Assembly: GCF_030816485.1 (NCBI RefSeq)
Contig: NZ_JAUSYC010000001.1
Coordinates: 2,604,001 to 2,668,000 of the forward strand
DNA length: 64,000 nt
Origin: Arthrobacter sp. B1I2
GTDB lineage: Bacteria; Actinomycetota; Actinomycetes; Actinomycetales; Micrococcaceae
Direction of reading: 5' to 3'
Shown here piece after piece: positions 1 to 64,000 of this stretch; within the stretch, counting starts at the first letter, position 1; each line of letters opens with the position of its first letter. The notes under the pieces were generated by a model. It did not search any database. It was not told the DNA's origin and worked only from the letters and a program-made list of their open reading frames with translations. The position numbers and the translations under genes were made by a program.

Positions 1-100
1 TCCCTCCGGGGACGAGAGTAAGCATCGAAACGCCCACGTTCAGCACCTTGCTCGGCTCGGGTTGGGGGCGGTTCGGCAGGGCGGAATGAGGGTTTGTCAT
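1..100 (-). CDS. Glycosyltransferase, 5' end only (cut by window edge)
   Basis: The reverse strand opens with ATG at position 100 and gives 33 codons before the window ends. The visible protein has a Pro/Asn-rich leader and then VGVSMLTLVPGGMG-like residues (VSMLTLVPGG seen). This resembles the first strand and glycine loop of GT-B fold family 4 glycosyltransferases. The gene diverges from galE, which makes UDP-galactose, so a role in cell-surface polysaccharide synthesis is plausible. Only the N-terminus is visible, so the family call is tentative. Confidence 0.6.
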   Translation of the reverse strand, partial: MTNPHSALPNRPQPEPSKVLNVGVSMLTLVPGG

Positions 101-178
101 GCTGAACATCCTAGCCTTGGGGCTTAGCCCGCAACCGCGGAGATGACGGCGCTTTCAGTCAGCATCTGATGGCCACTC

Positions 179-184
179 TAGACT
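179..184 (+). promoter_or_regulatory. -10 element of galE, predicted leaderless start
   Basis: TAGACT ends 7 nt before the ATG at 192 and there is no Shine-Dalgarno sequence. This places transcription start at or next to the start codon. No convincing -35 is visible. Confidence 0.5.
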
Positions 185-191
185 GTTGTGC

Positions 192-1220
192 ATGAAGATA
201 TTGGTCACCGGCGGGGCTGGGTACATCGGATCACATACAACACTCTGCCTCCTTGAACAGGGCCACGATGTCGTCGTGGTTGATAATCTGATGAACTCGA
301 GCCCCGAGTCCCTGCGCAGGGTTGAACAGCTGACAGGCAAGCAGGTTGACTTTCGGGAGCTCGACCTTCTTGATTCCGCCGCCGTGGATGACCTCTTCGC
401 GGAGGGCGGCTTCGATGCTGTCATTCATTTTGCTGGCCTGAAGGCTGTAGGCGAGTCCGTTGCAGAGCCGTTGATGTACTACAAGAACAATGTGGTCGGG
501 ACGCTCAACCTGCTGCAAACCATGCAGGCAGCGGGGGTGCGCCGCTTAGTCTTTAGCTCCTCTGCGACCGTTTACGGCGCCTCTGAGGATGTTCCCCTGA
601 TCGAGAAGTCGCCCTTGGACGCGACCAATCCCTATGGGCGGACCAAGGAACAGATCGAAGATATTCTTTCCGATCTGGGGGCTGCGGAATCCAGTTGGAG
701 CATCGCTCTCCTCCGCTACTTCAACCCCGTCGGCGCACACGAGTCGGGCCTTATAGGCGAGGACCCGCAGGGCGCGCCAAATAATTTGCTTCCCTTTGTG
801 GCGCAGGTAGCTGTGGGGCGGCGTGACAAGGTGAGGGTCTTCGGCGATGACTATCCGACACCGGACGGAACTGGTGTTCGTGACTACATCCATGTCATGG
901 ATCTTGCTGCAGGTCACCTTGCTGCCCTCCGGTACATTACGGAACGAACGGGTGTCTTCCGCTGGAACCTCGGGACGGGCCGCGGGTCATCCGTACTGGA
1001 AGTCATTGAGGCCTTTGGGGTAGCGGCCCACAGAGATATTCCGTATGAAATTGCCCCTCGACGGCCCGGCGACGCTGCCGTCAGCTATGCAGATCCTTCT
1101 GCGGCTCTTGCAGATCTCGGCTGGTCTGCGCGCAGGAACCTTCAACAGATGTGCGAAGACCACTGGCGGTGGCAGGAAAAGAACCCTATGGGTTATGAAC
1201 AACTGGCCGAACAGCCGTAG
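192..1220 (+). CDS. galE: UDP-glucose 4-epimerase
   Basis: GalE interconverts UDP-glucose and UDP-galactose in the cytoplasm, using tightly bound NAD. The 342-aa product starts with the Rossmann motif TGGAGYIGSH. It has the SSSATVYG segment and the catalytic YxxxK (YGRTK, around residue 150), followed by LRYFNPVGAH, all diagnostic of the SDR epimerase family. ATG 192 is preferred over the TTG two codons upstream because the protein then begins MKILVTGG and a -10 hexamer sits 7 nt before it. The divergent glycosyltransferase suggests use in surface glycan synthesis as well as galactose metabolism. Confidence 0.95.
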   Translation: MKILVTGGAGYIGSHTTLCLLEQGHDVVVVDNLMNSSPESLRRVEQLTGKQVDFRELDLLDSAAVDDLFAEGGFDAVIHFAGLKAVGESVAEPLMYYKNNVVGTLNLLQTMQAAGVRRLVFSSSATVYGASEDVPLIEKSPLDATNPYGRTKEQIEDILSDLGAAESSWSIALLRYFNPVGAHESGLIGEDPQGAPNNLLPFVAQVAVGRRDKVRVFGDDYPTPDGTGVRDYIHVMDLAAGHLAALRYITERTGVFRWNLGTGRGSSVLEVIEAFGVAAHRDIPYEIAPRRPGDAAVSYADPSAALADLGWSARRNLQQMCEDHWRWQEKNPMGYEQLAEQP

Positions 1221-1383
1221 CTCGGGGGCATCCTGGCGCTACTCTGTTTCGCATTGATCCCAGAAGCTCGGCCGGCGATTATCCACAGCTTTGCCGATAT
1301 GACTTGGCAGGCACCGCAGCCCTTCTTAAGCTGTACCCAGTCGCACTGCCTCCGCCGGGGGCGGCAGTTGTATGGGGGAAAAT

Positions 1384-2607
1384 ATGGACGCGCTGGGAAT
1401 AGTCGAGGACGAAGTCCGCGAGCTCATCCGCCGCCGCGGGCTGGATCCACTCAGGCAGGCAGGTGAGGTCCGGCGGTTGGTTGAAGCCGCGGTCACCGAC
1501 TACGACGAACGGGCGCTGATGGGGCCTCTTCCGCCCCTTGGTCCTCTCGATGCAGCCCGCCGGTTCCTCTTCGACGCCGTCGCAGGGTTCGGCGTACTTC
1601 AACCGCTCCTCGATGATCCCTCGATCGAGGAGATCTGGCTCAACGCACCGAACGAAATCTATGTGGCGCGCAACGGCGAGTCAGAGCTGACGTCGTTGAG
1701 CCTTTCGGAGCAGCAGGTGCGCGACCTCGTTGAGCGCATGCTCAAAAGCTCCGGGAGACGGCTGGACATGTCGTCTCCTTTCGTTGATGCTGCCCTGCCC
1801 GATGGGTCCAGGCTGCATGTCGTCATTCCTGATGTCACGCGGCGCCATTGGGCGGTCAACATCAGAAAGTTCGTGGTGAAGGCGAGCCGACTTGAGCACC
1901 TCGTAGAACTCGGCACACTGACCCCGCAGTCAGCGCGGTTCCTTGGCGCAGCAGTATCCAGTGGCCTCAACATCCTCGTATCAGGGGCCACCCAGGCAGG
2001 CAAGACAACCATGCTGAACTGCCTGGCGGCCAGCATCGGAAGCCGGGAACGAGTGATTACAGTCGAGGAAATCTTCGAACTGCAGTTTCCGCTCCGCGAC
2101 GTAGTGGGTCTGCAGTGCAGGCAGCCGAACCTCGAAGGTGAGGGCGAAATTCCACTCCGTCGTCTGGTGAAGGAAGCATTGCGCATGCGCCCGGACCGAC
2201 TGGTGGTGGGGGAGGTGCGGGAAGCAGAGAGCCTGGACATGCTGATCGCCCTTAATAGTGGTCTTCCGGGAATGTGCACCGTGCACGCCAACTCGGCCCA
2301 CGATGCGGTCACCAAAATTTGCACGCTGCCGCTGCTGGCGGGGGACAACATCTCCAGTGCGTTCGTGGTCCCCACTGTTGCATCCTGCATAGACCTCGTG
2401 GTGCACTGCAGCAGGCACGCCGACGGCCAGCGCCAAGTCACTCAAATCCTGTCGCTGGGCCGCCGTGTGGAAAACGGCATCATTGAGTCGTCATTGGTCT
2501 TCGCACTCGAGAATGGAGTTCTGCAGCCACGGGCAAATGCAATGCCGGCAGCGGAGAAGTTCTCCCGGGCAGGGTACGACGTCGCCGCACTGCTGGATCC
2601 GCGATGA
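1384..2607 (+). CDS. tadA: TadA/CpaF-type pilus assembly ATPase
   Basis: This is the secretion ATPase that powers Tad (Flp) pilus assembly at the inner face of the membrane. The 407-aa protein has the type II/IV secretion E-family core. Walker A (GATQAGKT) lies near residue 201, and a Walker B-like RPDRLVVGEVRE segment near 270 is followed by a histidine-containing CTVHANS stretch. ATG 1384 is chosen because GGGGGAA sits just upstream; an in-frame ATG at 1372 overlaps that site. It is the first gene of a tight operon, and its stop overlaps the next start by 4 bp. No TadZ-like partitioning ATPase is visible upstream. Confidence 0.9.
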   Translation: MDALGIVEDEVRELIRRRGLDPLRQAGEVRRLVEAAVTDYDERALMGPLPPLGPLDAARRFLFDAVAGFGVLQPLLDDPSIEEIWLNAPNEIYVARNGESELTSLSLSEQQVRDLVERMLKSSGRRLDMSSPFVDAALPDGSRLHVVIPDVTRRHWAVNIRKFVVKASRLEHLVELGTLTPQSARFLGAAVSSGLNILVSGATQAGKTTMLNCLAASIGSRERVITVEEIFELQFPLRDVVGLQCRQPNLEGEGEIPLRRLVKEALRMRPDRLVVGEVREAESLDMLIALNSGLPGMCTVHANSAHDAVTKICTLPLLAGDNISSAFVVPTVASCIDLVVHCSRHADGQRQVTQILSLGRRVENGIIESSLVFALENGVLQPRANAMPAAEKFSRAGYDVAALLDPR

Positions 2608-3461
2608 TCTCCGCGTTGGTGGGAGCGGTGGGGGGAGTGGGCCTCTTCCTCATCTGGTGGTCCTGCTGGGAAACGCCGGACCGCAGGAACCGGGGGCGCA
2701 AGCCCGGGCGGCTCGCTGACCTGCTAGCTGCGGCCGGGGTCGACAAAGTCTCAGCGATCGGCTTGGCAGGGACTTGCGTGGGGCTGGGGATCTTTGTGGC
2801 TCTGGTCTTTTTCGGTCTCAGTCGGTCCTGGCCCATAGCCGGCTGCTTCGGGCTTTTCGGCGCGTGGCTGCCCATCACAATCCTCCGGTGGCGCGCCAAA
2901 AAGAGGACGGCCATGCTGCGCCAACTTTGGCCCGACGTTGTCGATCATCTGCGCTCGGCGATCCGGGCGGGCCTGCCCCTGCCCGAGGCCCTCATCCAGC
3001 TCGGAGATAAGGGGCCTGACGAACTGCGGCTCATCTTTCGCGAATTCGGTGCTGATTACCGTGCGGGTGGCCAGTTCGATGGCGCTCTGAACAAGCTGAA
3101 GCAGCGGCTGGCCGACCCGGTGGCTGACCGCATTATCGAAGCACTCCGGCTGACCCGGGAAGTGGGCGGCTCAGACCTGGGGAAGCTCCTGGGCACCCTG
3201 GCGGAGTTCCTTCGGGAAAACGCCCGGACCCGGAGTGAGCTCGAGGCTCGGCAGTCCTGGACCATCAATGCTGCGCGGCTTGCTGTTGCAGCACCGTGGA
3301 TCGTGATGATTCTGCTTGCGACCAGACAGGAGGCGATCCAGGCCTATAACACCCCCATGGGTGCCGCAGTCCTGCTCGGGGGCCTGGTGGTCTCGCTGGT
3401 TTGCTACACGGTCATGTTGAAGATCGGAGCCCTGCCGCAGGATGAAAGGGTACTCCGCTAA
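2604..3461 (+). CDS. tadB: TadB-like pilus assembly membrane protein (type II secretion F family)
   Basis: The 285-aa protein has two N-terminal hydrophobic segments (about residues 1-17 and 53-93), a cytoplasmic four-helix T2SSF domain (about 110-210, with RSAIRAGLPLPEALIQLG) and two C-terminal membrane segments. This is the TadB architecture, the platform on which the ATPase acts. ATGA overlap with tadA indicates translational coupling, and the stop overlaps the next gene by one base. Assignment rests on topology and position, since T2SSF domains diverge strongly. Confidence 0.85.
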   Translation: MISALVGAVGGVGLFLIWWSCWETPDRRNRGRKPGRLADLLAAAGVDKVSAIGLAGTCVGLGIFVALVFFGLSRSWPIAGCFGLFGAWLPITILRWRAKKRTAMLRQLWPDVVDHLRSAIRAGLPLPEALIQLGDKGPDELRLIFREFGADYRAGGQFDGALNKLKQRLADPVADRIIEALRLTREVGGSDLGKLLGTLAEFLRENARTRSELEARQSWTINAARLAVAAPWIVMILLATRQEAIQAYNTPMGAAVLLGGLVVSLVCYTVMLKIGALPQDERVLR

Positions 3462-4399
3462 TGATTATTTCCCCAGGAGCAGTTATCTGCGGAATCGGCC
3501 TTGGCTTTGGATTGTGGCTCGTGATCTTCCGGTCCCCTCCAATGCGCGCCATAACCCTGTCTGAACGGATTGAGCCCCAACTCAAGTCGCAGAACCTGGA
3601 GTCGCGGCTTCTGCGCGCCGGTGAGCAGAACCTGACACCGTTCGGCCCCCTTGAACGGATTCTGCGTCCTGTCTTCCGGGATTGGCTCACCGCTCTGGGG
3701 AAACTGAACCCCTCGCCCGGTGCCACCGGGCGGCGTCTGGCGCAGGCAGGGACCAACAAGTCGCCCATCGACTTCCGCGCGGAACAGCTGCTGTGGGCTG
3801 CCGCCGGTTTTGTCCTCTCGTCTGCTGGCATCCTCATCGGAGCCGCAGCGGGCAGGTTCAGTCCCGTCCTCGCAGCCGCAGTGATTTTCGGCAGTGCTGC
3901 AGCAGGTTTTGTGCTGCGGGACTACTGGCTCGGCGTCCAGGTCCGGCGGCGGGAAACACGGATGATGGCAGAGTTCCCCAGCCTTGCCGAACTGATGGCA
4001 CTGGCGGTCGGCGCAGGGGAGAGCGCAACAGGGGCGTTGGATCGGGTCTGCAGGAGTGCGAACGGTGAGCTGTCAAAGGAATTTTCGAAGATCCTCGCAG
4101 AGACAAGGGCCGGTAAACCCCTGGTCCTGGCCTTGCAGGAGTTCTCGGCGCGCACCGACCTTGCGCCGCTGGTCAGGTTCGTTGACGGCATCATCGTCGC
4201 GGTGGAAAGAGGAACACCACTTGCAGACGTGCTCCGCGCGCAGGCGCAGGACGTTCGCGATTCTGCCAAACGCGACCTGATGGAAGCCGCCGGAAAGAAG
4301 GAGATTGCCATGATGGTGCCGCTTGTCTTTGGGGTGCTTCCCCTGACCGTGGTGTTTGCTGTCTTCCCCGGTCTCGCCGCCATCAACTTGGGCTTCTGA
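3461..4399 (+). CDS. tadC: TadC-like pilus assembly membrane protein (type II secretion F family)
   Basis: The 312-aa product is the second F-family platform protein. It has an N-terminal membrane segment, a middle hydrophobic pair (about residues 108-150), a T2SSF domain containing FPSLAELMALAVGAGES, and a C-terminal membrane segment. The GERGTPLADVLRAQAQDVR motif typical of TadC is seen as VERGTPLADVLRAQAQDV. The start codon overlaps the tadB stop (TAATG), and the stop overlaps the first in-frame start of the pilin-like gene. Confidence 0.85.
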   Translation: MIISPGAVICGIGLGFGLWLVIFRSPPMRAITLSERIEPQLKSQNLESRLLRAGEQNLTPFGPLERILRPVFRDWLTALGKLNPSPGATGRRLAQAGTNKSPIDFRAEQLLWAAAGFVLSSAGILIGAAAGRFSPVLAAAVIFGSAAAGFVLRDYWLGVQVRRRETRMMAEFPSLAELMALAVGAGESATGALDRVCRSANGELSKEFSKILAETRAGKPLVLALQEFSARTDLAPLVRFVDGIIVAVERGTPLADVLRAQAQDVRDSAKRDLMEAAGKKEIAMMVPLVFGVLPLTVVFAVFPGLAAINLGF

Positions 4400-4467
4400 T
4401 GGCGATGAACCCAAAGCCCACAGCAACTACGGAAAGTCCACTCAACAAACCAGGAACAGGACGCAAG

Positions 4468-4764
4468 ATGAAAACCATGGGAACCCGCTGCGCGATGCTG
4501 CTTCTTAGCCTGGTGGCCCTGCTGCAGCTGGAGATGCCAATGGCGGCCAGGTCCAGGCGCCCTCAGGCCACCAAGGGACCAGAGGGGCCGGATAACGGCA
4601 AAATGCCTTCGACAAGCGCAAGCGACAACCATGAGCGCGGTGATGTCCCGGGATGGGTAATGATTACCCTGATGTCAGCAGTCCTGGTTGCAGCCCTACT
4701 GGCGCTCGCCGGCCCCGCTCTGGAGGCCATGTTCAACCAGGCAATGGACAAAGTGGGAAGCTGA
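4468..4764 (+). CDS. Flp-pilin-like small membrane protein of the Tad locus
   Basis: The gene sits where Tad operons carry the Flp pilin. The 98-aa product has a hydrophobic N-terminus (about residues 9-24), a polar Pro/Ser-rich middle, and a C-terminal segment starting ERGDVPGWVMITL followed by an Ala/Leu-rich helix. A charged turn before a hydrophobic helix is what Flp prepilins use, but the usual GATAIEYG-like sequence is replaced by GDVPGWV. ATG 4468 has AGGA upstream; a coupled start at 4399 would add 23 residues. Its role as pilin is inferred from position and shape. Confidence 0.65.
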   Translation: MKTMGTRCAMLLLSLVALLQLEMPMAARSRRPQATKGPEGPDNGKMPSTSASDNHERGDVPGWVMITLMSAVLVAALLALAGPALEAMFNQAMDKVGS

Positions 4765-4767
4765 CCC

Positions 4768-5184
4768 ATGAGGAAGTCCGTTCCCGGGCCGGAGGTGCAG
4801 CCGGAGCTGTCCCGGCCGGGTGAGCGGGGTTCAGCCGTCGTGGACTTCGTCCTGGTGGGTGGGCTGCTGACGGTGTTCTTCCTTGCGATCATCCAGCTGA
4901 CTCTGGTTCTGCATGTCCGGAACACCCTCATCGATGCTGCTGCGTCCGGCGCCCGATATGGAACCCTGGCTGACCGCAACGCCGCAGACGCCGAAGAACG
5001 GACCCGCGGCCTCATCGGAATGGCCCTGAACCCAGGCTTTGCTGAACAGGTCAGTACGCAGGAAGTCACTGTCCAGGGGATGCGCACCCTGGAAGTAACT
5101 GTGCGTTCCCCAATGCCCGTTATCGGTCTAATCGGGCCGCGGGACATGCTGGAGGTGAAAGGGCATGCGCCTGTTCAGCCCTAA
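4768..5184 (+). CDS. TadE-like pseudopilin
   Basis: The 138-aa protein starts with about 25 polar residues, then GERGSAVVDFVLVGGLLTVFF, the TadE/TadF signature in which Gly-Ser precedes a hydrophobic helix. An acidic residue (D) sits five positions into the helix, as in type IV pilin-like proteins. The globular part (about 50-138) would be outside the membrane. Such minor pilins are needed for Tad pilus assembly. It begins 3 nt after the pilin-like gene and overlaps the next gene by 20 bp. Confidence 0.85.
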   Translation: MRKSVPGPEVQPELSRPGERGSAVVDFVLVGGLLTVFFLAIIQLTLVLHVRNTLIDAAASGARYGTLADRNAADAEERTRGLIGMALNPGFAEQVSTQEVTVQGMRTLEVTVRSPMPVIGLIGPRDMLEVKGHAPVQP

Positions 5185-5794
5185 CCCGTCCAGCTTCGCT
5201 ACGGTGCCCCGCTCCAGGGCGGAGTCCCGTTCCAATACAAAGCGGCGTTCCAGCAGACAGCCCCGCATCCGGACCCACCTGGCAGACGCGCTCTCACGCG
5301 GGCAGGCGCAGGGAGCCGCAGCAGATGCCATACCCCCATGCCCCGCACTCAAGCAGCGGGAGCACCAGATACCGCGGCAGGGCCACGTGAATGAACAGGG
5401 GAGTGCCGTGATCGAGTTCACGTTCCTTGCCCTGCTGCTGATGGTTCCGCTGGTGTACTTCGTTATCACCGTGGGCCAGATCCAGGGCGGTTCCTTTGCC
5501 GTGGTGGGCGCTGCGGACCAGGCGGCGAAGGTCTATGTTGCCCAACCCGATGCCGCCACCGCCCAGGCAGCTGCGGAGCAGGCGGTGGCCCTCGCCCTCT
5601 CCGACTTTGGGCATGACGCAGGCCGGGCCAGCATGACCACCGCCTGCACTCCCGCTGATTGCCGGGCCGCAGGCACCACGGTAACGGTGACGGTTATCCT
5701 TAGCGTGCCGCTGCCCTTCGTACCGTTTGCCCAAGGCTTGTCCGCCACGGAGGTTGAAGCATCCTCCACTCAACTGGTGGGGCGGTACCGGTGA
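5165..5794 (+). CDS. TadE/TadF-like pseudopilin with long basic leader
   Basis: Residues 75-110 (NEQGSAVIEFTFLALLLMVPLV) carry the canonical pseudopilin motif with Glu at +5 of the helix. The remainder, with paired cysteines in TTACTPADCRAAG, is extracytoplasmic. The start at 5165 overlaps the previous gene but has a strong GGAGG site 9 nt upstream, giving an unusual 74-residue Arg/Ser/Pro-rich cytoplasmic leader. The alternative GTG at 5387 would remove the leader but has no good ribosome binding site. Its stop overlaps the next GTG start by 4 bp. Confidence 0.8.
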   Translation: MRLFSPNPSSFATVPRSRAESRSNTKRRSSRQPRIRTHLADALSRGQAQGAAADAIPPCPALKQREHQIPRQGHVNEQGSAVIEFTFLALLLMVPLVYFVITVGQIQGGSFAVVGAADQAAKVYVAQPDAATAQAAAEQAVALALSDFGHDAGRASMTTACTPADCRAAGTTVTVTVILSVPLPFVPFAQGLSATEVEASSTQLVGRYR

Positions 5795-6237
5795 ACCCGA
5801 GCAAACCGGACGAGAGCGGCCAAGTGATGGTGATGATCCTCGGGTACGTGGTTCTGGCGCTCCTGGTGGCAACGGTTGTTATAGGGATCTCGGCTGTCTA
5901 TCTGGAGCACAAGCGCCTGCTGTCCCTTGCAGACGGGGCTTCGCTGGCGGCGGCCGACAGCTATACACTGGGCGAAGTGGCATCCCAAGGCGGAAGCCCG
6001 TCGGCTGTCCTCAACCCTGCCCGTGTCCGCAATGTGGCCGCGGACTTCGTGGCCAGGAGTCCCGCCTCCCAGCGTTTCTCCGGTCTCGCCGTGGCAGGGG
6101 AAACGGGCACGCCGGACGGCTCCACCGCCGTCGTGGTGCTCACAGCCGCGGTGCACCCACCCGTAGTGAACTTCCTCATTCCCGATGGCATCCCTATCGA
6201 GGCAACATCCACCGCACGTTCGCGGTTGACCCGCTGA
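5791..6237 (+). CDS. TadG-like pilus-assembly protein
   Basis: The 148-aa protein begins with about 9 polar residues and ESGQVMVMILGYVVLALLVATVV, then AVYLEHKRLLSLADGASLAAAD. That layout matches the Flp pilus-assembly TadG-like N-terminal domain. The rest is a short extracytoplasmic domain. GTG 5791 overlaps the preceding stop (GTGA), so the gene is coupled to the operon and closes it. Full-length TadG proteins in Proteobacteria are much longer; this short form fits actinobacterial loci. Confidence 0.8.
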   Translation: MNPSKPDESGQVMVMILGYVVLALLVATVVIGISAVYLEHKRLLSLADGASLAAADSYTLGEVASQGGSPSAVLNPARVRNVAADFVARSPASQRFSGLAVAGETGTPDGSTAVVVLTAAVHPPVVNFLIPDGIPIEATSTARSRLTR

Positions 6238-6288
6238 CCGGTGGCCACCAGCAGGCAGGCCGCGCCAGGCCCGTATCCGTCGATAGCG

Positions 6289-6294
6289 TAGGCT
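6289..6294 (+). promoter_or_regulatory. -10 element upstream of prfB
   Basis: TAGGCT lies 9 nt before the prfB ATG, leaving a leader of only about 2 nt; there is no Shine-Dalgarno sequence. Confidence 0.4.
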
Positions 6295-6303
6295 TGAACC
6301 ACC

Positions 6304-7419
6304 ATGGCCAATATTGATTTTTCCGCTGAAATACGTGCACTCCGCGCCACCTACGAGTCCATCGAACGCGTTAGCGAAGTAGAAGCACTCAAGGAAGACA
6401 TCGCCGAACTCAGCGAGCGGGCAGGGGAGCCGAACCTGTGGGACGACCCCGCGGCAGCGCAGAAGATCACCTCACGGCTCTCCCACCGCCAGTCCGAACT
6501 GGAGCGACTCACCAACCTGCAGTCCCGGATCGACGATCTCGAAGTCCTGGTGGAGCTGGGACAGGACGAGGACGATGCCGACTCGATGGGGGAGGCAGCG
6601 GCAGAACTCGAGTCCATCAAAAAAGCCCTGAAGGACCTGGAAGTGGTGACGCTGCTCTCCGGTGAGTTCGACGAGCGCGAGGCCGTGGTTTCCATCCGCG
6701 CCGGTGCCGGCGGCGTCGACGCCGCGGACTTCGCCGAGATGCTTCTGCGGATGTACCTGCGCTGGGCCGAGCGCCACGGGTATCCGACGACTATCATGGA
6801 CACCTCTTATGCGGAGGAAGCCGGGCTGAAGTCGGCCACCTTTGAGGTGAAGGCGCCCTATGCCTTCGGCACCCTCAGTGTGGAAGCCGGCACCCACCGC
6901 CTGGTCAGGATCAGCCCCTTCGACAACCAGGGCCGCCGCCAGACGTCCTTCGCGGCCGTTGAAGTCATTCCGCTGATCGAACAGACCGATTCAATCGAAA
7001 TCCCGGACAACGAAATCAGGGTGGACGTGTTCCGCTCGTCGGGCCCCGGCGGCCAGTCGGTCAACACCACAGACTCTGCCGTCCGCCTCACCCACATCCC
7101 CACTGGCACCGTAGTGTCCATGCAGAACGAAAAGTCGCAGCTGCAGAACCGCGCCGCCGCCATGCGCGTGCTCCAGTCCCGGCTCCTGCTGCTTAAGAAG
7201 GAACAGGAAGATGCGGAAAAGAAGGCGATGGCCGGCGATGTCAAGGCCTCCTGGGGCGACCAGATGCGCTCCTACGTCCTCAATCCGTATCAGATGGTCA
7301 AGGATCTGCGCACCGAACACGAAGTGGGCAACACCTCCGCGGTGTTCGACGGCGAGATCGACGACTTCATCGACGCGGGCATCCGCTGGCGGACGGACAA
7401 CCGCAACGCCGAAAAGTAG
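6304..7419 (+). CDS. prfB: Peptide chain release factor 2
   Basis: RF2 recognises UGA and UAA stop codons and triggers peptidyl-tRNA hydrolysis. The 371-aa protein has the RF2 discriminator tripeptide SPF near residues 204-206 and the universal GGQ motif (SGPGGQSVN) near 248-250. The frame is open from ATG 6304, so the programmed +1 frameshift that controls prfB in E. coli is absent. It heads the conserved block with ftsE, ftsX, an M23 hydrolase, smpB and ssrA, so termination and ribosome rescue genes lie together. Confidence 0.97.
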
Positions 7420-7495
7420 GCCGGCCGGTCGGGCTGCGCCGCAGCCGATCCGGCGACACGCCCCCTAAAGCGCGCCCAACCACCCGGCATCCTGC

Positions 7496-7501
7496 GTATA
7501 G
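7496..7501 (+). promoter_or_regulatory. Possible -10 of the ftsEX operon
   Basis: TATAGT matches the consensus well and sits about 105 nt upstream of the ftsE start, in the prfB-ftsE gap. A GC-rich inverted repeat that could end prfB transcription precedes it (about 7421-7450). No clear -35 is visible. Confidence 0.35.
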
Positions 7502-7606
7502 TCAAGGGGCCGGGGCCCTACTTTCCCCAAACGAAGACCCGTGCACCGGCTGCAGAACTGGGCTGCATCAGAAGAATCAGCCATGCCCTGCAGGGTACTT
7601 AGGGCC

Positions 7607-8395
7607 ATGATCCGATTCGAAAATGTCACCAAGGTCTACGACCAGAAAGCCCGGCCTGCGCTGGACTCCGTCAACCTTGAGATTGACCGCGGCGAATTCG
7701 CCTTCCTCGTCGGCGCATCAGGCTCCGGCAAGTCCACCTTCCTCCGGCTGGTGCTGAAGGAAGACCGCGCCACCTCCGGGGCCGTCTACGTCGCCGGCCA
7801 GGACGTCGCCAAGATTTCCAGCTGGCGTGTTCCGCGCCTCCGCCGGGGCATCGGCGTCGTCTTCCAGGACTTCCGCCTCCTGCCACAGAAGAACGTGTTC
7901 GCCAACGTTGCGTTCGCCATGCAGGTCATCGGCAAGAGCCGCAGCGTCATCCGCGACACCGTCCCCGAGGTCCTCAAGACCGTAGGCCTCGAAGGCAAGG
8001 AACACCGCATGCCGCACGAGCTTTCCGGCGGCGAGCAGCAGCGCGTTGCCATCGCACGTGCTGTGGTCAACCGTCCCGGGATCCTCCTCGCGGACGAACC
8101 CACCGGAAACCTGGACCCCACCACATCCATGGGAATCATGGGCGTGCTGGACAAGATCAACCAGAACGGAACCACGGTGGTCATGGCCACGCACGACGAC
8201 GACATCGTCAACGAGATGCGCAAGCGGGTGGTCGAACTCAAGAACGGCGTGGTGATCCGCGACGAAGCCAGGGCCTTGTACACCTCGATGATTCCCGTCG
8301 TCGGCCAGTCCAGGCGCCTTAAGGACGCCAGTGGCAGGGAAACGTCCGACGACGGTCTTCCGGGCACGGGCGCAGAAGGCGAGGCCCAGCGGTGA
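7607..8395 (+). CDS. ftsE: Cell division ABC transporter ATPase FtsE
   Basis: FtsE hydrolyses ATP on the cytoplasmic side and drives FtsX, which activates peptidoglycan hydrolases at the septum. Walker A (GASGSGKST) lies near residue 37, the signature [14 protein letters not shown] near 139, and Walker [13 protein letters not shown] near 160. ATG 7607 gives [11 protein letters not shown], the usual FtsE N-terminus; an upstream in-frame start at 7541 would add 22 unrelated residues. At 262 aa it is longer than the typical 229, owing to a polar C-terminal tail. It overlaps ftsX by 4 bp (GTGA). Confidence 0.95.
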
Positions 8396-9306
8396 GGCTC
8401 GCTTTCATCCTGTCGGAGATCGGCAGCGGCCTGCGCCGCAACCTTTCCATGGTGGTATCGGTCATCCTGGTGACATTTGTGTCGCTCACCTTCGTGGGTG
8501 CGGCCGGGATGCTGCAGATGCAGATCAACCAGATGAAGGGCTACTGGTATGACAAGGTCCAGGTGGCCATCTTCCTCTGCAGTGAGGGTTCGACGGCGCC
8601 GGGTTGCGCGTCCGGGCCGGTCACCCCTGAGCAGCAACAGGGGCTGAACGCACTCCTCGAATCCCCGGCTGTGGTGCAGTACATCAACGACTTCCAGTTC
8701 GAGTCCAAAGATGAGGCCTACAAGCACTTTAAGGACCAGTTCTCCAACTCGCCGATCGTCGATTCCGTGACGCCGGACCAGCTGCCGGCGTCCTTCCGGA
8801 TCAACATGAAGGATCCCGAGAAGTACCAGATCATCAGCGAGACGTTCTCCTCCCAGCCGGGAGTGGAAACGGTGATTGACCAGCGCCAGCTCCTCGAACG
8901 CCTCTTCTCGGTGATGAACGGGGCCTCCCTGGTGGCAGTCGGCATCGCCGGTGTGATGATCGTCTGCGCGATCCTGCTGATTGCCACCACCATCAGGCTC
9001 TCGGCGTTCAGCAGGCGCCGGGAGACCGGAATCATGCGGCTTGTCGGCGCCTCCAAAACCGTGATCCAGCTGCCGTTCATCCTTGAAGGCGTCATAGCAG
9101 CAGTCATCGGGGCTGCCCTGGCTTCGGGAACTCTGTGGGCAGTAGCGCATTTCTTCCTGGGCGACTACATGTCCCGCCAGTATCCCGATACGGCGTTCAT
9201 CTCATCGGGACAGACCCTGATCCTCGCGCCGGCGCTGCTGATCCTTGGCGGATCCTTGGCTGGAATTTCGTCTCTCTTGACCTTACGTAGATATTTGCGC
9301 GTTTAG
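8392..9306 (+). CDS. ftsX: Cell division ABC transporter permease FtsX
   Basis: The 304-aa protein has the FtsX layout: one membrane segment at about residues 20-43, a large extracytoplasmic loop (about 45-175), then three more segments at the C-terminus. The loop has an insertion with two cysteines ([14 protein letters not shown]), a possible disulfide. The permease domain includes [22 protein letters not shown], typical of FtsX/MacB-type permeases. It is coupled to ftsE and followed 27 nt later by an M23 hydrolase, which is the probable partner of the loop. Confidence 0.95.
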
Positions 9307-9333
9307 GCTGTGCACACCGACCAAGGAATGCCC

Positions 9334-10764
9334 ATGAACGTAACTGATCAAGCCCTGCCCCGCCCCCGGCACAGCCGAGGGCGGACCGCTGCCCGCCGTC
9401 TGGGACTGGTCAGCGGCGTGCTCACTGTCATCCTTTCCGCCGGTATGGCCCTGGCCACGCCCGTCGCCTTCGCAGACGACCTCGAAGACCGCAAAACCGC
9501 GCTCGAAGCCGAGGCCGCCCGTGTCCAGGCGTCCCTTGAGTTTGTCGACTCCCGGATCGCCAAGGCGGCCGGGGACCTGGTGATCTTCCAGGGCCAGTTG
9601 CCGGGTGCCCAGCAGGCGCTGCTCGAGGCCCAGGGTAGGGTAGCCGGCGCCGTCAAGGAAGTCGAAGCCCTGTCGGCACGCGTGGACATGGCCCAACAGA
9701 ACAAGGCCAAGATCACCCAGCAGCTGGAAACGGACAAGCAAAAGATCGCCGACACCAAGAAGCTGATCGGGCAGATCGCCACCCAGGCTTATAAATCCGG
9801 CGGCGTTCCGTCCAACCTGTCGCTGTTCTTTGGATCCAACAGCGGCAGCAGCCTGACCGAAACCATGGACCTTGCGGACCAGGCCATGCGCAGCCAGAAC
9901 GCGGCCATGGACAAGCTCAGCCAGCAAAACGCCACCAACGTCAACTCCCAGGCCCGCCTTCAGGCCGTTGAAGCGGAAATCAAGGACCTCAAAGCCAAGG
10001 CGGACGCCGCCCTGGAACGGGAAAAAGCCGCACGCGACGAAGCCGCCGCCAAAAAAGCGCAGGTTGACCAGCTGATCGCGGACACCACCCGCCTCGACGC
10101 TGAGCTCCAGGCGGCCAAGCCCGGGATCCAAGCGCAGCTCGCCGGCGTCCAGGCCAACCAGAACCAGGTAGCCAACGAGATCGCCGAACGCGACCGTAGG
10201 GCCCGCGAGGCATGGGAAGCCGAGCAGCGCAGGAAGGCTGCGGCCGCTGCTGCAGCCGCAGCCGCGGCGGCAGCTGCCGCCAACCGCCCGGCCCCGCCGG
10301 CCCCGCCGTACGTTCCGCCCGTCGCGGGGCCGCCGTCGGCCTTTGGCCTCCGTCACCCCTTCGACGGCGGCATCCCCATCACTTCCGGCTTTGGCTACCG
10401 CAGCACTCCGCCGGGAACGATCGACTTCTACGGTACCGGCGGATACATGCACACCGGCATCGACTTCGGCGCCGCCTGCGGCACCCCGGTGTACGCTGCA
10501 GCTGCCGGCGAAGTCTTCAGCTCGGGCTGGAACTCCGCCGACGGCGGCGGCTGGCGCGTCAAGATTGATCACGGCGTGGTGCAGGGCAACAGCCTGACCA
10601 CCATCTACTACCACAACTCCAGCATCATGGTCTCGAATGGACAAAGGGTCTCTCAGGGCCAGCTCATTGCCTACTCCGGCAGCACGGGCAACTCCACAGG
10701 TTGCCACGCCCACTTCGAAACCTGGCTCAACGCCGCCGCCGTCGACCCGATGGGGCTGCTGTAG
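9334..10764 (+). CDS. Secreted M23 (LytM) peptidoglycan hydrolase with coiled coil, probable FtsEX effector
   Basis: The 476-aa protein has an N-terminal signal peptide ending near AFA-DD, long coiled-coil helices (about residues 45-300, rich in Ala, Gln, Lys, Glu), an alanine-only linker near 305-320, and a C-terminal M23 domain. The zinc ligands are visible as HTGID (about 372) and HAH in GCHAHFE (about 458). This EnvC-like plan, directly after ftsX, suggests that FtsX holds the coiled coil and activates the enzyme. ATG 9334 is preferred because AAGGA lies 6 nt upstream. Mycobacteria use the NlpC/P60 enzyme RipC for this role. Confidence 0.9.
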   Translation: MNVTDQALPRPRHSRGRTAARRLGLVSGVLTVILSAGMALATPVAFADDLEDRKTALEAEAARVQASLEFVDSRIAKAAGDLVIFQGQLPGAQQALLEAQGRVAGAVKEVEALSARVDMAQQNKAKITQQLETDKQKIADTKKLIGQIATQAYKSGGVPSNLSLFFGSNSGSSLTETMDLADQAMRSQNAAMDKLSQQNATNVNSQARLQAVEAEIKDLKAKADAALEREKAARDEAAAKKAQVDQLIADTTRLDAELQAAKPGIQAQLAGVQANQNQVANEIAERDRRAREAWEAEQRRKAAAAAAAAAAAAAAANRPAPPAPPYVPPVAGPPSAFGLRHPFDGGIPITSGFGYRSTPPGTIDFYGTGGYMHTGIDFGAACGTPVYAAAAGEVFSSGWNSADGGGWRVKIDHGVVQGNSLTTIYYHNSSIMVSNGQRVSQGQLIAYSGSTGNSTGCHAHFETWLNAAAVDPMGLL

Positions 10765-10847
10765 GGGCCACGGACTGCTGCCGTAGACTGGTATAGCTCC
10801 GCGCCGCTGGCCCGGACGCACCCGACTTTAACCTGAGGAGTTTTCCC

Positions 10848-11321
10848 GTGCCGAAAGAAAGTGGCCGTAAGGTGGTGGCCACCAACCGCAAGGCCCGGCA
10901 CGACTATCACGTGCTGGACACCTACGAGGCCGGCATCGCGCTGATGGGCACCGAAGTGAAGTCCCTGCGCGAGGGCCACGCCTCCATGGTGGACGGATTC
11001 TGCACGTTCTACAACGACGAGTTGTGGATGGAAGCCATCCACATTCCCGAGTACAACCAGGGCAGTTGGACCAATCACGCTGCACGCCGCCGCCGCAAGC
11101 TGCTGCTTCACCGGGAAGAACTCATCAAGATCTCCCACAAAGTGCGGGAGTCCGGCTACACCATTGTTCCGCTCCAGCTGTACTTCGTGGACGGCCGGGC
11201 CAAGGTCGAAATCGGCGTGGCCCGCGGCAAGCGCGAATACGACAAACGGCAGACGCTGCGGGAGCAGCAGGACAACCGTGAAGCCCAGCGCGAGATGCGC
11301 GAACGCAACCGGCGGCGCTAG
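10848..11321 (+). CDS. smpB: tmRNA-binding protein SmpB
   Basis: SmpB brings tmRNA to stalled ribosomes. The 157-aa protein has the family's conserved core: RKARHDYHVLDTYEAGIALMGTEVKSLR, then the RRRKLLLHREEL segment and a basic C-terminal tail (REMRERNRRR) that enters the mRNA channel. GTG 10848 has GAGGAG about 8 nt upstream. The ssrA gene follows within 75 nt, the usual arrangement. Confidence 0.97.
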   Translation: MPKESGRKVVATNRKARHDYHVLDTYEAGIALMGTEVKSLREGHASMVDGFCTFYNDELWMEAIHIPEYNQGSWTNHAARRRRKLLLHREELIKISHKVRESGYTIVPLQLYFVDGRAKVEIGVARGKREYDKRQTLREQQDNREAQREMRERNRRR

Positions 11322-11394
11322 GAATTATTTCGGCGGGGCATGCGTTAGTATGGGTAGTCCGGCAGGCTTGCCAGCCGGTTTGGTAACAAAATAC

Positions 11395-11762
11395 GGGGAT
11401 GATCGGTTTCGACGGTGTTAGTCGCGACAGGTGAAGCGGGCCGAGGATGCAGAATTATCTCGTAAACGCTTTCTGCAAACCAATAAGTGCCGAATCTAAG
11501 CGCACTGACTTCGCTCTTGCTGCCTAAGCAGTAAGACAGTCCGTCAGCCCGGGGACGCTATCGCCCCGGATCCTGGCGTCATTTAGATAGCCACTGCTGT
11601 TTGCTCCCGTCATCGGAGTAAACGGGACTTTTAGATGACTGGGCCCGGATCAGCCAGCTGTTTGCAGCATGGCTGGGGCCGAGAAAATCCGACGCAAACT
11701 GCGCCCGGAGAAGCCCTGACAACACGACACCGGACGGGGGTTCAATTCCCCCCATCTCCACC
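11395..11762 (+). ncRNA. ssrA: Transfer-messenger RNA (tmRNA)
   Basis: The 5' end GGGGATGATCGGTTTCGACGG and the 3' T-arm/acceptor GGTTCAATTCCCCCCATCTCC are the two halves of the tRNA-like domain; GGGGAT pairs with ATCTCC. The tag reading frame runs from GCC at 11489 to TAA at 11525-11527 and encodes AESKRTDFALAA, which ends with the hydrophobic ALAA degron. CCA is not fully encoded (ACCC follows), so the 3' end is set at about 11760-11762. It lies just downstream of smpB. Confidence 0.96.
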
Positions 11763-11807
11763 CTTGTGGTGAGTCGGGACATCCTTTACGGATGTTTCGA
11801 GTCATCA

Positions 11808-11838
11808 GAAACACCCTGGTCTTCGGACCGGGGTGTTT
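11808..11838 (+). terminator. Rho-independent terminator of ssrA
   Basis: An inverted repeat with arms ACACCCTGGTC and GACCGGGGTGT, a TTCG loop and a following TTTTT run lies 48 nt beyond the tmRNA. Confidence 0.85.
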
Positions 11839-12639
11839 TTCTTTGCCCTGATGTTCCGGGATGGCAGCTTTCCCACGAGTGGTCGGCGGCAGCTGACCGT
11901 CACCGGCCCGGCTGCTTGCTGCTGCGGTCCAGGAGCCATGATGGGTCCGTGTCCGGCTGTGGCCGACGGCGAAGCCTCCTTGGCAGGAGGGCGAACGGAT
12001 GGGTGGTGACTATTGAATTGCTGGCTGCCCGGCTTTTTGCCAGGCCTTCAGTACCCCAGCGGCGCCTGGGTCTTCAGCCCCTGACTTTTCTGAGTCTCAA
12101 CCTGCCCCGCCTCCGTGCAGGACTTTGTCCCGTTACGGGCCGGGACCGGCGCCAGGGCCTGTGCGGACGATCACTGGCGGGGTCAGGAAGGACGGGCGCT
12201 GAAGCTACCCTCGAAGACCCTTTCCTGCGGCGCCGCAGCTTCAAGAGAACCCACACAGTCAGGCCGATCCACGCGAACGCGGCAGCAAGTATCAGGGACA
12301 CCACCTGCACCGTGTTCATGGCCGGGATGCCTGGCGGGGCCCGGACCGGTTCCCGCTGAGGTCTTTCCAGTGTCCACACGTGCTGACCAGGCGGAGTTGA
12401 AAAAAGGCCTGTGGCGAGGATCGGGAAGACCGGGCAAGCCGACCCGACAAGGTGCCCGACGGCGAAAGGTTATGGTCTGGGTGATGGTCAGCATGGATGG
12501 ACATGGCGTCGTGGCTCTCCGGCTACCGGTTTGGCTGACTTCATAACCCGGTAGCTAAAGTCTCCGCTCCTTAGCGCAGCGAGGCAAGGATATTGTGCGG
12601 CCACTCTTTGGTGGGGACGTTGTTCGGCTAACCTCCGCC
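11839..12639. other. Long intergenic stretch with little recognisable content
   Basis: About 0.8 kb lies between the ssrA terminator and the PNPOx promoter region. The open frames on the plus strand here are arginine/proline-rich and have no ribosome binding site or family features. One weak minus-strand candidate is listed separately. The 3' end of ssrA is a common integrase target, but no integrase or repeated copy of the tmRNA end is visible. Confidence 0.5.
12074..12319 (-). CDS. Possible small single-pass membrane protein
   Basis: ATG at 12319 (reverse strand) opens 81 codons: MNTVQ, then one clear membrane helix (VVSLILAAAFAWIGLTVWVL), then KLRRRRKG and a long basic, Pro/Arg-rich tail. 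A hydrophobic helix followed by a basic stop-transfer patch is unlikely in a random shadow frame, but no Shine-Dalgarno is seen and the tail looks low-complexity. Function unknown; it may not be a gene. Confidence 0.3.
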   Translation of the reverse strand: MNTVQVVSLILAAAFAWIGLTVWVLLKLRRRRKGSSRVASAPVLPDPASDRPHRPWRRSRPVTGQSPARRRGRLRLRKVRG

Positions 12640-12653
12640 GGGCCTAAGTGCCC
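12640..12653 (+). promoter_or_regulatory. DosR/DevR-like box upstream of the first PNPOx gene
   Basis: GGGCCTAAGTGCCC matches 7 of the 8 fixed positions of GGGNC-N4-GNCCC. Its centre lies about 41-43 bp before the start predicted from GATACC (12675-12680) and ATG 12690. Read from the gene's side it is closely similar to the box at 18996-19009. Confidence 0.45.
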
Positions 12654-12689
12654 TAGCGGTCGGCCCGGCAAGCCGATACCTTCGACTCC

Positions 12690-13139
12690 ATGCACAACGA
12701 CCCTCCGCAAACGCCCACGGAAGTCCTGGATGCCGGAACGTGCTGGGACCTCCTCCGCGGGGTGTCCGTCGGCCATTTGGCCGTGCTGGTGAACGGGTAT
12801 CCGGAGGTCTTCCCGGTCAATTACAAGGTCGACCAACAGTCCCTGCTCTTCCGTACGGGTGAAGGCACCAAACTCCGGGCAGCCGGGGGACCACTCGCCG
12901 TCGCCCTGGAAGCCGACGGCCATGATGACGCCAAAGCATGGAGCGTTCTGGTCAAAGGCAGGGCCGTCATCCTGGAGCCCTCGGAGGAACTGTTGACGGG
13001 CGCAGGGCTTACGCTTTTTCCCTGGCAGGCCGGTGAGAAGGACCACTACGTCCGGATCGTTCCCACCTCCGTGACCGGACGGCGCTTCACCATCACGTCG
13101 CCCCTGACGTGGTGGAACCATGTTGGCACGGCCCACTGA
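12690..13139 (+). CDS. Pyridoxamine 5'-phosphate oxidase-like flavin-binding protein (copy 1)
   Basis: The 149-aa protein belongs to the PNPOx-like split-barrel family that binds FMN or F420. It has the core VGHLAVLVNGYPEVFPVNY, then LLFRTGEGTKL and a C-terminal VTGRRFTIT. True PdxH enzymes are longer and have other substrate residues, so this is a stress-type flavoprotein of unknown reaction. No Shine-Dalgarno is visible; a -10-like GATACC close to the ATG suggests a very short leader. It has two paralogues in the window (18489-18959 and 21094-21555). Confidence 0.85.
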   Translation: MHNDPPQTPTEVLDAGTCWDLLRGVSVGHLAVLVNGYPEVFPVNYKVDQQSLLFRTGEGTKLRAAGGPLAVALEADGHDDAKAWSVLVKGRAVILEPSEELLTGAGLTLFPWQAGEKDHYVRIVPTSVTGRRFTITSPLTWWNHVGTAH

Positions 13140-13159
13140 GGCACGGAGCAGGAGCCGGC

Positions 13160-13173
13160 GGGCCCAACGACCC
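13160..13173 (+). promoter_or_regulatory. DosR/DevR-like box upstream of the HAD-GH65 gene
   Basis: GGGCCCAACGACCC matches all 8 fixed positions of GGGNC-N4-GNCCC. Its centre is 42.5 bp upstream of ATG 13209, the predicted leaderless start; the proposed -10 is TAGCAC at 13197-13202, followed by 6 nt and the ATG. Confidence 0.5.
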
Positions 13174-13208
13174 TGTCTGCAACGCCCGCTTACTGATAGC
13201 ACTGACCT

Positions 13209-16200
13209 ATGACCGGGTCGCCCACCGCCGCTGCTGCCAGGCCGCCGTTCGACGCCGTCATTTTCGACCTGGACGGGGTGGTCACCAACACGGCGCTGCT
13301 CCACCAGGCTGCATGGAAAGACGCCTTCGACCGGATCCTCCATGATGCGAGGCTTCCGCCCGGCGCCGGCCGTGCCCCGCTCAGCAGGACGGACTACCTC
13401 ACCTTTATTGATGGGATGCCACGCGAGGAAGGGGTTGTGCGGTTCCTGGCCTCACGGGGAGTGCAGGTCGAAAAGGGAAAGGAAACGGACCAAGCAGGCA
13501 CCTGGACCGGGTTTGGCTTGGGTGCCTGGAAGAACGAACTGTTCCTGCAACACCTCCAGCAGGATGGTGTCCAAACCTATCCCGGCACGCTGCAGCTGCT
13601 GCAAAGGCTTGCGGGCGCGGCAGTACCAACCGCCGTTGTCACCTCCAGCCGGAACGCCCGGTTGGTCCTGGAAACGGCGGGCATCCAGGATCTGTTCAGG
13701 ATAGTGATGGACGGAACGACGGCGGCAGGGCTCGGCCTGCGCGGAAAGCCGGCACCGGATGTTTTTCTTGCGGCCGCTTCGAAGCTTGGGGTTGCTCCAC
13801 CACACGCGGTAGTGGTCGAGGATTCGGCCGCAGGGGTTGAGGCCGGACGCCGGGGCGGCTTTGGCCTGGTGGTGGGAATCGACCGCACCGGCGACCGCCG
13901 GCAGCTTGAAGACGCCGGTGCCGACACCGTCCTCAATGACGTGGGCGAGCTGGACCTGGGACAGGTCATCGGCAACGCCTGGCACCTCGTTTATGAGGGG
14001 TTCGACGCCGGACACGAGGGGCACCGGGAAGCCCTCACCACCCTGGGCAACGGCTACATGGGAGTCAGGGGAGCGGCCCCTGAGGGCGGCCCGTTCAGCT
14101 ACGCCGGAATGTACCTGGCCGGCGTCTACAACCGCGTCCAGGTTGAAGCCGCCGGCGAGACGCTGCTGGAAGAACACATGGTCAACGCGCCCGACTGCCT
14201 CCCGCTGGACCTGCGCCTGCCCGGCCAGCAATGGTGGTCGGAAGGCGGACTGACCGTAGTCCGCGAGCGCCGGACCCTGGACCTCAGAAGGGCCGTGCTG
14301 GAGCGGCGGCTGCTGTTGGAGGGCGTGGACCGCCGGCGCCTGGAGGTAGTGCAGACCCGTTTCGTATCCATGGCCGAACCCCACCTGCTGGCCCTTGAGA
14401 CAACCATCACCGCCCTGGGCTGGAACGGTCCGGTGGAAGTCCGCAGCGGGATCAACGCCGGCGTCCGCAACGTGAACCTGCCCGAACGTGCCCGGGGGTC
14501 CGACGTCCACCTGGCCGACCGGACAGCCCCGCATGGCGCCAGCCCGGGCATGGCCCCGGAGGCAACTGCCGTCGTCGAAGTCGAAACCACCCAAAGCCTC
14601 ATCCGCATCGCCGCAGCCTATCGAACACAGGTATCTCCGAAAGCGGCGGCCATTGAGGACGGCAGGCAAGGGGCCTTCCACTTCCGTGCACTTCTGCTTT
14701 CCCTGCGTGCCGGTGCCGCGGTGCGGATTACCAAGACGGTGGCAGTGGTGACGTCCCGTGACCGTGCCATCTCCTCTCCGGAAACGGGTGCCCTATCGGT
14801 GCTGGAGCGTTCAGGGGACTTCGCTTCGCTGCTGGCACTGCATGAGGAGGCATGGCGGCGCGAGCTGCGTCCGTTCATGGTTGAGATCGACGCCCCGATC
14901 CCGGTGCGCCTGGTCCTGAACCTGCACATCTTCCATCTGCTGCAGACACTGACACACCATACGGCCGAACTCGATGCCGGCGTCACCGCCCGTGGACTCC
15001 ACGGCGAGGGCTACCGCGGGCACGTGTTTTGGGATGAGCTGTTTGTCCTGCCAGTACTCACCTCGAGGACGCCCGATGTTGCCAGGGCGGTGCTCGACTA
15101 CAGGTGGCGGCGGCTTCCCGCCGCGCGGCATGCCGCGGCGGTGGCGGGCCGGGCAGGGGCAAAGTTCCCGTGGCAAAGCGGCAGCGACGGGACCGAGGAA
15201 ACGCCGAAATGGTTGTACAACGAGAGGTCCGGCAGATGGGTCAAGGATTTCTCCCACCTGCAGGCCCACTCCGGCCTGGCTGTCGCCTTCAACGCCTGGC
15301 AGTACTTCCAGGCCACGGGGAACAAGATCTGGCTCCTTCAAAAGGGGGCTGAACTGGTGATCGAGGTTGCCCGGTTCTTCCGCTCCCTGGCGGACTACGA
15401 CCAGCAGGGCGGCCGGTACCACCTGCGCGGCGTCGTGGGACCGGACGAGTATCACACCGGCTATCCGGGCCGCGGGGAACCGGGCCTGGAGGACAATGCC
15501 TACACCAACGTCATGGCGGCATGGGTCTGCTTCCAGGCTGCGGGCATCATGTCCTTGCTGCACGGCAGCGAGCGTTCCGGACTTATGGAACGCCTCGGCG
15601 TCACAGATGAGGAAACGGCCGGGTGGGCGCACATGGGTACCGCGATGTACGTCCCCTTCCACAGCGACGGCGTCATAAGCCAGTTCGAGGGATACGGGGA
15701 GTTGAAGGAACTGGACTGGGAGCATTACCGGGACAGGTACGGCGACATTGAACGGCTGGACCTGATCCTGGAAGCTGAAGACGACGCAACCAACTGCTAC
15801 AAGCTGGCAAAACAGGCGGATGTCCTCATGCTCCCGTACCTGCTGGGGCACGAAGGGCTGGTCACCATCCTTGAGCGGCTGCAGTACGGCTTCACGAAAG
15901 AACAACTCAACCAGACCATCGAGTACTACCTGGCCAGGACCGCCCACGGGTCCACGCTGAGCCGGGTTGCGCACGCATCCGTACTGGCAGGCCTGGACGC
16001 GGACCGGGCGTGGGACAGTTTCCGGGAAGCGCTCGACGCCGATCTCGACGACACGCAGCACGGCACCACGCGCGCAGGCATCCATTTGGGCGCGATGGCT
16101 GGAACAATCGACGTGGTCCAGCGCAGTTTTGCGGGGCTCCGGTTCAGCGGCGACACCATCCTGTTCGCTCCCAACCTGCCGACGGGGCTCCGCGCCGTTG

Positions 16201-16391
16201 CTTTTGAGGTCCTGTACCGGGGACATCGCCTCCGCGTGCATCTCAAGGACGGGGACATGAGCATCGCCTCCGCACCCGGTGATGCAGGCCCGATCAAGGT
16301 ACACATGTCCGGCACTGACGTGGTCCTTATGCCGGGCCACACCCGGCATTTTCCGGTGCCGGCACGGGCCCGGGGGGTGGCGGTGCCGTGA
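13209..16391 (+). CDS. Fused beta-phosphoglucomutase (HAD) and GH65 disaccharide phosphorylase
   Basis: The 1060-aa protein joins two enzymes of one pathway. Residues 1-250 are a HAD beta-phosphoglucomutase: FDLDGVV (nucleophile), VVTSSRN, GKPAPDVF and VVEDSAAGVEAG. Residues 260-1060 are glycoside hydrolase family 65: the general acid is in VVGPDEYHTG (about residue 748), with KQADVLMLPYLL and the phosphate-binding HGSTLSRVAHA further on. GH65 phosphorolyses trehalose, maltose or kojibiose to glucose plus beta-glucose 1-phosphate, which the HAD part would turn into glucose 6-phosphate without ATP. Which sugar is used cannot be told. The stop overlaps pfkA by 4 bp. Confidence 0.92.
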   Translation: MTGSPTAAAARPPFDAVIFDLDGVVTNTALLHQAAWKDAFDRILHDARLPPGAGRAPLSRTDYLTFIDGMPREEGVVRFLASRGVQVEKGKETDQAGTWTGFGLGAWKNELFLQHLQQDGVQTYPGTLQLLQRLAGAAVPTAVVTSSRNARLVLETAGIQDLFRIVMDGTTAAGLGLRGKPAPDVFLAAASKLGVAPPHAVVVEDSAAGVEAGRRGGFGLVVGIDRTGDRRQLEDAGADTVLNDVGELDLGQVIGNAWHLVYEGFDAGHEGHREALTTLGNGYMGVRGAAPEGGPFSYAGMYLAGVYNRVQVEAAGETLLEEHMVNAPDCLPLDLRLPGQQWWSEGGLTVVRERRTLDLRRAVLERRLLLEGVDRRRLEVVQTRFVSMAEPHLLALETTITALGWNGPVEVRSGINAGVRNVNLPERARGSDVHLADRTAPHGASPGMAPEATAVVEVETTQSLIRIAAAYRTQVSPKAAAIEDGRQGAFHFRALLLSLRAGAAVRITKTVAVVTSRDRAISSPETGALSVLERSGDFASLLALHEEAWRRELRPFMVEIDAPIPVRLVLNLHIFHLLQTLTHHTAELDAGVTARGLHGEGYRGHVFWDELFVLPVLTSRTPDVARAVLDYRWRRLPAARHAAAVAGRAGAKFPWQSGSDGTEETPKWLYNERSGRWVKDFSHLQAHSGLAVAFNAWQYFQATGNKIWLLQKGAELVIEVARFFRSLADYDQQGGRYHLRGVVGPDEYHTGYPGRGEPGLEDNAYTNVMAAWVCFQAAGIMSLLHGSERSGLMERLGVTDEETAGWAHMGTAMYVPFHSDGVISQFEGYGELKELDWEHYRDRYGDIERLDLILEAEDDATNCYKLAKQADVLMLPYLLGHEGLVTILERLQYGFTKEQLNQTIEYYLARTAHGSTLSRVAHASVLAGLDADRAWDSFREALDADLDDTQHGTTRAGIHLGAMAGTIDVVQRSFAGLRFSGDTILFAPNLPTGLRAVAFEVLYRGHRLRVHLKDGDMSIASAPGDAGPIKVHMSGTDVVLMPGHTRHFPVPARARGVAVP

Positions 16392-17413
16392 AGCGGCTGG
16401 GGATCCTCACCAGCGGTGGCGACTGCCCGGGGGTGAACGCAGTGATACGGGGAGCCGTGCTGGGCGGGGACGTTGCGCATGGTTACGAATTCCTGGGCTT
16501 CCGGGACGGGTGGCGCGGTGTCCTGGAACAGGATTTTCTTCCTCTGCCCCGGACGAGTGTCCGTGGAATCTCGCGCCTTGGCGGCACCATCCTGGGCACG
16601 TCCAGGACCAATCCGCTGGCGGGCAATGGGATCGAGGGCGTCCGTGCCTGCTTCCGGCGCCACGGCCTGGAGGGCCTGATTGCGATCGGGGGAGAGGGAA
16701 CCCTGGCGGCAGCCCGGGAACTGGGCGCACAGGGCATCAATGTGGTGGGAGTGCCCAAGACCATCGACAATGACCTCGGCGCCACGGACTACACCTTCGG
16801 CTTTGATTCCGCGGTCCAGACCGCCACCGAGGCCATTGACCGGCTGCGGACGACAGGCGAATCGCACCACCGGTGCATGGTTGCCGAAGTCATGGGCCGC
16901 AACGCGGGCTGGATAGCACTGCACGCGGGGATGGCTTCCGGCGCGCATGCCATCCTGATACCTGAACATCCCGTGTCCCTGGACCAGGTCTGTTCGTGGG
17001 TGCTTTCAGCCCGCGACCGCGGCAGGGCACCCCTTGTGGTGGTGGCGGAAGCCTTTGCACCCGAAGGCCATGCAGCACCCTACGCACCCCGTGGCCTGGA
17101 TACCTTCGGACGGCCGCGGCTGGGCGGCATCGGACTGCTGCTTGAAGGAGAGCTGCAGATACGGACCGGCATCGAAACCAGGGCCACGGTCCTCGGCTAC
17201 ATCCAGCGCGGCGGCGAACCCACAGCCTTCGATCGGGTCCTTGCCACCAGGCTGGGCCTGGCCGCCGTCGAATCCGCCGCCGCGGGCAGATGGGGCACCA
17301 TGGTGTCGCTGCGTGCCACGGACATCGTCAACGTCGGCCTTGAGGAAGCGCTCGGAGAGTTGAAGGTGGTACCCGAAGCGCGGTACCAGGAGGCCGCTGT
17401 CCTGTTCGGGTGA
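16388..17413 (+). CDS. pfkA: 6-phosphofructokinase
   Basis: It phosphorylates fructose 6-phosphate, the committed glycolytic step. The 341-aa protein has LTSGGDCPGVNAVIR, GGEGT and PKTIDNDLGATDYTFGFDSA, then MGRNAGWIAL and the substrate loop. Gly after the acidic residue (GGEG rather than GGDD) is the ATP-type choice, while Lys in PKTIDND is a PPi-type residue; this mixture is known in actinobacterial enzymes. GGEGT also has Glu where E. coli has Asp. GTG 16388 overlaps the stop of the GH65 fusion, so the sugar phosphate producer and its consumer are translationally coupled. Confidence 0.93.
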   Translation: MKRLGILTSGGDCPGVNAVIRGAVLGGDVAHGYEFLGFRDGWRGVLEQDFLPLPRTSVRGISRLGGTILGTSRTNPLAGNGIEGVRACFRRHGLEGLIAIGGEGTLAAARELGAQGINVVGVPKTIDNDLGATDYTFGFDSAVQTATEAIDRLRTTGESHHRCMVAEVMGRNAGWIALHAGMASGAHAILIPEHPVSLDQVCSWVLSARDRGRAPLVVVAEAFAPEGHAAPYAPRGLDTFGRPRLGGIGLLLEGELQIRTGIETRATVLGYIQRGGEPTAFDRVLATRLGLAAVESAAAGRWGTMVSLRATDIVNVGLEEALGELKVVPEARYQEAAVLFG

Positions 17414-17439
17414 CGGGGGGATCTGGGGTGATACGTGGA

Positions 17440-18450
17440 CTACTGTTCCGGCCGGACCCGCAGGACTGCCGAACCGGTAATCCTGTCGGCAGCCAGGTCT
17501 TCCAGGGCCTTGTCTGCAGCCTCGAACGGATAGGCCGTTGTGGTGAGGGCCAGGGAAAGCCTGGCCGCGAGAGTCAGGAACTCACGCCCGTCAGCCCTGG
17601 TATTGGCCGTCACGCTCCGTACCTGCCGTTCAAAAAAGAGCTCCCTGCCATAATTGAGGGCCGGGATGTCGCTCAAGTGGATTCCGGCGATGGCCAGGGT
17701 TCCGCCCCGGTCGAGGGCCCGCAGTGCTGCCGGGACAAGATCACCCGCGGGCGCAAAAAGAATAGCGGAATCGAGTGGCACCGGGGGTTCGTCATAGGCG
17801 TCCCCCGCATACTCCGCTCCCAACTCCAGTGCCAGCAACCGCGCTTTTTCGGACCGGGTCATGACATATACGGAGGCGCCCTGTTTGAGCGCCAGCTGGG
17901 CGGTGATATGGGCGGAGCTGCCGAAGCCGTAAATACCAAGGCGGCCGCCCACGGGCAGGGCCGCGCGTTTCAAGGCGCGGTACCCGATGATGCCCGAACA
18001 CAGCAGGGGCGCCGCCTGGTCGTCCGTGAAAACAGGCGGCAGGGGGTAGGCGAAGTCCTCAGCAACCGTCAAGTACTCGGCATAGCCGCCATCCCTGTCC
18101 CAGCCGGTGAAGACGGGCGCCAGGCATAGATTTTCGTCGCCGCGGCGGCAGTAATCGCACCGGCCGCAAACGCCGCCAAGCCAGGCCACGCCAACCCTGT
18201 CACCTGCCCTGAAACGGGAGCAGCCAGCCCCCGTTTCAATAACGGCGCCGACTGCCTCGTGCCCGGGCACGGCGTGCGGACGGTGCGGTGGTAGGTCTCC
18301 TTCAGCCAGATGGAGGTCGGTGCGGCAAACACCGCAAACAGTCACTTCCACCAGGAGCTCGTTAGCCGCAGGCGTGGGAGTGTCACGGAGACCCTGAACC
18401 AGCGGACGGGTGGATATGGGACCCGGCCCGTTCACCCACCACGCGCGCAC
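17440..18450 (-). CDS. Zinc-dependent alcohol dehydrogenase (AdhA-like)
   Basis: The 336-aa medium-chain dehydrogenase has catalytic zinc ligands in CGVCRTD and GHE, a structural zinc cluster ([15 protein letters not shown]) and a Rossmann segment [17 protein letters not shown]. It would oxidise alcohols or, in fermentation, reduce aldehydes with NADH. GTG at 18450 is chosen because AGGAGG lies just upstream, although the 4-nt spacing is short; a longer frame reaches 18534. It lies 38 nt downstream of a PNPOx gene on the same strand and probably shares its transcript. Confidence 0.9.
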
Positions 18451-18488
18451 AGCGCCTCCTGCCCCCACGTCTTCCGTCCGCGGATCGC

Positions 18489-18959
18489 CTACTCGAAACC
18501 GGCGCGGGTTGCGTCGTCCAGCGGGGTTTGCCACAGAAGCGGTGCGTTCACTGTGAAGCGCCTCCCCGTTACCGACTCCGGCGTGATGCGGATGAAGTGC
18601 TCCTGCCCCACGCCCTGCCAGGGAAACAACGCCCGCCGGATGTCATCCAGGTCAGGGCCGGTGGGCATCGTCTCAGCGGCCCTGCCCTTCACCACGACGC
18701 TCCACGCGAGGCCAAACTGGGAGCTGACCGCATCTGCTTCGAGGGCCACAGTGGCCTCCGACTGGAGGGCCTGGTGCTTGGTGCCGCCGCCGGTACGGAA
18801 AACCAGCGTGCGGCCGTCCACCTTGTAGTTGACCGGAAAGACATCCGGATGGCCCTCGGCGGTGACAGCCAGGCGCCCCACCCCGGTTTGGGAGAGAAGC
18901 GTCCAGCACTCGTCCGCGTCAAGGATTTCCGGCACAGGCACGTTTGTGTTGTCAGTCAT
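18489..18959 (-). CDS. Pyridoxamine 5'-phosphate oxidase-like flavin-binding protein (copy 2)
   Basis: The 156-aa protein is collinear with copy 1: [47 protein letters not shown], and [12 protein letters not shown] at the end. ATG at 18959 gives the same N-terminal length as its paralogues; the frame runs on to 19130 but the extension is unlike them. TACGCT ends 7 nt before the ATG and no Shine-Dalgarno is present, so the mRNA is probably leaderless. It leads a two-gene unit with the alcohol dehydrogenase. The substrate is unknown. Confidence 0.87.
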
Positions 18960-18966
18960 AGGGCAC

Positions 18967-18972
18967 AGCGTA
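18967..18972 (-). promoter_or_regulatory. -10 element of PNPOx copy 2, predicted leaderless
   Basis: TACGCT on the minus strand is followed by 7 nt and the ATG at 18959. Confidence 0.45.
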
Positions 18973-18995
18973 GGCAACTCTTCCGCCTGCCGTAA

Positions 18996-19009
18996 GGGCA
19001 TAAAGGCCC
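18996..19009 (-). promoter_or_regulatory. DosR/DevR-like box for the PNPOx-ADH unit
   Basis: On the minus strand it reads GGGCCTTTATGCCC, 11 of 14 identical to the box at 12640-12653 in the same orientation. Its centre lies about 43 bp before the predicted leaderless start at 18959. It matches 7 of 8 fixed positions of GGGNC-N4-GNCCC. Confidence 0.5.
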
Positions 19010-19021
19010 GGCGTGAAAGGG

Positions 19022-19035
19022 AGGACCTATGGCCC
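19022..19035 (+). promoter_or_regulatory. DosR/DevR-like box for the membrane protein-ADH unit
   Basis: AGGACCTATGGCCC matches 7 of 8 fixed positions and closely resembles the mycobacterial DosR consensus. A -10-like GAGGCT at 19059-19064 would put transcription start near 19071, 42.5 bp from the box centre, leaving a 37-nt leader with a ribosome binding site. Confidence 0.5.
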
Positions 19036-19107
19036 TTGGGACCGGACTGGCCGAATGGGAGGCTGTGTGGACACCCGGGAACCCTGATCTTCCTGCGAAA
19101 GGTGGCC

Positions 19108-20001
19108 ATGCTGACGCATCTGTTCCTCAACCGCCTGCTGTGGGCTGTTGCCGGACTGCTGGCGCTGGCCGCTGCGGTGACCGGAGTCTGGCGGCCGGAG
19201 ATCTACGAGTGGGTGGTCGCCAGGGAACTGATCCCCGGTGCTTACTCCCAGGACCTGCTTTCGGCGGCGGCCGGGCTCGCGTTGCTGTATCTGTCGTATG
19301 CTGCCAGGCCGCACCGGACAAAGTACCAGATCGTGGCCGTGGGGCTCCTTGGCTACCTGTTTTACGCATATGGGATCTACGTGATTGAGCGGACCTACAA
19401 CGGCTTGTACCTGCTCTACATGGCAGTCTTCGCCCTGTCATTTTGGGCGATGGTCACGGCCGGGGCCACCATGGACCGCGGCAACCCATCCGTATCCCTT
19501 TCCCGCGCGCTGAGGATCACGTCGGCGTCCGGGGCCATGCTTCAGCCGCTGATCTTCTACCCACTCTGGATCGGCATGCTCCTGCCCTTGATGCGCAGCG
19601 GTGAGCAAATCGATTCCCTCTACTCCATCTTCATCCTGGACCTTTGCTTCATCATGCCCGGATTCCTGATCCTGTCCTTCCTGACGTTCCGGAACCACCG
19701 CACGGGGCTGCTGCTCCTGCCGGCGCTCTATGTCCTGGGCTTCACCCTCATCTTCTCCCTGGCGGTGGGTGAACTGGTCAAACCCCTGTTCCGTGCAGCT
19801 CCCAGCCTGGCCGCCCTGCTGCCGGCACTTGGGCTCTCGGGGCTTTTCCTCGTGCTTGGAGTACTGCACCTGGCCCGGCTTCGGCCGTCGGGACCACCAC
19901 TTGAAGGCCCAACCGTCCCGCAGCCCGTGGATCCTCAGCGGGCCAGCGCGCAGTCACCGCCAGCGGCCGGGCAAACAACTCAAAGCCGGCCCCCACAGTA
20001 A
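19108..20001 (+). CDS. Eight-helix membrane protein of unknown function
   Basis: The 297-aa protein has about eight hydrophobic segments (near residues 8-28, 46-63, 75-95, 100-120, 140-160, 170-190, 195-217 and 228-250) and a polar Pro/Gln-rich C-terminal tail. I do not recognise the family. ATG 19108 has AAAGGTGG upstream; the frame runs back to 18829 but that part overlaps the divergent gene. It ends 10 nt before the second alcohol dehydrogenase and shares a predicted box-driven promoter with it, so it may serve the same growth condition, for example in solute or redox transport. That is inference. Confidence 0.8.
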   Translation: MLTHLFLNRLLWAVAGLLALAAAVTGVWRPEIYEWVVARELIPGAYSQDLLSAAAGLALLYLSYAARPHRTKYQIVAVGLLGYLFYAYGIYVIERTYNGLYLLYMAVFALSFWAMVTAGATMDRGNPSVSLSRALRITSASGAMLQPLIFYPLWIGMLLPLMRSGEQIDSLYSIFILDLCFIMPGFLILSFLTFRNHRTGLLLLPALYVLGFTLIFSLAVGELVKPLFRAAPSLAALLPALGLSGLFLVLGVLHLARLRPSGPPLEGPTVPQPVDPQRASAQSPPAAGQTTQSRPPQ

Positions 20002-20011
20002 GGAAAACACC

Positions 20012-21085
20012 GTGAAAGCTCTCGTCTACGGCGGACCCGGCGACAAGTCATGGATGGATGTTCCAGACCCGCGGATCCAGCAACCCGGCGACGCCATCGT
20101 CAGAGTTGAAACCACCACGATCTGCGGTACGGACCTGCATATCCTCAAAGGTGACGTGCCCGCCGTCGAAAAAGGCCGGATCCTGGGCCACGAAGGGGTG
20201 GGAACCATCGTGGAGACGGGTCCTTCCGTGACGGGCCTGAAGGTGAACGACCGCGTCATCATCTCGTGCATCAAATCCTGCGGCCGTTGTGCCAACTGCA
20301 AGACGGGCCTCTATTCACACTGCCTCGGGGACGAGGGCCAAGAGGGTACTGGGTGGATCTTCGGCCACCTGATCGACGGGACCCAGGCAGAATACGTCCG
20401 TGTTCCCTATGCCGATAACTCACTGCACCTGTTGCCCGGGGGAGTCAGCGACGAACAGGCCGTCATGCTGTCGGACATCCTTCCCACCGGATTCGAAATC
20501 GGGGTCCAGTACGGCCGCGTCAAGCCCGGCGACAGCGTGGCGGTGGTAGGTGCCGGTCCGGTGGGCCTGGCGGCAATCGCTACTGCCGGACTGTACGGCG
20601 CGGCTACGGTGATAGCCATCGACCTCGATGCCAACCGCCTTGAAAAAGCGAAGGAATTCGGTGCCACGGACACCGTCCTTTCCAGCAGTGGCGACTGGAA
20701 GGACCAGGTCATGCAGCTCACCGGCGGGCACGGCGTGGACGTGGCCATCGAAGCTGTGGGCATCCCGGCAACGTTCGCAATGTGCACGGACATTGTGCGG
20801 CCCGGCGGCTCGGTGGCGAACGTGGGAGTGCACGGAAAACCGGTGGAACTGCACCTGGAAAACCTTTGGATCCAAAACATCAACATCAGCATGGGGCTGG
20901 TGAATACCAACACGACACCCATGCTGCTCAAGCTGGTGGCGCAGGGAAAGATCAGGGCGGAAAAATTCGCCACGCACCATTTTGGTTTCGACCAGTTCCT
21001 CGACGCCTATGACACCTTCTCCCGGGCTGCCGAAACCAAGGCGCTCAAAGTGATCCTCAAGGCCCAGGCAAGCCGGCCTGCCTGA
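20012..21085 (+). CDS. Zinc-dependent alcohol dehydrogenase
   Basis: The 357-aa medium-chain dehydrogenase has ICGTDLHILKGD and GHEGVG (catalytic zinc), CGRCANCKTGLYSHC (structural zinc), and the NAD-binding VAVVGAGPVGLAAIATAGL. Its long insert GTGWIFGHLIDGTQAEYVRVP resembles the class that acts on ethanol, butanediol or isopropanol; I cannot fix the substrate. GTG 20012 has AAGGAAA upstream and lies 10 nt after the membrane protein gene. With the enzyme at 17440 it makes a pair of dehydrogenases of the same type in divergent units. Confidence 0.92.
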   Translation: MKALVYGGPGDKSWMDVPDPRIQQPGDAIVRVETTTICGTDLHILKGDVPAVEKGRILGHEGVGTIVETGPSVTGLKVNDRVIISCIKSCGRCANCKTGLYSHCLGDEGQEGTGWIFGHLIDGTQAEYVRVPYADNSLHLLPGGVSDEQAVMLSDILPTGFEIGVQYGRVKPGDSVAVVGAGPVGLAAIATAGLYGAATVIAIDLDANRLEKAKEFGATDTVLSSSGDWKDQVMQLTGGHGVDVAIEAVGIPATFAMCTDIVRPGGSVANVGVHGKPVELHLENLWIQNINISMGLVNTNTTPMLLKLVAQGKIRAEKFATHHFGFDQFLDAYDTFSRAAETKALKVILKAQASRPA

Positions 21086-21093
21086 AGGACGGG

Positions 21094-21555
21094 CTACAGC
21101 CAGTCGGCGGAGAAATCGACCGGCGGCCACCAGCGCGTGCGCGACCTGACCGCGAACCGGCGGCCAGTGATATCAGTGGGGGTAATGGCCACCAGATGGT
21201 CCTTGATCCCCGGCTGCCACGGTTCCCGGTCGGCGTCGTCCGGGACGTGCATGCTGGTTTCATCGAACGGCTGCGGCCTGCCCTTGGCAACAACGCTCCA
21301 GACCTCCGTGGCGTAAGGGTTGAGTCCGTCCACTTCCAGCGCGGCGACTGCACCGCTGAGCAGGGCACGAAGCTTGGTTCCCGGCGCCGTGCGGAACACC
21401 AGGGTTTCTCCGGCAACGGAAAAATTCACCGGAAAAATCTCGGGTACATCACCGTTGATGACCGCCAGCCGGCCGATATAAGAGGACCGAAGGTACCGCC
21501 AGCACTCATCAGCGCCCAGTATTTCTGTTTGAGACCCTGCCGGGGATTCGGTCAT
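21094..21555 (-). CDS. Pyridoxamine 5'-phosphate oxidase-like flavin-binding protein (copy 3)
   Basis: The 153-aa protein follows the same plan as copies 1 and 2: ILGADECWRYL, IGRLAVINGDVPEIFPVNF, LVFRTAPGTKL and ITGRRFAVRS. It is tail to tail with the alcohol dehydrogenase, 8 nt away, and divergent from a PDZ protease. TAGGAT lies 6 nt before the ATG, so a leaderless transcript is likely. Only a poor match to the DosR-like box (5 or 6 of 8 fixed positions) is seen at about 21595-21608. Confidence 0.85.
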   Translation of the reverse strand: MTESPAGSQTEILGADECWRYLRSSYIGRLAVINGDVPEIFPVNFSVAGETLVFRTAPGTKLRALLSGAVAALEVDGLNPYATEVWSVVAKGRPQPFDETSMHVPDDADREPWQPGIKDHLVAITPTDITGRRFAVRSRTRWWPPVDFSADWL

Positions 21556-21561
21556 GCTCCG

Positions 21562-21567
21562 ATCCTA
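21562..21567 (-). promoter_or_regulatory. -10 element of PNPOx copy 3, predicted leaderless
   Basis: TAGGAT on the minus strand is followed by exactly 6 nt and the ATG at 21555. Confidence 0.45.
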
Positions 21568-21751
21568 GGGCCTGGACGGCAGCCGCGCACGGGTGGGGAA
21601 GGGGCCGCGCCAGCAGGGCGGGCCGCAATTGCTGCGTTCACCCACGGCGTAGCGGCAGCGGGACTTGAATCTGGCCGTCCGTCGTTGTTTCCCGTAAGGA
21701 CCCGGAAGGGCCACGGCACTGCCGGGAACGGCATGAACCTGGAGGTGCGCC

Positions 21752-22735
21752 ATGGAGCAGGCGCGGGAATTCACACCACCGGAGGACGACGACGTCCTGG
21801 ACTCATATTCGCAGACCGTGATGCGGGTGGCGGCGGCCGTCACACCCCACGTGGCGGCCATCGAAATGAGCGCCAACCGCCGCAACGGAAGGGTCAGGGT
21901 GGGCGCCGGTTCGGCGGTGCTCTTCACCGAGGACGGATATCTGCTCACCAACTCCCACGTGGTGGCCGGAACGCAGAAAGGGCACGCGGTCTTCGGGGAC
22001 GGGAGCCGGATGGAGCTTGAACTGGTGGGAACGGACCCGCTGTCCGATCTTGCAGTGGTCCACGGTTCGCGGCCCAAGGTCCCGCCCGCGGAATTCGGCG
22101 CCGCAGAGACCCTGCGCGTGGGGCAGCTGGTGGTCGCGGTCGGCAACCCGCTGGGACTGGCCGGTTCAGTCACCGCTGGTGTGGTCAGCGGCCTGGGCCG
22201 GGCCATCCCGGTCTGGTCCGGCGGCAACAGGCGGGTCATCGAGGACGTCATCCAGACAGACGCGGCCCTGAACCCCGGAAATTCCGGTGGAGCGCTCGCG
22301 GACACCCGCGCCAGGATCGTCGGCATCAACACCGCTGTAGCCGGTGCCGGCCTGGGGCTGGCCATACCGATCAACGCCACCACCCGCAGGATCATCTCCG
22401 CGCTGCTATCGGACGGGAGGGTGCGCCGCGCCTACCTGGGCCTTGTCAGCACCCCGATCCAGCTCAGCCCCAGCGCCCTGATCCGCAGCGGGCTGCGCGA
22501 AGGGCTCCGCGTGGTGGAGGTGCTGCCCGGTTCACCGGCCGGCAAGGCAGGCCTGTCGGCGGGCGACATCATAATCACAGCCGGAGGCCGCCCCGTCAGC
22601 AACGCCGAGAGCCTGCAGCGGCTCCTGTTTTCCGACGCCATCGGCGAGCCGCTCGATGTTGCCGTCCTGCGCGATGGCACCGAACTGCACCTCATCGCCG
22701 TCCCGGAGGAAATGACGGGCAACGGCGCGGCATGA
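21752..22735 (+). CDS. HtrA/DegP-like trypsin-fold protease with PDZ domain, no export signal
   Basis: The 327-aa protein has the catalytic triad in TNSHVV (His, about 68), SDLAVV (Asp, about 100) and NPGNSGGAL (Ser, about 177), then one PDZ domain (about 235-320, starting near RRAYLGLV). Most actinobacterial HtrA proteins are anchored by an N-terminal helix; this one starts with acidic polar residues (EFTPPEDDDVLD) and has no hydrophobic segment, so it may act in the cytoplasm. GGAGGTG lies 6 nt before ATG 21752. It closes the accessory region and may be a stress protease. Confidence 0.9.
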   Translation: MEQAREFTPPEDDDVLDSYSQTVMRVAAAVTPHVAAIEMSANRRNGRVRVGAGSAVLFTEDGYLLTNSHVVAGTQKGHAVFGDGSRMELELVGTDPLSDLAVVHGSRPKVPPAEFGAAETLRVGQLVVAVGNPLGLAGSVTAGVVSGLGRAIPVWSGGNRRVIEDVIQTDAALNPGNSGGALADTRARIVGINTAVAGAGLGLAIPINATTRRIISALLSDGRVRRAYLGLVSTPIQLSPSALIRSGLREGLRVVEVLPGSPAGKAGLSAGDIIITAGGRPVSNAESLQRLLFSDAIGEPLDVAVLRDGTELHLIAVPEEMTGNGAA

Positions 22736-22796
22736 TGCGCGACGGCGGCCCGAACTGGGTGCCGCACACCTCGCCGCCGGGTCCTTCGACTGGGGG

Positions 22797-23174
22797 CTAA
22801 GGGCTGACCGACGGCGCTTCCACGTCCGCGATGCCCACGAAACGCGTCCCCACGCCGTCGTACTCACTCCGGACGCAGCCCGGGCGCACGGCAGGAACGT
22901 CGGAAGGCGCATGGTGGCTGCACACCACATAGGTGAAGTCCGGCCACCACTTCTTGGGGCGGGCCGCTTCCTCATAACCGCAGACGGCGCATTCCAGGTG
23001 AACCCACACGGGCCGCTTGCCCGTCCGGTTGGCACGCGACTGGACCAGCCAGGGCGGAGGATTGTCCAGGATGCCGCGGAGCTCGGCCTCCGTCATCCAC
23101 TTGGGCAGGCCGTGGCGCTGAGCCATTTCCAGGGGAACATCAAGGGTTATTGCGGCGTCGCGTCTGCTGATCAT
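22797..23174 (-). CDS. Conserved hypothetical protein with Cys/His pairs
   Basis: The 125-aa protein starts at ATG 23174; the open frame extends to 23282 with a tryptophan/arginine-rich part that is unlikely to be translated. It has C62-x2-C65 and C85-x-H87-H88, which could bind a zinc ion, and a tryptophan-rich middle (KKWWPDFTYVVC). No family is recognised. It is convergent with the PDZ protease and upstream of nothing on its strand. Confidence 0.6.
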   Translation of the reverse strand: MISRRDAAITLDVPLEMAQRHGLPKWMTEAELRGILDNPPPWLVQSRANRTGKRPVWVHLECAVCGYEEAARPKKWWPDFTYVVCSHHAPSDVPAVRPGCVRSEYDGVGTRFVGIADVEAPSVSP

Positions 23175-23238
23175 CACCTTCCACCATACGGGAGGCCGCC
23201 AAATCGCAGGCCGGGGGACATCAATGGAAACAGCGCAC

Positions 23239-23637
23239 TCAGGACGCCAGCGCAATGCCCGCGGCCGCCGCAGCAAAGCCAAGGCCCAGGTTGACTGCCA
23301 CGTTCAGGGCCGCGGCACCGAACCGTGCTTCGCTGAGCAACCGGACGGTGGCGGTGGTCCACGAACTGAAAGTGGTGAGGCCGCCGGCCAGCCCGGTGGC
23401 CAGTCCCACCTGCCATTCGGCGCCCAGCCCCAGTCCGGCGGTCAGGCCGTGTGCCAGGCCGATGATGAAGCAGCCTACGGCGTTGACCACCAGCGTGGCC
23501 CAGGGCCAGTGCAGCGCGCCACGGCCATCCGTCCGGACGCTGCGGATGCTGCTGTGGTGGGCGAACCAGCTGTCGATCCCAAACCGCAGCAGCGCGCCGG
23601 CCATGCCAAAGACCCCCACCAGGGCTGCCGTGATCAT
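23239..23637 (-). CDS. crcB: Fluoride channel CrcB/Fluc (second of pair)
   Basis: The 132-aa protein has four hydrophobic helices and the Fluc motifs: GALLRFG near residue 12, WATLVVNAVGCFIIG (pore Asn) and GLAGGLTTFSSWTTAT (Phe/Ser/Thr of the TTFS motif). Fluc proteins export fluoride as antiparallel dimers; paired genes usually give heterodimers. Its ATG overlaps the stop of the partner gene (ATGA), so the two are coupled. Confidence 0.92.
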   Translation of the reverse strand: MITAALVGVFGMAGALLRFGIDSWFAHHSSIRSVRTDGRGALHWPWATLVVNAVGCFIIGLAHGLTAGLGLGAEWQVGLATGLAGGLTTFSSWTTATVRLLSEARFGAAALNVAVNLGLGFAAAAAGIALAS

Positions 23638-24053
23638 CGCCGGACACGGTTCCGGGAGCTGAGCCGGTTTCGTGCGAGGAGCCTGCCGGACCGCCAGCCC
23701 AGGCCGGCGGCCGCGAGACCCAGGAGCAGCGACAGCCCCATGTACGTGAGCAATACGGGGTGCGCACCTGCACGTGCCAGCTGGTCGGAGGCGAAGATGA
23801 CTGCGGAAAAGGTGGTGAAGGAGCCCAGCAGGCCCGGCCCGAGCCCTGCGCGCAGCCAGAAAGCCGTATGCGGGCGGGCCATCCAGATGGTGGTCAGCGC
23901 AGCCAGCGCGAAACTGCCGCTGATGTTGATGCTCAGCGTGGCCCACGGCACCGAGTTGGGCCCGTCCGGGAATGCCAGCCCCAGCCCATACCGCAGCTCA
24001 CTGCCGAGCAGCCCGCCGACGGCAACAGCCAGCCACGCGCGGCCGTTGGGCAT
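23634..24053 (-). CDS. crcB: Fluoride channel CrcB/Fluc (first of pair)
   Basis: The 139-aa protein has GSELRYGLG, WATLSINISGSFALAAL and GLLGSFTTFSAVIFAS, the same Fluc motifs as its partner, then a strongly basic C-terminus (RSGRLLARNRLSSRNRVRR). ATG 24053 is chosen; a GTG at 24059 is also possible. It lies 7 nt after the DtxR-family regulator and overlaps the second channel gene by 4 bp. No fluoride riboswitch is seen before the pair. Confidence 0.92.
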   Translation of the reverse strand: MPNGRAWLAVAVGGLLGSELRYGLGLAFPDGPNSVPWATLSINISGSFALAALTTIWMARPHTAFWLRAGLGPGLLGSFTTFSAVIFASDQLARAGAHPVLLTYMGLSLLLGLAAAGLGWRSGRLLARNRLSSRNRVRR

Positions 24054-24060
24054 CGCCACG

Positions 24061-24774
24061 TCAGAGACCGTCCAGGACGCAGCCGGCATGCGGGGCGTCG
24101 GTGGAGACCCACAGCGCCGAAGCGATCTCATCGGCGAGGTCGTACTCGCGGACGCCGCCGGGACCACCGATCCGCACCACCAGGGCGCCGCCGAACGGAC
24201 GCCGGCCCACCACCTCAACTTCCGCATCGAGGTCGATGTCCTGGGCGGCGAGGTAGCGGAGCAGTTCAGGGTTGTCGTCGCTGATCCGGGTGATCCTGCC
24301 GGTATGTCCCTGGTCCAGTTCGGCGAGCAGGTGTGCGCGCGGCATCAGCACCTGGCCGTCCGCTGTGGGGATTGGATCCCCGTGCGGGTCACGCTTCGGG
24401 TTCCCGAGCTTGGCCGCGACGCGTTCGATGAACGTATCCGACACGGCGTGTTCAAGTTGTTCAGCCTCATCGTGGACTTCGTCCCAGCTGTAGCCGAGCC
24501 GCTGGACAAGGTAGGTCTCGATCAACCGGTGGCGCCGGACCATGGCCAGGGCCAGCCGCAAGCCGGCCTCGGTCAGCGTTACGGCGCTGTACGGCTTGTG
24601 GTCCACCAGGCCCTGGTCCTTGAGCTTGCGGACCATTTCCGAAACCGAGGAATTTGCCACGCCAAGCCGCTGCGCCAGCTGGGAGGACGTGATGGGTTTG
24701 TCCTGCCACTCAGTGAATGAATAGATGACCTTGACGTAATCCTCGATCGAGGAGGAGGGCGCGCCGGTCTTCAC
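24061..24774 (-). CDS. DtxR/MntR-family metal-dependent repressor
   Basis: The 237-aa protein has the three DtxR-family parts: an N-terminal winged helix (about residues 5-65, with SSQLAQRLGVANSSVSEMVRKL as recognition region), a dimerisation/metal domain (about 70-145, with RHRLIETYLVQRLGYSWDEVHDEAEQLEHAVSD), and a C-terminal SH3-like domain (about 155-237). Metal-binding His and Glu residues of helix 4 are present (EAEQLEHAVSD). Such regulators respond to Mn2+ or Fe2+. It starts with GTG 24774 and leads the unit that contains the two fluoride channels. Confidence 0.9.
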   Translation of the reverse strand: MKTGAPSSSIEDYVKVIYSFTEWQDKPITSSQLAQRLGVANSSVSEMVRKLKDQGLVDHKPYSAVTLTEAGLRLALAMVRRHRLIETYLVQRLGYSWDEVHDEAEQLEHAVSDTFIERVAAKLGNPKRDPHGDPIPTADGQVLMPRAHLLAELDQGHTGRITRISDDNPELLRYLAAQDIDLDAEVEVVGRRPFGGALVVRIGGPGGVREYDLADEIASALWVSTDAPHAGCVLDGL

Positions 24775-24820
24775 ACGGTCAAGCCTACCGGCTCGGCGGG
24801 GGCCGTACGGGATGCGCCGG

Positions 24821-25579
24821 TCATGCCTTGACGGCCCGCCACGACAGAGTGAGGTAGGGAAGGTCGAGTTCCTGGTGGGGGCTGTAGGCCAGGTGTTCGT
24901 GCAGGTACCAGTCCAGGTTGGCCAGGACCTTGGCCCGCGTCGCCTCGCCGGCCCGCAGGTAGTAGCTGCGTGACTTGGTGAGTTCCATCAGATCCGTGGT
25001 GCTGACTTTGTCCTCCCAGCGGGTGACGTGCCCTTCGAGCCCTTGGAATTCAGGTCCGACGACGGGTTTGTGGCCGGGCCGGTACACGTCACCTGCGTGC
25101 ATGATCCGGGAGAGGCGGTGCACCCAGGGCACGGAGGTGTCCAGCTGGTTCCAGACCAGGCCGAGGGTTCCGTACGGCCGCAGGACGCGGGCCAGTTCGG
25201 TGCTTGCGGCCGGGGCGTCGCACCAGTGCCACGCCTGGGCAACGGTGACGACGTCGAAGCCGGCATCGGGCAGGCCTGTCGCCTCGGCAGTCCCGGGCAC
25301 AGCCGTGGCAGCGGGGTAGTGTTCCTTGAGCTGGGTGAGCATGTCCGCGGAGGGGTCCACGGCCGTGACTGCCAGTCCCATGTCCAGCAACAACGCGGTG
25401 AATTTCCCGGTACCGGCGCCGGCGTCGAGGGCGTCATGGGCTCCGGCGGGCACCAGCCACCGGGCCGACTCTTCAGGGTAGCCGGGCCGGACGCGCTGGT
25501 AGTGCCTGCCGCCGTCCTGGAAGCTCTGTCCGAGCTCCCGGCGCCGCCCGTGATCGAGCTTGGGGCCACCCCGAACCAC
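24821..25579 (-). CDS. Class I SAM-dependent methyltransferase
   Basis: The 252-aa protein has motif I DALDAGAGTGKFTALLLD (SAM-binding glycine loop, about residues 50-67), VTAVDPSADML (acidic ribose contact) and a motif II/III region ending ELARVLRPYGTLGLVWNQ. This is the UbiE/SmtA-like methyltransferase type; the substrate is not evident. GTG 25579 has AAGGAGG 6 nt upstream. It follows the cysteine-desulfurase-like gene with a 63-nt gap on the same strand, so the riboswitch there may reach it. Confidence 0.85.
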   Translation of the reverse strand: MVRGGPKLDHGRRRELGQSFQDGGRHYQRVRPGYPEESARWLVPAGAHDALDAGAGTGKFTALLLDMGLAVTAVDPSADMLTQLKEHYPAATAVPGTAEATGLPDAGFDVVTVAQAWHWCDAPAASTELARVLRPYGTLGLVWNQLDTSVPWVHRLSRIMHAGDVYRPGHKPVVGPEFQGLEGHVTRWEDKVSTTDLMELTKSRSYYLRAGEATRAKVLANLDWYLHEHLAYSPHQELDLPYLTLSWRAVKA

Positions 25580-25642
25580 CCCTGGCCTCCTTCAGTCAAC
25601 GCCTTGCGGTACCTTCCGAATCTACCGCATCCGCTGGACTTC

Positions 25643-27061
25643 TCAGTCGTCCGTGCAGGGGGCAGCGCCGGCCGTTCCCGGCGTGTTGGGGGCCCAATGC
25701 GGGTAGGTACGGGAATCGTTGACGGGTACCCAGCGGCCGGCGTCCACCACATAGTCCCATCCCAGTCCGTTGCTGCGCAGCGTCCGGATGCCGGCGAGCA
25801 GGCGCTCTGCATCCTCGAGCCGTGAGCCCACCCCGAAGCTTGCGCGGAGGGAACCGGATGGCAGGCCCAGGCGCTTCAGCAGGGGATGCGCGCAGAAGCG
25901 CCCGTCGCGCAGGCCCACACCGTGCTCTGCCGAGAGGTAGGCCGCCACCAGTCCTGCGTCGTAGCCCTCAACGGAGAAGTTGACCACGCCGATGGTGTCT
26001 GTTTCCGGGTTGGTGTCCTTGAAGATCTGGTGGACCGTGACGCCGTCGATGCCCTGGAGGCCCTCCACCAGGAAGGACCGGATGGCGGACTCGTGGGCAT
26101 GCCAGCGTTCCTGGTCCAGTCCGGCGATGACCTGGGTGGCACGGGCAAGGGTTGCGGCCCCGAGGACGTTCGGCGAGCCCCCCTCGTGGCGGGCCGGTCC
26201 GGTGGCCCAGCTGACGCCGTCGAGCCGTGCTTCCTTGACGGCGCCGCCGCCGGCCAGGTGCGGGACGCCTGCGTCCAGCCAGTCGGGGCGTCCCACCAGG
26301 ACGCCGGCGCCGAAGGGCGCGTACAGCTTGTGGCCGGAGAAGGCGAGATAGTCGACGCCGTCCGCGCTGATGTCCACCCGGCGGTGCGGGGCGAGCTGGG
26401 CCGCGTCCACCACGATCCGTGCCCCATGCTGGTGGGCCAGGGCGGCCAATGCACGGATGGGGAGGATTTCGCCGGTGACGTTGGAAGCGCCGGTGACGGC
26501 GAGCAGGCTGACGCCGCCCTGTTCCAGCTCGGCGCGGACGGCCTCAAGGGTGCCGGTGAGCGTGTCCGCGGCAACGATGCTGCGGTGCGGGACGCCCTGC
26601 CACGGCAGGAGGTTGGCGTGGTGTTCGATGTCCAGGTAGAGGACGTCGCCGTCGGGGCGGCCATCAGTCACCGGCAGGCAACCTGCCAGCAGGTTCAGCG
26701 AGTCGGTGGTGTTGCGGGTGAAGATGACCGAATCATCCGGGCGGCCGCCCACGAAGTCGCGGACGATGGTGCGCGCGTTCTCATACACGGAGGTGCTGAT
26801 CTGGGAGGCGTAGCCGGCGCCGCGGTGGACGCTCGCGTAGTAGGGCAGGATCTCGTTCAGGTAGGCGGATACCACGGACAGTGCCGGGGCGGAGGCGCCG
26901 TAATCGAGGTTGGCGTACCGGACGTGGCCACCCGAAATCAGGGGCGCCTGGATCTCGGCGCCGGTGACGGCAGCGAGCGGCCGGCCGGCAACGGCCTGGC
27001 GTGCACCAGAAACGGCGGCTTCGGCAGTGACGGGCTGGGGAGATACGGTGGCAGTTGTCAC
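25643..27061 (-). CDS. Class V aminotransferase / SufS-like cysteine desulfurase
   Basis: The 472-aa PLP enzyme has an extended N-terminus, EHHANLLPWQG, VVDAAQLAPHRRVD (PLP-contacting Asp) and FSGHKLYAPFGAGVLVG with the Schiff-base lysine. RDGRFCAHPLLKRLG provides the cysteine expected in desulfurases of the SufS type. It would take sulfur from cysteine or act on a related thiol substrate. The GTG start at 27061 follows a SAM-IV riboswitch, so its expression should depend on S-adenosylmethionine, linking it to methionine or sulfur supply rather than to housekeeping Fe-S assembly. Confidence 0.85.
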   Translation of the reverse strand: MTTATVSPQPVTAEAAVSGARQAVAGRPLAAVTGAEIQAPLISGGHVRYANLDYGASAPALSVVSAYLNEILPYYASVHRGAGYASQISTSVYENARTIVRDFVGGRPDDSVIFTRNTTDSLNLLAGCLPVTDGRPDGDVLYLDIEHHANLLPWQGVPHRSIVAADTLTGTLEAVRAELEQGGVSLLAVTGASNVTGEILPIRALAALAHQHGARIVVDAAQLAPHRRVDISADGVDYLAFSGHKLYAPFGAGVLVGRPDWLDAGVPHLAGGGAVKEARLDGVSWATGPARHEGGSPNVLGAATLARATQVIAGLDQERWHAHESAIRSFLVEGLQGIDGVTVHQIFKDTNPETDTIGVVNFSVEGYDAGLVAAYLSAEHGVGLRDGRFCAHPLLKRLGLPSGSLRASFGVGSRLEDAERLLAGIRTLRSNGLGWDYVVDAGRWVPVNDSRTYPHWAPNTPGTAGAAPCTDD

Positions 27062-27097
27062 AGAGACCTCACTTGGTTACAGGACTCCGGCATAGGG

Positions 27098-27213
27098 GAA
27101 TCCGCGCTTGCCGTATCCGCTCCGGACCGGCCTGGTCGTCACCCGGGGCACCCCACCGCGAATGGAGGGTTGCCGGCCAGCAAACCGGGGTTTTGCGCTG
27201 GCACTCGTGACCT
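27098..27213 (-). promoter_or_regulatory. SAM-IV riboswitch
   Basis: On the minus strand the run GGTCACGAGTGCCAGCGC, then CCCCGGTTTGCTGGCCGGCA, ACCCTCC and GGTGGGGTGCCCCGGGTGAC GACC follow the order I recall for the actinobacterial SAM-IV aptamer. GGTCACGAG at the start pairs with GTGACGACC at the end, and a downstream GGATACGGCAAGCGCGG could supply the extra pseudoknot. The aptamer ends about 35 nt before the GTG of the desulfurase-like gene. Confidence 0.85.
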
Positions 27214-27298
27214 GCATAAAAGCGTAGGACATGGGGCGGCCCGGACTGAAGCCGCGGCAATTGTTAAGGGCTTTGTTACGCACTGCCGAATAAACGAC

Positions 27299-27328
27299 GC
27301 CGGACACCTCCCCTGGAAGGCGTCCGGC
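27299..27328 (-). terminator. Terminator-like hairpin after hisN
   Basis: GCCGGACGCCT and AGGTGTCCGGC (minus strand) form an 11-bp stem with one mismatch, followed by GTCGTTTATTC. It lies 48 nt beyond the hisN stop and before the riboswitch region. Confidence 0.6.
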
Positions 27329-27375
27329 ATCGCAATATTCGTTTTCGCGGCTATTTCACGGGGAGGCTGCGGCAG

Positions 27376-28188
27376 TTACAGCAGATCATCCAGGTAGGGG
27401 TTGAGGCGGTGGAGCACCTCTGAGTGCAGGATCGAGTTCGTGGCCAGGGCGTTCCCGCCAAACGGGCCGTCCTCGCCTTCGAGCGAGGTGAACCGGCCGC
27501 CGGCCTCCACCACGATCGGCACCAGGGCGGCCATGTCGTAGAGGTTCAACTCCGGTTCGCAGGCGATGTCCACCGAGCCTTCGGCCACCATGCAGTACGA
27601 CCAGAAGTCCCCATAGGCCCGGGTCCGCCAAACGTCCTCGGTGAGGCCGAGGAAATCATCCAGGTTTCCGCGTTCCTTCCAGCCCCCCAGGCTGGAGTAG
27701 GAGAGGGAGGCGTCGGAGAGTTTCGACACGTCCGACACGCGGAGACGGGTGGCTGCGGCAAGGGACCGTCCCATGTAGGCGCCCATGCCTTTCGCGGCCC
27801 ACCAGCGCTTCCCAAGGGCCGGGGCGCTGACCACGCCCACCACCGGCTCGCCTTCGTCGACGAGGGCGATCAGCGTGGCCCAGACCGGAACGCCGCGGAC
27901 GAAGTTCTTGGTCCCGTCAATGGGATCGATGATCCAACGCCGCGAACCGTGGCCGGTGCTGCCGAATTCCTCGCCCAGGACGGCGTCGCGGGGGCGTGAG
28001 CGGGAGAGCTGGCCCCGGATGGCTTCCTCGGCGGCCTTGTCGGCGTCGGTGACCGGCGTCAGGTCCGGCTTGGTCTCAACATGGAGGTCCTGTGCCTTGA
28101 AGCGGCTCATTGTCTGGTCATCCACGGAGTCGGCCAGGACATGGGCCAGGCGCAGGTCATCGTTGTAGCTCGAAGCGGGTTGGATCAT
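27376..28188 (-). CDS. hisN: Histidinol-phosphatase (inositol monophosphatase type)
   Basis: HisN removes phosphate from histidinol phosphate in histidine synthesis. The 270-aa protein has the IMPase-fold metal sites: GEEFG (about residue 73), [17 protein letters not shown] (about 85-101) and a C-terminal [18 protein letters not shown]. The N-terminus [22 protein letters not shown] matches the actinobacterial HisN subgroup rather than SuhB. The neighbours rsgA and aroA upstream are the conserved actinobacterial arrangement. Confidence 0.9.
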
Positions 28189-28232
28189 GGTTCCAAACTA
28201 CCGTCTGCGGACGCTTCTGCCGGGAGAACGCG

Positions 28233-29348
28233 TCAGTTGACGCTGCCGAGCTCCTTCGTTTCCTGTGCTTCCATCCTTGGGTCCGTACCGAGCAGCCGCC
28301 GCAATGATGCCAGCCGGGCCGCGCCCGTGGGACCTGCGTGTCCGCCCGCCACCCAGTCGTCGAGGCCGCAGTCCACCGCGGTTGCCGTGTGCTTGCAGCC
28401 CCGTTCACACTTCTCGATGCCGGGGGAGAGGTCCGGGAATGAGCGGAGGATCCGGTCCGGGTCCACATGCGCCAGGCCAAAGGAACGGATCCCGGGGGTG
28501 TCGATGATCCAGCTGCCGGGCGGCGCGTCTGCCAGCCGCAAGGCAAGCGCGGACGACGACGTGTGGCGGCCGCGTCCGGTCACAGCATTCACTCCGCCGG
28601 TGGCCCGCTCGGCGCCGGTCAGCGCGTTTACCATGGTGGATTTACCGACGCCGGAGTGCCCGAGCATCACGGTGACCTTGCCGTCGAGGTGGGCGCGCAG
28701 GGCGGCCACCGCCGCGCTGTCCAGCCGGGCCGAGAGGCCGTCGTCGGAGCGCGCGTCGATTCCCGAGGCCAGCGAGTCCGCGGTCCGGCTGATGATGACC
28801 GGGAAGTCCAGGTGGGTGTAGTTGGAGAGCAACTCCGCGGGGTCCTTGACGTCGGCCTTGGTAACCAGCAGGATCGGTTCGATCCCGGCGTCGTAGGCGG
28901 CCACGAGTGCACGGTCGATAAACCCTGTGCGGGGCTCCGGGTTGGCGGCTGCCACCACTATCACCAGCTGGTCGGCATTGGCCACCACCGCCCGCTCAAC
29001 GGGGTCCGTATCGTCGGCGCTGCGGCGCAGGAGGGTGTGGCGGTCCTGGATCTTCACCAGCCGGGCCAGCGTGTCCGGGGCCCCGGACACGTCTCCCACG
29101 AGTGAGACGAAGTCGCCCGCAACCACGGGCGAGCGGCGAAGCTCGCGGGCACGCGCCGCAATCACCACGCGCTCGTTTGCCGAGTCCTCGCCCACCACCG
29201 CCGTGTACCGGCCGCGGTCCACGGTGATGATCCGCCCGGTGACGGCGTCGTCATGGCTGGGGCGGTCCTTCGTGCGGGGTCGGGAGCCTTTCTTGCTGGG
29301 GCGGATGCGAACGTCCGATTCGTCCCAGGAATCAGTGCTCCGCGCCAC
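28233..29348 (-). CDS. rsgA: Ribosome biogenesis GTPase RsgA
   Basis: RsgA checks 30S subunit maturation. The 371-aa protein has the circularly permuted GTPase order: LVTKAD (G4, about residue 162) before [14 protein letters not shown] (G1, about 228) and [10 protein letters not shown] (G3, about 290). An OB-fold domain precedes it (about 35-105), and a C-terminal zinc site has CERGCKH plus a later Cys (VDC). GTG 29348 overlaps the end of aroA by 17 bp. A basic tail precedes the OB fold. Confidence 0.95.
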
Positions 29349-30720
29349 TGCCGCGCCCCTCCGGTCCGGTGACGGACGCAGTTCCCTGGGCCAGCATGTC
29401 TGCCCACAGTTGCGGGAAGTCCGGCATGGTCTTTGCGGTGGTGGCGATGTCCTCCACCTGCACGCCGTCCACTGCCAGTCCCAGGATTGCGCCGGCTGTG
29501 GCCATGCGGTGGTCCGCGTAGCTGTGGACGACGCCGGCGTGCAGCGGGGCGGGCCGGATCACCAGGCCGTCGCCGGTTTCTTCGGCGTCGCCGCCGAGCC
29601 GGTTGATCTCCGCCACCAGCGCCGCTAGCCGGTCCGTCTCGTGTCCCCTCAGGTGGGCGATCCCGCTGAGCCGGGAGGGGCCCGTAGCGAGGGCACACAG
29701 TGCTGCCACCGTGGGAGCCAGTTCACTGGTATCAGCGAAATCGCCGCCCTTGATCTCCGGGCCGCCGGTGACAGTCAGGACGCCGTCAGCCAGGGTGACG
29801 CTGGCGCCCATGCTGGCCAGTATATTGCGCCAAAGGTCACCCACCTGCCGGGTTTCCGCCGGCCAGTTGGGGATCCGGACCGTACCCCGTGAGGCCAGGG
29901 CCGCCGCCAGGAAGGGACCTGCATTGGAAAGGTCCTGCTCGATCCGCTGGTCCAAGGCACGGATGGGGCCCGGTGCCACCACCCAATGGTTGGGAACGGA
30001 GTCGTCAACCGACACGCCGGCACTCCGCAGGACGGCCACCGTCATATTGATGTGGTCCAGGCTGGGGACGGGCTTACCCACGTGTTCCAGGTGCAGGCCC
30101 TCGTCGAACCGTGCCCCCACCAGGAGGAGGGCGGAGACGAACTGAGAGGAGGCGCTGGCATCGATCACCAGGTGGCCGCCACGGACCGCGCCCGTGCCTT
30201 CCACCACGAAGGGGAGCGACGACGGCGCGCTGCCATCTTCCGCGGAAACGGCCACTCCCAAGGCTTTGAGGGCCTCGATGATGGTTCCCATGGGCCGGTT
30301 GCGGGCATGGGGATCGCCGTCGAACACGCTGGCTCCGCTGCGGAGCGCCGCCAGCGGCGGGACGAACCGCATGACGGTACCCGCAAGTCCGCAGTCGATC
30401 CTGGCCAGGGACGCCGGCGCCGCAGCCGGCAGCGGAACCACCTCCAGGTCAGGCCCAAAGGCGCCGTCCCCAGGCACTTCGGTGATGACGGCACCGAGCT
30501 GCCGGAGCGCGTCGATCATGAGGGCGGAGTCCCTGGAATGCAGGGGCGCCCGCAGCCGGGACGGCCCCTCCGCAAGGGCTGCCAGGACCAGGTACCTGTT
30601 GGTCAGGGATTTCGATCCGGGCACCGTCACGGTGGCATTCACGGGCCGGGACGCAAAAGGTGCGGCCCAGTGCTGGACAGGTGTTCCGGATCCGTCCCGG
30701 GTGGCAGCTGCTGCGGTCAT
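29332..30720 (-). CDS. aroA: 3-phosphoshikimate 1-carboxyvinyltransferase (EPSP synthase)
   Basis: It adds phosphoenolpyruvate to shikimate 3-phosphate in the chorismate pathway. The 462-aa protein contains [16 protein letters not shown] (substrate lysine, about residue 35), [18 protein letters not shown], and [15 protein letters not shown] near the C-terminus, all family signatures. ATG 30720 is a clear start. It is 6 nt after doxX on the same strand and overlaps rsgA, so the cluster doxX-aroA-rsgA is probably one transcript. Confidence 0.96.
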
Positions 30721-30726
30721 TCGTGT

Positions 30727-31275
30727 TTATGCTCCCGTGGCGTGTTCGACGGCGCGGCGGACAGCCTTGTCTGCTTTGGTCAACTTTTTGCTGGTGGTCT
30801 TGCGGGCATCGGCAGCCAGGTGCGAGGCGTTCCGCCGGGCGTCGGCGGCCAGGTGCTCGGCGCGCCAGGCCAGGCCGGGCTTCCCGGCGGTGTCCACGGA
30901 AGCGAGCAGGGCGCCGCCCGACAGCGAGAGGTTCTTGAGCAGCTGGTTCCGGCGGCTTTCGCGCCCTTCCTTGCTGCTGATATCCGCACTGCGCCACTCA
31001 ACGAAGGTGTTCAAAAGCGAAATCACCGTCAACAGAGAAGCGGAGAGCCGGGAGAACTTGCCAAGACCGAACAGGACGCCGGCCCCCACCTGGGTTCCGC
31101 CGATGACACGGGCAAGGGTCTTGTCGCTGGCCTGGATGGGGAGCGAGGCTGCAGCCTTGCGCAGCAGCGGTGAGAGCTGCTGTGCGGTGTCGTCGGAGTT
31201 CCTGAGCTTATCCAGTCCGGCAAGAACGAAACTGGATGCAAGCATGGGCCGTGCGAGCGTTCGGACAAAGGGCAT
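30727..31275 (-). CDS. DoxX family membrane protein
   Basis: The 182-aa protein starts MPFVRTLARPMLASSFVLAGLDKLRN and has about four membrane helices up to residue 130, then a basic amphipathic tail. DoxX proteins are linked to thiol and oxidative stress in actinobacteria (for example with SodA and SseA in mycobacteria). ATG 31275 has AGGAGG upstream; the open frame extends to 31404 but that part overlaps the SigR promoter region. It is divergent from sigR, a thiol-stress sigma factor, which fits that link. Confidence 0.85.
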   Translation of the reverse strand: MPFVRTLARPMLASSFVLAGLDKLRNSDDTAQQLSPLLRKAAASLPIQASDKTLARVIGGTQVGAGVLFGLGKFSRLSASLLTVISLLNTFVEWRSADISSKEGRESRRNQLLKNLSLSGGALLASVDTAGKPGLAWRAEHLAADARRNASHLAADARKTTSKKLTKADKAVRRAVEHATGA

Positions 31276-31339
31276 GGATTTCCTCCTGGATGGACGAGCC
31301 GCGCCGAGCGGCGGAGTCGGTCCTAGTCTTGCACTTTTA

Positions 31340-31366
31340 GGGAATATTTGCCCGCGGGAGGCGGTT
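31340..31366 (+). promoter_or_regulatory. SigR-type promoter of sigR-rsrA
   Basis: GGGAAT (31340-31345), an 18-bp spacer and GTT (31364-31366) match the SigR/SigH consensus exactly (GGAAT-N18-GTT). It lies upstream of sigR itself, so autoregulation under thiol-oxidative stress is expected. Transcription should start near 31373. Confidence 0.85.
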
Positions 31367-31550
31367 ATTGAAGTCGGGTCCACGACATGGGCCCCGACGA
31401 TCATTCACCCGATACGGAGCGGAGTTGGCCTTGGGGAAGGTGTTGGACGGAACCAGACAGGCGGGCCCGGTGGCAGTGGATAAGCTGGCCGCCGAGCCGC
31501 CGGAGTACGGCATGCCCCGGGCAGGGAGCCTGACAGTAGACTTGAAGGCA

Positions 31551-32324
31551 ATGAGCACCCTGGATCCGGCCGTTGCGGCCATGTATGAGGCTTCCCCCGG
31601 CGAAGTAAACGGCAGGGCAGGCACCGCGCCGGTGCCTGCCGAACAGGCAGGTCCTGGTTCGTTGGCCGCAGAAGCGGAGACCGATGACGGCACGCTGGAC
31701 GTTTCCACGGAGAGCGTGGAGCAGCGTCGGCTTCGCTTTGAGCGGGACGCGATGCAGTACGTGGACCAGCTGTATTCCGCGGCTATGCGCATGGCCCGGA
31801 ACCCGTCCGACGCGGAGGACCTGGTCCAGGAGGCCTACACGAAGGCTTTTTCGGCGTTCCATCAGTACAAGCCGGGCACTAACCTCAAGGCCTGGCTGTA
31901 CCGGATCCTGACCAACACGTACATCAACCTCTACCGCAAGAGGCAGCGTGAGCCGTTGCAGTCCAACTCCGACACCATCGAGGACTGGCAGCTGGCACGG
32001 GCGGAGTCGCACACGTCCAGCGGACTGCGCTCGGCCGAGGCCGAAGCTCTGGACCACCTTCCCGACTCGGACGTGAAGCGGGCGCTGCAGGACATTCCGG
32101 AGGAGTTCCGCCTGGCGGTCTACTTCGCTGACGTGGAGGGCTTCGCCTACAAGGAAATTTCAGACATCATGAACACGCCTATCGGCACCGTGATGTCCCG
32201 GCTCCACCGCGGCCGGCGAATGTTGCGGGACATGCTCGCGGAATACGCCGCCGAGCGGGGATTCAAAACGGCCGCTGATGCCTCGAATGCGGCAGGAAGC
32301 AAAGCACAGGAGAACAGGAAATGA
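31551..32324 (+). CDS. sigR: ECF sigma factor SigR (thiol-oxidative stress)
   Basis: SigR directs transcription of thioredoxin, mycothiol and protein quality control genes. From ATG 31551 the product is 257 aa. Region 2 is [42 protein letters not shown], with [29 protein letters not shown] (2.4) after it, and region 4 is [44 protein letters not shown]. The frame is open back to 31368, immediately after the promoter, and the N-terminal part before region 2 is an unusual Ala/Glu-rich stretch. Alternative starts at 31512 (GGAG 6 nt upstream) or earlier would make a longer form. The stop overlaps rsrA (ATGA). Confidence 0.93.
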
Positions 32325-32581
32325 GCGACTGCCAGGGATTGGGCGATTGCGACGATACCCGGATGCAACGCATCTACGAATACCTTGACGGGGCGCTGAC
32401 CCGCGAGGACCTCACCGAAATCAAGAACCACCTTGATGACTGCCCTGAGTGCACGGAGCAGTATGACCTGGAGTGCGTTATCCGCAACATGGTCAAGCGT
32501 TCCTGCACGGAGTCCGCTCCGGACAATCTGAAGAACGCCATCCTGGACAGGATCCACTCCATCCGTACCGTGGAGGCGTAG
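32321..32581 (+). CDS. rsrA: Zinc-binding redox-sensing anti-sigma factor RsrA
   Basis: RsrA binds SigR and lets it go when its zinc thiols are oxidised. The 86-aa protein has the ZAS motif in [11 protein letters not shown] (H-x3-C-x2-C, about residues 33-41) and further cysteines near both ends ([11 protein letters not shown] and RSCTES). ATGA overlap with sigR keeps the two proteins in balance. It is the last gene before a strong terminator. Confidence 0.93.
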
Positions 32582-32636
32582 GTACGAGCCTCGCCCTGTG
32601 CGGATCAGGTGTGTGGGAGCAGGGACGCAAACAGCA

Positions 32637-32672
32637 AAGGACCCCGGAAGCCAATTGGCGTCCGGGGTCCTT
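32637..32672. terminator. Bidirectional terminator between rsrA and bL37 genes
   Basis: AAGGACCCCGGA and TCCGGGGTCCTT form a perfect 12-bp stem around CCAATTGG. It lies 56 nt after the rsrA stop and 29 nt beyond the bL37 stop on the opposite strand, so it can serve both. Confidence 0.8.
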
Positions 32673-32700
32673 CGCTTGAACCGTAGTTCCTGGCATTTGC

Positions 32701-32775
32701 CTAGGTGTTGGGGCGCTTCCCGTGGTTCGCGCCGCCACGCTTACGGTCACGACGCTTGCGTGCACGCTTGCTCAT
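32701..32775 (-). CDS. 50S ribosomal protein bL37 (24 aa, AURKAIP1/COX24-like)
   Basis: ATG at 32775 opens the 24-aa peptide MSKRARKRRDRKRGGANHGKRPNT (shown in part: MSKRARKRRDRKRGG). This Lys/Arg-rich miniprotein is the bL37 ribosomal subunit of actinobacteria. AAGGAGG lies 5-6 nt before the ATG (complement at 32781-32787). The gene is flanked by the bidirectional terminator and is easily missed because of its length. Confidence 0.9.
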   Translation of the reverse strand: MSKRARKRRDRKRGGANHGKRPNT

Positions 32776-32908
32776 AGCTGGCCTCCTTACTGTTGGTACT
32801 CAAAAGAGCTGCCCTCAAGTCTCCCACATGATGTGGCGGCCCGCGAACCGGGAAGGGCGGATGACCTGCGGCAGTGCGGCAGGACGCGAAGGACCAGGAG
32901 ACGAAGGA

Positions 32909-33370
32909 CTAGGACTGGAGGGTGCTGCGGATGGCCACGCGGGCCTCGTCCAGGACCGTCCTGACGGTTTCCAGCGTGACGGGGCTGATGGGGTGCCGCC
33001 GCGCCTGCCGGCGCAGGTCAGCGCAAAGCTCGTCGCGGAACTTCTGCAGCATCAGCTCCACATCAAGCCGTTGCGCAGAGAGGGCGATGCTGTTCTCCAC
33101 GCCGGCCAAGTCCTCCCGGCGCCGGTCAAGCTCGGCAAGGCCGGCTGCCGTGATGCGGTAGTTGGTGCGCCGTCCGGCAGGCTCGGTGGCCACCAGGCCG
33201 TCTTCCTCGAGCTTGCCCAGGCGGGGGTAGATGGTTCCGGCGCTCGGCGAATAGGTGCCGCCGGACCGGTCCTTAAGCGCCTTGATGAGCTCGTAGCCGT
33301 GCTTTGGCCCGCTTTCCAGCAGCGCCAGGAGATAGAGGCGCAACGCACCGTGTGCGAAGACGGGCGGCAT
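32909..33370 (-). CDS. PadR family transcriptional regulator
   Basis: The 153-aa protein has an N-terminal winged helix (ALRLYLLALLESGPKHGYELIKAL and SAGTIYPRLGKLEEDGLV, the PadR signature) and a C-terminal coiled dimerisation helix. PadR repressors control stress and envelope genes. Its ATG overlaps the stop of the DUF4097 gene (TGATG), so the two are one unit. Two palindromes in the upstream promoter are its probable operators. Confidence 0.9.
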   Translation of the reverse strand: MPPVFAHGALRLYLLALLESGPKHGYELIKALKDRSGGTYSPSAGTIYPRLGKLEEDGLVATEPAGRRTNYRITAAGLAELDRRREDLAGVENSIALSAQRLDVELMLQKFRDELCADLRRQARRHPISPVTLETVRTVLDEARVAIRSTLQS

Positions 33371-34203
33371 CAGCCTTGCGCTTCCCCGTCGCCGTCAATG
33401 GGTGCAGGAGCGTGGAAGATGGTGGTCTTGCCGGACACTGAGTTGGTCCGGGCGAGCATCAGTTGCCCGTCCGGTCCGGCGATGGTCTCCATTTTGCCAT
33501 TGGCCAGCAGGTACTGGTGGCCGTCAAGAATCACTGCTCCGCCGGCGGACTTTGCCACGATGTCAATGCCAACGTCATGTGGCAGCCTGATGGTGAGGTC
33601 CCCGGACACGGAGTTGGAGCCGAAGTCCCGGGTGAAATCGAGCAGGTCGAAGCTGAGGTGGCCGCTGACGGTGTTGGTGCGCACGTTGGTGAAGTGGCCG
33701 GAGGCGGTGACCTCACCGGAGACACTCTTGGCGGTGAGCACGCCGCGGTGGTTTCTGACAAGCACGCTGCCGCTGATGGTGTTGATCTGCAGCTCTCCGG
33801 ACGTACCCTCCGCCACCACGGAACCTGACACCGTGTTCAGCCGGACGCGGGCGGAGACGCCGGATACCAGTCCTTCACCGCTGACGGTGCCGGCCTCCAC
33901 CTCCACACCGTGGGGGACGGCGACGGTGATGAGCGCGGAATTGTCGCTGGTGTGGTTGACCGTTTCCATGAGGTTTTTGAACCAGCCGTGGGCGCCGTGC
34001 AGTTGATGCCGGATTTCCAGCCTGCCGCTGTTCAGTGACACGGCCACTGGATCGCCGTGGACCTCAGCGAGCTCCAGCCGAACCACTGGTTCGGCATGCG
34101 TCACGACTTCGAACCTGCCCCGGACTATTCCCAGCTTCAGGGACGTCACGCCCTCGATCTCGATGGATTGCGGGCCGTCAACGGTCCAGTTTCCCTCGGC
34201 CAT
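33370..34203 (-). CDS. DUF4097 beta-strand repeat protein
   Basis: The 277-aa protein is built from a repeated 'xxxVSGxVxA' beta pattern (for example TVSGEGLVSG, NTVSGSVVA, SVSGEVTA, NSVSGDLTI), which is the DUF4097 right-handed beta-helix-like fold. There is no signal peptide. The function of these proteins is unknown; in many genomes they pair with PadR or LiaF-type regulators. ATG 34203 has GGAGGGG upstream. It is the first gene of the unit and is followed directly by padR. Confidence 0.85.
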   Translation of the reverse strand: MAEGNWTVDGPQSIEIEGVTSLKLGIVRGRFEVVTHAEPVVRLELAEVHGDPVAVSLNSGRLEIRHQLHGAHGWFKNLMETVNHTSDNSALITVAVPHGVEVEAGTVSGEGLVSGVSARVRLNTVSGSVVAEGTSGELQINTISGSVLVRNHRGVLTAKSVSGEVTASGHFTNVRTNTVSGHLSFDLLDFTRDFGSNSVSGDLTIRLPHDVGIDIVAKSAGGAVILDGHQYLLANGKMETIAGPDGQLMLARTNSVSGKTTIFHAPAPIDGDGEAQG

Positions 34204-34218
34204 GGTTCCCCTCCAAAA

Positions 34219-34230
34219 GCGATATATCGC
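34219..34230 (-). promoter_or_regulatory. Palindromic operator 2, downstream of the DUF4097-padR start
   Basis: GCGATATATCGC is a perfect 12-bp palindrome lying over or just after the predicted transcription start. Its centre is exactly 50 bp from that of operator 1. Confidence 0.55.
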
Positions 34231-34241
34231 GTTGCCCCTTC

Positions 34242-34279
34242 AACGTATCGCCGCCACCGGGTGGGGTCAAGATATATCT
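34242..34279 (-). promoter_or_regulatory. DUF4097-padR promoter with overlapping operator 1
   Basis: On the minus strand TTGACC (complement at 34265-34270), a 17-bp spacer and TACGTT (34242-34247) make a good promoter. The palindrome AGATATATCT (34270-34279) abuts and overlaps the -35 box. The same GATATATC core recurs at operator 2, so an autorepressing PadR dimer could bind both. Confidence 0.6.
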
Positions 34280-34287
34280 CGAAAGGG

Positions 34288-34887
34288 TTACTGGGGCGCT
34301 TCCATGCCCAGCCACTGGAACCAGCCGCGGTGCAGCACCAGCCATGCCATGAGGCCGTACCCGGCCTGGCCGGGCGTTCCGTTGTTGGCCGCGAGGTCCT
34401 GGCGCCACTGTTCGTGGTTCAGAAGTGGCGAGAACGTGTCGACGTAGAGGTGCTTGCGGCGGGTGGTGACGTCGGCGAAAGCGGTGTTCAGTTCGTCAAG
34501 CCGCCGGTTCTGGGCCGGATCAAGTGTGGGCGGCGGCCCCACCACGAAAACCTCGATCCGGTTCTGGGAGGCCGAGTCCAGGATGTTGGCCAGGTTCAGC
34601 CTGCTCCGTGCAGTGGAGAGGCCGAATTCGATGTCCCGCCCGGAAAGCCCGATGACCAGCCGGTTCTCTGCCTGGTTACTGAAACGCCGGCCTGCTTCGC
34701 CCAGCCAGCGTGCAGCCAGACCCTCGGTACCTTCCTGCGGACAGGGGAGGGCATAGCTTTCCAGAAGCATGCCGTCCTGGGGAGTGCGGGCCAGGACGCG
34801 GCCCAGCCAGCCAAGGGCCCTGGGATCGCCCAGTCCGGCCAGCAGTTCGTCTCCTACAGCTGCGATCCGCAGCTTCCTGTCTTCCAC
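34288..34887 (-). CDS. SGNH/GDSL-fold protein lacking the catalytic residues
   Basis: The 199-aa protein looks like a GDSL-type hydrolase in order and spacing: KLRIAAVGDELLAGLGDPRALGWLGR (block I), NRLVIGLSGRDI (block II), EVFVVGPPPTLDP (block III) and NNGTPGQAGYGLMAWL (block V). In an active enzyme these would be GDS, Gly, GxND and DGxH. Here Ser is Glu, GxND is GPPP, and Asp/His are Asn/Pro, so it is probably not catalytic. GTG 34887 has GAGGAA upstream. It lies downstream of the kgd terminator and upstream of the DUF4097 promoter. Confidence 0.75.
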   Translation of the reverse strand: MEDRKLRIAAVGDELLAGLGDPRALGWLGRVLARTPQDGMLLESYALPCPQEGTEGLAARWLGEAGRRFSNQAENRLVIGLSGRDIEFGLSTARSRLNLANILDSASQNRIEVFVVGPPPTLDPAQNRRLDELNTAFADVTTRRKHLYVDTFSPLLNHEQWRQDLAANNGTPGQAGYGLMAWLVLHRGWFQWLGMEAPQ

Positions 34888-34897
34888 GCGTTCCTCT

Positions 34898-34927
34898 TTA
34901 CTTCGGTACGGGCTTACTTCGGTACGG
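34898..34927. repeat. 14-bp direct repeat upstream of the SGNH-like gene
   Basis: TTACTTCGGTACGG occurs at 34898-34911 and again at 34914-34927, a period of 16 bp. It lies just before the GTG of the SGNH-like gene, between it and the kgd terminator. Confidence 0.7.
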
Positions 34928-34993
34928 ACGCTGCCACCGTCGCCGCCGCGGCTGCGGAGGTACGGGGCGGCGCTGTCCATCCATTAAACAGAA

Positions 34994-35034
34994 CTGCCCG
35001 GCCGGGGTCTGGTATTTCGACTCCGGCCGGGCAG
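34994..35034 (-). terminator. Terminator of kgd
   Basis: CTGCCCGGCCGG and CCGGCCGGGCAG form a 12-bp stem with a loop of about 17 nt, starting 10 nt beyond the kgd stop and followed by TTCTGTTTAATG on the minus strand. Confidence 0.75.
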
Positions 35035-35043
35035 CCTTACTGC

Positions 35044-38000
35044 TTACTTCCGCGCAAATGCCTGCTTCAGCAGGACATCCTGCTCTGCAGCGTGGCGCTT
35101 CATGGAACCGGCAGCAGTGGAGGCGGATGCCGGACGTGAAACCAGCCGGACCCGGCGGTCCAGCATCTCCGGCAGGTTCAGGCCGATGAAAGGCCACGGC
35201 CCCTGGTTGGCTGGTTCGTCCTGGGCCCACACCACTTCGGCGTTGGGGTACTTGGCGAGTTCCGCCGCGATCTCCTCGTGCGGCAGCGGGTAGAGCTGCT
35301 CCACTCGGACGATGGCGGTGGTCTTGTCGCCGGTCTTCTGCCGGGTGGACAGGAGATCGTAGTACAGGCGGCCGGAGACCAGGAGCACGCGTTCGACGGC
35401 GGTGGCCGGCAGCTGCTCATGCTCACCGATGACGGGGCGGAAGGTGCCGGTGGTGAAGTCCTCCACGGAGGAGGCGGCGGCCTTCAGGCGCAGCAGCTGC
35501 TTGGGCGTGAAGATGATCAGCGGCTTGCGCGGGCGGCTGTACGCCTGGCGGCGCAGCAGGTGGAAGTGCGAGGCCGCCGTGGTGGGGTTGGCCACGATCA
35601 TGTTGTCTTCCGCGCACAGTTGCAGGAAGCGCTCGATCCGGGCCGAGGAGTGGTCCGGGCCCTGGCCTTCGTAGCCGTGCGGGAGCATCAGGACCAGCGA
35701 GGAGCGCTGGCCCCACTTCTGCTCTGCCGAGGAAATGAATTCGTCGATGATGGTCTGTGCACCGTTGACGAAGTCACCGAACTGGGCTTCCCAGAGAACC
35801 AGGGCGTCCGGGCGTTCCACGGAGTAGCCATACTCGAAGCCCATGGCAGCGTATTCGGACAGCAGCGAGTCGTAGATCCACAGCTTGGCCTGGTCATCGG
35901 AGAGGTTGCCCAGCGGCAGCCATTCCTTGCCATTGGCGCGGTCATGGAAGACGGCGTGGCGCTGCACGAACGTGCCGCGCCGTGAGTCCTGGCCGGCCAA
36001 ACGTACGGGGACGCCTTCCATGATCAGGGAACCGAAGGCCGCGATCTCGCCGAAGCCCCAGTCGATGCCGCCCTCGCGGGACATCTGCTCGCGCTTTTCC
36101 AGCAGCTGCTTGAGCTTGGGGTGGACGGTGAAGCCGTCGGGGATCTCGACGTGTGCCTTGCCGATCCGGGCCAGGGTCTCGGTGCTGATGGCTGTGGAGG
36201 CCGGTGCGCTGACGCTGGAATCGGACTGCTGCGCCATGGGCCGCTCAATGTCGGACACGGCAGCGGAATCCGCCGTAACGATCGGGATCGGGGAGGTCTG
36301 CGCGGCGTGGGTCTCGGCGAAGACCCGCTCCAGCCGTTCCTGGTAGTCGCGGAGCAGCTGCTCGGCTTCTTCCTCGGTGATGTCCCCACGGCCGATGAGC
36401 GACTCGGTGTACAGCTTCCGGACGGAGCGCTTGGCCTCGATGAGGTTGTACATGAGCGGCTGGGTCATCGAAGGGTCGTCGCCCTCGTTGTGGCCACGGC
36501 GGCGGTAGCACACCATGTCGATGACAACGTCCTTGTGGAAGCGCTGACGGAACTCGTAGGCGAGCTGGCCAATGCGGACAACGGCCTCGGGGTCGTCACC
36601 GTTCACGTGGAAGACCGGCGCCTGGATCATCTTGGCAACGTCCGTGGAGTACGTGGACGAGCGCGACGACGACGGGGCCGTGGTGAATCCGACCTGGTTG
36701 TTGACCACGATGTGGATGGTTCCGCCGGTACGGTAGCCGCGCAGCTGGGACAGGTTGAGCGTTTCGGCAACCACGCCCTGGCCGGCGAAGGCAGCGTCGC
36801 CGTGGACCATGATGGGCAGGACGGGGAAAGATTCGCCCTGGTCCAGGCGGTCCTGCTTGGCCCGGACGATGCCCTCGAGGACGGAGTCCACTGCTTCCAG
36901 GTGCGACGGGTTGGCGGCGAGATAGACCTTGGTTTCCTTGCCGTTGTCCGACGTGAAGGTGCCTTCGGTGCCCAGGTGGTACTTCACGTCACCGGAGCCC
37001 TGGACGGAGCGCGGATCCTGCGTGCCTTCAAACTCGCGGAACACCTGGGCGTAGGTCTTGCCGGCGATGTTCGTCAGGACGTTCAGGCGGCCGCGGTGGG
37101 CCATGCCGATGGCAACCTCGTCCAGGCCGTTGTCGGCGGCATCGGACATGATGGCGTCCAGCAGCGGAATCAGGGACTCGCCGCCTTCCAGCGAGAAGCG
37201 CTTCTGGCCAACGAACTTGGTCTGCAGGAAGGTTTCAAAGGCCTCGGCAGCATTCAGCTTCGAGACGATCCGCAGCTGCTCCTCGCGGCTGGGCTTGGAG
37301 TAGGGGTGCTCCAGCTGGTCCTGGAACCACTTGCGCTCGGCAGGCTCCTGGATGTGCATGTATTCGATGCCGGTGGTGCGGCAGTAGGCGTCACGCAGGA
37401 CCCCGAGGATGTCACGGAACTTCAGCATCGGCTTGCCGCCGAAGCCGCCGGTGGGCCATTCGCGGTCCAGGTCCCAGAGGGTCAGGCCGTAGGTGAGGAC
37501 GTCGAGGTCCGGGTGCTTGCGCTGCACGTACTCCAGCGGATCGGTGTCCGCCATGAGGTGCCCGCGCACGCGGAAGGAGTGGATCAGCTGCTGGATCCGG
37601 GCCACCTTGTTGATCTCGTCGGCAGGATCCACCTGCAGGTCCGGGCTCCAGCGGACGGGCTCGTAGGGGATGCGCAGGGCTTCGAAGATCTCGTCGTAGA
37701 AGTTCTGTGCACCCAGCAGCAGCTGGTGCACCAGCTTGAGGAACTCGCCGCTGCCTGCGCCCTGGATGACCCGGTGGTCGTAGGTCGAGGTCAGGGTGAG
37801 GACCTTGCTGATGGCGTTCTGCGCGATGATCTTTTCGCTGGCGCCCTGGAATTCGGCGGGGTAGTCAAGGGCGCCGACGCCGATGATGGCCGCCTGGCCC
37901 TTGGAGAGGCGCGGTACCGAGTGCACCGTGCCGATGCCGCCGGGGTTGGTGAGGGAGACCGTGGTGCCCTGGTGGTCCTCGGCTGTGAGCTTGCCGTTGC

Positions 38001-38865
38001 GGGCCCGCTTGATGAGGTCCTCATAGGTGTGCCAGAACTCGGCGAAGTTGAGGGTCTCGGCCTTCTTGATGTTCGGGACCATGAGCAGCCGGGTGCCGTC
38101 GGGCTTGGGCATGTCGATGGCGATGCCGAAGTTGACGTGCGCCGGCTGGACCGCAACAGGCTTTCCGTCCACTTCGTCGTAGTACACGTTCATCGACGGG
38201 AACTGGGACAGGGCGCGGATCACGGCGTAGCCGATGAGGTGCGTGAAGGAGACCTTGCCGCCGCGGGCGCGTGCCAGGTTGGAGTTGATAACCACCCGGT
38301 TGTCGATGAGCAGCTTGGCCGGAATCGCGCGGACGCTGGTGGCGGTGGGCACCTGGAGGCTGGTGACCATGTTGGTGGCGATGGCCTTGGCCGGTCCGCG
38401 GAGGACGGAGACGACGTCCTCCTCCGGTGCGGTGGGGGCCTTGACGTTCTTGGGCAGCTGCGCCGGAATGGGCTGTGAGCCGGTTCCGGCTTCGGTCTTC
38501 TTGCCGCCGTCGCGCGCTTCCGTGGCAGGGGCCTTCTTGACAGGTGCCTGGGCCGCGGCGGGAGCGGCCGGGGCAGCGGCTGCGGGTGACGCAGGGGCAG
38601 CAGCGGCAGGGGCTGCGGCCGGCGACGGTGCCGGAGCAGCGGGTGCCGTCTTTACGACAGGGAGTTCCCGGGTAGGGGGGTGGGCGGCGTGCGCCGAATT
38701 TCCGTTGGAAGAAGAACCGTTGCCCGAGTCGAAGGATTCAAAGAGCGGCCACCACTTGGCGTCCACTGCGTTCTTGTCCTGCTGGTACTGCTCGTACAGT
38801 TCGTCCACGAGCCACTCGTTTCCGCCAAATTCCTCTGGTAGACGGTGGCTTGGCTGCTCTGGCAC
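35044..38865 (-). CDS. kgd: Multifunctional 2-oxoglutarate dehydrogenase/decarboxylase (E1o with E2o domain)
   Basis: This 1273-aa protein closes the TCA cycle between 2-oxoglutarate and succinyl-CoA. Residues 1-40 resemble the E1 N-terminus (EWLVDELYEQYQQD), then an Ala/Pro-rich linker (about 60-130), an E2o-like acyltransferase domain (about 160-380, ending with the catalytic HRVIQGAGSGEFLK), and the thiamine-diphosphate E1o domain (about 400-1273, with GDAAFAGQGVVAET and NNQVGFTT). It lacks a lipoyl domain, as in Corynebacteriales-type OdhA/Kgd. GTG 38865 is the chosen start. The neighbours are not functionally linked. Confidence 0.95.
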   Translation of the reverse strand: MPEQPSHRLPEEFGGNEWLVDELYEQYQQDKNAVDAKWWPLFESFDSGNGSSSNGNSAHAAHPPTRELPVVKTAPAAPAPSPAAAPAAAAPASPAAAAPAAPAAAQAPVKKAPATEARDGGKKTEAGTGSQPIPAQLPKNVKAPTAPEEDVVSVLRGPAKAIATNMVTSLQVPTATSVRAIPAKLLIDNRVVINSNLARARGGKVSFTHLIGYAVIRALSQFPSMNVYYDEVDGKPVAVQPAHVNFGIAIDMPKPDGTRLLMVPNIKKAETLNFAEFWHTYEDLIKRARNGKLTAEDHQGTTVSLTNPGGIGTVHSVPRLSKGQAAIIGVGALDYPAEFQGASEKIIAQNAISKVLTLTSTYDHRVIQGAGSGEFLKLVHQLLLGAQNFYDEIFEALRIPYEPVRWSPDLQVDPADEINKVARIQQLIHSFRVRGHLMADTDPLEYVQRKHPDLDVLTYGLTLWDLDREWPTGGFGGKPMLKFRDILGVLRDAYCRTTGIEYMHIQEPAERKWFQDQLEHPYSKPSREEQLRIVSKLNAAEAFETFLQTKFVGQKRFSLEGGESLIPLLDAIMSDAADNGLDEVAIGMAHRGRLNVLTNIAGKTYAQVFREFEGTQDPRSVQGSGDVKYHLGTEGTFTSDNGKETKVYLAANPSHLEAVDSVLEGIVRAKQDRLDQGESFPVLPIMVHGDAAFAGQGVVAETLNLSQLRGYRTGGTIHIVVNNQVGFTTAPSSSRSSTYSTDVAKMIQAPVFHVNGDDPEAVVRIGQLAYEFRQRFHKDVVIDMVCYRRRGHNEGDDPSMTQPLMYNLIEAKRSVRKLYTESLIGRGDITEEEAEQLLRDYQERLERVFAETHAAQTSPIPIVTADSAAVSDIERPMAQQSDSSVSAPASTAISTETLARIGKAHVEIPDGFTVHPKLKQLLEKREQMSREGGIDWGFGEIAAFGSLIMEGVPVRLAGQDSRRGTFVQRHAVFHDRANGKEWLPLGNLSDDQAKLWIYDSLLSEYAAMGFEYGYSVERPDALVLWEAQFGDFVNGAQTIIDEFISSAEQKWGQRSSLVLMLPHGYEGQGPDHSSARIERFLQLCAEDNMIVANPTTAASHFHLLRRQAYSRPRKPLIIFTPKQLLRLKAAASSVEDFTTGTFRPVIGEHEQLPATAVERVLLVSGRLYYDLLSTRQKTGDKTTAIVRVEQLYPLPHEEIAAELAKYPNAEVVWAQDEPANQGPWPFIGLNLPEMLDRRVRLVSRPASASTAAGSMKRHAAEQDVLLKQAFARK

Positions 38866-39423
38866 TTGAAATACGCCTCTTCCATGAGTTTGATTTCTCT
38901 TTGGCCCCCCGGTGCTTCAGCACTACGTTCGAACCAGTCTCTGTCCTCTGAACCCGGACCTTTGCAAGTCTAGTGAGCATCCTGTCTTAACTGCCAATAA
39001 GGGTGACCCAAATCATGAAGTGACGAACAAAGGCCCAAATGTGGCGGTCATCCGCGGTCCGACAGGTGCCGCGTGACAGTCAGCGGAAGGGCGTTTGACG
39101 CCGGAAATCCGCGCATTTCCGGGTGCGCTGCCGCGCGTCCAGTGGCGGCACCGCTCCTGTAGACTGAAATTCTTATGGACAGTAAATCTAGGTGCCGGCC
39201 TGGGCGCTGTCAGCGGAGCTCCAAGAGAAGCGCCGCGCAGTCCGCCCCCAGAGCCGGCAAACCCCGACAACGCGCCCATCACCAGCCAGCGGCCCAGCTT
39301 GCCGCAACCCGCCCGGACCAGGTGTCCGGATCGGCTGATCATCCTCCGCCGGGTCGAAGCAGCTTGCCCACTCCGCGATTACTTACCCTTCCGGCGGTCT
39401 CCGCACTTCAGGCGGGATGCTGA
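38866..39423. other. Divergent intergenic region between kgd and the CNNM gene
   Basis: The 558-bp gap carries a -10-like TAGACT for kgd on the minus strand (about 38967-38972, with TTGGCA 19 bp upstream) and TAGACT at 39160-39165 on the plus strand. An 82-codon Arg/Ser/Pro-rich frame (39175-39423) ends on the base before the CNNM start codon; it is probably not a real protein. No other structure was seen. Confidence 0.5.
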
Positions 39424-40758
39424 ATGGAGTGGCTCCTCCTGGCAGCAGGCTTGCTGCTGATCGCCGGCACCGGATTCTTCGTGGCCGTCGAGTTCTCCCT
39501 CATCGCCCTGGACCAGCCCACCGTCCAGCGTGCAATTGACGACGGCGACGCCGGCGCGGTGCCGTTGCTCACCTGCCTCAAATCCCTGTCAACCCAGCTG
39601 TCCAGTTGCCAGCTCGGCATCACCCTGACCACGCTGCTCACCGGCTACGTCATGGAACCCTCGGTGGGGCGCCTCCTCGAGGCGCCGCTGGCCGCCGTCG
39701 GACTTCCGGACGTGGCAGTGCAGTCCGTCTCGCTCATCCTGGCGATGGTGGTGGCAACGCTGCTGTCCATGCTCCTGGGCGAGCTGGTGCCGAAAAACAT
39801 GGCAATCGCGCTGGCGTTTCCCGTAGGCCGGGCGCTGGCCGGGCCGCAGCTGGTTTTTACGGCGATCTTCAAACCGGCCATCCTGGTCCTCAACGGCTTT
39901 TCCAACAAGGTCCTCAACGTTTTCGGCCTGGAAGCCAAGGAGGAAATTTCCGGCGCACGGACACCGGCGGAGCTGGCGTCGCTGGTCCGCAGGTCCGCCG
40001 CGATGGGAACGCTCGACGCCGGGACCGCCAACTTCATCGCCCGCACCCTGGATTTCTCCACCCGGACGGCCGCGGATGTCATGACGCCGCGCATCCGGCT
40101 GGAGACCATTGACGCGGGCCAGCCAGTCTCGGATGTGGTGGACGCAGCGCGCAGGACCGGTTACTCCAGGTTCCCCGTTATTGGTGATTCCGCCGATGAC
40201 ATCCGCGGACTGGTGCACGTCAAGAAGGCTGTCGCCGTGCCGTGGGACCGGCGCCGGAACCTTGAAGCGGGTGCCATCATGACGGAGGTCCTGCGCGTAC
40301 CCGAGACCATCCACCTCGATGCACTGCTGGCCGAGCTCCGGGAGGGAAACCTCCAGCTGGCCGTGGTGCTTGATGAATACGGCGGCACTGCGGGCATCGC
40401 CACCCTTGAGGACCTCGTGGAGGAAATCGTGGGCGAGGTGGCAGACGAGCACGACAGGGTACGCCCGGGGCTCCTGCAAAGCGCCTCCGGCGACTGGTAC
40501 TTCCCCGGACTCCTCCGCCCGGATGAGTTGTCCGAACAGATTCCAGGGCTGAGCGTTCCGGACGAAGCTGCATACGAAACCGTAGGCGGCTACGTCATGA
40601 GCGAGCTCGGCAGGATCGCCGTTGTGGGGGACACCGTCCCGGTGGGCGGCGGAACGCTCAGCGTCACCAGGATGGACGGCCGCAGGATCGACCGCATCTG
40701 CTTCCACCCCGCGGATGAACCTGCTGCGCAGGGCGCCAATGACAGGAGCAAGCCATGA
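39424..40758 (+). CDS. CNNM/CorC-type DUF21-CBS membrane protein
   Basis: The 444-aa protein has a DUF21 domain with about four helices (residues 1-180, including FFVAVEFSLIALDQ and LLGELVPKNMAIA), two CBS domains (about 220-345, with TPRIRLETIDAG and VVLDEYGGTAGIATLEDLVEEIVGEV), and a C-terminal CorC/HlyC transporter-associated domain (about 360-435). CNNM proteins move magnesium or related ions. The ATG at 39424 directly follows a TGA of a dubious upstream frame. The paralogue starts 4 bp before its stop. Confidence 0.92.
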   Translation: MEWLLLAAGLLLIAGTGFFVAVEFSLIALDQPTVQRAIDDGDAGAVPLLTCLKSLSTQLSSCQLGITLTTLLTGYVMEPSVGRLLEAPLAAVGLPDVAVQSVSLILAMVVATLLSMLLGELVPKNMAIALAFPVGRALAGPQLVFTAIFKPAILVLNGFSNKVLNVFGLEAKEEISGARTPAELASLVRRSAAMGTLDAGTANFIARTLDFSTRTAADVMTPRIRLETIDAGQPVSDVVDAARRTGYSRFPVIGDSADDIRGLVHVKKAVAVPWDRRRNLEAGAIMTEVLRVPETIHLDALLAELREGNLQLAVVLDEYGGTAGIATLEDLVEEIVGEVADEHDRVRPGLLQSASGDWYFPGLLRPDELSEQIPGLSVPDEAAYETVGGYVMSELGRIAVVGDTVPVGGGTLSVTRMDGRRIDRICFHPADEPAAQGANDRSKP

Positions 40759-41826
40759 GCGACTGGGCCGGAATACTCTGGCTGGGCTTCCTCCTGCTGG
40801 GCAACGCCTTTTTTGTGGCCGCGGAATTCGCCATTATGTCCGCCCGCCGCAGCCAGATAGAGCCTTTGGCCGACGCCGGGTCCAAGCGGGCACAGACCAC
40901 CCTGCGCGCCATGGAGAACGTCTCGTTGATGCTGGCCTGCGCGCAGCTGGGCATCACTGTGTGTTCGCTGCTGATCCTGCTGGTGGCCGAGCCCGGCCAT
41001 CCACCACCTGCTCGCGGTCCCGCTGGAGATGCTGGGGCTGCCGATGGAGATCGCCGACGTCGCGGCCTTCGCAGTGGCCCTGATGCTGGTTACCTTCCTG
41101 CACGTGACGTTTGGCGAGATGGTGCCCAAGAACATTTCGGTGTCCGTGGCGGACAAAGCCGCACTGTTCCTGGCCCCGTCCCTGTTGTTCATCTCCCGGC
41201 TGGTCCATCCGGTGATTTCAGTCCTCAACTGGTCGGCCAACCACATCCTCAAACTGATGCGGATCGAGCCCAAGGACGAGGTGACGTCCTCCTTCACGCT
41301 GGAGGAGGTGCAGTCGATTGTCCAGGAGTCCACCCGCCACGGTTTGGTGGACGATGACGCCGGGCTCATCACCGGTGCGCTGGAGTTCTCGGAGCACACG
41401 GCGGAGGACATCATGGTGCCGCTCGAAAACCTCGTCATGCTCGGGGCTTCCACCACCCCGGTGGAGTTTGAGAAGGCCGTCAGCCGTACGGGTTTCTCCC
41501 GGTTCCCCATGCTGGATGACGAGGACATGCTCTACGGCTACCTCCATGTCAAGGACGTGCTGTCCATTCCGGAGTCTGCCTACGAACTGCCCATTGCCGA
41601 GAGCCGCATCAGGTCGCTGGCAAACCTGGCCCTGGCCGATGAGATCGAAAAGGCCATGTCCGTCATGCAGCGCACCGGATCCCACCTTGCGCGGGTGATC
41701 GGCCCCGACGGCAAAACGCGCGGTGTCCTTTTCCTTGAAGACGTCATTGAACAGCTCGTCGGGGAGATCCGGGACGCGACGCAGGCCAGAGGCATCCGCA
41801 GGCTGGGCCAGCCGAACGGAAGCTGA
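40755..41826 (+). pseudogene. Second CNNM/CorC-type protein, interrupted by a frameshift
   Basis: The first frame from ATG 40755 reads the DUF21 domain correctly (LGNAFFVAAEFAIMSARRSQ, ACAQLGITVCSLLILLVAEP), then runs into nonsense and stops at 41357. The expected continuation (AIHHLLAVPLEMLGLPMEIA) is found in another frame near 41000 and runs to 41826 through both CBS domains. One extra G in GAGCCCGGCCATC (about 40990-41000) accounts for the shift. It is either a real 1-bp insertion or a sequencing error. The start overlaps the previous gene by 4 bp. Confidence 0.85.
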
Positions 41827-41899
41827 CCATGCCGGGCGCCCTCCCGGCCGGGAAGGGCGCCCAGCGGCGGGTGTCCCACTGCGGGGGAGTCGACCTAAA

Positions 41900-41914
41900 T
41901 AGGAATCATTCGCA
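41900..41914 (+). promoter_or_regulatory. Possible Zur operator of the zinc transporter operon
   Basis: On the minus strand this reads TGCGAATGATTCCTA, sharing 10 of 15 positions with the Zur-type palindrome TGAAAATGATTTTCA. It lies just upstream of a -10 (TATAGG/TAGGCT at 41921-41928), so a repressor here would block the znuACB promoter. Confidence 0.45.
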
Positions 41915-41969
41915 TTTACGTATAGGCTTGCACTGTCATCCTCCCCATCTGAGTGAACTGAGGTTTTCC

Positions 41970-42944
41970 GTGCGCCGTACAGCCGCTGCCAGCTCTTTCC
42001 TTGCCGCCTTTACGGGCCTTGGCCTTTTGCTGGGCGCATGCAGCCCCCAGCCGGCCGGGACGCCCGCTTCCGCGCAGGGGATCAACGTCGTGGCCTCAAC
42101 GAACGTCTACGGCGACATTGCAAAGACAGTTGGCGGGGACAAGGTCAACGTCACCGCGATCATCAACAGCGCCGGCCAGGATCCGCACTCCTACGAGGCA
42201 ACCGCCCAGGACCGTCTCACCGTTTCCAAGGCGCAGCTGGTCATTGAAAATGGCGGGGGCTATGACGACTTCCTCCATACCCTGGTGGAGGCCGGCAAGC
42301 TTGACAGCGGCTCGGTGCTGACCGCCGTCGAAATCTCCGGCCTTGCCCACCCGGAAGAGGAAACGCCTGCAGCGGCGGGGCCGGCGGCAGAGGGTTCCGA
42401 TGCGCACGACCACGGCGACTTCAACGAGCACGTCTGGTACAGCCTGCCGGCCATGGAACGGGTGGCCGACAGCATCGCGGAAAAACTCGCCACGCTGGAT
42501 CCCGGTTCTGCCGCTGCATTCACAGCCAACGCCGAAACCTTCAAGTCCTCCCTGTCCGACCTGCACAGCAAGCTGGACGCCCGCAAAGGCGCCGCAGGCG
42601 GGGGCCAGGTTGCAGTCACCGAACCTGTTCCGCTCTACCTGCTCGAAGACGCCGGCCTGAAGAACGCCACACCGCAGCAGTACACCGCAGCGATCGAAGA
42701 AGGCAGTGATGTCCCACCCGCCGCCATGAAGGACGCCACTGACCTGGTAGCTTCCAAGACGGTGCGGCTTCTGGCCTACAACGCACAGACGGAAGGTCCA
42801 CAGACGGAAGCTCTGAAGAAGGCGGCCGAAGCCGCAGGCGTTCCGGTGGTGGACTTCACTGAAACCCTGCCTGAGGGCAAGACCTACCTGCAGTGGATGA
42901 CGGACAATGTGAACAACATCAGCAAAATTCTGGAGACAAATTAA
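41970..42944 (+). CDS. znuA: Zinc ABC transporter substrate-binding lipoprotein
   Basis: The 324-aa cluster A-1 binding protein has a lipoprotein signal (LGLLLGAC, about residues 21-28), VVASTNVYGDIAKTVGG, QDPHSYEATAQD (metal-binding His) and FNEHVWYSLPAMERVADSI. A His-rich loop (SDAHDHGD, about residues 143-150) is typical of zinc binders. Later metal ligands appear as TEPVPLYLLEDAGL and FTETLP. GTG 41970 has GAGG upstream; the frame continues to 41829, but the signal peptide would then be internal. The operon continues with znuC and znuB. Confidence 0.92.
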   Translation: MRRTAAASSFLAAFTGLGLLLGACSPQPAGTPASAQGINVVASTNVYGDIAKTVGGDKVNVTAIINSAGQDPHSYEATAQDRLTVSKAQLVIENGGGYDDFLHTLVEAGKLDSGSVLTAVEISGLAHPEEETPAAAGPAAEGSDAHDHGDFNEHVWYSLPAMERVADSIAEKLATLDPGSAAAFTANAETFKSSLSDLHSKLDARKGAAGGGQVAVTEPVPLYLLEDAGLKNATPQQYTAAIEEGSDVPPAAMKDATDLVASKTVRLLAYNAQTEGPQTEALKKAAEAAGVPVVDFTETLPEGKTYLQWMTDNVNNISKILETN

Positions 42945-43760
42945 GTGAAATCCGTCGTCAGCCTCAACGGGGCGTGCCTCAAGTTCGGCCAGCGCACGCT
43001 CTGGGAGGACCTGGACCTGGAGATCAGGCCCGGCGAGTTCTTCGCCGTCCTGGGCCCCAACGGCAGCGGCAAGACCAGCTTCCTGAAAGTCCTGCTGGGC
43101 CTGCAAAAGCTGCACTCCGGACAAGTGTCCTTGGGCGGACGGCCGGTGGAACGCGGCAGCAGCCTGATCGGCTACATCCCCCAACAGAAGTCCTTTCCGC
43201 AGGACACGCCGATGCGGGCCCGCGACCTGGTGGCACTGGGAGTGGACGGGCACCGGTGGGGTTTCCGGCTTTCGGCGGGCAAGACAAACCGCCGGGTGGA
43301 CCAGCTCCTGGAGCTGGTGGGCGCCTCCGACTACGCCAAAGTGCCGGTTGGCCAGCTCTCCGGCGGAGAACAGCAGCGGCTCCGGGTAGCGCAGGCGCTG
43401 GCCACCGATCCGCAGGCGCTGCTCTGCGACGAGCCGCTGCTGTCCCTTGACCTGCACCACCAGCAGGCAGTCAGCGCCCTGATCAACAAACAAAGCCGCG
43501 AACACAACAGCGCCGTTGTTTTCGTCACCCACGAAATCAATCCCATCATCGACTATGTGGACCGGGTCCTGTACCTGGCAGGGGGACGGTTCCGGGTGGG
43601 GACGCCGGAAGAGGTGATGACCACGGAAGTGCTCTCGGACCTGTACGGCAGCCAGGTGGAGGTGATCCACGCCAACGGGCGGATCGTCGTCGTTGGCCTT
43701 CCCGATGCAACCACCCACCACCACGCCGCGGCCGACGCCCTGGCGCGGGAGGTTGCGTAA
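42945..43760 (+). CDS. znuC: Zinc ABC transporter ATPase
   Basis: The 271-aa ATPase has Walker A GPNGSGKTSFLK (about residue 35), signature [15 protein letters not shown] (about 138) and Walker B ALLCDEPLLSLD. The C-terminal tail ends with a His-rich THHHAAADAL, as often in metal transporters. GTG 42945 follows the znuA stop directly; its own stop overlaps znuB (TAATG). Confidence 0.92.
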   Translation: MKSVVSLNGACLKFGQRTLWEDLDLEIRPGEFFAVLGPNGSGKTSFLKVLLGLQKLHSGQVSLGGRPVERGSSLIGYIPQQKSFPQDTPMRARDLVALGVDGHRWGFRLSAGKTNRRVDQLLELVGASDYAKVPVGQLSGGEQQRLRVAQALATDPQALLCDEPLLSLDLHHQQAVSALINKQSREHNSAVVFVTHEINPIIDYVDRVLYLAGGRFRVGTPEEVMTTEVLSDLYGSQVEVIHANGRIVVVGLPDATTHHHAAADALAREVA

Positions 43761-44644
43761 TGGACGCCGACAGCATCCTGGGGGCCATCTTCAACTTTGA
43801 CAACTACGGCGAACTGCTGGTGCTGGTCCAGAACTCCATCTGGGCGGGCGCCATCCTGGGGCTCCTTGGCGGCCTCGTAGGCACATTCGTCATGAAGCGC
43901 GACCTTGCCTTCGCGGTCCACGGCATCTCTGAACTTTCCTTCGCGGGCGCTGCCTTTGCCCTGCTGGTCGGCGCGGATGTGGTGTTTGGCTCGCTCATCG
44001 GATCAGTGGCGGCAGCCCTGCTGCTGGGCCTGATGGGAGTCCGGGCAAGGGACAAGAACTCAACCATCGGGGTGATCATGCCATTCGGCCTGGGACTCGG
44101 AATCCTGTTCCTGTCCCTCTATCAGGGCCGCGCCGCGAACAAGTTCGGGCTCCTCACCGGGCAAATCGTCTCCGTGGACACCGTCCAGCTCCAGGCGCTT
44201 GCCGGCACGGCCGTCGTCGTCATGGCCGTCCTGCTGGCCATCTGGCGGCCGCTCAACTTCGCCAGCGTGGATCCCGAGCTCGCCGAGGCGCGGGGAGTCC
44301 CGGTCCGCACGCTGGCCATCGTGTTCATGGTCCTCCTGGGGGTCAGTGTGGCCCTGTCCATCCAGGTGGTTGGCGCCCTGCTGGTGCTTGCCTTGCTGAT
44401 TACCCCTGCGGCCGCGGCACTGCGGGTCACGTCCTCTCCGGTAGCGGCGGTGGTCCTGAGCGTCGTCTTCGCGGTGGCTGCAACGGTGGGCGGCATCCTG
44501 CTGGCATTGGGCGGCCGGATCCCCATCAGCCCCTACGTCACCACGCTGTCATTCCTGATCTACGTCGTGTGCCGCGCCATCAGCTCGGTGCGCGACGCGC
44601 GGGGGATCAACGGGCGGGTCCTTACAGCTTCCCGGCAGCCTTAA
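43760..44644 (+). CDS. znuB: Zinc ABC transporter permease
   Basis: The 294-aa permease has about eight helices and the conserved FVMKRDLAFAVHGISELSFAGAAFALL (about residues 40-65), typical of the ABC-3 family. The pore helices near ALSIQVVGALLVLALLITPAAAAL are also characteristic. Its 3' end overlaps the zur gene by 23 bp in convergent orientation. Confidence 0.92.
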   Translation: MDADSILGAIFNFDNYGELLVLVQNSIWAGAILGLLGGLVGTFVMKRDLAFAVHGISELSFAGAAFALLVGADVVFGSLIGSVAAALLLGLMGVRARDKNSTIGVIMPFGLGLGILFLSLYQGRAANKFGLLTGQIVSVDTVQLQALAGTAVVVMAVLLAIWRPLNFASVDPELAEARGVPVRTLAIVFMVLLGVSVALSIQVVGALLVLALLITPAAAALRVTSSPVAAVVLSVVFAVAATVGGILLALGGRIPISPYVTTLSFLIYVVCRAISSVRDARGINGRVLTASRQP

Positions 44645-45083
44645 GGGCGGTGCAGTCGGGGCACAGGCCGAAAATCTCCACCGTATGGTCCACCTCGGTG
44701 AATCCATGCTCGGCGGCCGTGCGCACCGCCCACGTTTCGACGGCGGGCGCTTCCACCTCCACTGCCTTCCCGCAGTTCCTGCACAGCAGGTGATGGTGGT
44801 GGGCGGTCACTGCGCAGCGCCGGTACACCGCCTCGCCGTCGCCATTGCGCAGCACATCCACCAGGCCTTCGTCGGCGAGGGACTGCAGGATCCGGTAGGC
44901 GGTGGCGAGTGAAACGGATACGCCCTGGTTCTGCAGGATCCGGTACAGCTCCTGCGTGCTGACAAAGTCGTCCAGGTGGTCCAGGGCCGCACTGACGGCC
45001 TTGCGCTGCTTGGTAACGCGCTGTTCCCTGCCGCCTCCTGCCGGGGATGGGGCGGCGGAATCAGCCTTGACGCCGATCGGCAT
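44622..45083 (-). CDS. zur: Fur family regulator, probable zinc uptake regulator Zur
   Basis: The 153-aa protein has a winged helix (VTKQRKAVSAALDHLDDFVSTQELYRIL and ATAYRILQSLADEGLVD) and a metal domain with HHHHLLCRNCGKAVEVE (C-x2-C) and LCPDCTAL. These cysteines and histidines form the structural zinc site of Fur-family proteins. ATG 45083 is chosen; a TTG at 45110 would add nine residues. Its position next to znuACB points to Zur, repressing uptake when zinc is plentiful. It is convergent with znuB, so it does not share its promoter. Confidence 0.9.
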   Translation of the reverse strand: MPIGVKADSAAPSPAGGGREQRVTKQRKAVSAALDHLDDFVSTQELYRILQNQGVSVSLATAYRILQSLADEGLVDVLRNGDGEAVYRRCAVTAHHHHLLCRNCGKAVEVEAPAVETWAVRTAAEHGFTEVDHTVEIFGLCPDCTALKAAGKL

Positions 45084-45174
45084 GGACGAACTCGCTTCCG
45101 TGGGGGGCAAACATCAAGATTACCAGCCGCAGCTTCGTGGACAGGGTCCGTGGACAGGGTTCCGGGATGGACCC

Positions 45175-45180
45175 TAGGCT
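45175..45180 (+). promoter_or_regulatory. -10 element of the MBL-fold gene, predicted leaderless
   Basis: TAGGCT is followed by 6 nt and ATG 45187; no Shine-Dalgarno is visible. Confidence 0.55.
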
Positions 45181-45186
45181 GGCGCT

Positions 45187-45843
45187 ATGAAGCTGACCAA
45201 ATACACCCATGCCTGTGTCCGGCTCGAGAAGGAAGGCGGCGTCCTGGTCCTCGATCCCGGCACCTTTTCCGAATCGGCCGAGGCGCTGTCGGGGGCGCAG
45301 GCGGTCCTGGTGACGCACGAACACGCGGACCATATTGATACCAAAGCCGTGGTGGCCGCCCTGGAATCGAACAGGGATCTGGCACTTTATGCGCCGGAAG
45401 GCGTTGCCGGCCAGCTGCGTGGGGAAACTCCCGCTGCCGCGGACCGCATCCACAGCGTGGAACCCGGCCAGTCCTTCCAGGCCGCCGGCTTCGACATCCG
45501 CAGTTTCGGCGGCCAGCATGCCCTGATCCACCCGCAGATCCCCGTGGTGGCCAACATCGGCTTCCTGGTGGACGGCAACGTCTACCACCCGGGGGATTCC
45601 TTCATCATCCCGGACGGCATCAAGGTCCAGACCCTCCTGGTCCCGCTGCACGCGCCGTGGAGCAAGTCGGCCGAGGTGGTGGACTTCGTCATCGGGGTGC
45701 GGGCACCGAGGGCGTTCCAGATCCATGACGGGCTGCTCAACGAGAACGGCCTGGGCATCGTTGAAGGCCACGTCAAACGGATCGGCGCCAAGTACGGCAC
45801 GGAATACAGGCACCTGGCCGCCCGCGAGTCCGTAGAGGTCTAG
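45187..45843 (+). CDS. MBL-fold metallo-hydrolase
   Basis: The 218-aa protein has THEHADHID (metal ligands, about residues 44-52) and [12 protein letters not shown] (metal-bridging Asp), with a later HAPW and [10 protein letters not shown]. This is the short UlaG-like type of metallo-beta-lactamase fold hydrolase. The substrate is unknown. It is transcribed from its own leaderless promoter and meets the desulfhydrase gene tail to tail with 4 bp overlap. Confidence 0.85.
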
Positions 45844-46952
45844 GCTGCGGCGCCGGTCCACTCCCCGGTGTCCAGGAAGCGCGAAATCACCGCTTCATAG
45901 GGCGCCGGATCCAACCCCTGGGAAGCCAGCCAGTCCTGGTTGTAGTAGTTGCCCGCATACCGTTCGCCGCCGTCGCACATCAACGACACGATGCTGCCCT
46001 GGCGGCCCTCGGAGAGCATCTGCGCCACTGTCTGCCAGACTCCCCACAGGTTGGTGCCGGTGGACGGACCGGCGTGCAGCCCGGCGAAAAAGTTCAGGTG
46101 CCGCATCGCGGCAACCGACGCGGCGTCCGGCACCTGGACCATCCGGTCGATCACGGTGGGGATGAAGCTCGGCTCCATCCGGGCCCGGCCAATGCCTTCG
46201 ATCCTCGACGGCAGCCCGGTGGGACGTTCGGCTGTTTCCCCCAGCCATCCGGGATAGAACGCGGAGTTTTCCGGATCCACCACCAGCAGCCGTGTGGGAT
46301 GGCTGTGGTAGCGCAGGTACCGGCCGATCGTGGCGCTGGTTCCACCGGTGCCGGCGCCTGCCACGATCCATTCCGGCACCGGGTGCTGTTCCAGGCTGAG
46401 CTGGCCGAAGATCGATTCGGCGATGTTGTTGTTCCCCCGCCAGTCCGTGGCCCGCTCGGCGAACGTGAACTGGTCCATGTAGTGCCCGTTGCTGGTGGCA
46501 GCCACTTCCTCGGCTATCGAGTAGACATCCGAAGCATTTTCCACCAGCAGGCAGGAACCGCCGAACTTCTCGATCAGCGCGATCTTTTCGCGGCTGGTGG
46601 TGCTCGCCATCACCGCGACGAAGGGGAGGCCCAGCAGTTGGGCGAAGTATGCCTCCGAGACCGCCGTGCTGCCGCTGGAGGCCTCCACGATGGTGGTGTC
46701 CTCGCGGATCCAGCCGTTCACGAGCCCGAACAGGAACAGGGATCTGGCCAGCCGGTGCTTCAGGCTGCCGGAGCGGTGCGTGGACTCGTCCTTGAGGTAC
46801 AGCTGGATGCCCCACTGTTCGGGCAAGGGCACGGAGTACAGGTGGGTGTCCGCCGAGCGGTTGTTTTCGGCCGTGATGGTGCGGATGGCACGGTCGGCCC
46901 AATCCCGGTCCGTTCCGCCATGGTTCTTACCGGTGCTGCCCTCGATCGTCAC
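45840..46952 (-). CDS. cds1: PLP-dependent L-cysteine desulfhydrase (Cds1-like)
   Basis: The 370-aa protein is collinear with the mycobacterial Cds1: [38 protein letters not shown] (PLP lysine), [27 protein letters not shown] and [15 protein letters not shown]. Cds1 breaks cysteine into hydrogen sulfide, pyruvate and ammonia, giving sulfide for respiration and redox control. GTG 46952 is preferred over TTG 46955 because TAGGCT lies 6 nt upstream, implying a leaderless transcript. A sulfurtransferase gene lies divergently 108 nt away. Confidence 0.9.
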
Positions 46953-46958
46953 CAATCC

Positions 46959-46964
46959 AGCCTA
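46959..46964 (-). promoter_or_regulatory. -10 element of cds1, predicted leaderless
   Basis: TAGGCT on the minus strand is followed by exactly 6 nt and the GTG at 46952. Confidence 0.5.
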
Positions 46965-47060
46965 CCCGGGGCAAGAGGAACTGCCCGTCTAGAGTGGGAC
47001 CGTTGGCTGTAGCAGGATGGTTGCCCGCAGCCGCAGTCCATACCCAGCAGAAGGAGCACC

Positions 47061-47975
47061 ATGAAACCGCTGATGGATATCCCCGCCCTCGAAGCGAGGC
47101 TTGCCGCCGGGCACCGGACCGTGCTGCTGGATGTGCGGTGGGTGCTGGGAGATCCGCACGGCCACGAACACTATCTCGCCGAACACCTGCCGGGCGCGGT
47201 GTTCGTGGACCTCGCGTCCGGGCTTGCGGACCCGGCAGTCCCGGACCGGGGGCGGCACCCCCTGCCGTCTGCCGCGCAGTTCCAGGAGTTTGCCCGGAGC
47301 TGGGGCATCAGGAACGGCGACGTCGTGGTCGCCTACGATGACAGCGCGAACATGGCCGCGGCCAGGCTGTGGTGGATGCTCCGGGACGCCGGCCTCGCCG
47401 AGGTTTACCTTCTCGACGGCGGCCTGGGCGCCTGGCGTGCCGCCGGCCTGCCGCTTGAGTCAGGCCCCGTCCATCCCGCGCGGGGAGACGTGGAACTGGG
47501 CAGCGGACAGATGCCCGTGCTCGACGCCGGTACTGCCGCCGCCTGGCCGCACAAAGGCCTGTTGCTCGACGCAAGGGCGGGGGAGAGGTACCGGGGCGAG
47601 GTGGAGCCCGTTGATCCCCGTGCCGGCCATATTCCCGGAGCGGTGAGCGCCCCCACCACGGGGAACGTGGACGACGCCGGGCGGTTCCTGCCCCGGGCGG
47701 AGCTGCGCCGGAGGTTCGAGTCCCTCGGCGTGCAGGCTGACCGGCCGGTGGCCGTCTACTGCGGGTCCGGTGTCACGGCGGCCCATGAGGTGGCTGCGCT
47801 GGAGCTCGCCGGGTTCCCGGCCGCGCTGTACCCCGGCTCCTTTTCGGAGTGGTCCAACCGGCCCGAACTGGCGGTGGCCACTGGCCCGGAACCCTGGGAG
47901 AGCGGAGCGGGCCGCGGCGAGGGTGGAACGCCGGCTGGAAACTTCGCCTGGGGCGGGGGTAGCGTCGAACTATGA
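47061..47975 (+). CDS. Sulfurtransferase (rhodanese / 3-mercaptopyruvate type)
   Basis: The 304-aa protein has two rhodanese domains (about residues 5-140 and 155-285). The catalytic cysteine is in VYCGSGVTAAHEVAAL (about residue 234); CGSGVT is the loop of 3-mercaptopyruvate sulfurtransferases, while thiosulfate enzymes have CRKGVT. It would move sulfane sulfur to thiols or cyanide. The ATG has AAGGAG upstream. The neighbouring desulfhydrase produces sulfide, so sulfur handling is a common theme. It overlaps the next gene by 4 bp. Confidence 0.88.
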   Translation: MKPLMDIPALEARLAAGHRTVLLDVRWVLGDPHGHEHYLAEHLPGAVFVDLASGLADPAVPDRGRHPLPSAAQFQEFARSWGIRNGDVVVAYDDSANMAAARLWWMLRDAGLAEVYLLDGGLGAWRAAGLPLESGPVHPARGDVELGSGQMPVLDAGTAAAWPHKGLLLDARAGERYRGEVEPVDPRAGHIPGAVSAPTTGNVDDAGRFLPRAELRRRFESLGVQADRPVAVYCGSGVTAAHEVAALELAGFPAALYPGSFSEWSNRPELAVATGPEPWESGAGRGEGGTPAGNFAWGGGSVEL

Positions 47976-49177
47976 CACCAGGACGTCCCGTACCACCGCC
48001 TCTTGCTAATCCCATAGCCCCCGCCCAACCCGTAAACCCCGTTCGACCCCTGGCCGCCGCTGCCGGCAGTACAGCCGGGGCAGCTGCGGCGGAAGGCGCC
48101 GGCGTGACCGCCGCAGCCTACGGTGCAGTCTCCGGGGACAGCGGACTGGTGCCGCTGACGGTTGCCCGGCGGGCGCCCAAAGCGGATGACGTGGAGATCG
48201 CCATCGAGTTCTGCGGGCTCTGCCACTCGGATGTGCACGCAACCCGTGGGGAATGGGGCGGCCAGACGTACCCCCTGGTACCCGGCCATGAAATCGTGGG
48301 AACCGTCAGCAGGGTTGGCCCGGGCGTCACGGAATTCGCCGTGGGCGACCGCGTGGGCGTGGGCTGCATGGTGGACTCCTGCCGTGAGTGCGACAGTTGC
48401 CTTGACGGCCTGGAGCAGTACTGCGAAAACGGGATGACCGGCACCTACGGCGCAAAGGACCGGCGGAACGGCGGCGCCATCAGCCAGGGCGGCTACTCCA
48501 CGTCCATCGTGGTGGACCGCCGTTACGTGCTCCGGGTCCCCGAGTCGCTGGACCCGGCCGCTGTCGCGCCCCTGCTGTGCGCCGGCGTCACCACGTTCTC
48601 GCCGCTGCGCCACTTCGACGTCGGGGAAGGCGACGTGGTGGGCGTCGTCGGGCTTGGCGGGCTCGGTCACATGGCCGTCAAGCTGGCAAAGGCGATGGGG
48701 GCAAGGGTGGTGGTGTTCACCACCTCGGAGTCCAAGGTTGCGGCCGCGCTGGAGCTTGGAGCGGACGAGGTTGTCCTGTCCCGTGATGAGGCCGCCATGG
48801 CTGCCGCGGACCGGACCATCGACCTGATTATTGATACCGTTGCCGCCCCGCATGACCTGAACCCCTTCTTCCGCGCCCTGCGCGTGGACGGGGCATTGTT
48901 CCAGTTGGGACTGCCGTCCGAGGCCATGCCGCCGGTCAATCCGGGGGCCCTGATCAGGCGCAGGATCGCCTACGCCGGATCCCTGATCGGGGGCATCGCC
49001 GAAACCCAGGAGATGCTGGACTTCTGTGCTGGGCACGGCGTGGTGGCCGACATTGAGATGGTGACCGCCGGGCAGCTGAATGAGGCGTACGACCGGATGG
49101 TGGCAGGAGACGTAAAGTACCGGTTTGTGCTGGACACCGGCACACTGCGGGAAGAAGCCAGGGAGGCAGACGCATGA
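47972..49177 (+). CDS. Zinc-dependent alcohol dehydrogenase (NAD(P), YahK/cinnamyl-ADH-like)
   Basis: The 401-aa protein has CGLCHSDVH and GHE for catalytic zinc, a GVGCMVDSCRECDSCLDGLEQYC cluster (structural zinc) and VVGLGGLGHMAVKLAKAMGARV (coenzyme-binding). These features match the CAD-type subgroup that reduces aldehydes. The 40-residue Ala/Pro-rich N-terminal extension (from MTPGRPVPP to about GAAAAEG) is unusual; a start near AAYGAVSGD would be closer to the family length, but ATG 47972 is coupled to the previous gene by ATGA overlap. It also overlaps the next start. Confidence 0.88.
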   Translation: MTPGRPVPPPLANPIAPAQPVNPVRPLAAAAGSTAGAAAAEGAGVTAAAYGAVSGDSGLVPLTVARRAPKADDVEIAIEFCGLCHSDVHATRGEWGGQTYPLVPGHEIVGTVSRVGPGVTEFAVGDRVGVGCMVDSCRECDSCLDGLEQYCENGMTGTYGAKDRRNGGAISQGGYSTSIVVDRRYVLRVPESLDPAAVAPLLCAGVTTFSPLRHFDVGEGDVVGVVGLGGLGHMAVKLAKAMGARVVVFTTSESKVAAALELGADEVVLSRDEAAMAAADRTIDLIIDTVAAPHDLNPFFRALRVDGALFQLGLPSEAMPPVNPGALIRRRIAYAGSLIGGIAETQEMLDFCAGHGVVADIEMVTAGQLNEAYDRMVAGDVKYRFVLDTGTLREEAREADA

Positions 49178-49602
49178 GCACGATTTTCACGAAGATCCTG
49201 AAGGGCGAGATCCCGGGCCGTTTTGTGTGGCGCGAGGACGACGTTTCGGCGTTCCTCACCACCGGGCCGCTCGCGGACGGCCACACGCTGGTGGTTCCCA
49301 CCGAAGAAGTTGACCGCTGGACGGATGCCCCGCCGGAAACCCTTGCCAAAGTCATGGAAGTGGCCCGGCGCATCGGTGCGGTCCAGGTGGACGTTTTCGG
49401 GGCGCGGCGGGCGGGCCTGATCGTGGCCGGCTACGAAGTCAACCATCTGCACGTCCACGTGTGGCCATCGCAAAGTATGGCCGACTTTGACTTCGGCTCG
49501 GCGGACCAGAATCCGGATCCCGCAGTCCTGGACGCCAACGCGGAGAAATTGCGCGAAGGCCTCCGCGCGGCCGGCTACGGGGAGTTCGTTCCGGCGTCGT
49601 AA
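49174..49602 (+). CDS. HIT family protein (nucleotide hydrolase/transferase)
   Basis: The 142-aa protein starts with STIFTKILKGEIPGRFVWREDD and carries the histidine triad in VNHLHVHVWPS (H-x-H-x-H, about residues 90-96). It acts on purine nucleotides or nucleoside phosphoramidates; the exact role is unknown. It is coupled to the dehydrogenase gene by an ATGA overlap. A possible hairpin, with arms CTTCCCG and CGGGAAG, follows the stop. Confidence 0.92.
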   Translation: MSTIFTKILKGEIPGRFVWREDDVSAFLTTGPLADGHTLVVPTEEVDRWTDAPPETLAKVMEVARRIGAVQVDVFGARRAGLIVAGYEVNHLHVHVWPSQSMADFDFGSADQNPDPAVLDANAEKLREGLRAAGYGEFVPAS

Positions 49603-49641
49603 CTTCCCGCCCCCGCTGCCGCGGGGCCGTAACCGGGAAGG

Positions 49642-50625
49642 TCAGCTCCGTCGCGGCGTCATCGCCACCATGCCTGCATAGGTGAAGCCGCCGCCGAAGC
49701 CGAACAGCAGTGCGGGGACGTCCGCCGGGATTTTTCCGGAATGCCACCATTTGCTCAGCCCGAGCGGTACGCTCGCGGCGGATGTGTTCCCTGATTCAGT
49801 GACATCGGTAATGACAATCCGGTCCGACAGGCCCAGGGCTTCCGCAAGCGGTTCAATGATGCGAAGGTTGGCCTGGTGCGCGGCCAGGACCTGGATGTCG
49901 TCCAAGGCCAGTCCCGCTTTGGCCACCGTTTCGCGGGCACGTTCCGGCGCCTTGGTAAGGGCCCACCGCAACACCTCGCGGCCGTTCTGCGAAAACCTGC
50001 CCGTGGGCGGGGAGATGCGTACAGCGTCGGCCATCCCGTCCTCCGACCCCCACACCACCGGCCCAATCCGGGGCCTCGCGGACGGGCGCACGACGGCGGC
50101 ACCGGCACCGTCGGCGGTGAGCACCGCCGTCGCGCGGTCCGTCCAGTCAGTGACCGCCGACAGGGTTTCCGCACCGACCACGATCGCGTGGGAGGCGCTT
50201 CCGCTGCGGATGGCCTGGTCGGCCACGGCAAGGGCGTACTCGAAACCGGAACAGGCCGTGTTGACATCCAGGATTCCCGGGCCCCGGCCGTCCCGTCCCA
50301 ACCCCAGCGCCTCGGCTACGCGGCCGGCGGTGTTGGGGGAGCGTTCGGCGGCCGTCGTCGTGGCAACCACCACGAGGTCGATGTCCGCGGCAGCGACCCC
50401 CGAATCGGCCAGTGCCATCCGGGCCGCGGGAACCGCAAGGTCCACCACTGTCTCGCCCTCGCCGGCAATACGCCTTGTGACGATGCCGGTGCGTTGGCGG
50501 ATCCACTCATCGTTCGTGTCCATCATGGCTTCGAGCTCATGGTTGTCCATGATGCGCGCGGGCTGTGCGTGGCCGAGCCCTGCGATTTCTGTCCCTGCCG
50601 GTCCCTGGGCAAGCGTGAGCTTCAT
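49642..50625 (-). CDS. 3-oxoacyl-ACP synthase III (FabH-like)
   Basis: The 327-aa thiolase-fold enzyme has the triad: Cys in DVNTACSGFEYAL (about residue 119), His in AAHQANLRI (about 251) and Asn in TESGNTSAASVPL (about 281). N-terminal NDEWIRQRTGIVTRRIA is the FabH signature. FabH starts fatty acid synthesis with acetyl- or branched acyl-CoA; as the gene stands alone, away from the fab operon, it may be a second copy or part of another pathway. ATG 50625 is used. hrpA ends 30 nt downstream. Confidence 0.85.
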   Translation of the reverse strand: MKLTLAQGPAGTEIAGLGHAQPARIMDNHELEAMMDTNDEWIRQRTGIVTRRIAGEGETVVDLAVPAARMALADSGVAAADIDLVVVATTTAAERSPNTAGRVAEALGLGRDGRGPGILDVNTACSGFEYALAVADQAIRSGSASHAIVVGAETLSAVTDWTDRATAVLTADGAGAAVVRPSARPRIGPVVWGSEDGMADAVRISPPTGRFSQNGREVLRWALTKAPERARETVAKAGLALDDIQVLAAHQANLRIIEPLAEALGLSDRIVITDVTESGNTSAASVPLGLSKWWHSGKIPADVPALLFGFGGGFTYAGMVAMTPRRS

Positions 50626-50655
50626 TGGATTCCTCTCGTGGGTGGCTGGCCGCCG

Positions 50656-53600
50656 CTAGGCGGGGGCAAGCGCTTTGTTGAGCACGGCGCGGATCCGCTT
50701 CTCGGACACCGAGTAGGCAGTGCCGAGCTCGACGGCGAACAGGCTTACCCGAAGCTCCTCGAGCATCCAGCGCACCTGGGTTAACTCACGTCCGGCACGG
50801 CGGCCGGGCAGCAGCGCCGAGACGGCGTTGTCGTAGTCGTCCTCAAGCCGCTGGACCACAGCCATGCTAAGGGCGTCGCGCTGGACGTTGCCGGGCAGGC
50901 GCTCCAGCCGCTTCTCGATCGCTGCGAGGTACCGCGGCAACTGGCTGAGCTGCGCGTAGCCCGTGCGTGCCACAAAACCCGGATACACAAGTTGTTCGAG
51001 CTGGCTCTTGATGTCGTTCAGCGCGCTGATCAGGGCCAGGCTGGTGGTGCCCTTGAGCTGCTTTTCGATCCGCCTGGTGCTGGCCAGGATGCGTTCAACG
51101 ACGGCGGTGACCGTGAAGACGGTATCGATCAGTTCGGCGCGCACCAGCTCATAAAGCTGGTCGAAGGCCTTGCGGTCCCAGGGAAGGTCCGCGGGCGTTA
51201 GCTTGTCGATGGCCGCCAGCGCGCAGTCGGCGATGAGCGCGGACACCGAGCCGTGCGGATTTTGGCTGAAGGTGAGCTTTTCCGTGTTGCTCAGGTGCTC
51301 CAGGACGTAGCGGTCCGGTGCCGGAACCCGCAGTGCCAGGAGACGGATCACGCCGCCGCGCATGGCGTCCAGCTGTTCCTCCTGTGTCTGGAAGACCCGC
51401 AGCGACACCGATGTACCCTGGTCCACCAGGGCCGGATAGCCGGTGATGGTGTGGCCTTTGACCACGCTGTTCACCTGGCGCTCGATGGTGCCGAAAGTCC
51501 ATTCCGTCAGGCCCTCCTGCTCCACGAGGCCGGCCCCGGCGGGGGCTCCGGACACCCCGGTGGCCTGCTGCCCTACGGATGCTCCGCCGTCGGACGCCGT
51601 GCCGTTCCTGCGCTGAGCACTGCCGCCGGCGCCGGATGCAGCGGAGGCCGGGGTGGCGCCGAGCGATTCGGCGATGGCACGCCGGGTGGCGGGGGCCAGC
51701 CTCTCCTGCAGTTCCGCCAGGTCCTTTCCTTCGCCCAGGACCTTGCCCTTGCTGTCCACCACCTTGAAACTCACGCGGAGGTGCGGAGGGACGGCGTCCC
51801 AGTTCCAGGAGCCGGGCGGGATGACGGCGCCCCGGATCCGCCGCAGGGCGAGTTCCAGTGACGGCTCCAGTTCATCCGTGGCGGGATCGAAGTCCGATTC
51901 GAGGACGGCCACCGCCTGCCGGGCAACATCGGGCGCCGGAACGAAATTCTTCCGGACCTGCTTGGGCAGCGATTTGATCAGCGCGGTCACCAGCTCAACG
52001 CGCTGGCCCGGGATCAGCCACCGGAACGGGGCGTCGTCCAGCTGGTTGAGGAACAGGACGGGAACTTCGGCCGTGACGCCGTCGGACGGATTGGGCGGCG
52101 AACCAGGAGCCACGGGATGGAACTCGTAGGTCAGCGGAAGCTCGAAGCCCCTGTGCAGCCAGGTCTTGGGGTATGCGGATTCATCCAGTTCCTCGGCGTC
52201 GTCGCTGAGGAGCAGCGATTTGTCGTAGTCCAGGAGGTCCGGGTTCTCCCTGCGGGCATCCTTCCACCACTTGTCGAAGTGCCGTTCGGAAACCACCTCG
52301 GGGCCGATCCTGGCGTCGTAGAACTCAAACAGCGTCTCGTCATCGACCAACAGGTCGCGCCGGCGCATGCGTGCCTCGAGTTCCTCCACCTCATGCAGGA
52401 GGGCGCGGTTTCGGTGGAAGAACTTGTGGTGGGTCTTCCAGTCGCCTTCCACCAGGGCATGCCGGATGAAGAGTTCCCGGGCCACCACCGGGTCCACGCG
52501 GCCATAGTTGATCCGCCGCTGGGCGATGATCGGAACGCCATAGAGGGTGACTTTTTCATACGCCATGACGGCGCCCTGCCGGGTGGACCAGTGCGGTTCG
52601 CTGTAGCTGCGCTTCACCAGGTCCGGCGCCACCTGCTCGGCCCACAGGGGGTCGAACTTCGCGGCCACCCTTGCCCACAGCCTGCTGGTTTCCACCAGTT
52701 CGGCCGCCATGACGAAGGTGGGGGACTTCTTGAACAGCGCGGAGCCGGGGAAGATTGCGAAGCGGCTGCCGCGGGCACCTGCGTATTCGCGCTTGCGCTC
52801 GTCCAGGATGCCGATATGGCTCAGCAGCCCGGAGAGCAGGCTGATATGGATCCCGTCATGGTTGCCCACGGGATCCGCCAGGCGCTTGTTGTCCAGGCTG
52901 ATCCCCAGCGGCCGGGCGAGCTGGCGCAGCTGGGCGAAGAGGTCCTGCCATTCCCGCACCCGGAGGTAGTTGATGAATTCGGCACGGCACAGCCGGCGGA
53001 AAGCCGACGACGACAGCTCCTGCTGTTTCTCCTGCAGGTAGTTCCAGAGGTTCAGGTAGCCGGTGAAGTCGGAGTTCTCGTCCCGGAAGCGGTTGTGCTT
53101 CTCCGCGGCCAGCTGCTGCTTGTCGGTGGGCCGTTCCCGCGGATCCTGGATGGTCAGCGCGGCCGCCAGGACCATGACTTCGCGGACGCAGCCCCGTTTC
53201 CCGGCTTCCACGATCATCCGGCCCAGGCGGGGATCCACGGGCAGCTGGGCGAGCTTTTGTCCGACGGCGGTGAGGCCGCCGCCCCCTTCGGGCTTGCCGC
53301 CCTTGCCCTGGGGGCGTGGGGGAGCCAGGGCGCCGAGCTCGCGAAGGAGGGTGACGCCGTCGTTGATGGCCCGTGTTTCCGGCGGCTCGACGAAGGGGAA
53401 CTCCTCGACGTCCCTGGGCCCTTTCGCCACTCCCATGGCGGTCATCTGGAGGATGACGGCGGCAAGGTTGGTGCGCAGGATTTCCGGATCGGTGAACCGG
53501 GGCCGCGACTCGAAGTCCTCCTCGGAGTACAGGCGGATGGCGATGCCGTCAGACACGCGCCCGCAGCGGCCTGAGCGCTGGTTGGCAGATGCCTGCGAGA

Positions 53601-54621
53601 CGCGCTCGATGGGGAGGCGCTGGACCTTGGTGCGGTGTGAATACCGGGAAATGCGGGCCGTGCCGGTATCGATGACGTACTTGATGCCCGGTACCGTCAG
53701 CGACGTTTCCGCCACGTTGGTGGCCAGCACGATCCGTCGCCTGCTGCCCGGGTGGAACACCTTGTGCTGCTCCTGGAGGCTCAGCCGCGCGAACAGGGGG
53801 AGGATCTCGGTATTGGCCAGCCTGCGGTTGGACTGGATACGTGCCTGCAGTGCGTCTGCGGCATCGCGGATTTCGCGCTCGCCGGAGAAGAAGACCAGGA
53901 TGTCGCCGGGGGCTTCCGCTGCGAGTTCGTCCACGGCATCGCAGACGGCATCCAGGGGGTCGCGGTCCTCTTCGAGTTCGTCATCCGAGGCCTCGTCATC
54001 CTCGGACTTCGGCTGCGACAACGGCCGGTAGCGGATCTCCACGGGGTAGGTCCGGCCCGAGACTTCGACGATGGGGGCGGGCTTGTCCGGGGTGCCGAAA
54101 TGGTTGGCGAACCGTTCGGGATCGATGGTGGCCGAGGTGATGATGACCTTCAAGTCCGGCCGCTGCGGCAGGACCCGCTTCAGGTAGCCCAGGATGAAGT
54201 CGATGTTGAGGCTTCGTTCGTGTGCCTCGTCAATGATGATGGTGCTGTACCTGCGCAGCAGTTTGTCCCGCTGGATCTCGGCGAGCAGGATGCCGTCGGT
54301 CATCAGCTTGACCTTGGTTTCCTTGCTTACCTCACCCGTGAACCGGACCTGGAAGCCCACCTCCTGGCCGATTTCAACGCCAAGTTCTTCCGCGATGCGC
54401 TCGGCCACCGTCCGGGCTGCCAGCCGCCGGGGCTGCGTGTGCCCGATCAGGCCCTTCTCGCCCAGGCCCAGTTCCAGGCACATCTTGGGGATCTGCGTGG
54501 TCTTTCCGGAGCCGGTCTCGCCGGCGATGATGGTCACCTGGTTGGCGGCGATCGCGGCCATCAGGTCCTCGCGGCGCTCGGAAACCGGCAGCTCGGCGGG
54601 ATAGGAGATATGAAAAGTCAT
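50656..54621 (-). CDS. hrpA: ATP-dependent RNA helicase HrpA (DEAH/RHA type)
   Basis: The 1321-aa protein has the DEAH helicase core: AGETGSGKTTQIPK (Walker A, about residue 35), DEAHERS (motif II), SATID and QRSGRCGR (motif VI, about 350), followed by helicase-associated and OB domains and the long HrpA-specific C-terminus. HrpA helps resolve stalled or collided ribosomes. ATG 54621 gives MTFHISYPAELPVSERREDL; the frame runs on to 54750 but the extra part is unlike the family. No Shine-Dalgarno is evident. Confidence 0.93.
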   Translation of the reverse strand: MTFHISYPAELPVSERREDLMAAIAANQVTIIAGETGSGKTTQIPKMCLELGLGEKGLIGHTQPRRLAARTVAERIAEELGVEIGQEVGFQVRFTGEVSKETKVKLMTDGILLAEIQRDKLLRRYSTIIIDEAHERSLNIDFILGYLKRVLPQRPDLKVIITSATIDPERFANHFGTPDKPAPIVEVSGRTYPVEIRYRPLSQPKSEDDEASDDELEEDRDPLDAVCDAVDELAAEAPGDILVFFSGEREIRDAADALQARIQSNRRLANTEILPLFARLSLQEQHKVFHPGSRRRIVLATNVAETSLTVPGIKYVIDTGTARISRYSHRTKVQRLPIERVSQASANQRSGRCGRVSDGIAIRLYSEEDFESRPRFTDPEILRTNLAAVILQMTAMGVAKGPRDVEEFPFVEPPETRAINDGVTLLRELGALAPPRPQGKGGKPEGGGGLTAVGQKLAQLPVDPRLGRMIVEAGKRGCVREVMVLAAALTIQDPRERPTDKQQLAAEKHNRFRDENSDFTGYLNLWNYLQEKQQELSSSAFRRLCRAEFINYLRVREWQDLFAQLRQLARPLGISLDNKRLADPVGNHDGIHISLLSGLLSHIGILDERKREYAGARGSRFAIFPGSALFKKSPTFVMAAELVETSRLWARVAAKFDPLWAEQVAPDLVKRSYSEPHWSTRQGAVMAYEKVTLYGVPIIAQRRINYGRVDPVVARELFIRHALVEGDWKTHHKFFHRNRALLHEVEELEARMRRRDLLVDDETLFEFYDARIGPEVVSERHFDKWWKDARRENPDLLDYDKSLLLSDDAEELDESAYPKTWLHRGFELPLTYEFHPVAPGSPPNPSDGVTAEVPVLFLNQLDDAPFRWLIPGQRVELVTALIKSLPKQVRKNFVPAPDVARQAVAVLESDFDPATDELEPSLELALRRIRGAVIPPGSWNWDAVPPHLRVSFKVVDSKGKVLGEGKDLAELQERLAPATRRAIAESLGATPASAASGAGGSAQRRNGTASDGGASVGQQATGVSGAPAGAGLVEQEGLTEWTFGTIERQVNSVVKGHTITGYPALVDQGTSVSLRVFQTQEEQLDAMRGGVIRLLALRVPAPDRYVLEHLSNTEKLTFSQNPHGSVSALIADCALAAIDKLTPADLPWDRKAFDQLYELVRAELIDTVFTVTAVVERILASTRRIEKQLKGTTSLALISALNDIKSQLEQLVYPGFVARTGYAQLSQLPRYLAAIEKRLERLPGNVQRDALSMAVVQRLEDDYDNAVSALLPGRRAGRELTQVRWMLEELRVSLFAVELGTAYSVSEKRIRAVLNKALAPA

Positions 54622-54698
54622 GGCTGCAGACAGTCTACTGCGGCGGGGCCGGCCCTCCGGTTCGACTGCCTGCGGCGTTCCTTGCGGTGCTGGGCTTA

Positions 54699-54866
54699 CT
54701 AGAAGATGCGCAGGGTGTAGCTGGTGCTGGGAAGGTCCAGAGCTGACCATGCCTCGTGGGAGCTGACGGGAGGGGTGTGCCCGCGGCCGTCGCGGAGGAG
54801 CGCTGCGATGGTGGCGGCAGCGAGAAGAACGAGCAGGATGACGATGATGGTTGCGAAGATTTCCAT
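54699..54866 (-). CDS. Small single-pass membrane protein
   Basis: ATG 54866 opens 55 codons: MEIFATIIVILLVLLAAATIAALL is one strong membrane helix, then a polar tail with HEAWSALDLPSTSYTLRIF. GGAG lies a few nt upstream of the start. The gene is divergent from glxA. Function unknown. The frame is open further upstream to 55136 but that part lies inside glxA. Confidence 0.6.
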   Translation of the reverse strand: MEIFATIIVILLVLLAAATIAALLRDGRGHTPPVSSHEAWSALDLPSTSYTLRIF

Positions 54867-54901
54867 GGCTCCATGCTTCTCTTCACGGTTCCAACCCAAC
54901 A

Positions 54902-54938
54902 GTGGCAGAAATGCCCAAAAAGCTAAAATTCCTGCCAC
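54902..54938. promoter_or_regulatory. glxA promoter with inverted repeat
   Basis: GTGGCAG (54902-54908) and CTGCCAC (54932-54938) are 7-bp inverted arms with centres 30 bp apart, flanking a good -10 (TAAAAT, 54924-54929). A smaller palindrome, GGCA-N4-TGCC, overlaps the left arm. Binding by the regulator or another factor is inferred. Confidence 0.4.
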
Positions 54939-54947
54939 AATGGAAGC

Positions 54948-55916
54948 ATGCTGAAATCGGTAGCCGTGATTGTGGTTCCCAACTTTTCGATCTTCGAATT
55001 CGGAACGGCGTGCGAGGTCTTCGGGATCGACAGGTCCGGCCGGGAGAGCGGCGTCCCGGCCTTTGATTTCCGGGTGTGCACCCCGGAGCCGGGCAATGTC
55101 CCCATGAGGTCGGGGTTGTCCATGAACGTGAGCCATGGGCTGGAAGCCACGGAGGATGCGGACCTGGTGATCATGGCTCCCTTTGAGCGGGACCAGGAAT
55201 TGCCTGAGCCTGTGCTCGCTGCCCTTCAGGCCGCTGACGCCAGGGGCGCGTGGGTCATGTCGATCTGCTCAGGAGCGTTCGCGCTGGCCCGCGCAGGCCT
55301 GCTGGATGGCCGCCGCTGCACCACGCACTGGCACTACTCCCGCGACCTGGCCGACGCCTACCCGGCCGTACGGGTGGATGAGAACGTCCTCTATGTGCAG
55401 GACGGCAACATCATTTCCTCCGCCGGAACCGCTGCCGGCATCGACGCATGCCTGCACCTCGTGCGGCTGGAACTGGGGGCGAACGTTGCCGCCGCGATCG
55501 CCCGGGACATGGTGGTTCCGCCGCACCGCGACGGCGGCCAGGCCCAGTTCATCGACCGGCCCATGCCCACCTGCGGCTCGGCGCCCATGGAGGAACTGCT
55601 GAGGTGGATGGTGCAGAGCCTGGACCGTGAGCATACCGTCAACGAGCTGGCAGCCCTCGTACACATGTCACCGAGGACCTTTGCCAGGAAATTCCGTTCC
55701 GAAACGGGCGCCACGCCTGCGGCCTGGCTCAACTCGCAGCGGGTAATCCGGGCACAGGAGCTGCTGGAAACGACCGATTTGAACATCGACGAGATCGCCA
55801 GGGAAGCCGGGTTCGGCCACCCGGTCCTGTTGCGGCACCACTTTGCCAAGGTCCTCGACACCAGCCCGCAGTCCTACCGCCGGGCTTTCCGGGGGCAGCT
55901 GGCCGAGGCAGGCTGA
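54948..55916 (+). CDS. GlxA family transcriptional regulator (DJ-1/PfpI-like plus AraC domain)
   Basis: The 322-aa protein has an N-terminal class I amidotransferase-like domain (about residues 1-190, with SICSGAFALARAGLLDG, the cysteine elbow) and a C-terminal AraC DNA-binding domain (about 215-320, with HMSPRTFARKFRSETGATPAAWLNSQRV and FGHPVLLRHHFAKVLDTSPQSYRRAF). Such regulators often sense small metabolites. ATG 54948 has GGAAG very close upstream. Confidence 0.9.
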   Translation: MLKSVAVIVVPNFSIFEFGTACEVFGIDRSGRESGVPAFDFRVCTPEPGNVPMRSGLSMNVSHGLEATEDADLVIMAPFERDQELPEPVLAALQAADARGAWVMSICSGAFALARAGLLDGRRCTTHWHYSRDLADAYPAVRVDENVLYVQDGNIISSAGTAAGIDACLHLVRLELGANVAAAIARDMVVPPHRDGGQAQFIDRPMPTCGSAPMEELLRWMVQSLDREHTVNELAALVHMSPRTFARKFRSETGATPAAWLNSQRVIRAQELLETTDLNIDEIAREAGFGHPVLLRHHFAKVLDTSPQSYRRAFRGQLAEAG

Positions 55917-55968
55917 TTGCGGTCCTCCTACCTTGGTTGGGCTGCTGTCCGGGTACAGCCCGGGAGTG

Positions 55969-56304
55969 TTATTCCGTGCTGCGAGGGGTGGAGGTGCCCT
56001 GCCCGGTCCCGGACTCCTGGGCTGCTGCCCGGGTGCGGTCCACCAGCACCCGCCAGGGACCGGTCACGGCCTGTTCCGGCAGGGCAGCCCTGCGCTGCCC
56101 TGCCGTGATCGAGTACATGAAGCGGTCCGGCTGCGGTGCCTCGAACGCCGCAGCGGCTGCCCGCTGAGTGCTGGGTACTGCATCCCAGGGGCAGGCTTCA
56201 ACAAGGGGCTGCCACTGGCTGAGGTCGCTGTCCGTTTGCGCGTCCACCGTCCAAACCCGCGTCATCGCGGCGATCCCGCCGCTCCGCTCCACCTTGATCT
56301 TCAT
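55969..56304 (-). CDS. Emfourin-like protealysin inhibitor
   Basis: The 111-aa protein starts MKIKVERSGGIAAMTRVWTVDAQTD, which is the start of the emfourin family, small inhibitors of M4 proteases of the protealysin type. ATG 56304 is chosen; the frame extends to 56391. It lies 59 nt downstream of the M4 protease gene on the same strand, the arrangement expected of a protease-inhibitor pair. Confidence 0.85.
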   Translation of the reverse strand: MKIKVERSGGIAAMTRVWTVDAQTDSDLSQWQPLVEACPWDAVPSTQRAAAAAFEAPQPDRFMYSITAGQRRAALPEQAVTGPWRVLVDRTRAAAQESGTGQGTSTPRSTE

Positions 56305-56363
56305 GGCCTGGCCTCTGGGCTTCCATATGCCCCGGCGGCCTGTGACGGGACAGCGGGGAGTGG

Positions 56364-57416
56364 TTAAACCTTGACCTTTACAGTCTCCCACGCGACTCGT
56401 ACAGCGTCATGCTCCGGCGAATCCAATCCGAACAGATCCGCGGCGGAACGCACCGTGGCACGCGCAAAGACGGAAAACGTTGCTGCCGGCGGCAGCGAAC
56501 CGTTGGTGAGTGTCTCGTACCAGATGCGGCCCGGCGCCTCCCAGGCATAGCCGCCCAAGGTGTCGGCAACCAGGTAGAACGCGCGGTTGGGGATGCCGGA
56601 GTTGATGTGGACGCCGCCGTTGTCGGCGCTGGTCCGGACATAGGAGTCCATGGAGTCGGGCTGCGGGTCCTTGCCCAGCACGTCGTCGTCGTATGCCGTT
56701 CCGGGTGCTTTCATGGACCGCAGGGCCAGCCCCTGGACCTTGGGCGTAAACAGGCCTTCCCCGATCAGCCAACTGGCCTGGGCGGCTGACTGGTTCTTCA
56801 CGTACTGCTCAACGAGCACACCGAAGACATCGGACATCGATTCATTCAGCGCGCCCGCCTGGTTCCGGTACGCCAGCCCGGCCGAGTACTGGGTGACGCC
56901 GTGCGCCAGTTCGTGTCCGATAACGCTCAGGGACTTTGTGAACCGTTCAAAGACGTCACCGTCGCCATCACCGAACACCATCTGGCTGCCGTTCCAGAAA
57001 GCGTTGTCGTACAGGTTTCCGAAGTGGACCGTGGCGTCAAGTTTCAACCCGCGCCCGTCAATCGAATTCCGGCCGAACGCGTCGGCGTACAGCCGATGCG
57101 TGTGCCCCAATCCGTCATAGGCCTCATCGGCGGCAACATCGCTGGTGGCCGGTCCGCCTTCTTTACGGATGACCCTGCCAGGCAAGGTTTCCTCGCCGCC
57201 GGCATCATAGATGGTGCGGTTCACCGGGCCCGGCGCTACCTGGCGCAGGCTGGAGGGCGGGACCGTGGCGGCTTGTGCACGTGCAGCCTGGAATGATTCG
57301 ACGTGGCCCAGGGCTTTCCTGGCGGCGCTTGCCGCCGAAGAGAACCCGGGTGCATCCTGGTGCGCCAGCCGCCGCAACAAGTAGGGCGGAACGATGGAAC
57401 AGAACTGAACTTGCAT
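56364..57416 (-). CDS. Protealysin-like M4 metallopeptidase without signal peptide
   Basis: The 350-aa zinc protease has VIGHELAHGVTQYSAGLAY (HExxH, about residue 163), a third ligand in the NESMSDVFG segment (Glu, about 186) and the catalytic His in the ADNGGVHINSGIPNRAFYL region. The N-terminus is short and has VPPYLLRRLA, the PPYL segment of the protealysin propeptide, instead of the long propeptide and signal of thermolysin. It is therefore likely to mature inside the cell or leave by a non-Sec route. An emfourin gene follows. Confidence 0.9.
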   Translation of the reverse strand: MQVQFCSIVPPYLLRRLAHQDAPGFSSAASAARKALGHVESFQAARAQAATVPPSSLRQVAPGPVNRTIYDAGGEETLPGRVIRKEGGPATSDVAADEAYDGLGHTHRLYADAFGRNSIDGRGLKLDATVHFGNLYDNAFWNGSQMVFGDGDGDVFERFTKSLSVIGHELAHGVTQYSAGLAYRNQAGALNESMSDVFGVLVEQYVKNQSAAQASWLIGEGLFTPKVQGLALRSMKAPGTAYDDDVLGKDPQPDSMDSYVRTSADNGGVHINSGIPNRAFYLVADTLGGYAWEAPGRIWYETLTNGSLPPAATFSVFARATVRSAADLFGLDSPEHDAVRVAWETVKVKV

Positions 57417-57541
57417 GGCGTACTCCCTCAGCTAGGTGGTTTCAGCCTAAGAGGAGCCACTGACAATCAACGGCAGGCGGCGGGCGAAAATTAAACAGCG
57501 TCCCGGGCACTGCACCAGGCCCGGATGGGTACGGTAGGCCC

Positions 57542-58492
57542 ATGGCTGAAACCGAAAAGGAACCCACCAAAAGCTCCACCATGCTGACGGTCATCATCGC
57601 ATTCGTAGCCAACACGCTCGTGGCGGCGGCAAAGTCAGTGGCCGCTGTCCTTACCGGCTCGGCCTCCATGGCAGCGGAGGCAGCCCATTCCTGGGCGGAT
57701 ACCGGAAACCAGGTATTCCTGTTCTTCGCGGAGCGCCGCTCTGCCCGCCCCCGGGACGAGGGCCATCCCATGGGCTACGGCCGGGAAGCCTACGTGTGGT
57801 CCATGTTCGCCGCTTTCGGACTTTTTACCGCCGGCGCAGTGGTGTCCATCATGCACGGCGTCCAGCAGATCATTGAGCCCGAGCCGGCGTCGGACTTCGG
57901 TGTGGCCTACGTGGTCCTTGCCGTAGCTTTCGTGCTCGAAGGGATCTCCTTCGTCCAGGCCTTCCGGCAGACCAGGAAGGCGGCCCATGAGCTGGACCGG
58001 CACACGCTCGAGCAGGTCCTCATCAGCTCCGATCCCACCCTGCGCGCCGTCTTCGCCGAGGATGCTGCCGCGCTGATCGGCCTCGTCGTGGCATTCGTGG
58101 GCGTGTTCCTGCACCAGGTCACCGGATCACCACTGCCCGATGCGATCGGTTCGATTGCCGTCGGCGTGCTGCTGGCCGTCGTCGCCGTTGTCCTGATCGA
58201 CCGCAACAGGCGCTTCCTGGTGGGCCAGGGTGTAACCCCCGACATCGAGCGGTCCATGGCCCGCCGGGTGCTGGAGCACCCCGGGATCGCCCGGCTCACG
58301 TACCTGCACCTGGAATTCGTTGGTCCCCGCAAGCTGTACCTTGTGGCGGCCGTGGACCTGCAGGGGGACCACCCCGAACACGAGGTGGCGGTGGCCCTCC
58401 GCCGCATCGAGCGTGAGCTGGAAGACCACGAAACTGTCGAGGAAGCCGTGCTGACTCTGGCCACCCTCGACGAGGCCGCCTTGCGTTACTAA
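57542..58492 (+). CDS. Cation diffusion facilitator family transporter
   Basis: The 316-aa protein has the CDF fold: about six helices (residues 13-210) and a C-terminal cytoplasmic domain (about 215-316). TM2 carries EAAHSWADTGNQ (H-x3-D metal site); TM5 has FAEDAAALIG, with Glu/Asp in place of the usual HxxxD, so the metal may be manganese or zinc. The product exports divalent cations with protons. A GG-rich spacer upstream of ATG 57542 has no strong Shine-Dalgarno. Confidence 0.9.
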   Translation: MAETEKEPTKSSTMLTVIIAFVANTLVAAAKSVAAVLTGSASMAAEAAHSWADTGNQVFLFFAERRSARPRDEGHPMGYGREAYVWSMFAAFGLFTAGAVVSIMHGVQQIIEPEPASDFGVAYVVLAVAFVLEGISFVQAFRQTRKAAHELDRHTLEQVLISSDPTLRAVFAEDAAALIGLVVAFVGVFLHQVTGSPLPDAIGSIAVGVLLAVVAVVLIDRNRRFLVGQGVTPDIERSMARRVLEHPGIARLTYLHLEFVGPRKLYLVAAVDLQGDHPEHEVAVALRRIERELEDHETVEEAVLTLATLDEAALRY

Positions 58493-58587
58493 ACGAGCAG
58501 GGATCTGCCGGCCCCGGCGGGCCGGAACAGTCCTGTCCGGTCTGGAGCTGCGGCACCACTGCTGCGGCGGCCGAAACGGGGAAACGA

Positions 58588-58620
58588 AAACCCCGCCACT
58601 TCCCTGAAGTGACGGGGTTT
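58588..58620. terminator. Bidirectional terminator between the CDF gene and tRNA-Arg
   Basis: AAACCCCGCCACTTC and GAAGTGACGGGGTTT form a 15-bp stem with one mismatch and a CCT loop, with T-rich flanks. It ends the tRNA on the minus strand and the CDF transcript on the plus strand. Confidence 0.8.
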
Positions 58621-58624
58621 CTGT

Positions 58625-58700
58625 TGGTGCCCTCGATAGGATTCGAACCTACGACCTTCTGCTCCGGAGGCAGACGCTCTATCCCCTGAGCTACGAGGGC
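58625..58700 (-). tRNA. tRNA-Arg(CCG)
   Basis: The minus strand gives a full cloverleaf: acceptor GCCCTCG pairs with CGAGGGC, the D-arm is GCTCAGGGGATAGAGC, the anticodon loop is CTCCGGA with anticodon CCG, and the T-loop is GGTTCGAATCC. CCA is encoded. It reads CGG arginine codons. The arginyl-tRNA synthetase gene lies 3.2 kb away. Confidence 0.97.
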
Positions 58701-58823
58701 AATCCGGATTTCCTGCCGTTGCCGGCGGGACGTCCTAGAGCTTAGCAGGAAGGTGGGCCCCAAGGGAAAATCGGCGCCCGCCTGGCGGGTTTTGCCCTGC
58801 CGGCAGGGACGAAGGCTGCGGCA

Positions 58824-60368
58824 TCAGTATCCGGAGAACGAGTCCACGTGAATCCGCCGGGCCCCTGCGTTGCGCGCGGCCCGGCGAAGGGAGGCGACGC
58901 TGGCCGGCGAGCCGGAGACATACACTTCGCGGGTTCCGATATCCGGGACCAGTGACTTCAGTCCTTCCGGGTCCAGCCTTGCACCGCCGCCCGCAACGGT
59001 GCCAAAGTCCGGCGGAGGCTCTGAACCGTCCGCCAACCGCACCAGCACCCGGACGCCGGAGTCCCGCAGTTCGTCCGCGTAGGCCAGCTCATCTGCGCTC
59101 CTGGCCAGGAGCAGGAGCACGGCGTCCCGCTCCCGCAGGCCCCCGGAGGAGAGATGCGAAACAAAGGGCGTGATGCCGATGCCGGCGGCAATGAGCAGCA
59201 CCGGCCGGCGCGGATCGCGTGGCAGGACAAAGTCGCCGCCCACCGAGGTTGCCGTCAGCTCATCGCCGGGCTTCAGGGCCAGGAGCACCTTCTTTGCCGC
59301 GGACAGCGGCTCGGCGGTCCGGACTCCGAATTTCACCACCCGTTCCCCAGGCGAACCCGTCAGGCTGAACACCCGCCGTCGGCCCTTCCCATCCGGTTTC
59401 GCGTGCGGCAGGTCAAGTTCCATGTACTGCCCCGGAAGGAAGCGCACCGGCCGGGCCGGCTCGAACGAGAACTCCGTGGTACTCGGGGTCAGGCTGCGGC
59501 TTCCCGTGAACCGGAGCCTGACACGGCCACGCTGGCCCACCAGGAAGGCTAGGAGGTTACCCGCCAGCAAAGCTGCCTCCGGCGAATTCGCGAGGAATCC
59601 GAGGTTCCAGGGGACAGCGAACAGAACGCCAACGACGCCGGCCAGCGCCAGCTGCTGCCGGCGCCGCGGCGGCAGCGTCAGGGGCTCGGTCAGCATGAAT
59701 CCGACGAAGAACAGCACCGGGCGCTGGGCCAGGGCCTGGTAGATGCCCGTCCCCGCCGTCATGCCCGAGCGAAGCAGCTCAAGGGTGATGACCGCCGTGG
59801 CCACAACGGTGAACGCGGACGCCATCAGGACCTTGCGCGTCCGGTACAGGACCAGCAGCACGCCCGGCACCAGGAGCCACAGCATGGCAGGAGTCGCTGC
59901 CCACCACGTGGCGATATTCAGCCCGGTAAGTCCGGTGACAAATGCGCCCGCGGCGGCAGGATTGAAGATGTGCCGGCCTTGCCACGCCAACGCGTATTTA
60001 GATGCGGACGCCAGGACACATGCCAGTGCCACCCCGGCCAGATCCCGCGATTCCAGGGACGGCCAGAACAGGAAGTACAGCAGCAGCCCCGTGATGAGGG
60101 ACGAATCCGTATGGGGGCTCACCCGGAAAAGCGCCGCCAGTGCCCTGTTGGAGGCGTAGGTCAAGCCCAGGCACAGCACCAGATGGGCCAGCATTTCGGG
60201 AATGCCGAAGGTCAGCCAGCCAAGTACGTTGAGCAGAATGCTGTAGGCGGCCAGCACCGCCAGCACCACCAGGACAATCCGGTACATGGTGAACCTGCCC
60301 ACGGCTGTCCCCATCCGGCCAGCCAGGGAGGGCGCAGGTCGGGCTTCCGGCGTTTCCACAGGGCTCAT
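58824..60368 (-). CDS. NqrB/RnfD-like membrane domain fused to ferredoxin-NAD(P)+ reductase
   Basis: The 514-aa protein has an N-terminal membrane part (about residues 25-285, eight to ten helices) with the RnfD/NqrB signatures HIFNPAAAGAF and FMLTEPLTLPP. The C-terminal part (about 290-514) is a flavoprotein reductase: FLPGQYMELDLP and RRRVFSLTG (FAD), VLLIAAGIGITPFVSHL (NAD(P)H) and a terminal DSFSGY. It could pass electrons from cytoplasmic NAD(P)H across the membrane. ATG 60368 overlaps the ApbE stop. Two partner genes complete the cassette. Confidence 0.88.
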   Translation of the reverse strand: MSPVETPEARPAPSLAGRMGTAVGRFTMYRIVLVVLAVLAAYSILLNVLGWLTFGIPEMLAHLVLCLGLTYASNRALAALFRVSPHTDSSLITGLLLYFLFWPSLESRDLAGVALACVLASASKYALAWQGRHIFNPAAAGAFVTGLTGLNIATWWAATPAMLWLLVPGVLLVLYRTRKVLMASAFTVVATAVITLELLRSGMTAGTGIYQALAQRPVLFFVGFMLTEPLTLPPRRRQQLALAGVVGVLFAVPWNLGFLANSPEAALLAGNLLAFLVGQRGRVRLRFTGSRSLTPSTTEFSFEPARPVRFLPGQYMELDLPHAKPDGKGRRRVFSLTGSPGERVVKFGVRTAEPLSAAKKVLLALKPGDELTATSVGGDFVLPRDPRRPVLLIAAGIGITPFVSHLSSGGLRERDAVLLLLARSADELAYADELRDSGVRVLVRLADGSEPPPDFGTVAGGGARLDPEGLKSLVPDIGTREVYVSGSPASVASLRRAARNAGARRIHVDSFSGY

Positions 60369-61237
60369 GAGTACAGCGTCCCTTCGAATTCGGCGGAATA
60401 GGCTGCGCTGCCGTCGGAAAAGACGGTCAGCCACGAAAAATCAAAGGTCTCCTGGAGCGTGGCGCCGGGGACAAAGAACAGGGCCGTTGCCAGGGCGTCG
60501 GCTGCCATGGCGGTCTCCGCCAGTGTCCAGGTGGCGACGGCGGTCCGCACCGGCCGCCCGGTGGTCCCGTCCAGGACGTGGTGCAGTCCGTCGCCCCAGG
60601 CGCGGCGGTTGGCAGCGGAAGCACACAGGGCGCGGCCGTCCAGGTGGATCACGCCAATCGCCTGCGCAGGGTTGTAGGGGTGTTCAAGTGCCACGCTGAC
60701 GGGCCCTGCCCCGCGGACCAGCAGGTCGCCGCTGGCATCGATGACGAACGCGCCAATCCCGGCAGCCTGCAACTCCGCTGCCAGCAGGTCGACCAGCAGG
60801 CCCTTGCCCGCGGCGCCGATGTCCAGAACCACGGGGGCGCTGGCCGTCAGCACTGTTCCGGACCACGTGAGGACTGATTCCCAGGCCGGCGCGGGGAGCG
60901 GCGGTCCGGCCGGCCGGAGCGAATATGCTGCGTCGTATCCCAGGCGCTCCAGGCTGCCGCCAATCAGCGGCGTCATGGCGCCGTCGGTGACCCGGTAGAG
61001 CCGGCTGTACAACTCGCCCAGGGGAGCGGCCTCGTCCGGAAATCCGTAACGCCCGGGTTCCCGTGCCATGTCTGCAACCAGGGAGTCGGCGCGGAAACGG
61101 GACCAGTCGCCGTCGAACTCTTCAACCCTGTCCACAAGGCGCGTACGCAGGGACGAAGGCAGCGGCAGGGGAGTGGTGATTTCCCACTCGGTACCTATCC
61201 CCTGGAATGAAAAGTCCTCCCAGTCCGTGACGGGCAC
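60365..61237 (-). CDS. apbE: FAD:protein FMN transferase (ApbE)
   Basis: ApbE attaches FMN to a threonine or serine of target flavoproteins. The 290-aa protein has DIGAAGKGLLVDLLAAEL, VIDASGDLLVRG and HHVLDGTTGRPV (the metal/FMN motif, H-x3-D-x2-TG), with AETAMAADALATALF near the end. No signal peptide is seen, unlike most ApbE lipoproteins. GTG 61237 starts 3 nt after the stop of the FMN-binding lipoprotein gene, and its own stop overlaps the reductase gene. Confidence 0.9.
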   Translation of the reverse strand: MPVTDWEDFSFQGIGTEWEITTPLPLPSSLRTRLVDRVEEFDGDWSRFRADSLVADMAREPGRYGFPDEAAPLGELYSRLYRVTDGAMTPLIGGSLERLGYDAAYSLRPAGPPLPAPAWESVLTWSGTVLTASAPVVLDIGAAGKGLLVDLLAAELQAAGIGAFVIDASGDLLVRGAGPVSVALEHPYNPAQAIGVIHLDGRALCASAANRRAWGDGLHHVLDGTTGRPVRTAVATWTLAETAMAADALATALFFVPGATLQETFDFSWLTVFSDGSAAYSAEFEGTLYS

Positions 61238-61240
61238 CGC

Positions 61241-61732
61241 CTACTGCGCCTCCGCCCTGATCTTGTCTACGGCCTGGTTGAAGCCTCCGCTGGTCAGCGA
61301 GGACCCGGCAACCTTGGACACGTCCAGTTCATCGATGTTCCTGCCCACCACCTGCGCAGCGATGCCACCGGCGAACTCGCCCTGGAATTTGCGGGTGTTT
61401 GGGTTGGACGGGTGCTGGGTGATCTGCACGTCCGTGATTTTTCCCGCTGCAAGCGTCAATTGCACGCCAACGGTTTCCGTGCCGTTGGGCGACACATAGT
61501 TCCCATCCGCGCTATAGGTGCCGTCTTTATAACCGGCGCCGCTGCCGGCAAGAGCGGAAGAGCCGGTTGACGGGGTGGCCGGGCTTCCAGCGGTCCCAGG
61601 GGTGCTGTCCGCGGTGGACGGTGCGCAACCCGCCACGGTTCCTGCCAGGGACAGCCCGGCGATACCGGCAAAAAGGCCTTTGCGTAAGGTGCCTTGGGGT
61701 AGGGAGGGGCTTGTCGAGTTGGAGGGTCTCAT
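61241..61732 (-). CDS. FMN-binding lipoprotein
   Basis: The 163-aa protein has a lipoprotein signal (LSLAGTVAGC, about residues 27-36), a Ser/Thr/Gly linker, and an FMN-binding domain of the RnfG/NqrC type (about 70-163, with YKDGTYSADGNYVSPNG and GSSLTSGGFNQAVDKI). The threonine in SSLTSGGF is the probable covalent FMN site. It is upstream of apbE on the same strand and would be its substrate. It would carry electrons on the outer face of the membrane. Confidence 0.88.
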   Translation of the reverse strand: MRPSNSTSPSLPQGTLRKGLFAGIAGLSLAGTVAGCAPSTADSTPGTAGSPATPSTGSSALAGSGAGYKDGTYSADGNYVSPNGTETVGVQLTLAAGKITDVQITQHPSNPNTRKFQGEFAGGIAAQVVGRNIDELDVSKVAGSSLTSGGFNQAVDKIRAEAQ

Positions 61733-61896
61733 GAAGGCTCTCGTTTCACTTTTGGGGCTGCGCCCTGCGGCAGTGGCTACGGTTTAGTCAACGCCGGATC
61801 CGCCTGAATGGTTCACGGACGTCGCCGGGTCACCATTCTTTTCCGCGCCGGACGTCAGCCAAGGCGGTCAAATTCTTTGCTGTCTCTGGCCCCCGG

Positions 61897-61902
61897 TAGG
61901 CT
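61897..61902 (+). promoter_or_regulatory. -10 element of argS, predicted leaderless
   Basis: TAGGCT is followed by 6 nt and the GTG start at 61909; no Shine-Dalgarno is present. Confidence 0.5.
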
Positions 61903-61908
61903 AGAGGG

Positions 61909-63573
61909 GTGACTCCCGAAGAACTTTCCCTCGCCATATCCGCCTGCCTCAAGGACGCCGTCGCCGCCGGCGATATTGCCCTTGCGGCGTCAGCCATTCC
62001 GGCTGAGGTGCGTGTGGAGCGGCCCAAGAACCGGGACCACGGCGACTGGGCCACCAACATAGCCCTCCAGCTCGCCAAGCAGGCAGGCACCAACCCGCGT
62101 GAGTTCGCCACCATCCTCAGCAGCCGGCTGAAGTCGATCGACGGCGTCTCCGCGGTGGATATCGCAGGCCCCGGCTTCCTGAACATCACCGTGGACGCCG
62201 CAGCCGCGGGCGCCCTGGCCAAGGCCATTGTCGAGGCCGGCAAGGAGTACGGCACCAACACCGCGCTCGCCGGGCACACCGTCAACATGGAGTTCGTGTC
62301 CGCCAACCCCACAGGTCCGCTGCACATCGGCCACACCCGCTGGGCCGCCCTGGGTGACGCCATCGCGCGCGTGCTGCGGGCATCCGGCGCGGACGTCACG
62401 GCCGAGTACTACATCAACGATGCCGGCTCGCAGATGAACACGTTCGCCACCTCCGTGTACTCCCGCCTGCATGGCCTTCCCGTGCCCGACGGCGGCTACC
62501 CCGGGCAGTACATCGCCGACCTTGGCCATGAGGTTCTCACCGCACACCCTGATATCCGTGAGCTCACTGAAGTGGCAGCCCTGCCGGTCATCCGCGCCGC
62601 CGCCTATGAAGCCCAGATGAAGGACATCCAGGCCACCCTGGCGGACTTCGGCGTCGAGTTCGACGTTTTCTTCTCCGAGCAGGAACTGCACGACGCCGGC
62701 GCCATTGAAAGTGCCGTGGCGCGCCTTCGCGAACAGGGCCACGTGTTCGACGACGGCGGTGCGGTCTGGCTGCGCACCACGGACTTTGGCGATGACAAGG
62801 ACCGTGTGATGATCCGCGCCAACGGCGAACCCACTTACTTCGCCGCCGACGCGGCGTACTACCTGTCCAAAAAGGACCGCGGCTTCACGGAGAAGATCTA
62901 CCTCCTGGGCGCCGACCACCACGGGTACATCAACCGGCTCAAGGCCATCGCGGCTGCCGCCGGCGACGATCCCGAAGTGAACATCGAGGTGCTGATTGGC
63001 CAGCTGGTGTCCGTAAACGGCGCCAAGCTGTCCAAGCGCGCCGGCAACATCATCGAGCTCAAGGACCTGATCGACTGGCTGGGCAAGGACGCCGTCCGCT
63101 ACTCGCTGGCCCGGTTCCCCGCAGATTCGCCGCTGACCCTCGATCCGGAACTGTTGAAGAAGCACAGCAACGAGAACCCGGTGTTCTACGTGCAGTACGC
63201 CCATGCCCGCTCGCGCGGCGCGGCCCGCAATGCCGTGGCAGCGGGCGTGGAACGCCGTGTGGACGGCAAAGACAGCTTTGACGCCTCGCTGCTTGACCAC
63301 GCCACCGAGAACGAGCTGTTGTCCTACCTGGGCAGCTACCCGTCGATCGTGGCCAAGGCGGCCGAACTGCGCGAACCGCACCGCGTGGCCCGTCACCTTG
63401 AGGCGATCGCAGGGGCCTACCACCGCTGGTACGACGCGTGCCGCATTGCCCCCATGGGCGACGAAGCGGTGACCGACCTCAACCGCACCCGGCTGTGGCT
63501 CAACGACGCCACCAGCCAGGTGCTGGCCAACGGACTCGACCTGCTGGGCGTTTCAGCCCCGGAACGGATGTAA
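61909..63573 (+). CDS. argS: Arginyl-tRNA synthetase
   Basis: ArgS charges tRNA-Arg. The 554-aa class I synthetase has an additional N-terminal domain (about residues 1-85, with RPKNRDHGDWATNIALQLAKQAG), the HIGH motif as HIGHTRWAALGD (about 144), and a KMSKS-like KLSKRAGN (about 373). The anticodon-binding DALR domain ends the protein with YHRWYDACRI. GTG 61909 is used. It is followed 5 nt later by lysA, an arrangement common in actinobacteria (argS-lysA-hom-thrC). Confidence 0.97.
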   Translation: MTPEELSLAISACLKDAVAAGDIALAASAIPAEVRVERPKNRDHGDWATNIALQLAKQAGTNPREFATILSSRLKSIDGVSAVDIAGPGFLNITVDAAAAGALAKAIVEAGKEYGTNTALAGHTVNMEFVSANPTGPLHIGHTRWAALGDAIARVLRASGADVTAEYYINDAGSQMNTFATSVYSRLHGLPVPDGGYPGQYIADLGHEVLTAHPDIRELTEVAALPVIRAAAYEAQMKDIQATLADFGVEFDVFFSEQELHDAGAIESAVARLREQGHVFDDGGAVWLRTTDFGDDKDRVMIRANGEPTYFAADAAYYLSKKDRGFTEKIYLLGADHHGYINRLKAIAAAAGDDPEVNIEVLIGQLVSVNGAKLSKRAGNIIELKDLIDWLGKDAVRYSLARFPADSPLTLDPELLKKHSNENPVFYVQYAHARSRGAARNAVAAGVERRVDGKDSFDASLLDHATENELLSYLGSYPSIVAKAAELREPHRVARHLEAIAGAYHRWYDACRIAPMGDEAVTDLNRTRLWLNDATSQVLANGLDLLGVSAPERM

Positions 63574-63578
63574 GCGCC

Positions 63579-64000
63579 ATGCCAGTATTCCCAAGCACCG
63601 CCGCGTCCCCGCTTGCCCCGGAATGGCTGCAGGTGCCGGCCGACCTCAACACGCTGCATGAGCCCATGTGGGCCGGCAGCGTGGTCCGCAGCGACTCCGG
63701 TGCCCTCGCCGTGGGCGGCGTGGACGTTCAGGAGCTCAAGGAGCAGTTCGGCACCCCCCTGTTCGTGATGGACGAGGCCGACTTCCGTGCCCGGGCCCGC
63801 GCGTTCAAGGATTCCTTTGACGCCGCGTTCGCCGATATCTGCGGCGGGGTGGACGTCTACTACGCCGGAAAATCCTTCCTCTGCACCGCAGTGGTGAAGT
63901 GGGTGGAAGAGGAAGGGCTGTGTTTGGACACCGCATCCGGGGGCGAACTGGCAGTGGCAGCCCGCGCCGGAATACCTGGGGAGCGGGTGGCGCTGCACGG
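63579..64000 (+). CDS. lysA: Diaminopimelate decarboxylase, 5' part (cut by window edge)
   Basis: LysA makes lysine from meso-diaminopimelate. The 140 codons seen from ATG 63579 include FGTPLFVMDEADFRARARAFKDSF and DVYYAGKSFLC, in which the lysine forms the PLP Schiff base, then LCLDTASGGELAVAARAG. This is the N-terminus of the alanine racemase-fold decarboxylase of the actinobacterial type. It lies 5 nt after argS and is probably co-transcribed. Confidence 0.95.
   Translation, partial: MPVFPSTAASPLAPEWLQVPADLNTLHEPMWAGSVVRSDSGALAVGGVDVQELKEQFGTPLFVMDEADFRARARAFKDSFDAAFADICGGVDVYYAGKSFLCTAVVKWVEEEGLCLDTASGGELAVAARAGIPGERVALH

Follow-up and report, generated by a model that had tools for sequence, protein, structure and literature searches.

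Described DosR-type systems

At DosR target promoters the box is centred near -42.5 and overlaps the -35 region. For the regulator of Mycobacterium tuberculosis, DosR (DevR), Asp54 is named as the phospho-acceptor and K179, K182 and N183 as DNA contacts (PMC5999986), His149 is given as the haem ligand of the GAF-A domain (PMC4082495), and a regulon list includes Rv2006 with one motif (PMC2275270). Box sequences are available from three further species, i.e., a stringent form for M. smegmatis, GGGACTTNNGNCCCT (PMC6448022), a consensus for the OsdR/OsdK system of Streptomyces coelicolor, AGGGCCGATCGGCCCT (PMC5069765), and a putative consensus for Rhodococcus equi, NNNGGGHCNWWNGNCCCBNN (PMC2947987). 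Predicted OsdR sites reported for S. coelicolor include those of the PNPOx gene SCO0214 (-50), PPDK, universal stress proteins and the alcohol dehydrogenase SCO0199 (PMC5069765). Within the portion of the open-licence literature covered here, we found no account of a DosR regulon from either Arthrobacter or Pseudarthrobacter.

Four DosR-type boxes and their genes

We analyzed a stretch of 64,000 nucleotides (hereafter, the window), of which the following features are considered.

12640..12653, + strand: DosR-type box GGGCCTAAGTGCCC, 1 mismatch to GGGNCN4GNCCC; centre at -43.5 relative to the start codon at 12690
12690..13139, + strand: PNPOx1, PF12900 (pyridoxamine 5'-phosphate oxidase-like)
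13160..13173, + strand: DosR-type box GGGCCCAACGACCC, exact GGGNCN4GNCCC; centre at -42.5 relative to the start codon at 13209
13209..16391, + strand: HAD (beta-phosphoglucomutase-like) domain fused to a GH65 domain
16388..17413, + strand: PFK (6-phosphofructokinase), overlapping the HAD-GH65 gene
17440..18468 (start approximate), - strand: ADH1, zinc-type alcohol dehydrogenase, downstream of PNPOx2
18489..18959, - strand: PNPOx2, PF12900 protein
18996..19009, - strand: DosR-type box GGGCATAAAGGCCC, read towards its gene as GGGCCTTTATGCCC, 1 mismatch; centre at -43.5 relative to the start codon at 18959
19022..19035, + strand: DosR-type box AGGACCTATGGCCC, 1 mismatch; faces the divergent + strand operon
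19108..20001, + strand: hydrophobic and, by eye, probably membrane-integral protein without a Pfam family
20012..21085, + strand: ADH2, zinc-type alcohol dehydrogenase; starts with GTG, 10 bp past the membrane gene, AAGGA ahead
21094..21555, - strand: PNPOx3, PF12900 paralogue, without a box

All four boxes named in the preliminary description (12640, 13160, 18996 and 19022) were found in place, one exact and three with a single mismatch. The same holds for the R. equi core, which is exact in 13160 and deviates by one base in each of the others. Core position 10 is T instead of G in both 12640 and the gene-facing read of 18996. In form, the boxes resemble the DosR/DevR box, including the stringent M. 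smegmatis version, and the OsdR consensus, whereas the centre of the host boxes, unlike that of S. coelicolor, is often T/A-rich, then TA, TG or TT. The four boxes are very likely genuine DosR/DevR-type sites.

Since their genes overlap, PFK and HAD-GH65 probably belong to one transcription unit. The product of 19108-20001 is probably an integral membrane protein, and we read its gene and ADH2 as one operon under box 19022. A + strand ORF at 17410-18129, antisense to ADH1, is probably spurious. PNPOx3, having no box, provides an internal negative control.

The set of genes differs from those of the described systems in some respects. Compared with M. tuberculosis, the host PFK is of the PfkA superfamily and alcohol dehydrogenases are prominent, and the HAD-GH65-PFK pair is absent from the OsdR site table of S. 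coelicolor (PMC5069765). A HAD-GH65 homologue was found in a Mycobacterium (L048; 44% identity), carrying an extra segment of ~830 nt that the host protein lacks. Rv2006, annotated as OtsB1, has a layout similar to that of the host HAD-GH65.

Pattern counts and matrix scores

The preliminary description had cautioned that single matches to so short a GC-rich pattern mean little, rightly so. With up to one mismatch allowed, the window contains 67 copies of GGGNCN4GNCCC where shuffles predict 134, and the genome-wide scan that had been called for gave 222 exact sites against 453 for the reversed control. The pattern is thus depleted in both window and genome, and we discarded its bare count as proof of sites. 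The tighter GGGHCNWWNGNCCC gave 20 forward matches (54 for the control), with 9 of 20 places intergenic by a rough gene call (20 of 25 distinct places viewed).

A matrix was trained outside the window on 11 sites picked by eye, of which L013 supplied six, L017 two, and L094, L101 and L105 the remainder. Not used for training were five other intergenic places (L095, L099, L104, L108 and L110), L113, which is the site in the window itself, and the PNPOx4 site as read towards DosS. Among 127,970 oriented window positions, 19022 ranked first, 18996 third, 13160 sixth and 12640 eighth, the strand of each pointing towards its own gene. Eight window positions scored at least 10.9, compared with a mean of 5.3 in shuffled windows, and the sole exceptional score was that of 19022, the top match (1 seen, 0.017 expected in shuffled windows). 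By score alone, three of the four sites are near chance level, and the matrix score by itself was rejected as proof.

These counts are what a sceptical explanation draws on, i.e., that a brief GC-rich palindrome has been matched by chance and its spacing chosen afterwards: both the shuffles and the reversed control exceed the bare pattern in number, and matrix scores of 11-13 arise several times in shuffled windows. We nevertheless consider it extremely unlikely, given the position of the boxes and their distribution among relatives.

Position and conservation of the boxes

The repeated spacing that had been proposed is real: the box centre is 43.5 bp upstream of the start codon for the gene at 12690, 42.5 bp for that at 13209 and 43.5 bp for that at 18959. 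Because the centres lie ~43 bp before start codons, leaderless transcripts from these three positions are suggested. The 19108 unit behind box 19022 starts later, with an implied short leader. A -10-like hexamer, NANNNT, was located exactly 23 bp 3' of the box in 13 of 16 boxes (full TANNNT in just 4 of 16), and at any of 29 other offsets tried in at most 2 of 16. Three of the four window boxes have NANNNT starting 23 bp after the box, the exception being 13160, with TAGCAC. For the other 63 raw pattern matches in the window, both reads taken, the hexamer was at 23 bp in 7 of 126, and at the 29 other offsets in 1 to 8 of 126. The constant 23-bp offset of the boxes speaks against chance. Relative to both the start codon and the -10-like hexamer, the boxes show a conserved centre near -42.5 that would overlap the -35 region.

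Three of the window boxes hold their position in relatives, their distance to the start codon ranging from -42.5 to -44.5. Counting the window itself, a box was present at PNPOx1 (12640) in 10 of 10 loci (score 7.7-13.2), at HAD-GH65 (13160) in 12 of 12 (8.7-13.4) and at PNPOx2 (18996) in 11 of 11 (11.2-13.0), a persistence in the same place that chance matches would hardly show. The PNPOx1 set is without L022 (start not aligned), the PNPOx sets are without L027 (5-kb contig, no PNPOx match), and L031 and L034 were shifted from the first HAD-GH65 promoter set to the second group of the comparison. No recognisable box was found upstream of the HAD-GH65 gene in L034 or in the Mycobacterium L048, in which the homologue differs in this from the host, and none near -43 in L036. 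At PNPOx3, 0 of 11 loci had a box (best score 1.7). All seven loci that carry ADH2 also had box 19022, in three cases in a degenerate form with 6 of 8 positions; the four loci lacking ADH2 had no such box, which also argues against chance.

Regulator and kinase

The search for a DevR/DosR homologue, which the preliminary description had advised, was successful. A predicted DosR/DevR-type response regulator gene (C1:3010308-3011009) adjoins that of a DosS/DosT-type kinase. The best PDB match of the regulator was DevR/DosR 3c3w (221 bits, query residues 26-228), followed by VraR (130 bits), and in the alignment Asp54, K179, K182 and N183 are all identical to DosR of M. tuberculosis (positions counted by hand). 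By sequence, then, the regulator is a DosR orthologue. The kinase has GAF-A, HisKA_3 and HATPase domains; its GAF domain matches DosT/DevS GAF-A at 176-182 bits and, as in M. tuberculosis, keeps the proximal haem histidine equivalent to His149.

Dormancy-type genes around this pair (two for stress proteins, one for HSP20 and one for a PNPOx protein), as well as the DosR gene, are preceded by boxes with 7 of 8 core positions. A 6-of-8 box precedes PPDK. The regulator's own 19-kb region has 31 raw matches at 7 of 8, so that its sites were chosen by eye before genes. The host targets and those predicted for OsdR fall in the same gene classes, i.e., PNPOx, PPDK, stress proteins and alcohol dehydrogenase (PMC5069765).

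We hold with considerable confidence that the four boxes are binding sites of this regulator, an assignment that draws on its orthology and on how the sites are built, placed, oriented and conserved and occur together with the regulator. They could instead be real sites for another NarL-family protein, such as a second DosR-like protein (L017:6373-7059) beside a second DosS-like kinase. This second regulator is 58% identical to the first, and similar boxes stand before its own gene and nearby; however, it has E, V and A at the contact positions K179, K182 and N183, all of which the first keeps, and we regard its ownership of the window's boxes as very unlikely.

Distribution of boxes and regulator across genomes

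A PNPOx gene with a strong box was detected in 17 of 27 DosR-positive genomes and in 0 of 30 DosR-negative ones, the positive set being more similar on average because it comprised the closest PNPOx matches. Restricting the matches to 50-59% identity gave 13 of 22 versus 0 of 11. The best-hit PNPOx genes of the remaining 10 of 27 DosR-positive genomes had no strong box, thus not every homologue is regulated. A strict pattern was found in 45 of 71 DosR-positive genomes (90 sites) but in only 9 of 126 DosR-negative genomes (9 sites). None of these counts across genomes are independent, as relatives share ancestry. The reversed control of the strict pattern gave 44 and 30 sites, respectively, and also differs by genome (30/71 versus 26/126). 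At this level of comparison, the box co-occurs with the regulator, and its scarcity where DosR is absent is a further point against chance. The DosR/DevR-like reading first offered for these boxes is thereby supported by the DosR orthologue, the haem-type DosS, box conservation and co-occurrence with DosR.

Proposed mechanism and signal

We infer binding, activation, an oxygen/NO signal and the enzyme roles as follows. Most likely, the neighbouring haem-GAF DosS-type kinase phosphorylates DosR. Its dimers would occupy sites with a centre near -43 that overlap the -35 region, and from there bring in RNA polymerase at the -10 element 23 bp downstream. Four units would be switched on, i.e., PNPOx1; HAD-GH65 with PFK; PNPOx2 with ADH1; and the membrane protein with ADH2. 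As a low-oxygen module, disaccharide phosphorolysis (of trehalose-, maltose- or kojibiose-like substrates, or phosphates thereof) could save ATP, the fused mutase and PFK could supply glycolysis, and the alcohol dehydrogenases could regenerate NAD.

The sites may be genuine DosR sites with a main input other than oxygen, such as NO, CO, development or the redox state. For M. tuberculosis, the regulon is reported to be triggered by NO, CO or hypoxia (PMC4428469), and Streptomyces OsdR to act also on developmental genes (PMC5069765). The haem-ligand histidine is kept, which permits O2, NO or CO sensing alike, and the target enzymes fit fermentation; we judge a main input other than oxygen to be unlikely, if worth weighing. 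More tentatively, and with some doubt on our part, the window might hold a self-contained, DosR-controlled fermentation cassette for living on stored sugar without oxygen, made up of disaccharide phosphorolysis fused to a beta-phosphoglucomutase, PFK and the two alcohol dehydrogenases. Soil actinobacteria of the host type are usually regarded as aerobic.

Implications

These findings would place a tuberculosis-type, oxygen-linked dormancy switch in ordinary soil bacteria of the Micrococcaceae type, with defined and testable targets and, in the unboxed PNPOx3 paralogue, a ready-made control. The joint absence of regulator and sites across the family sample offers a natural experiment on the growth and decay of a regulon. 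A dormancy role is suggested for the HAD-GH65 enzyme class and, if the cassette reading is true, the simpler host enzyme would hint at the function of its Rv2006 relative in the tuberculosis regulon.

Boxes in the window and a matrix trained outside it

The four predicted DosR/DevR-type boxes of the preliminary description, at 12640, 13160, 18996 and 19022, were all found again at these coordinates. They face, respectively, PNPOx1 (a pyridoxamine 5'-phosphate oxidase-like PF12900 protein), HAD-GH65 (a beta-phosphoglucomutase-like HAD domain fused to a GH65 domain) followed by 6-phosphofructokinase (PFK), PNPOx2 followed by the zinc-type alcohol dehydrogenase ADH1, and a probable membrane-protein gene followed by ADH2. 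The bare GGGNC-N4-GNCCC pattern was not unusual, being depleted in the window (contig C1, bases 2604001-2668000; 67 observed vs 134 expected) and in a scan of the whole 4.68-Mb genome (222 vs 453 in the control). The earlier caution that single matches mean little thus holds, and the case for the boxes rests wholly on other evidence.

A 16-position matrix was built from eleven sites, all outside the window. Among 127,970 oriented positions it ranked box 19022 first, 18996 third, 13160 sixth and 12640 eighth, all four lying on the same strand as their prospective target genes. Positions scoring at least 10.9 numbered 8 in the window vs a mean of 5.3 in shuffled windows, so rank by itself is no proof.

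Conservation and promoter geometry

HAD-GH65 relatives of up to 87% identity were found in Pseudarthrobacter and Arthrobacter, which suggests that the host itself is a Pseudarthrobacter, and the block of PNPOx1, HAD-GH65, PFK, ADH1 and PNPOx2 is present in 10 of 19 fetched loci of these genera (L021-L039; PNPOx1 only partly aligned in L022). Matrix scores at -52 to -37 were 7.7-13.2 for PNPOx1 promoters (10 loci), 8.7-13.4 for HAD-GH65 (12 loci) and 11.2-13.0 for PNPOx2 (11 loci), window included in each, with all box centres at -42.5 to -44.5 from the start codon. Within the box, the loci matched the window at identities of 0.81, 0.85 and 0.97, respectively (promoter means 0.53, 0.63 and 0.71), and the box came 5th, 8th and 3rd among 97 overlapping 14-base stretches. 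The divergent box 19022 is present in all seven loci in which ADH2 follows (window included; only 6 of 8 core positions in L022, L023 and L033) and absent from all four loci without ADH2. Among nine further HAD-GH65 loci, the box scores lower (4.7-8.5) in six, centred at -42.5 or -43.5, and is absent from L034, L036 and L048.

The window paralogue PNPOx3 has no box at -52 to -37 in 11 loci (top score 1.7). Its promoter (21555-21640, minus strand) holds a GTGCGCGG-like stretch and, directly before the ATG, TAGGAT, both conserved in relatives, which suggests some other control.

More distant HAD-GH65 relatives (35-41% identity) were seen in Chlorobi, Bacteroidales, Spirochaetes and one Omnitrophota bin (L040-L063). 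In the Mycobacterium relative (L048; 44% identity), about 830 nt of additional sequence separate the HAD and GH65 parts.

NANNNT begins exactly 23 bp past the box in 13 of 16 boxes of this genome (3/4 in the window, 10/12 elsewhere) and in at most two at any other of 29 offsets; the full TANNNT occurs in just four. M. smegmatis favours TANNNT as its -10 element and commonly has leaderless starts (PMC6448022). The raw pattern matches in the window other than the four boxes gave no clear NANNNT peak at that offset (7/126 vs 1 to 8/126 elsewhere).

A DosR-type regulator and its probable kinase

A search for the proposed DevR/DosR homologue found a NarL-type regulator adjoining one of the genome's four HisKA_3 kinase matches.

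Regulator and kinase genes and further candidates

L013:8972-9430, PF12900 gene, about 0.1 kb from the HisKA_3 kinase
L013:9495-11255, HisKA_3 kinase, about 0.1 kb from the PF12900 gene, adjoins the NarL-type regulator
L013:11305-12009, NarL-type regulator, adjoins the kinase
L017:6373-7059, plus strand, second DosR-like regulator, with E, V and A at DosR DNA-contact positions
L017:7127-8806, minus strand, second DosS-like kinase, haem histidine motif kept
L101:916-1473, Flavodoxin_5 protein, possible regulon member outside the window
L105:1550-2368, MPAB_Lcp oxygenase-like protein, possible regulon member outside the window, box at -42.5

The regulator's closest solved structure is DevR/DosR 3c3w (221 bits vs 130 for the next). 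Aligned to it, with positions counted by hand, the regulator keeps D54, K179, K182 and N183, residues named for DosR in PMC5999986. The kinase GAF domain matches GAF-A of DosT and DevS (182 to 176 bits). Its HPPMRTFLG motif retains the histidine that is, by hand count, His149, the haem ligand according to PMC4082495. As far as sequence can be read, every checkable feature of DosR membership is present.

Around the regulator, Pfam assigns HSP20, P-type ATPases, a pyruvate phosphate dikinase-type enzyme (PPDK) and a universal stress protein; a second stress protein was assigned by eye. HSP20 and P-type ATPase are also known from the M. tuberculosis or the OsdR regulon. Ahead of the two stress-protein genes lie the boxes GTGACCTTCGGCCCTA and GTGACTTTTGGCCCTA; variants with 7 of 8 core positions precede HSP20, PNPOx4 (a PF12900 protein of L013) and DosR, and one with 6 of 8 precedes PPDK. 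This 19-kb region holds 31 raw matches at 7 of 8, so its boxes were chosen by eye for position before genes. PPDK and stress proteins recur in the OsdR regulon (PMC5069765).

Regulator and box across the family

The regulator (E 1e-40 or better) was found in 71 of 197 family genomes. A strong box (score of 9 or more) precedes the best PNPOx homologue in 17 of 27 DosR-positive genomes (the nearest PNPOx matches in the family that had loci; the window is one of the 17), always at -42.5 to -44.5, vs 0 of 30 DosR-negative genomes, chosen from 126 for a PNPOx match and on average less similar; shared ancestry inflates all such genome counts. Among matches of 50-59% identity alone, the figures were 13/22 vs 0/11 (Fisher p 0.0016). 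A strict pattern occurs in 45/71 DosR-positive genomes vs 9/126 others, and its reversed control likewise differs (30/71 vs 26/126).

By eye, the PNPOx box position looks eroded in three DosR-negative genomes (L071 in G009, L088 in G070, L145 in G046), with remnants such as gccctacc and actctggc, and the -10 region is kept.

Proposed mechanism

We found no earlier description of a DosR regulon in this soil-bacterial group in the open-licence literature searched; judged from its genes and sites, the system is very likely a DosR-type regulon, a kind already known. As oxygen falls or NO rises, the haem kinase would phosphorylate DosR, which would then bind at about -43 and activate the four units. 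The best matches of HAD-GH65 are GH65 enzymes (first a chain named trehalose-6-phosphate hydrolase, then kojibiose phosphorylase) and beta-phosphoglucomutases; it falls under the NCBIfam cut-off for every single GH65 or mutase function. Together with PFK and the two alcohol dehydrogenases, it may provide for sugar use that spares ATP, plus NAD recycling.
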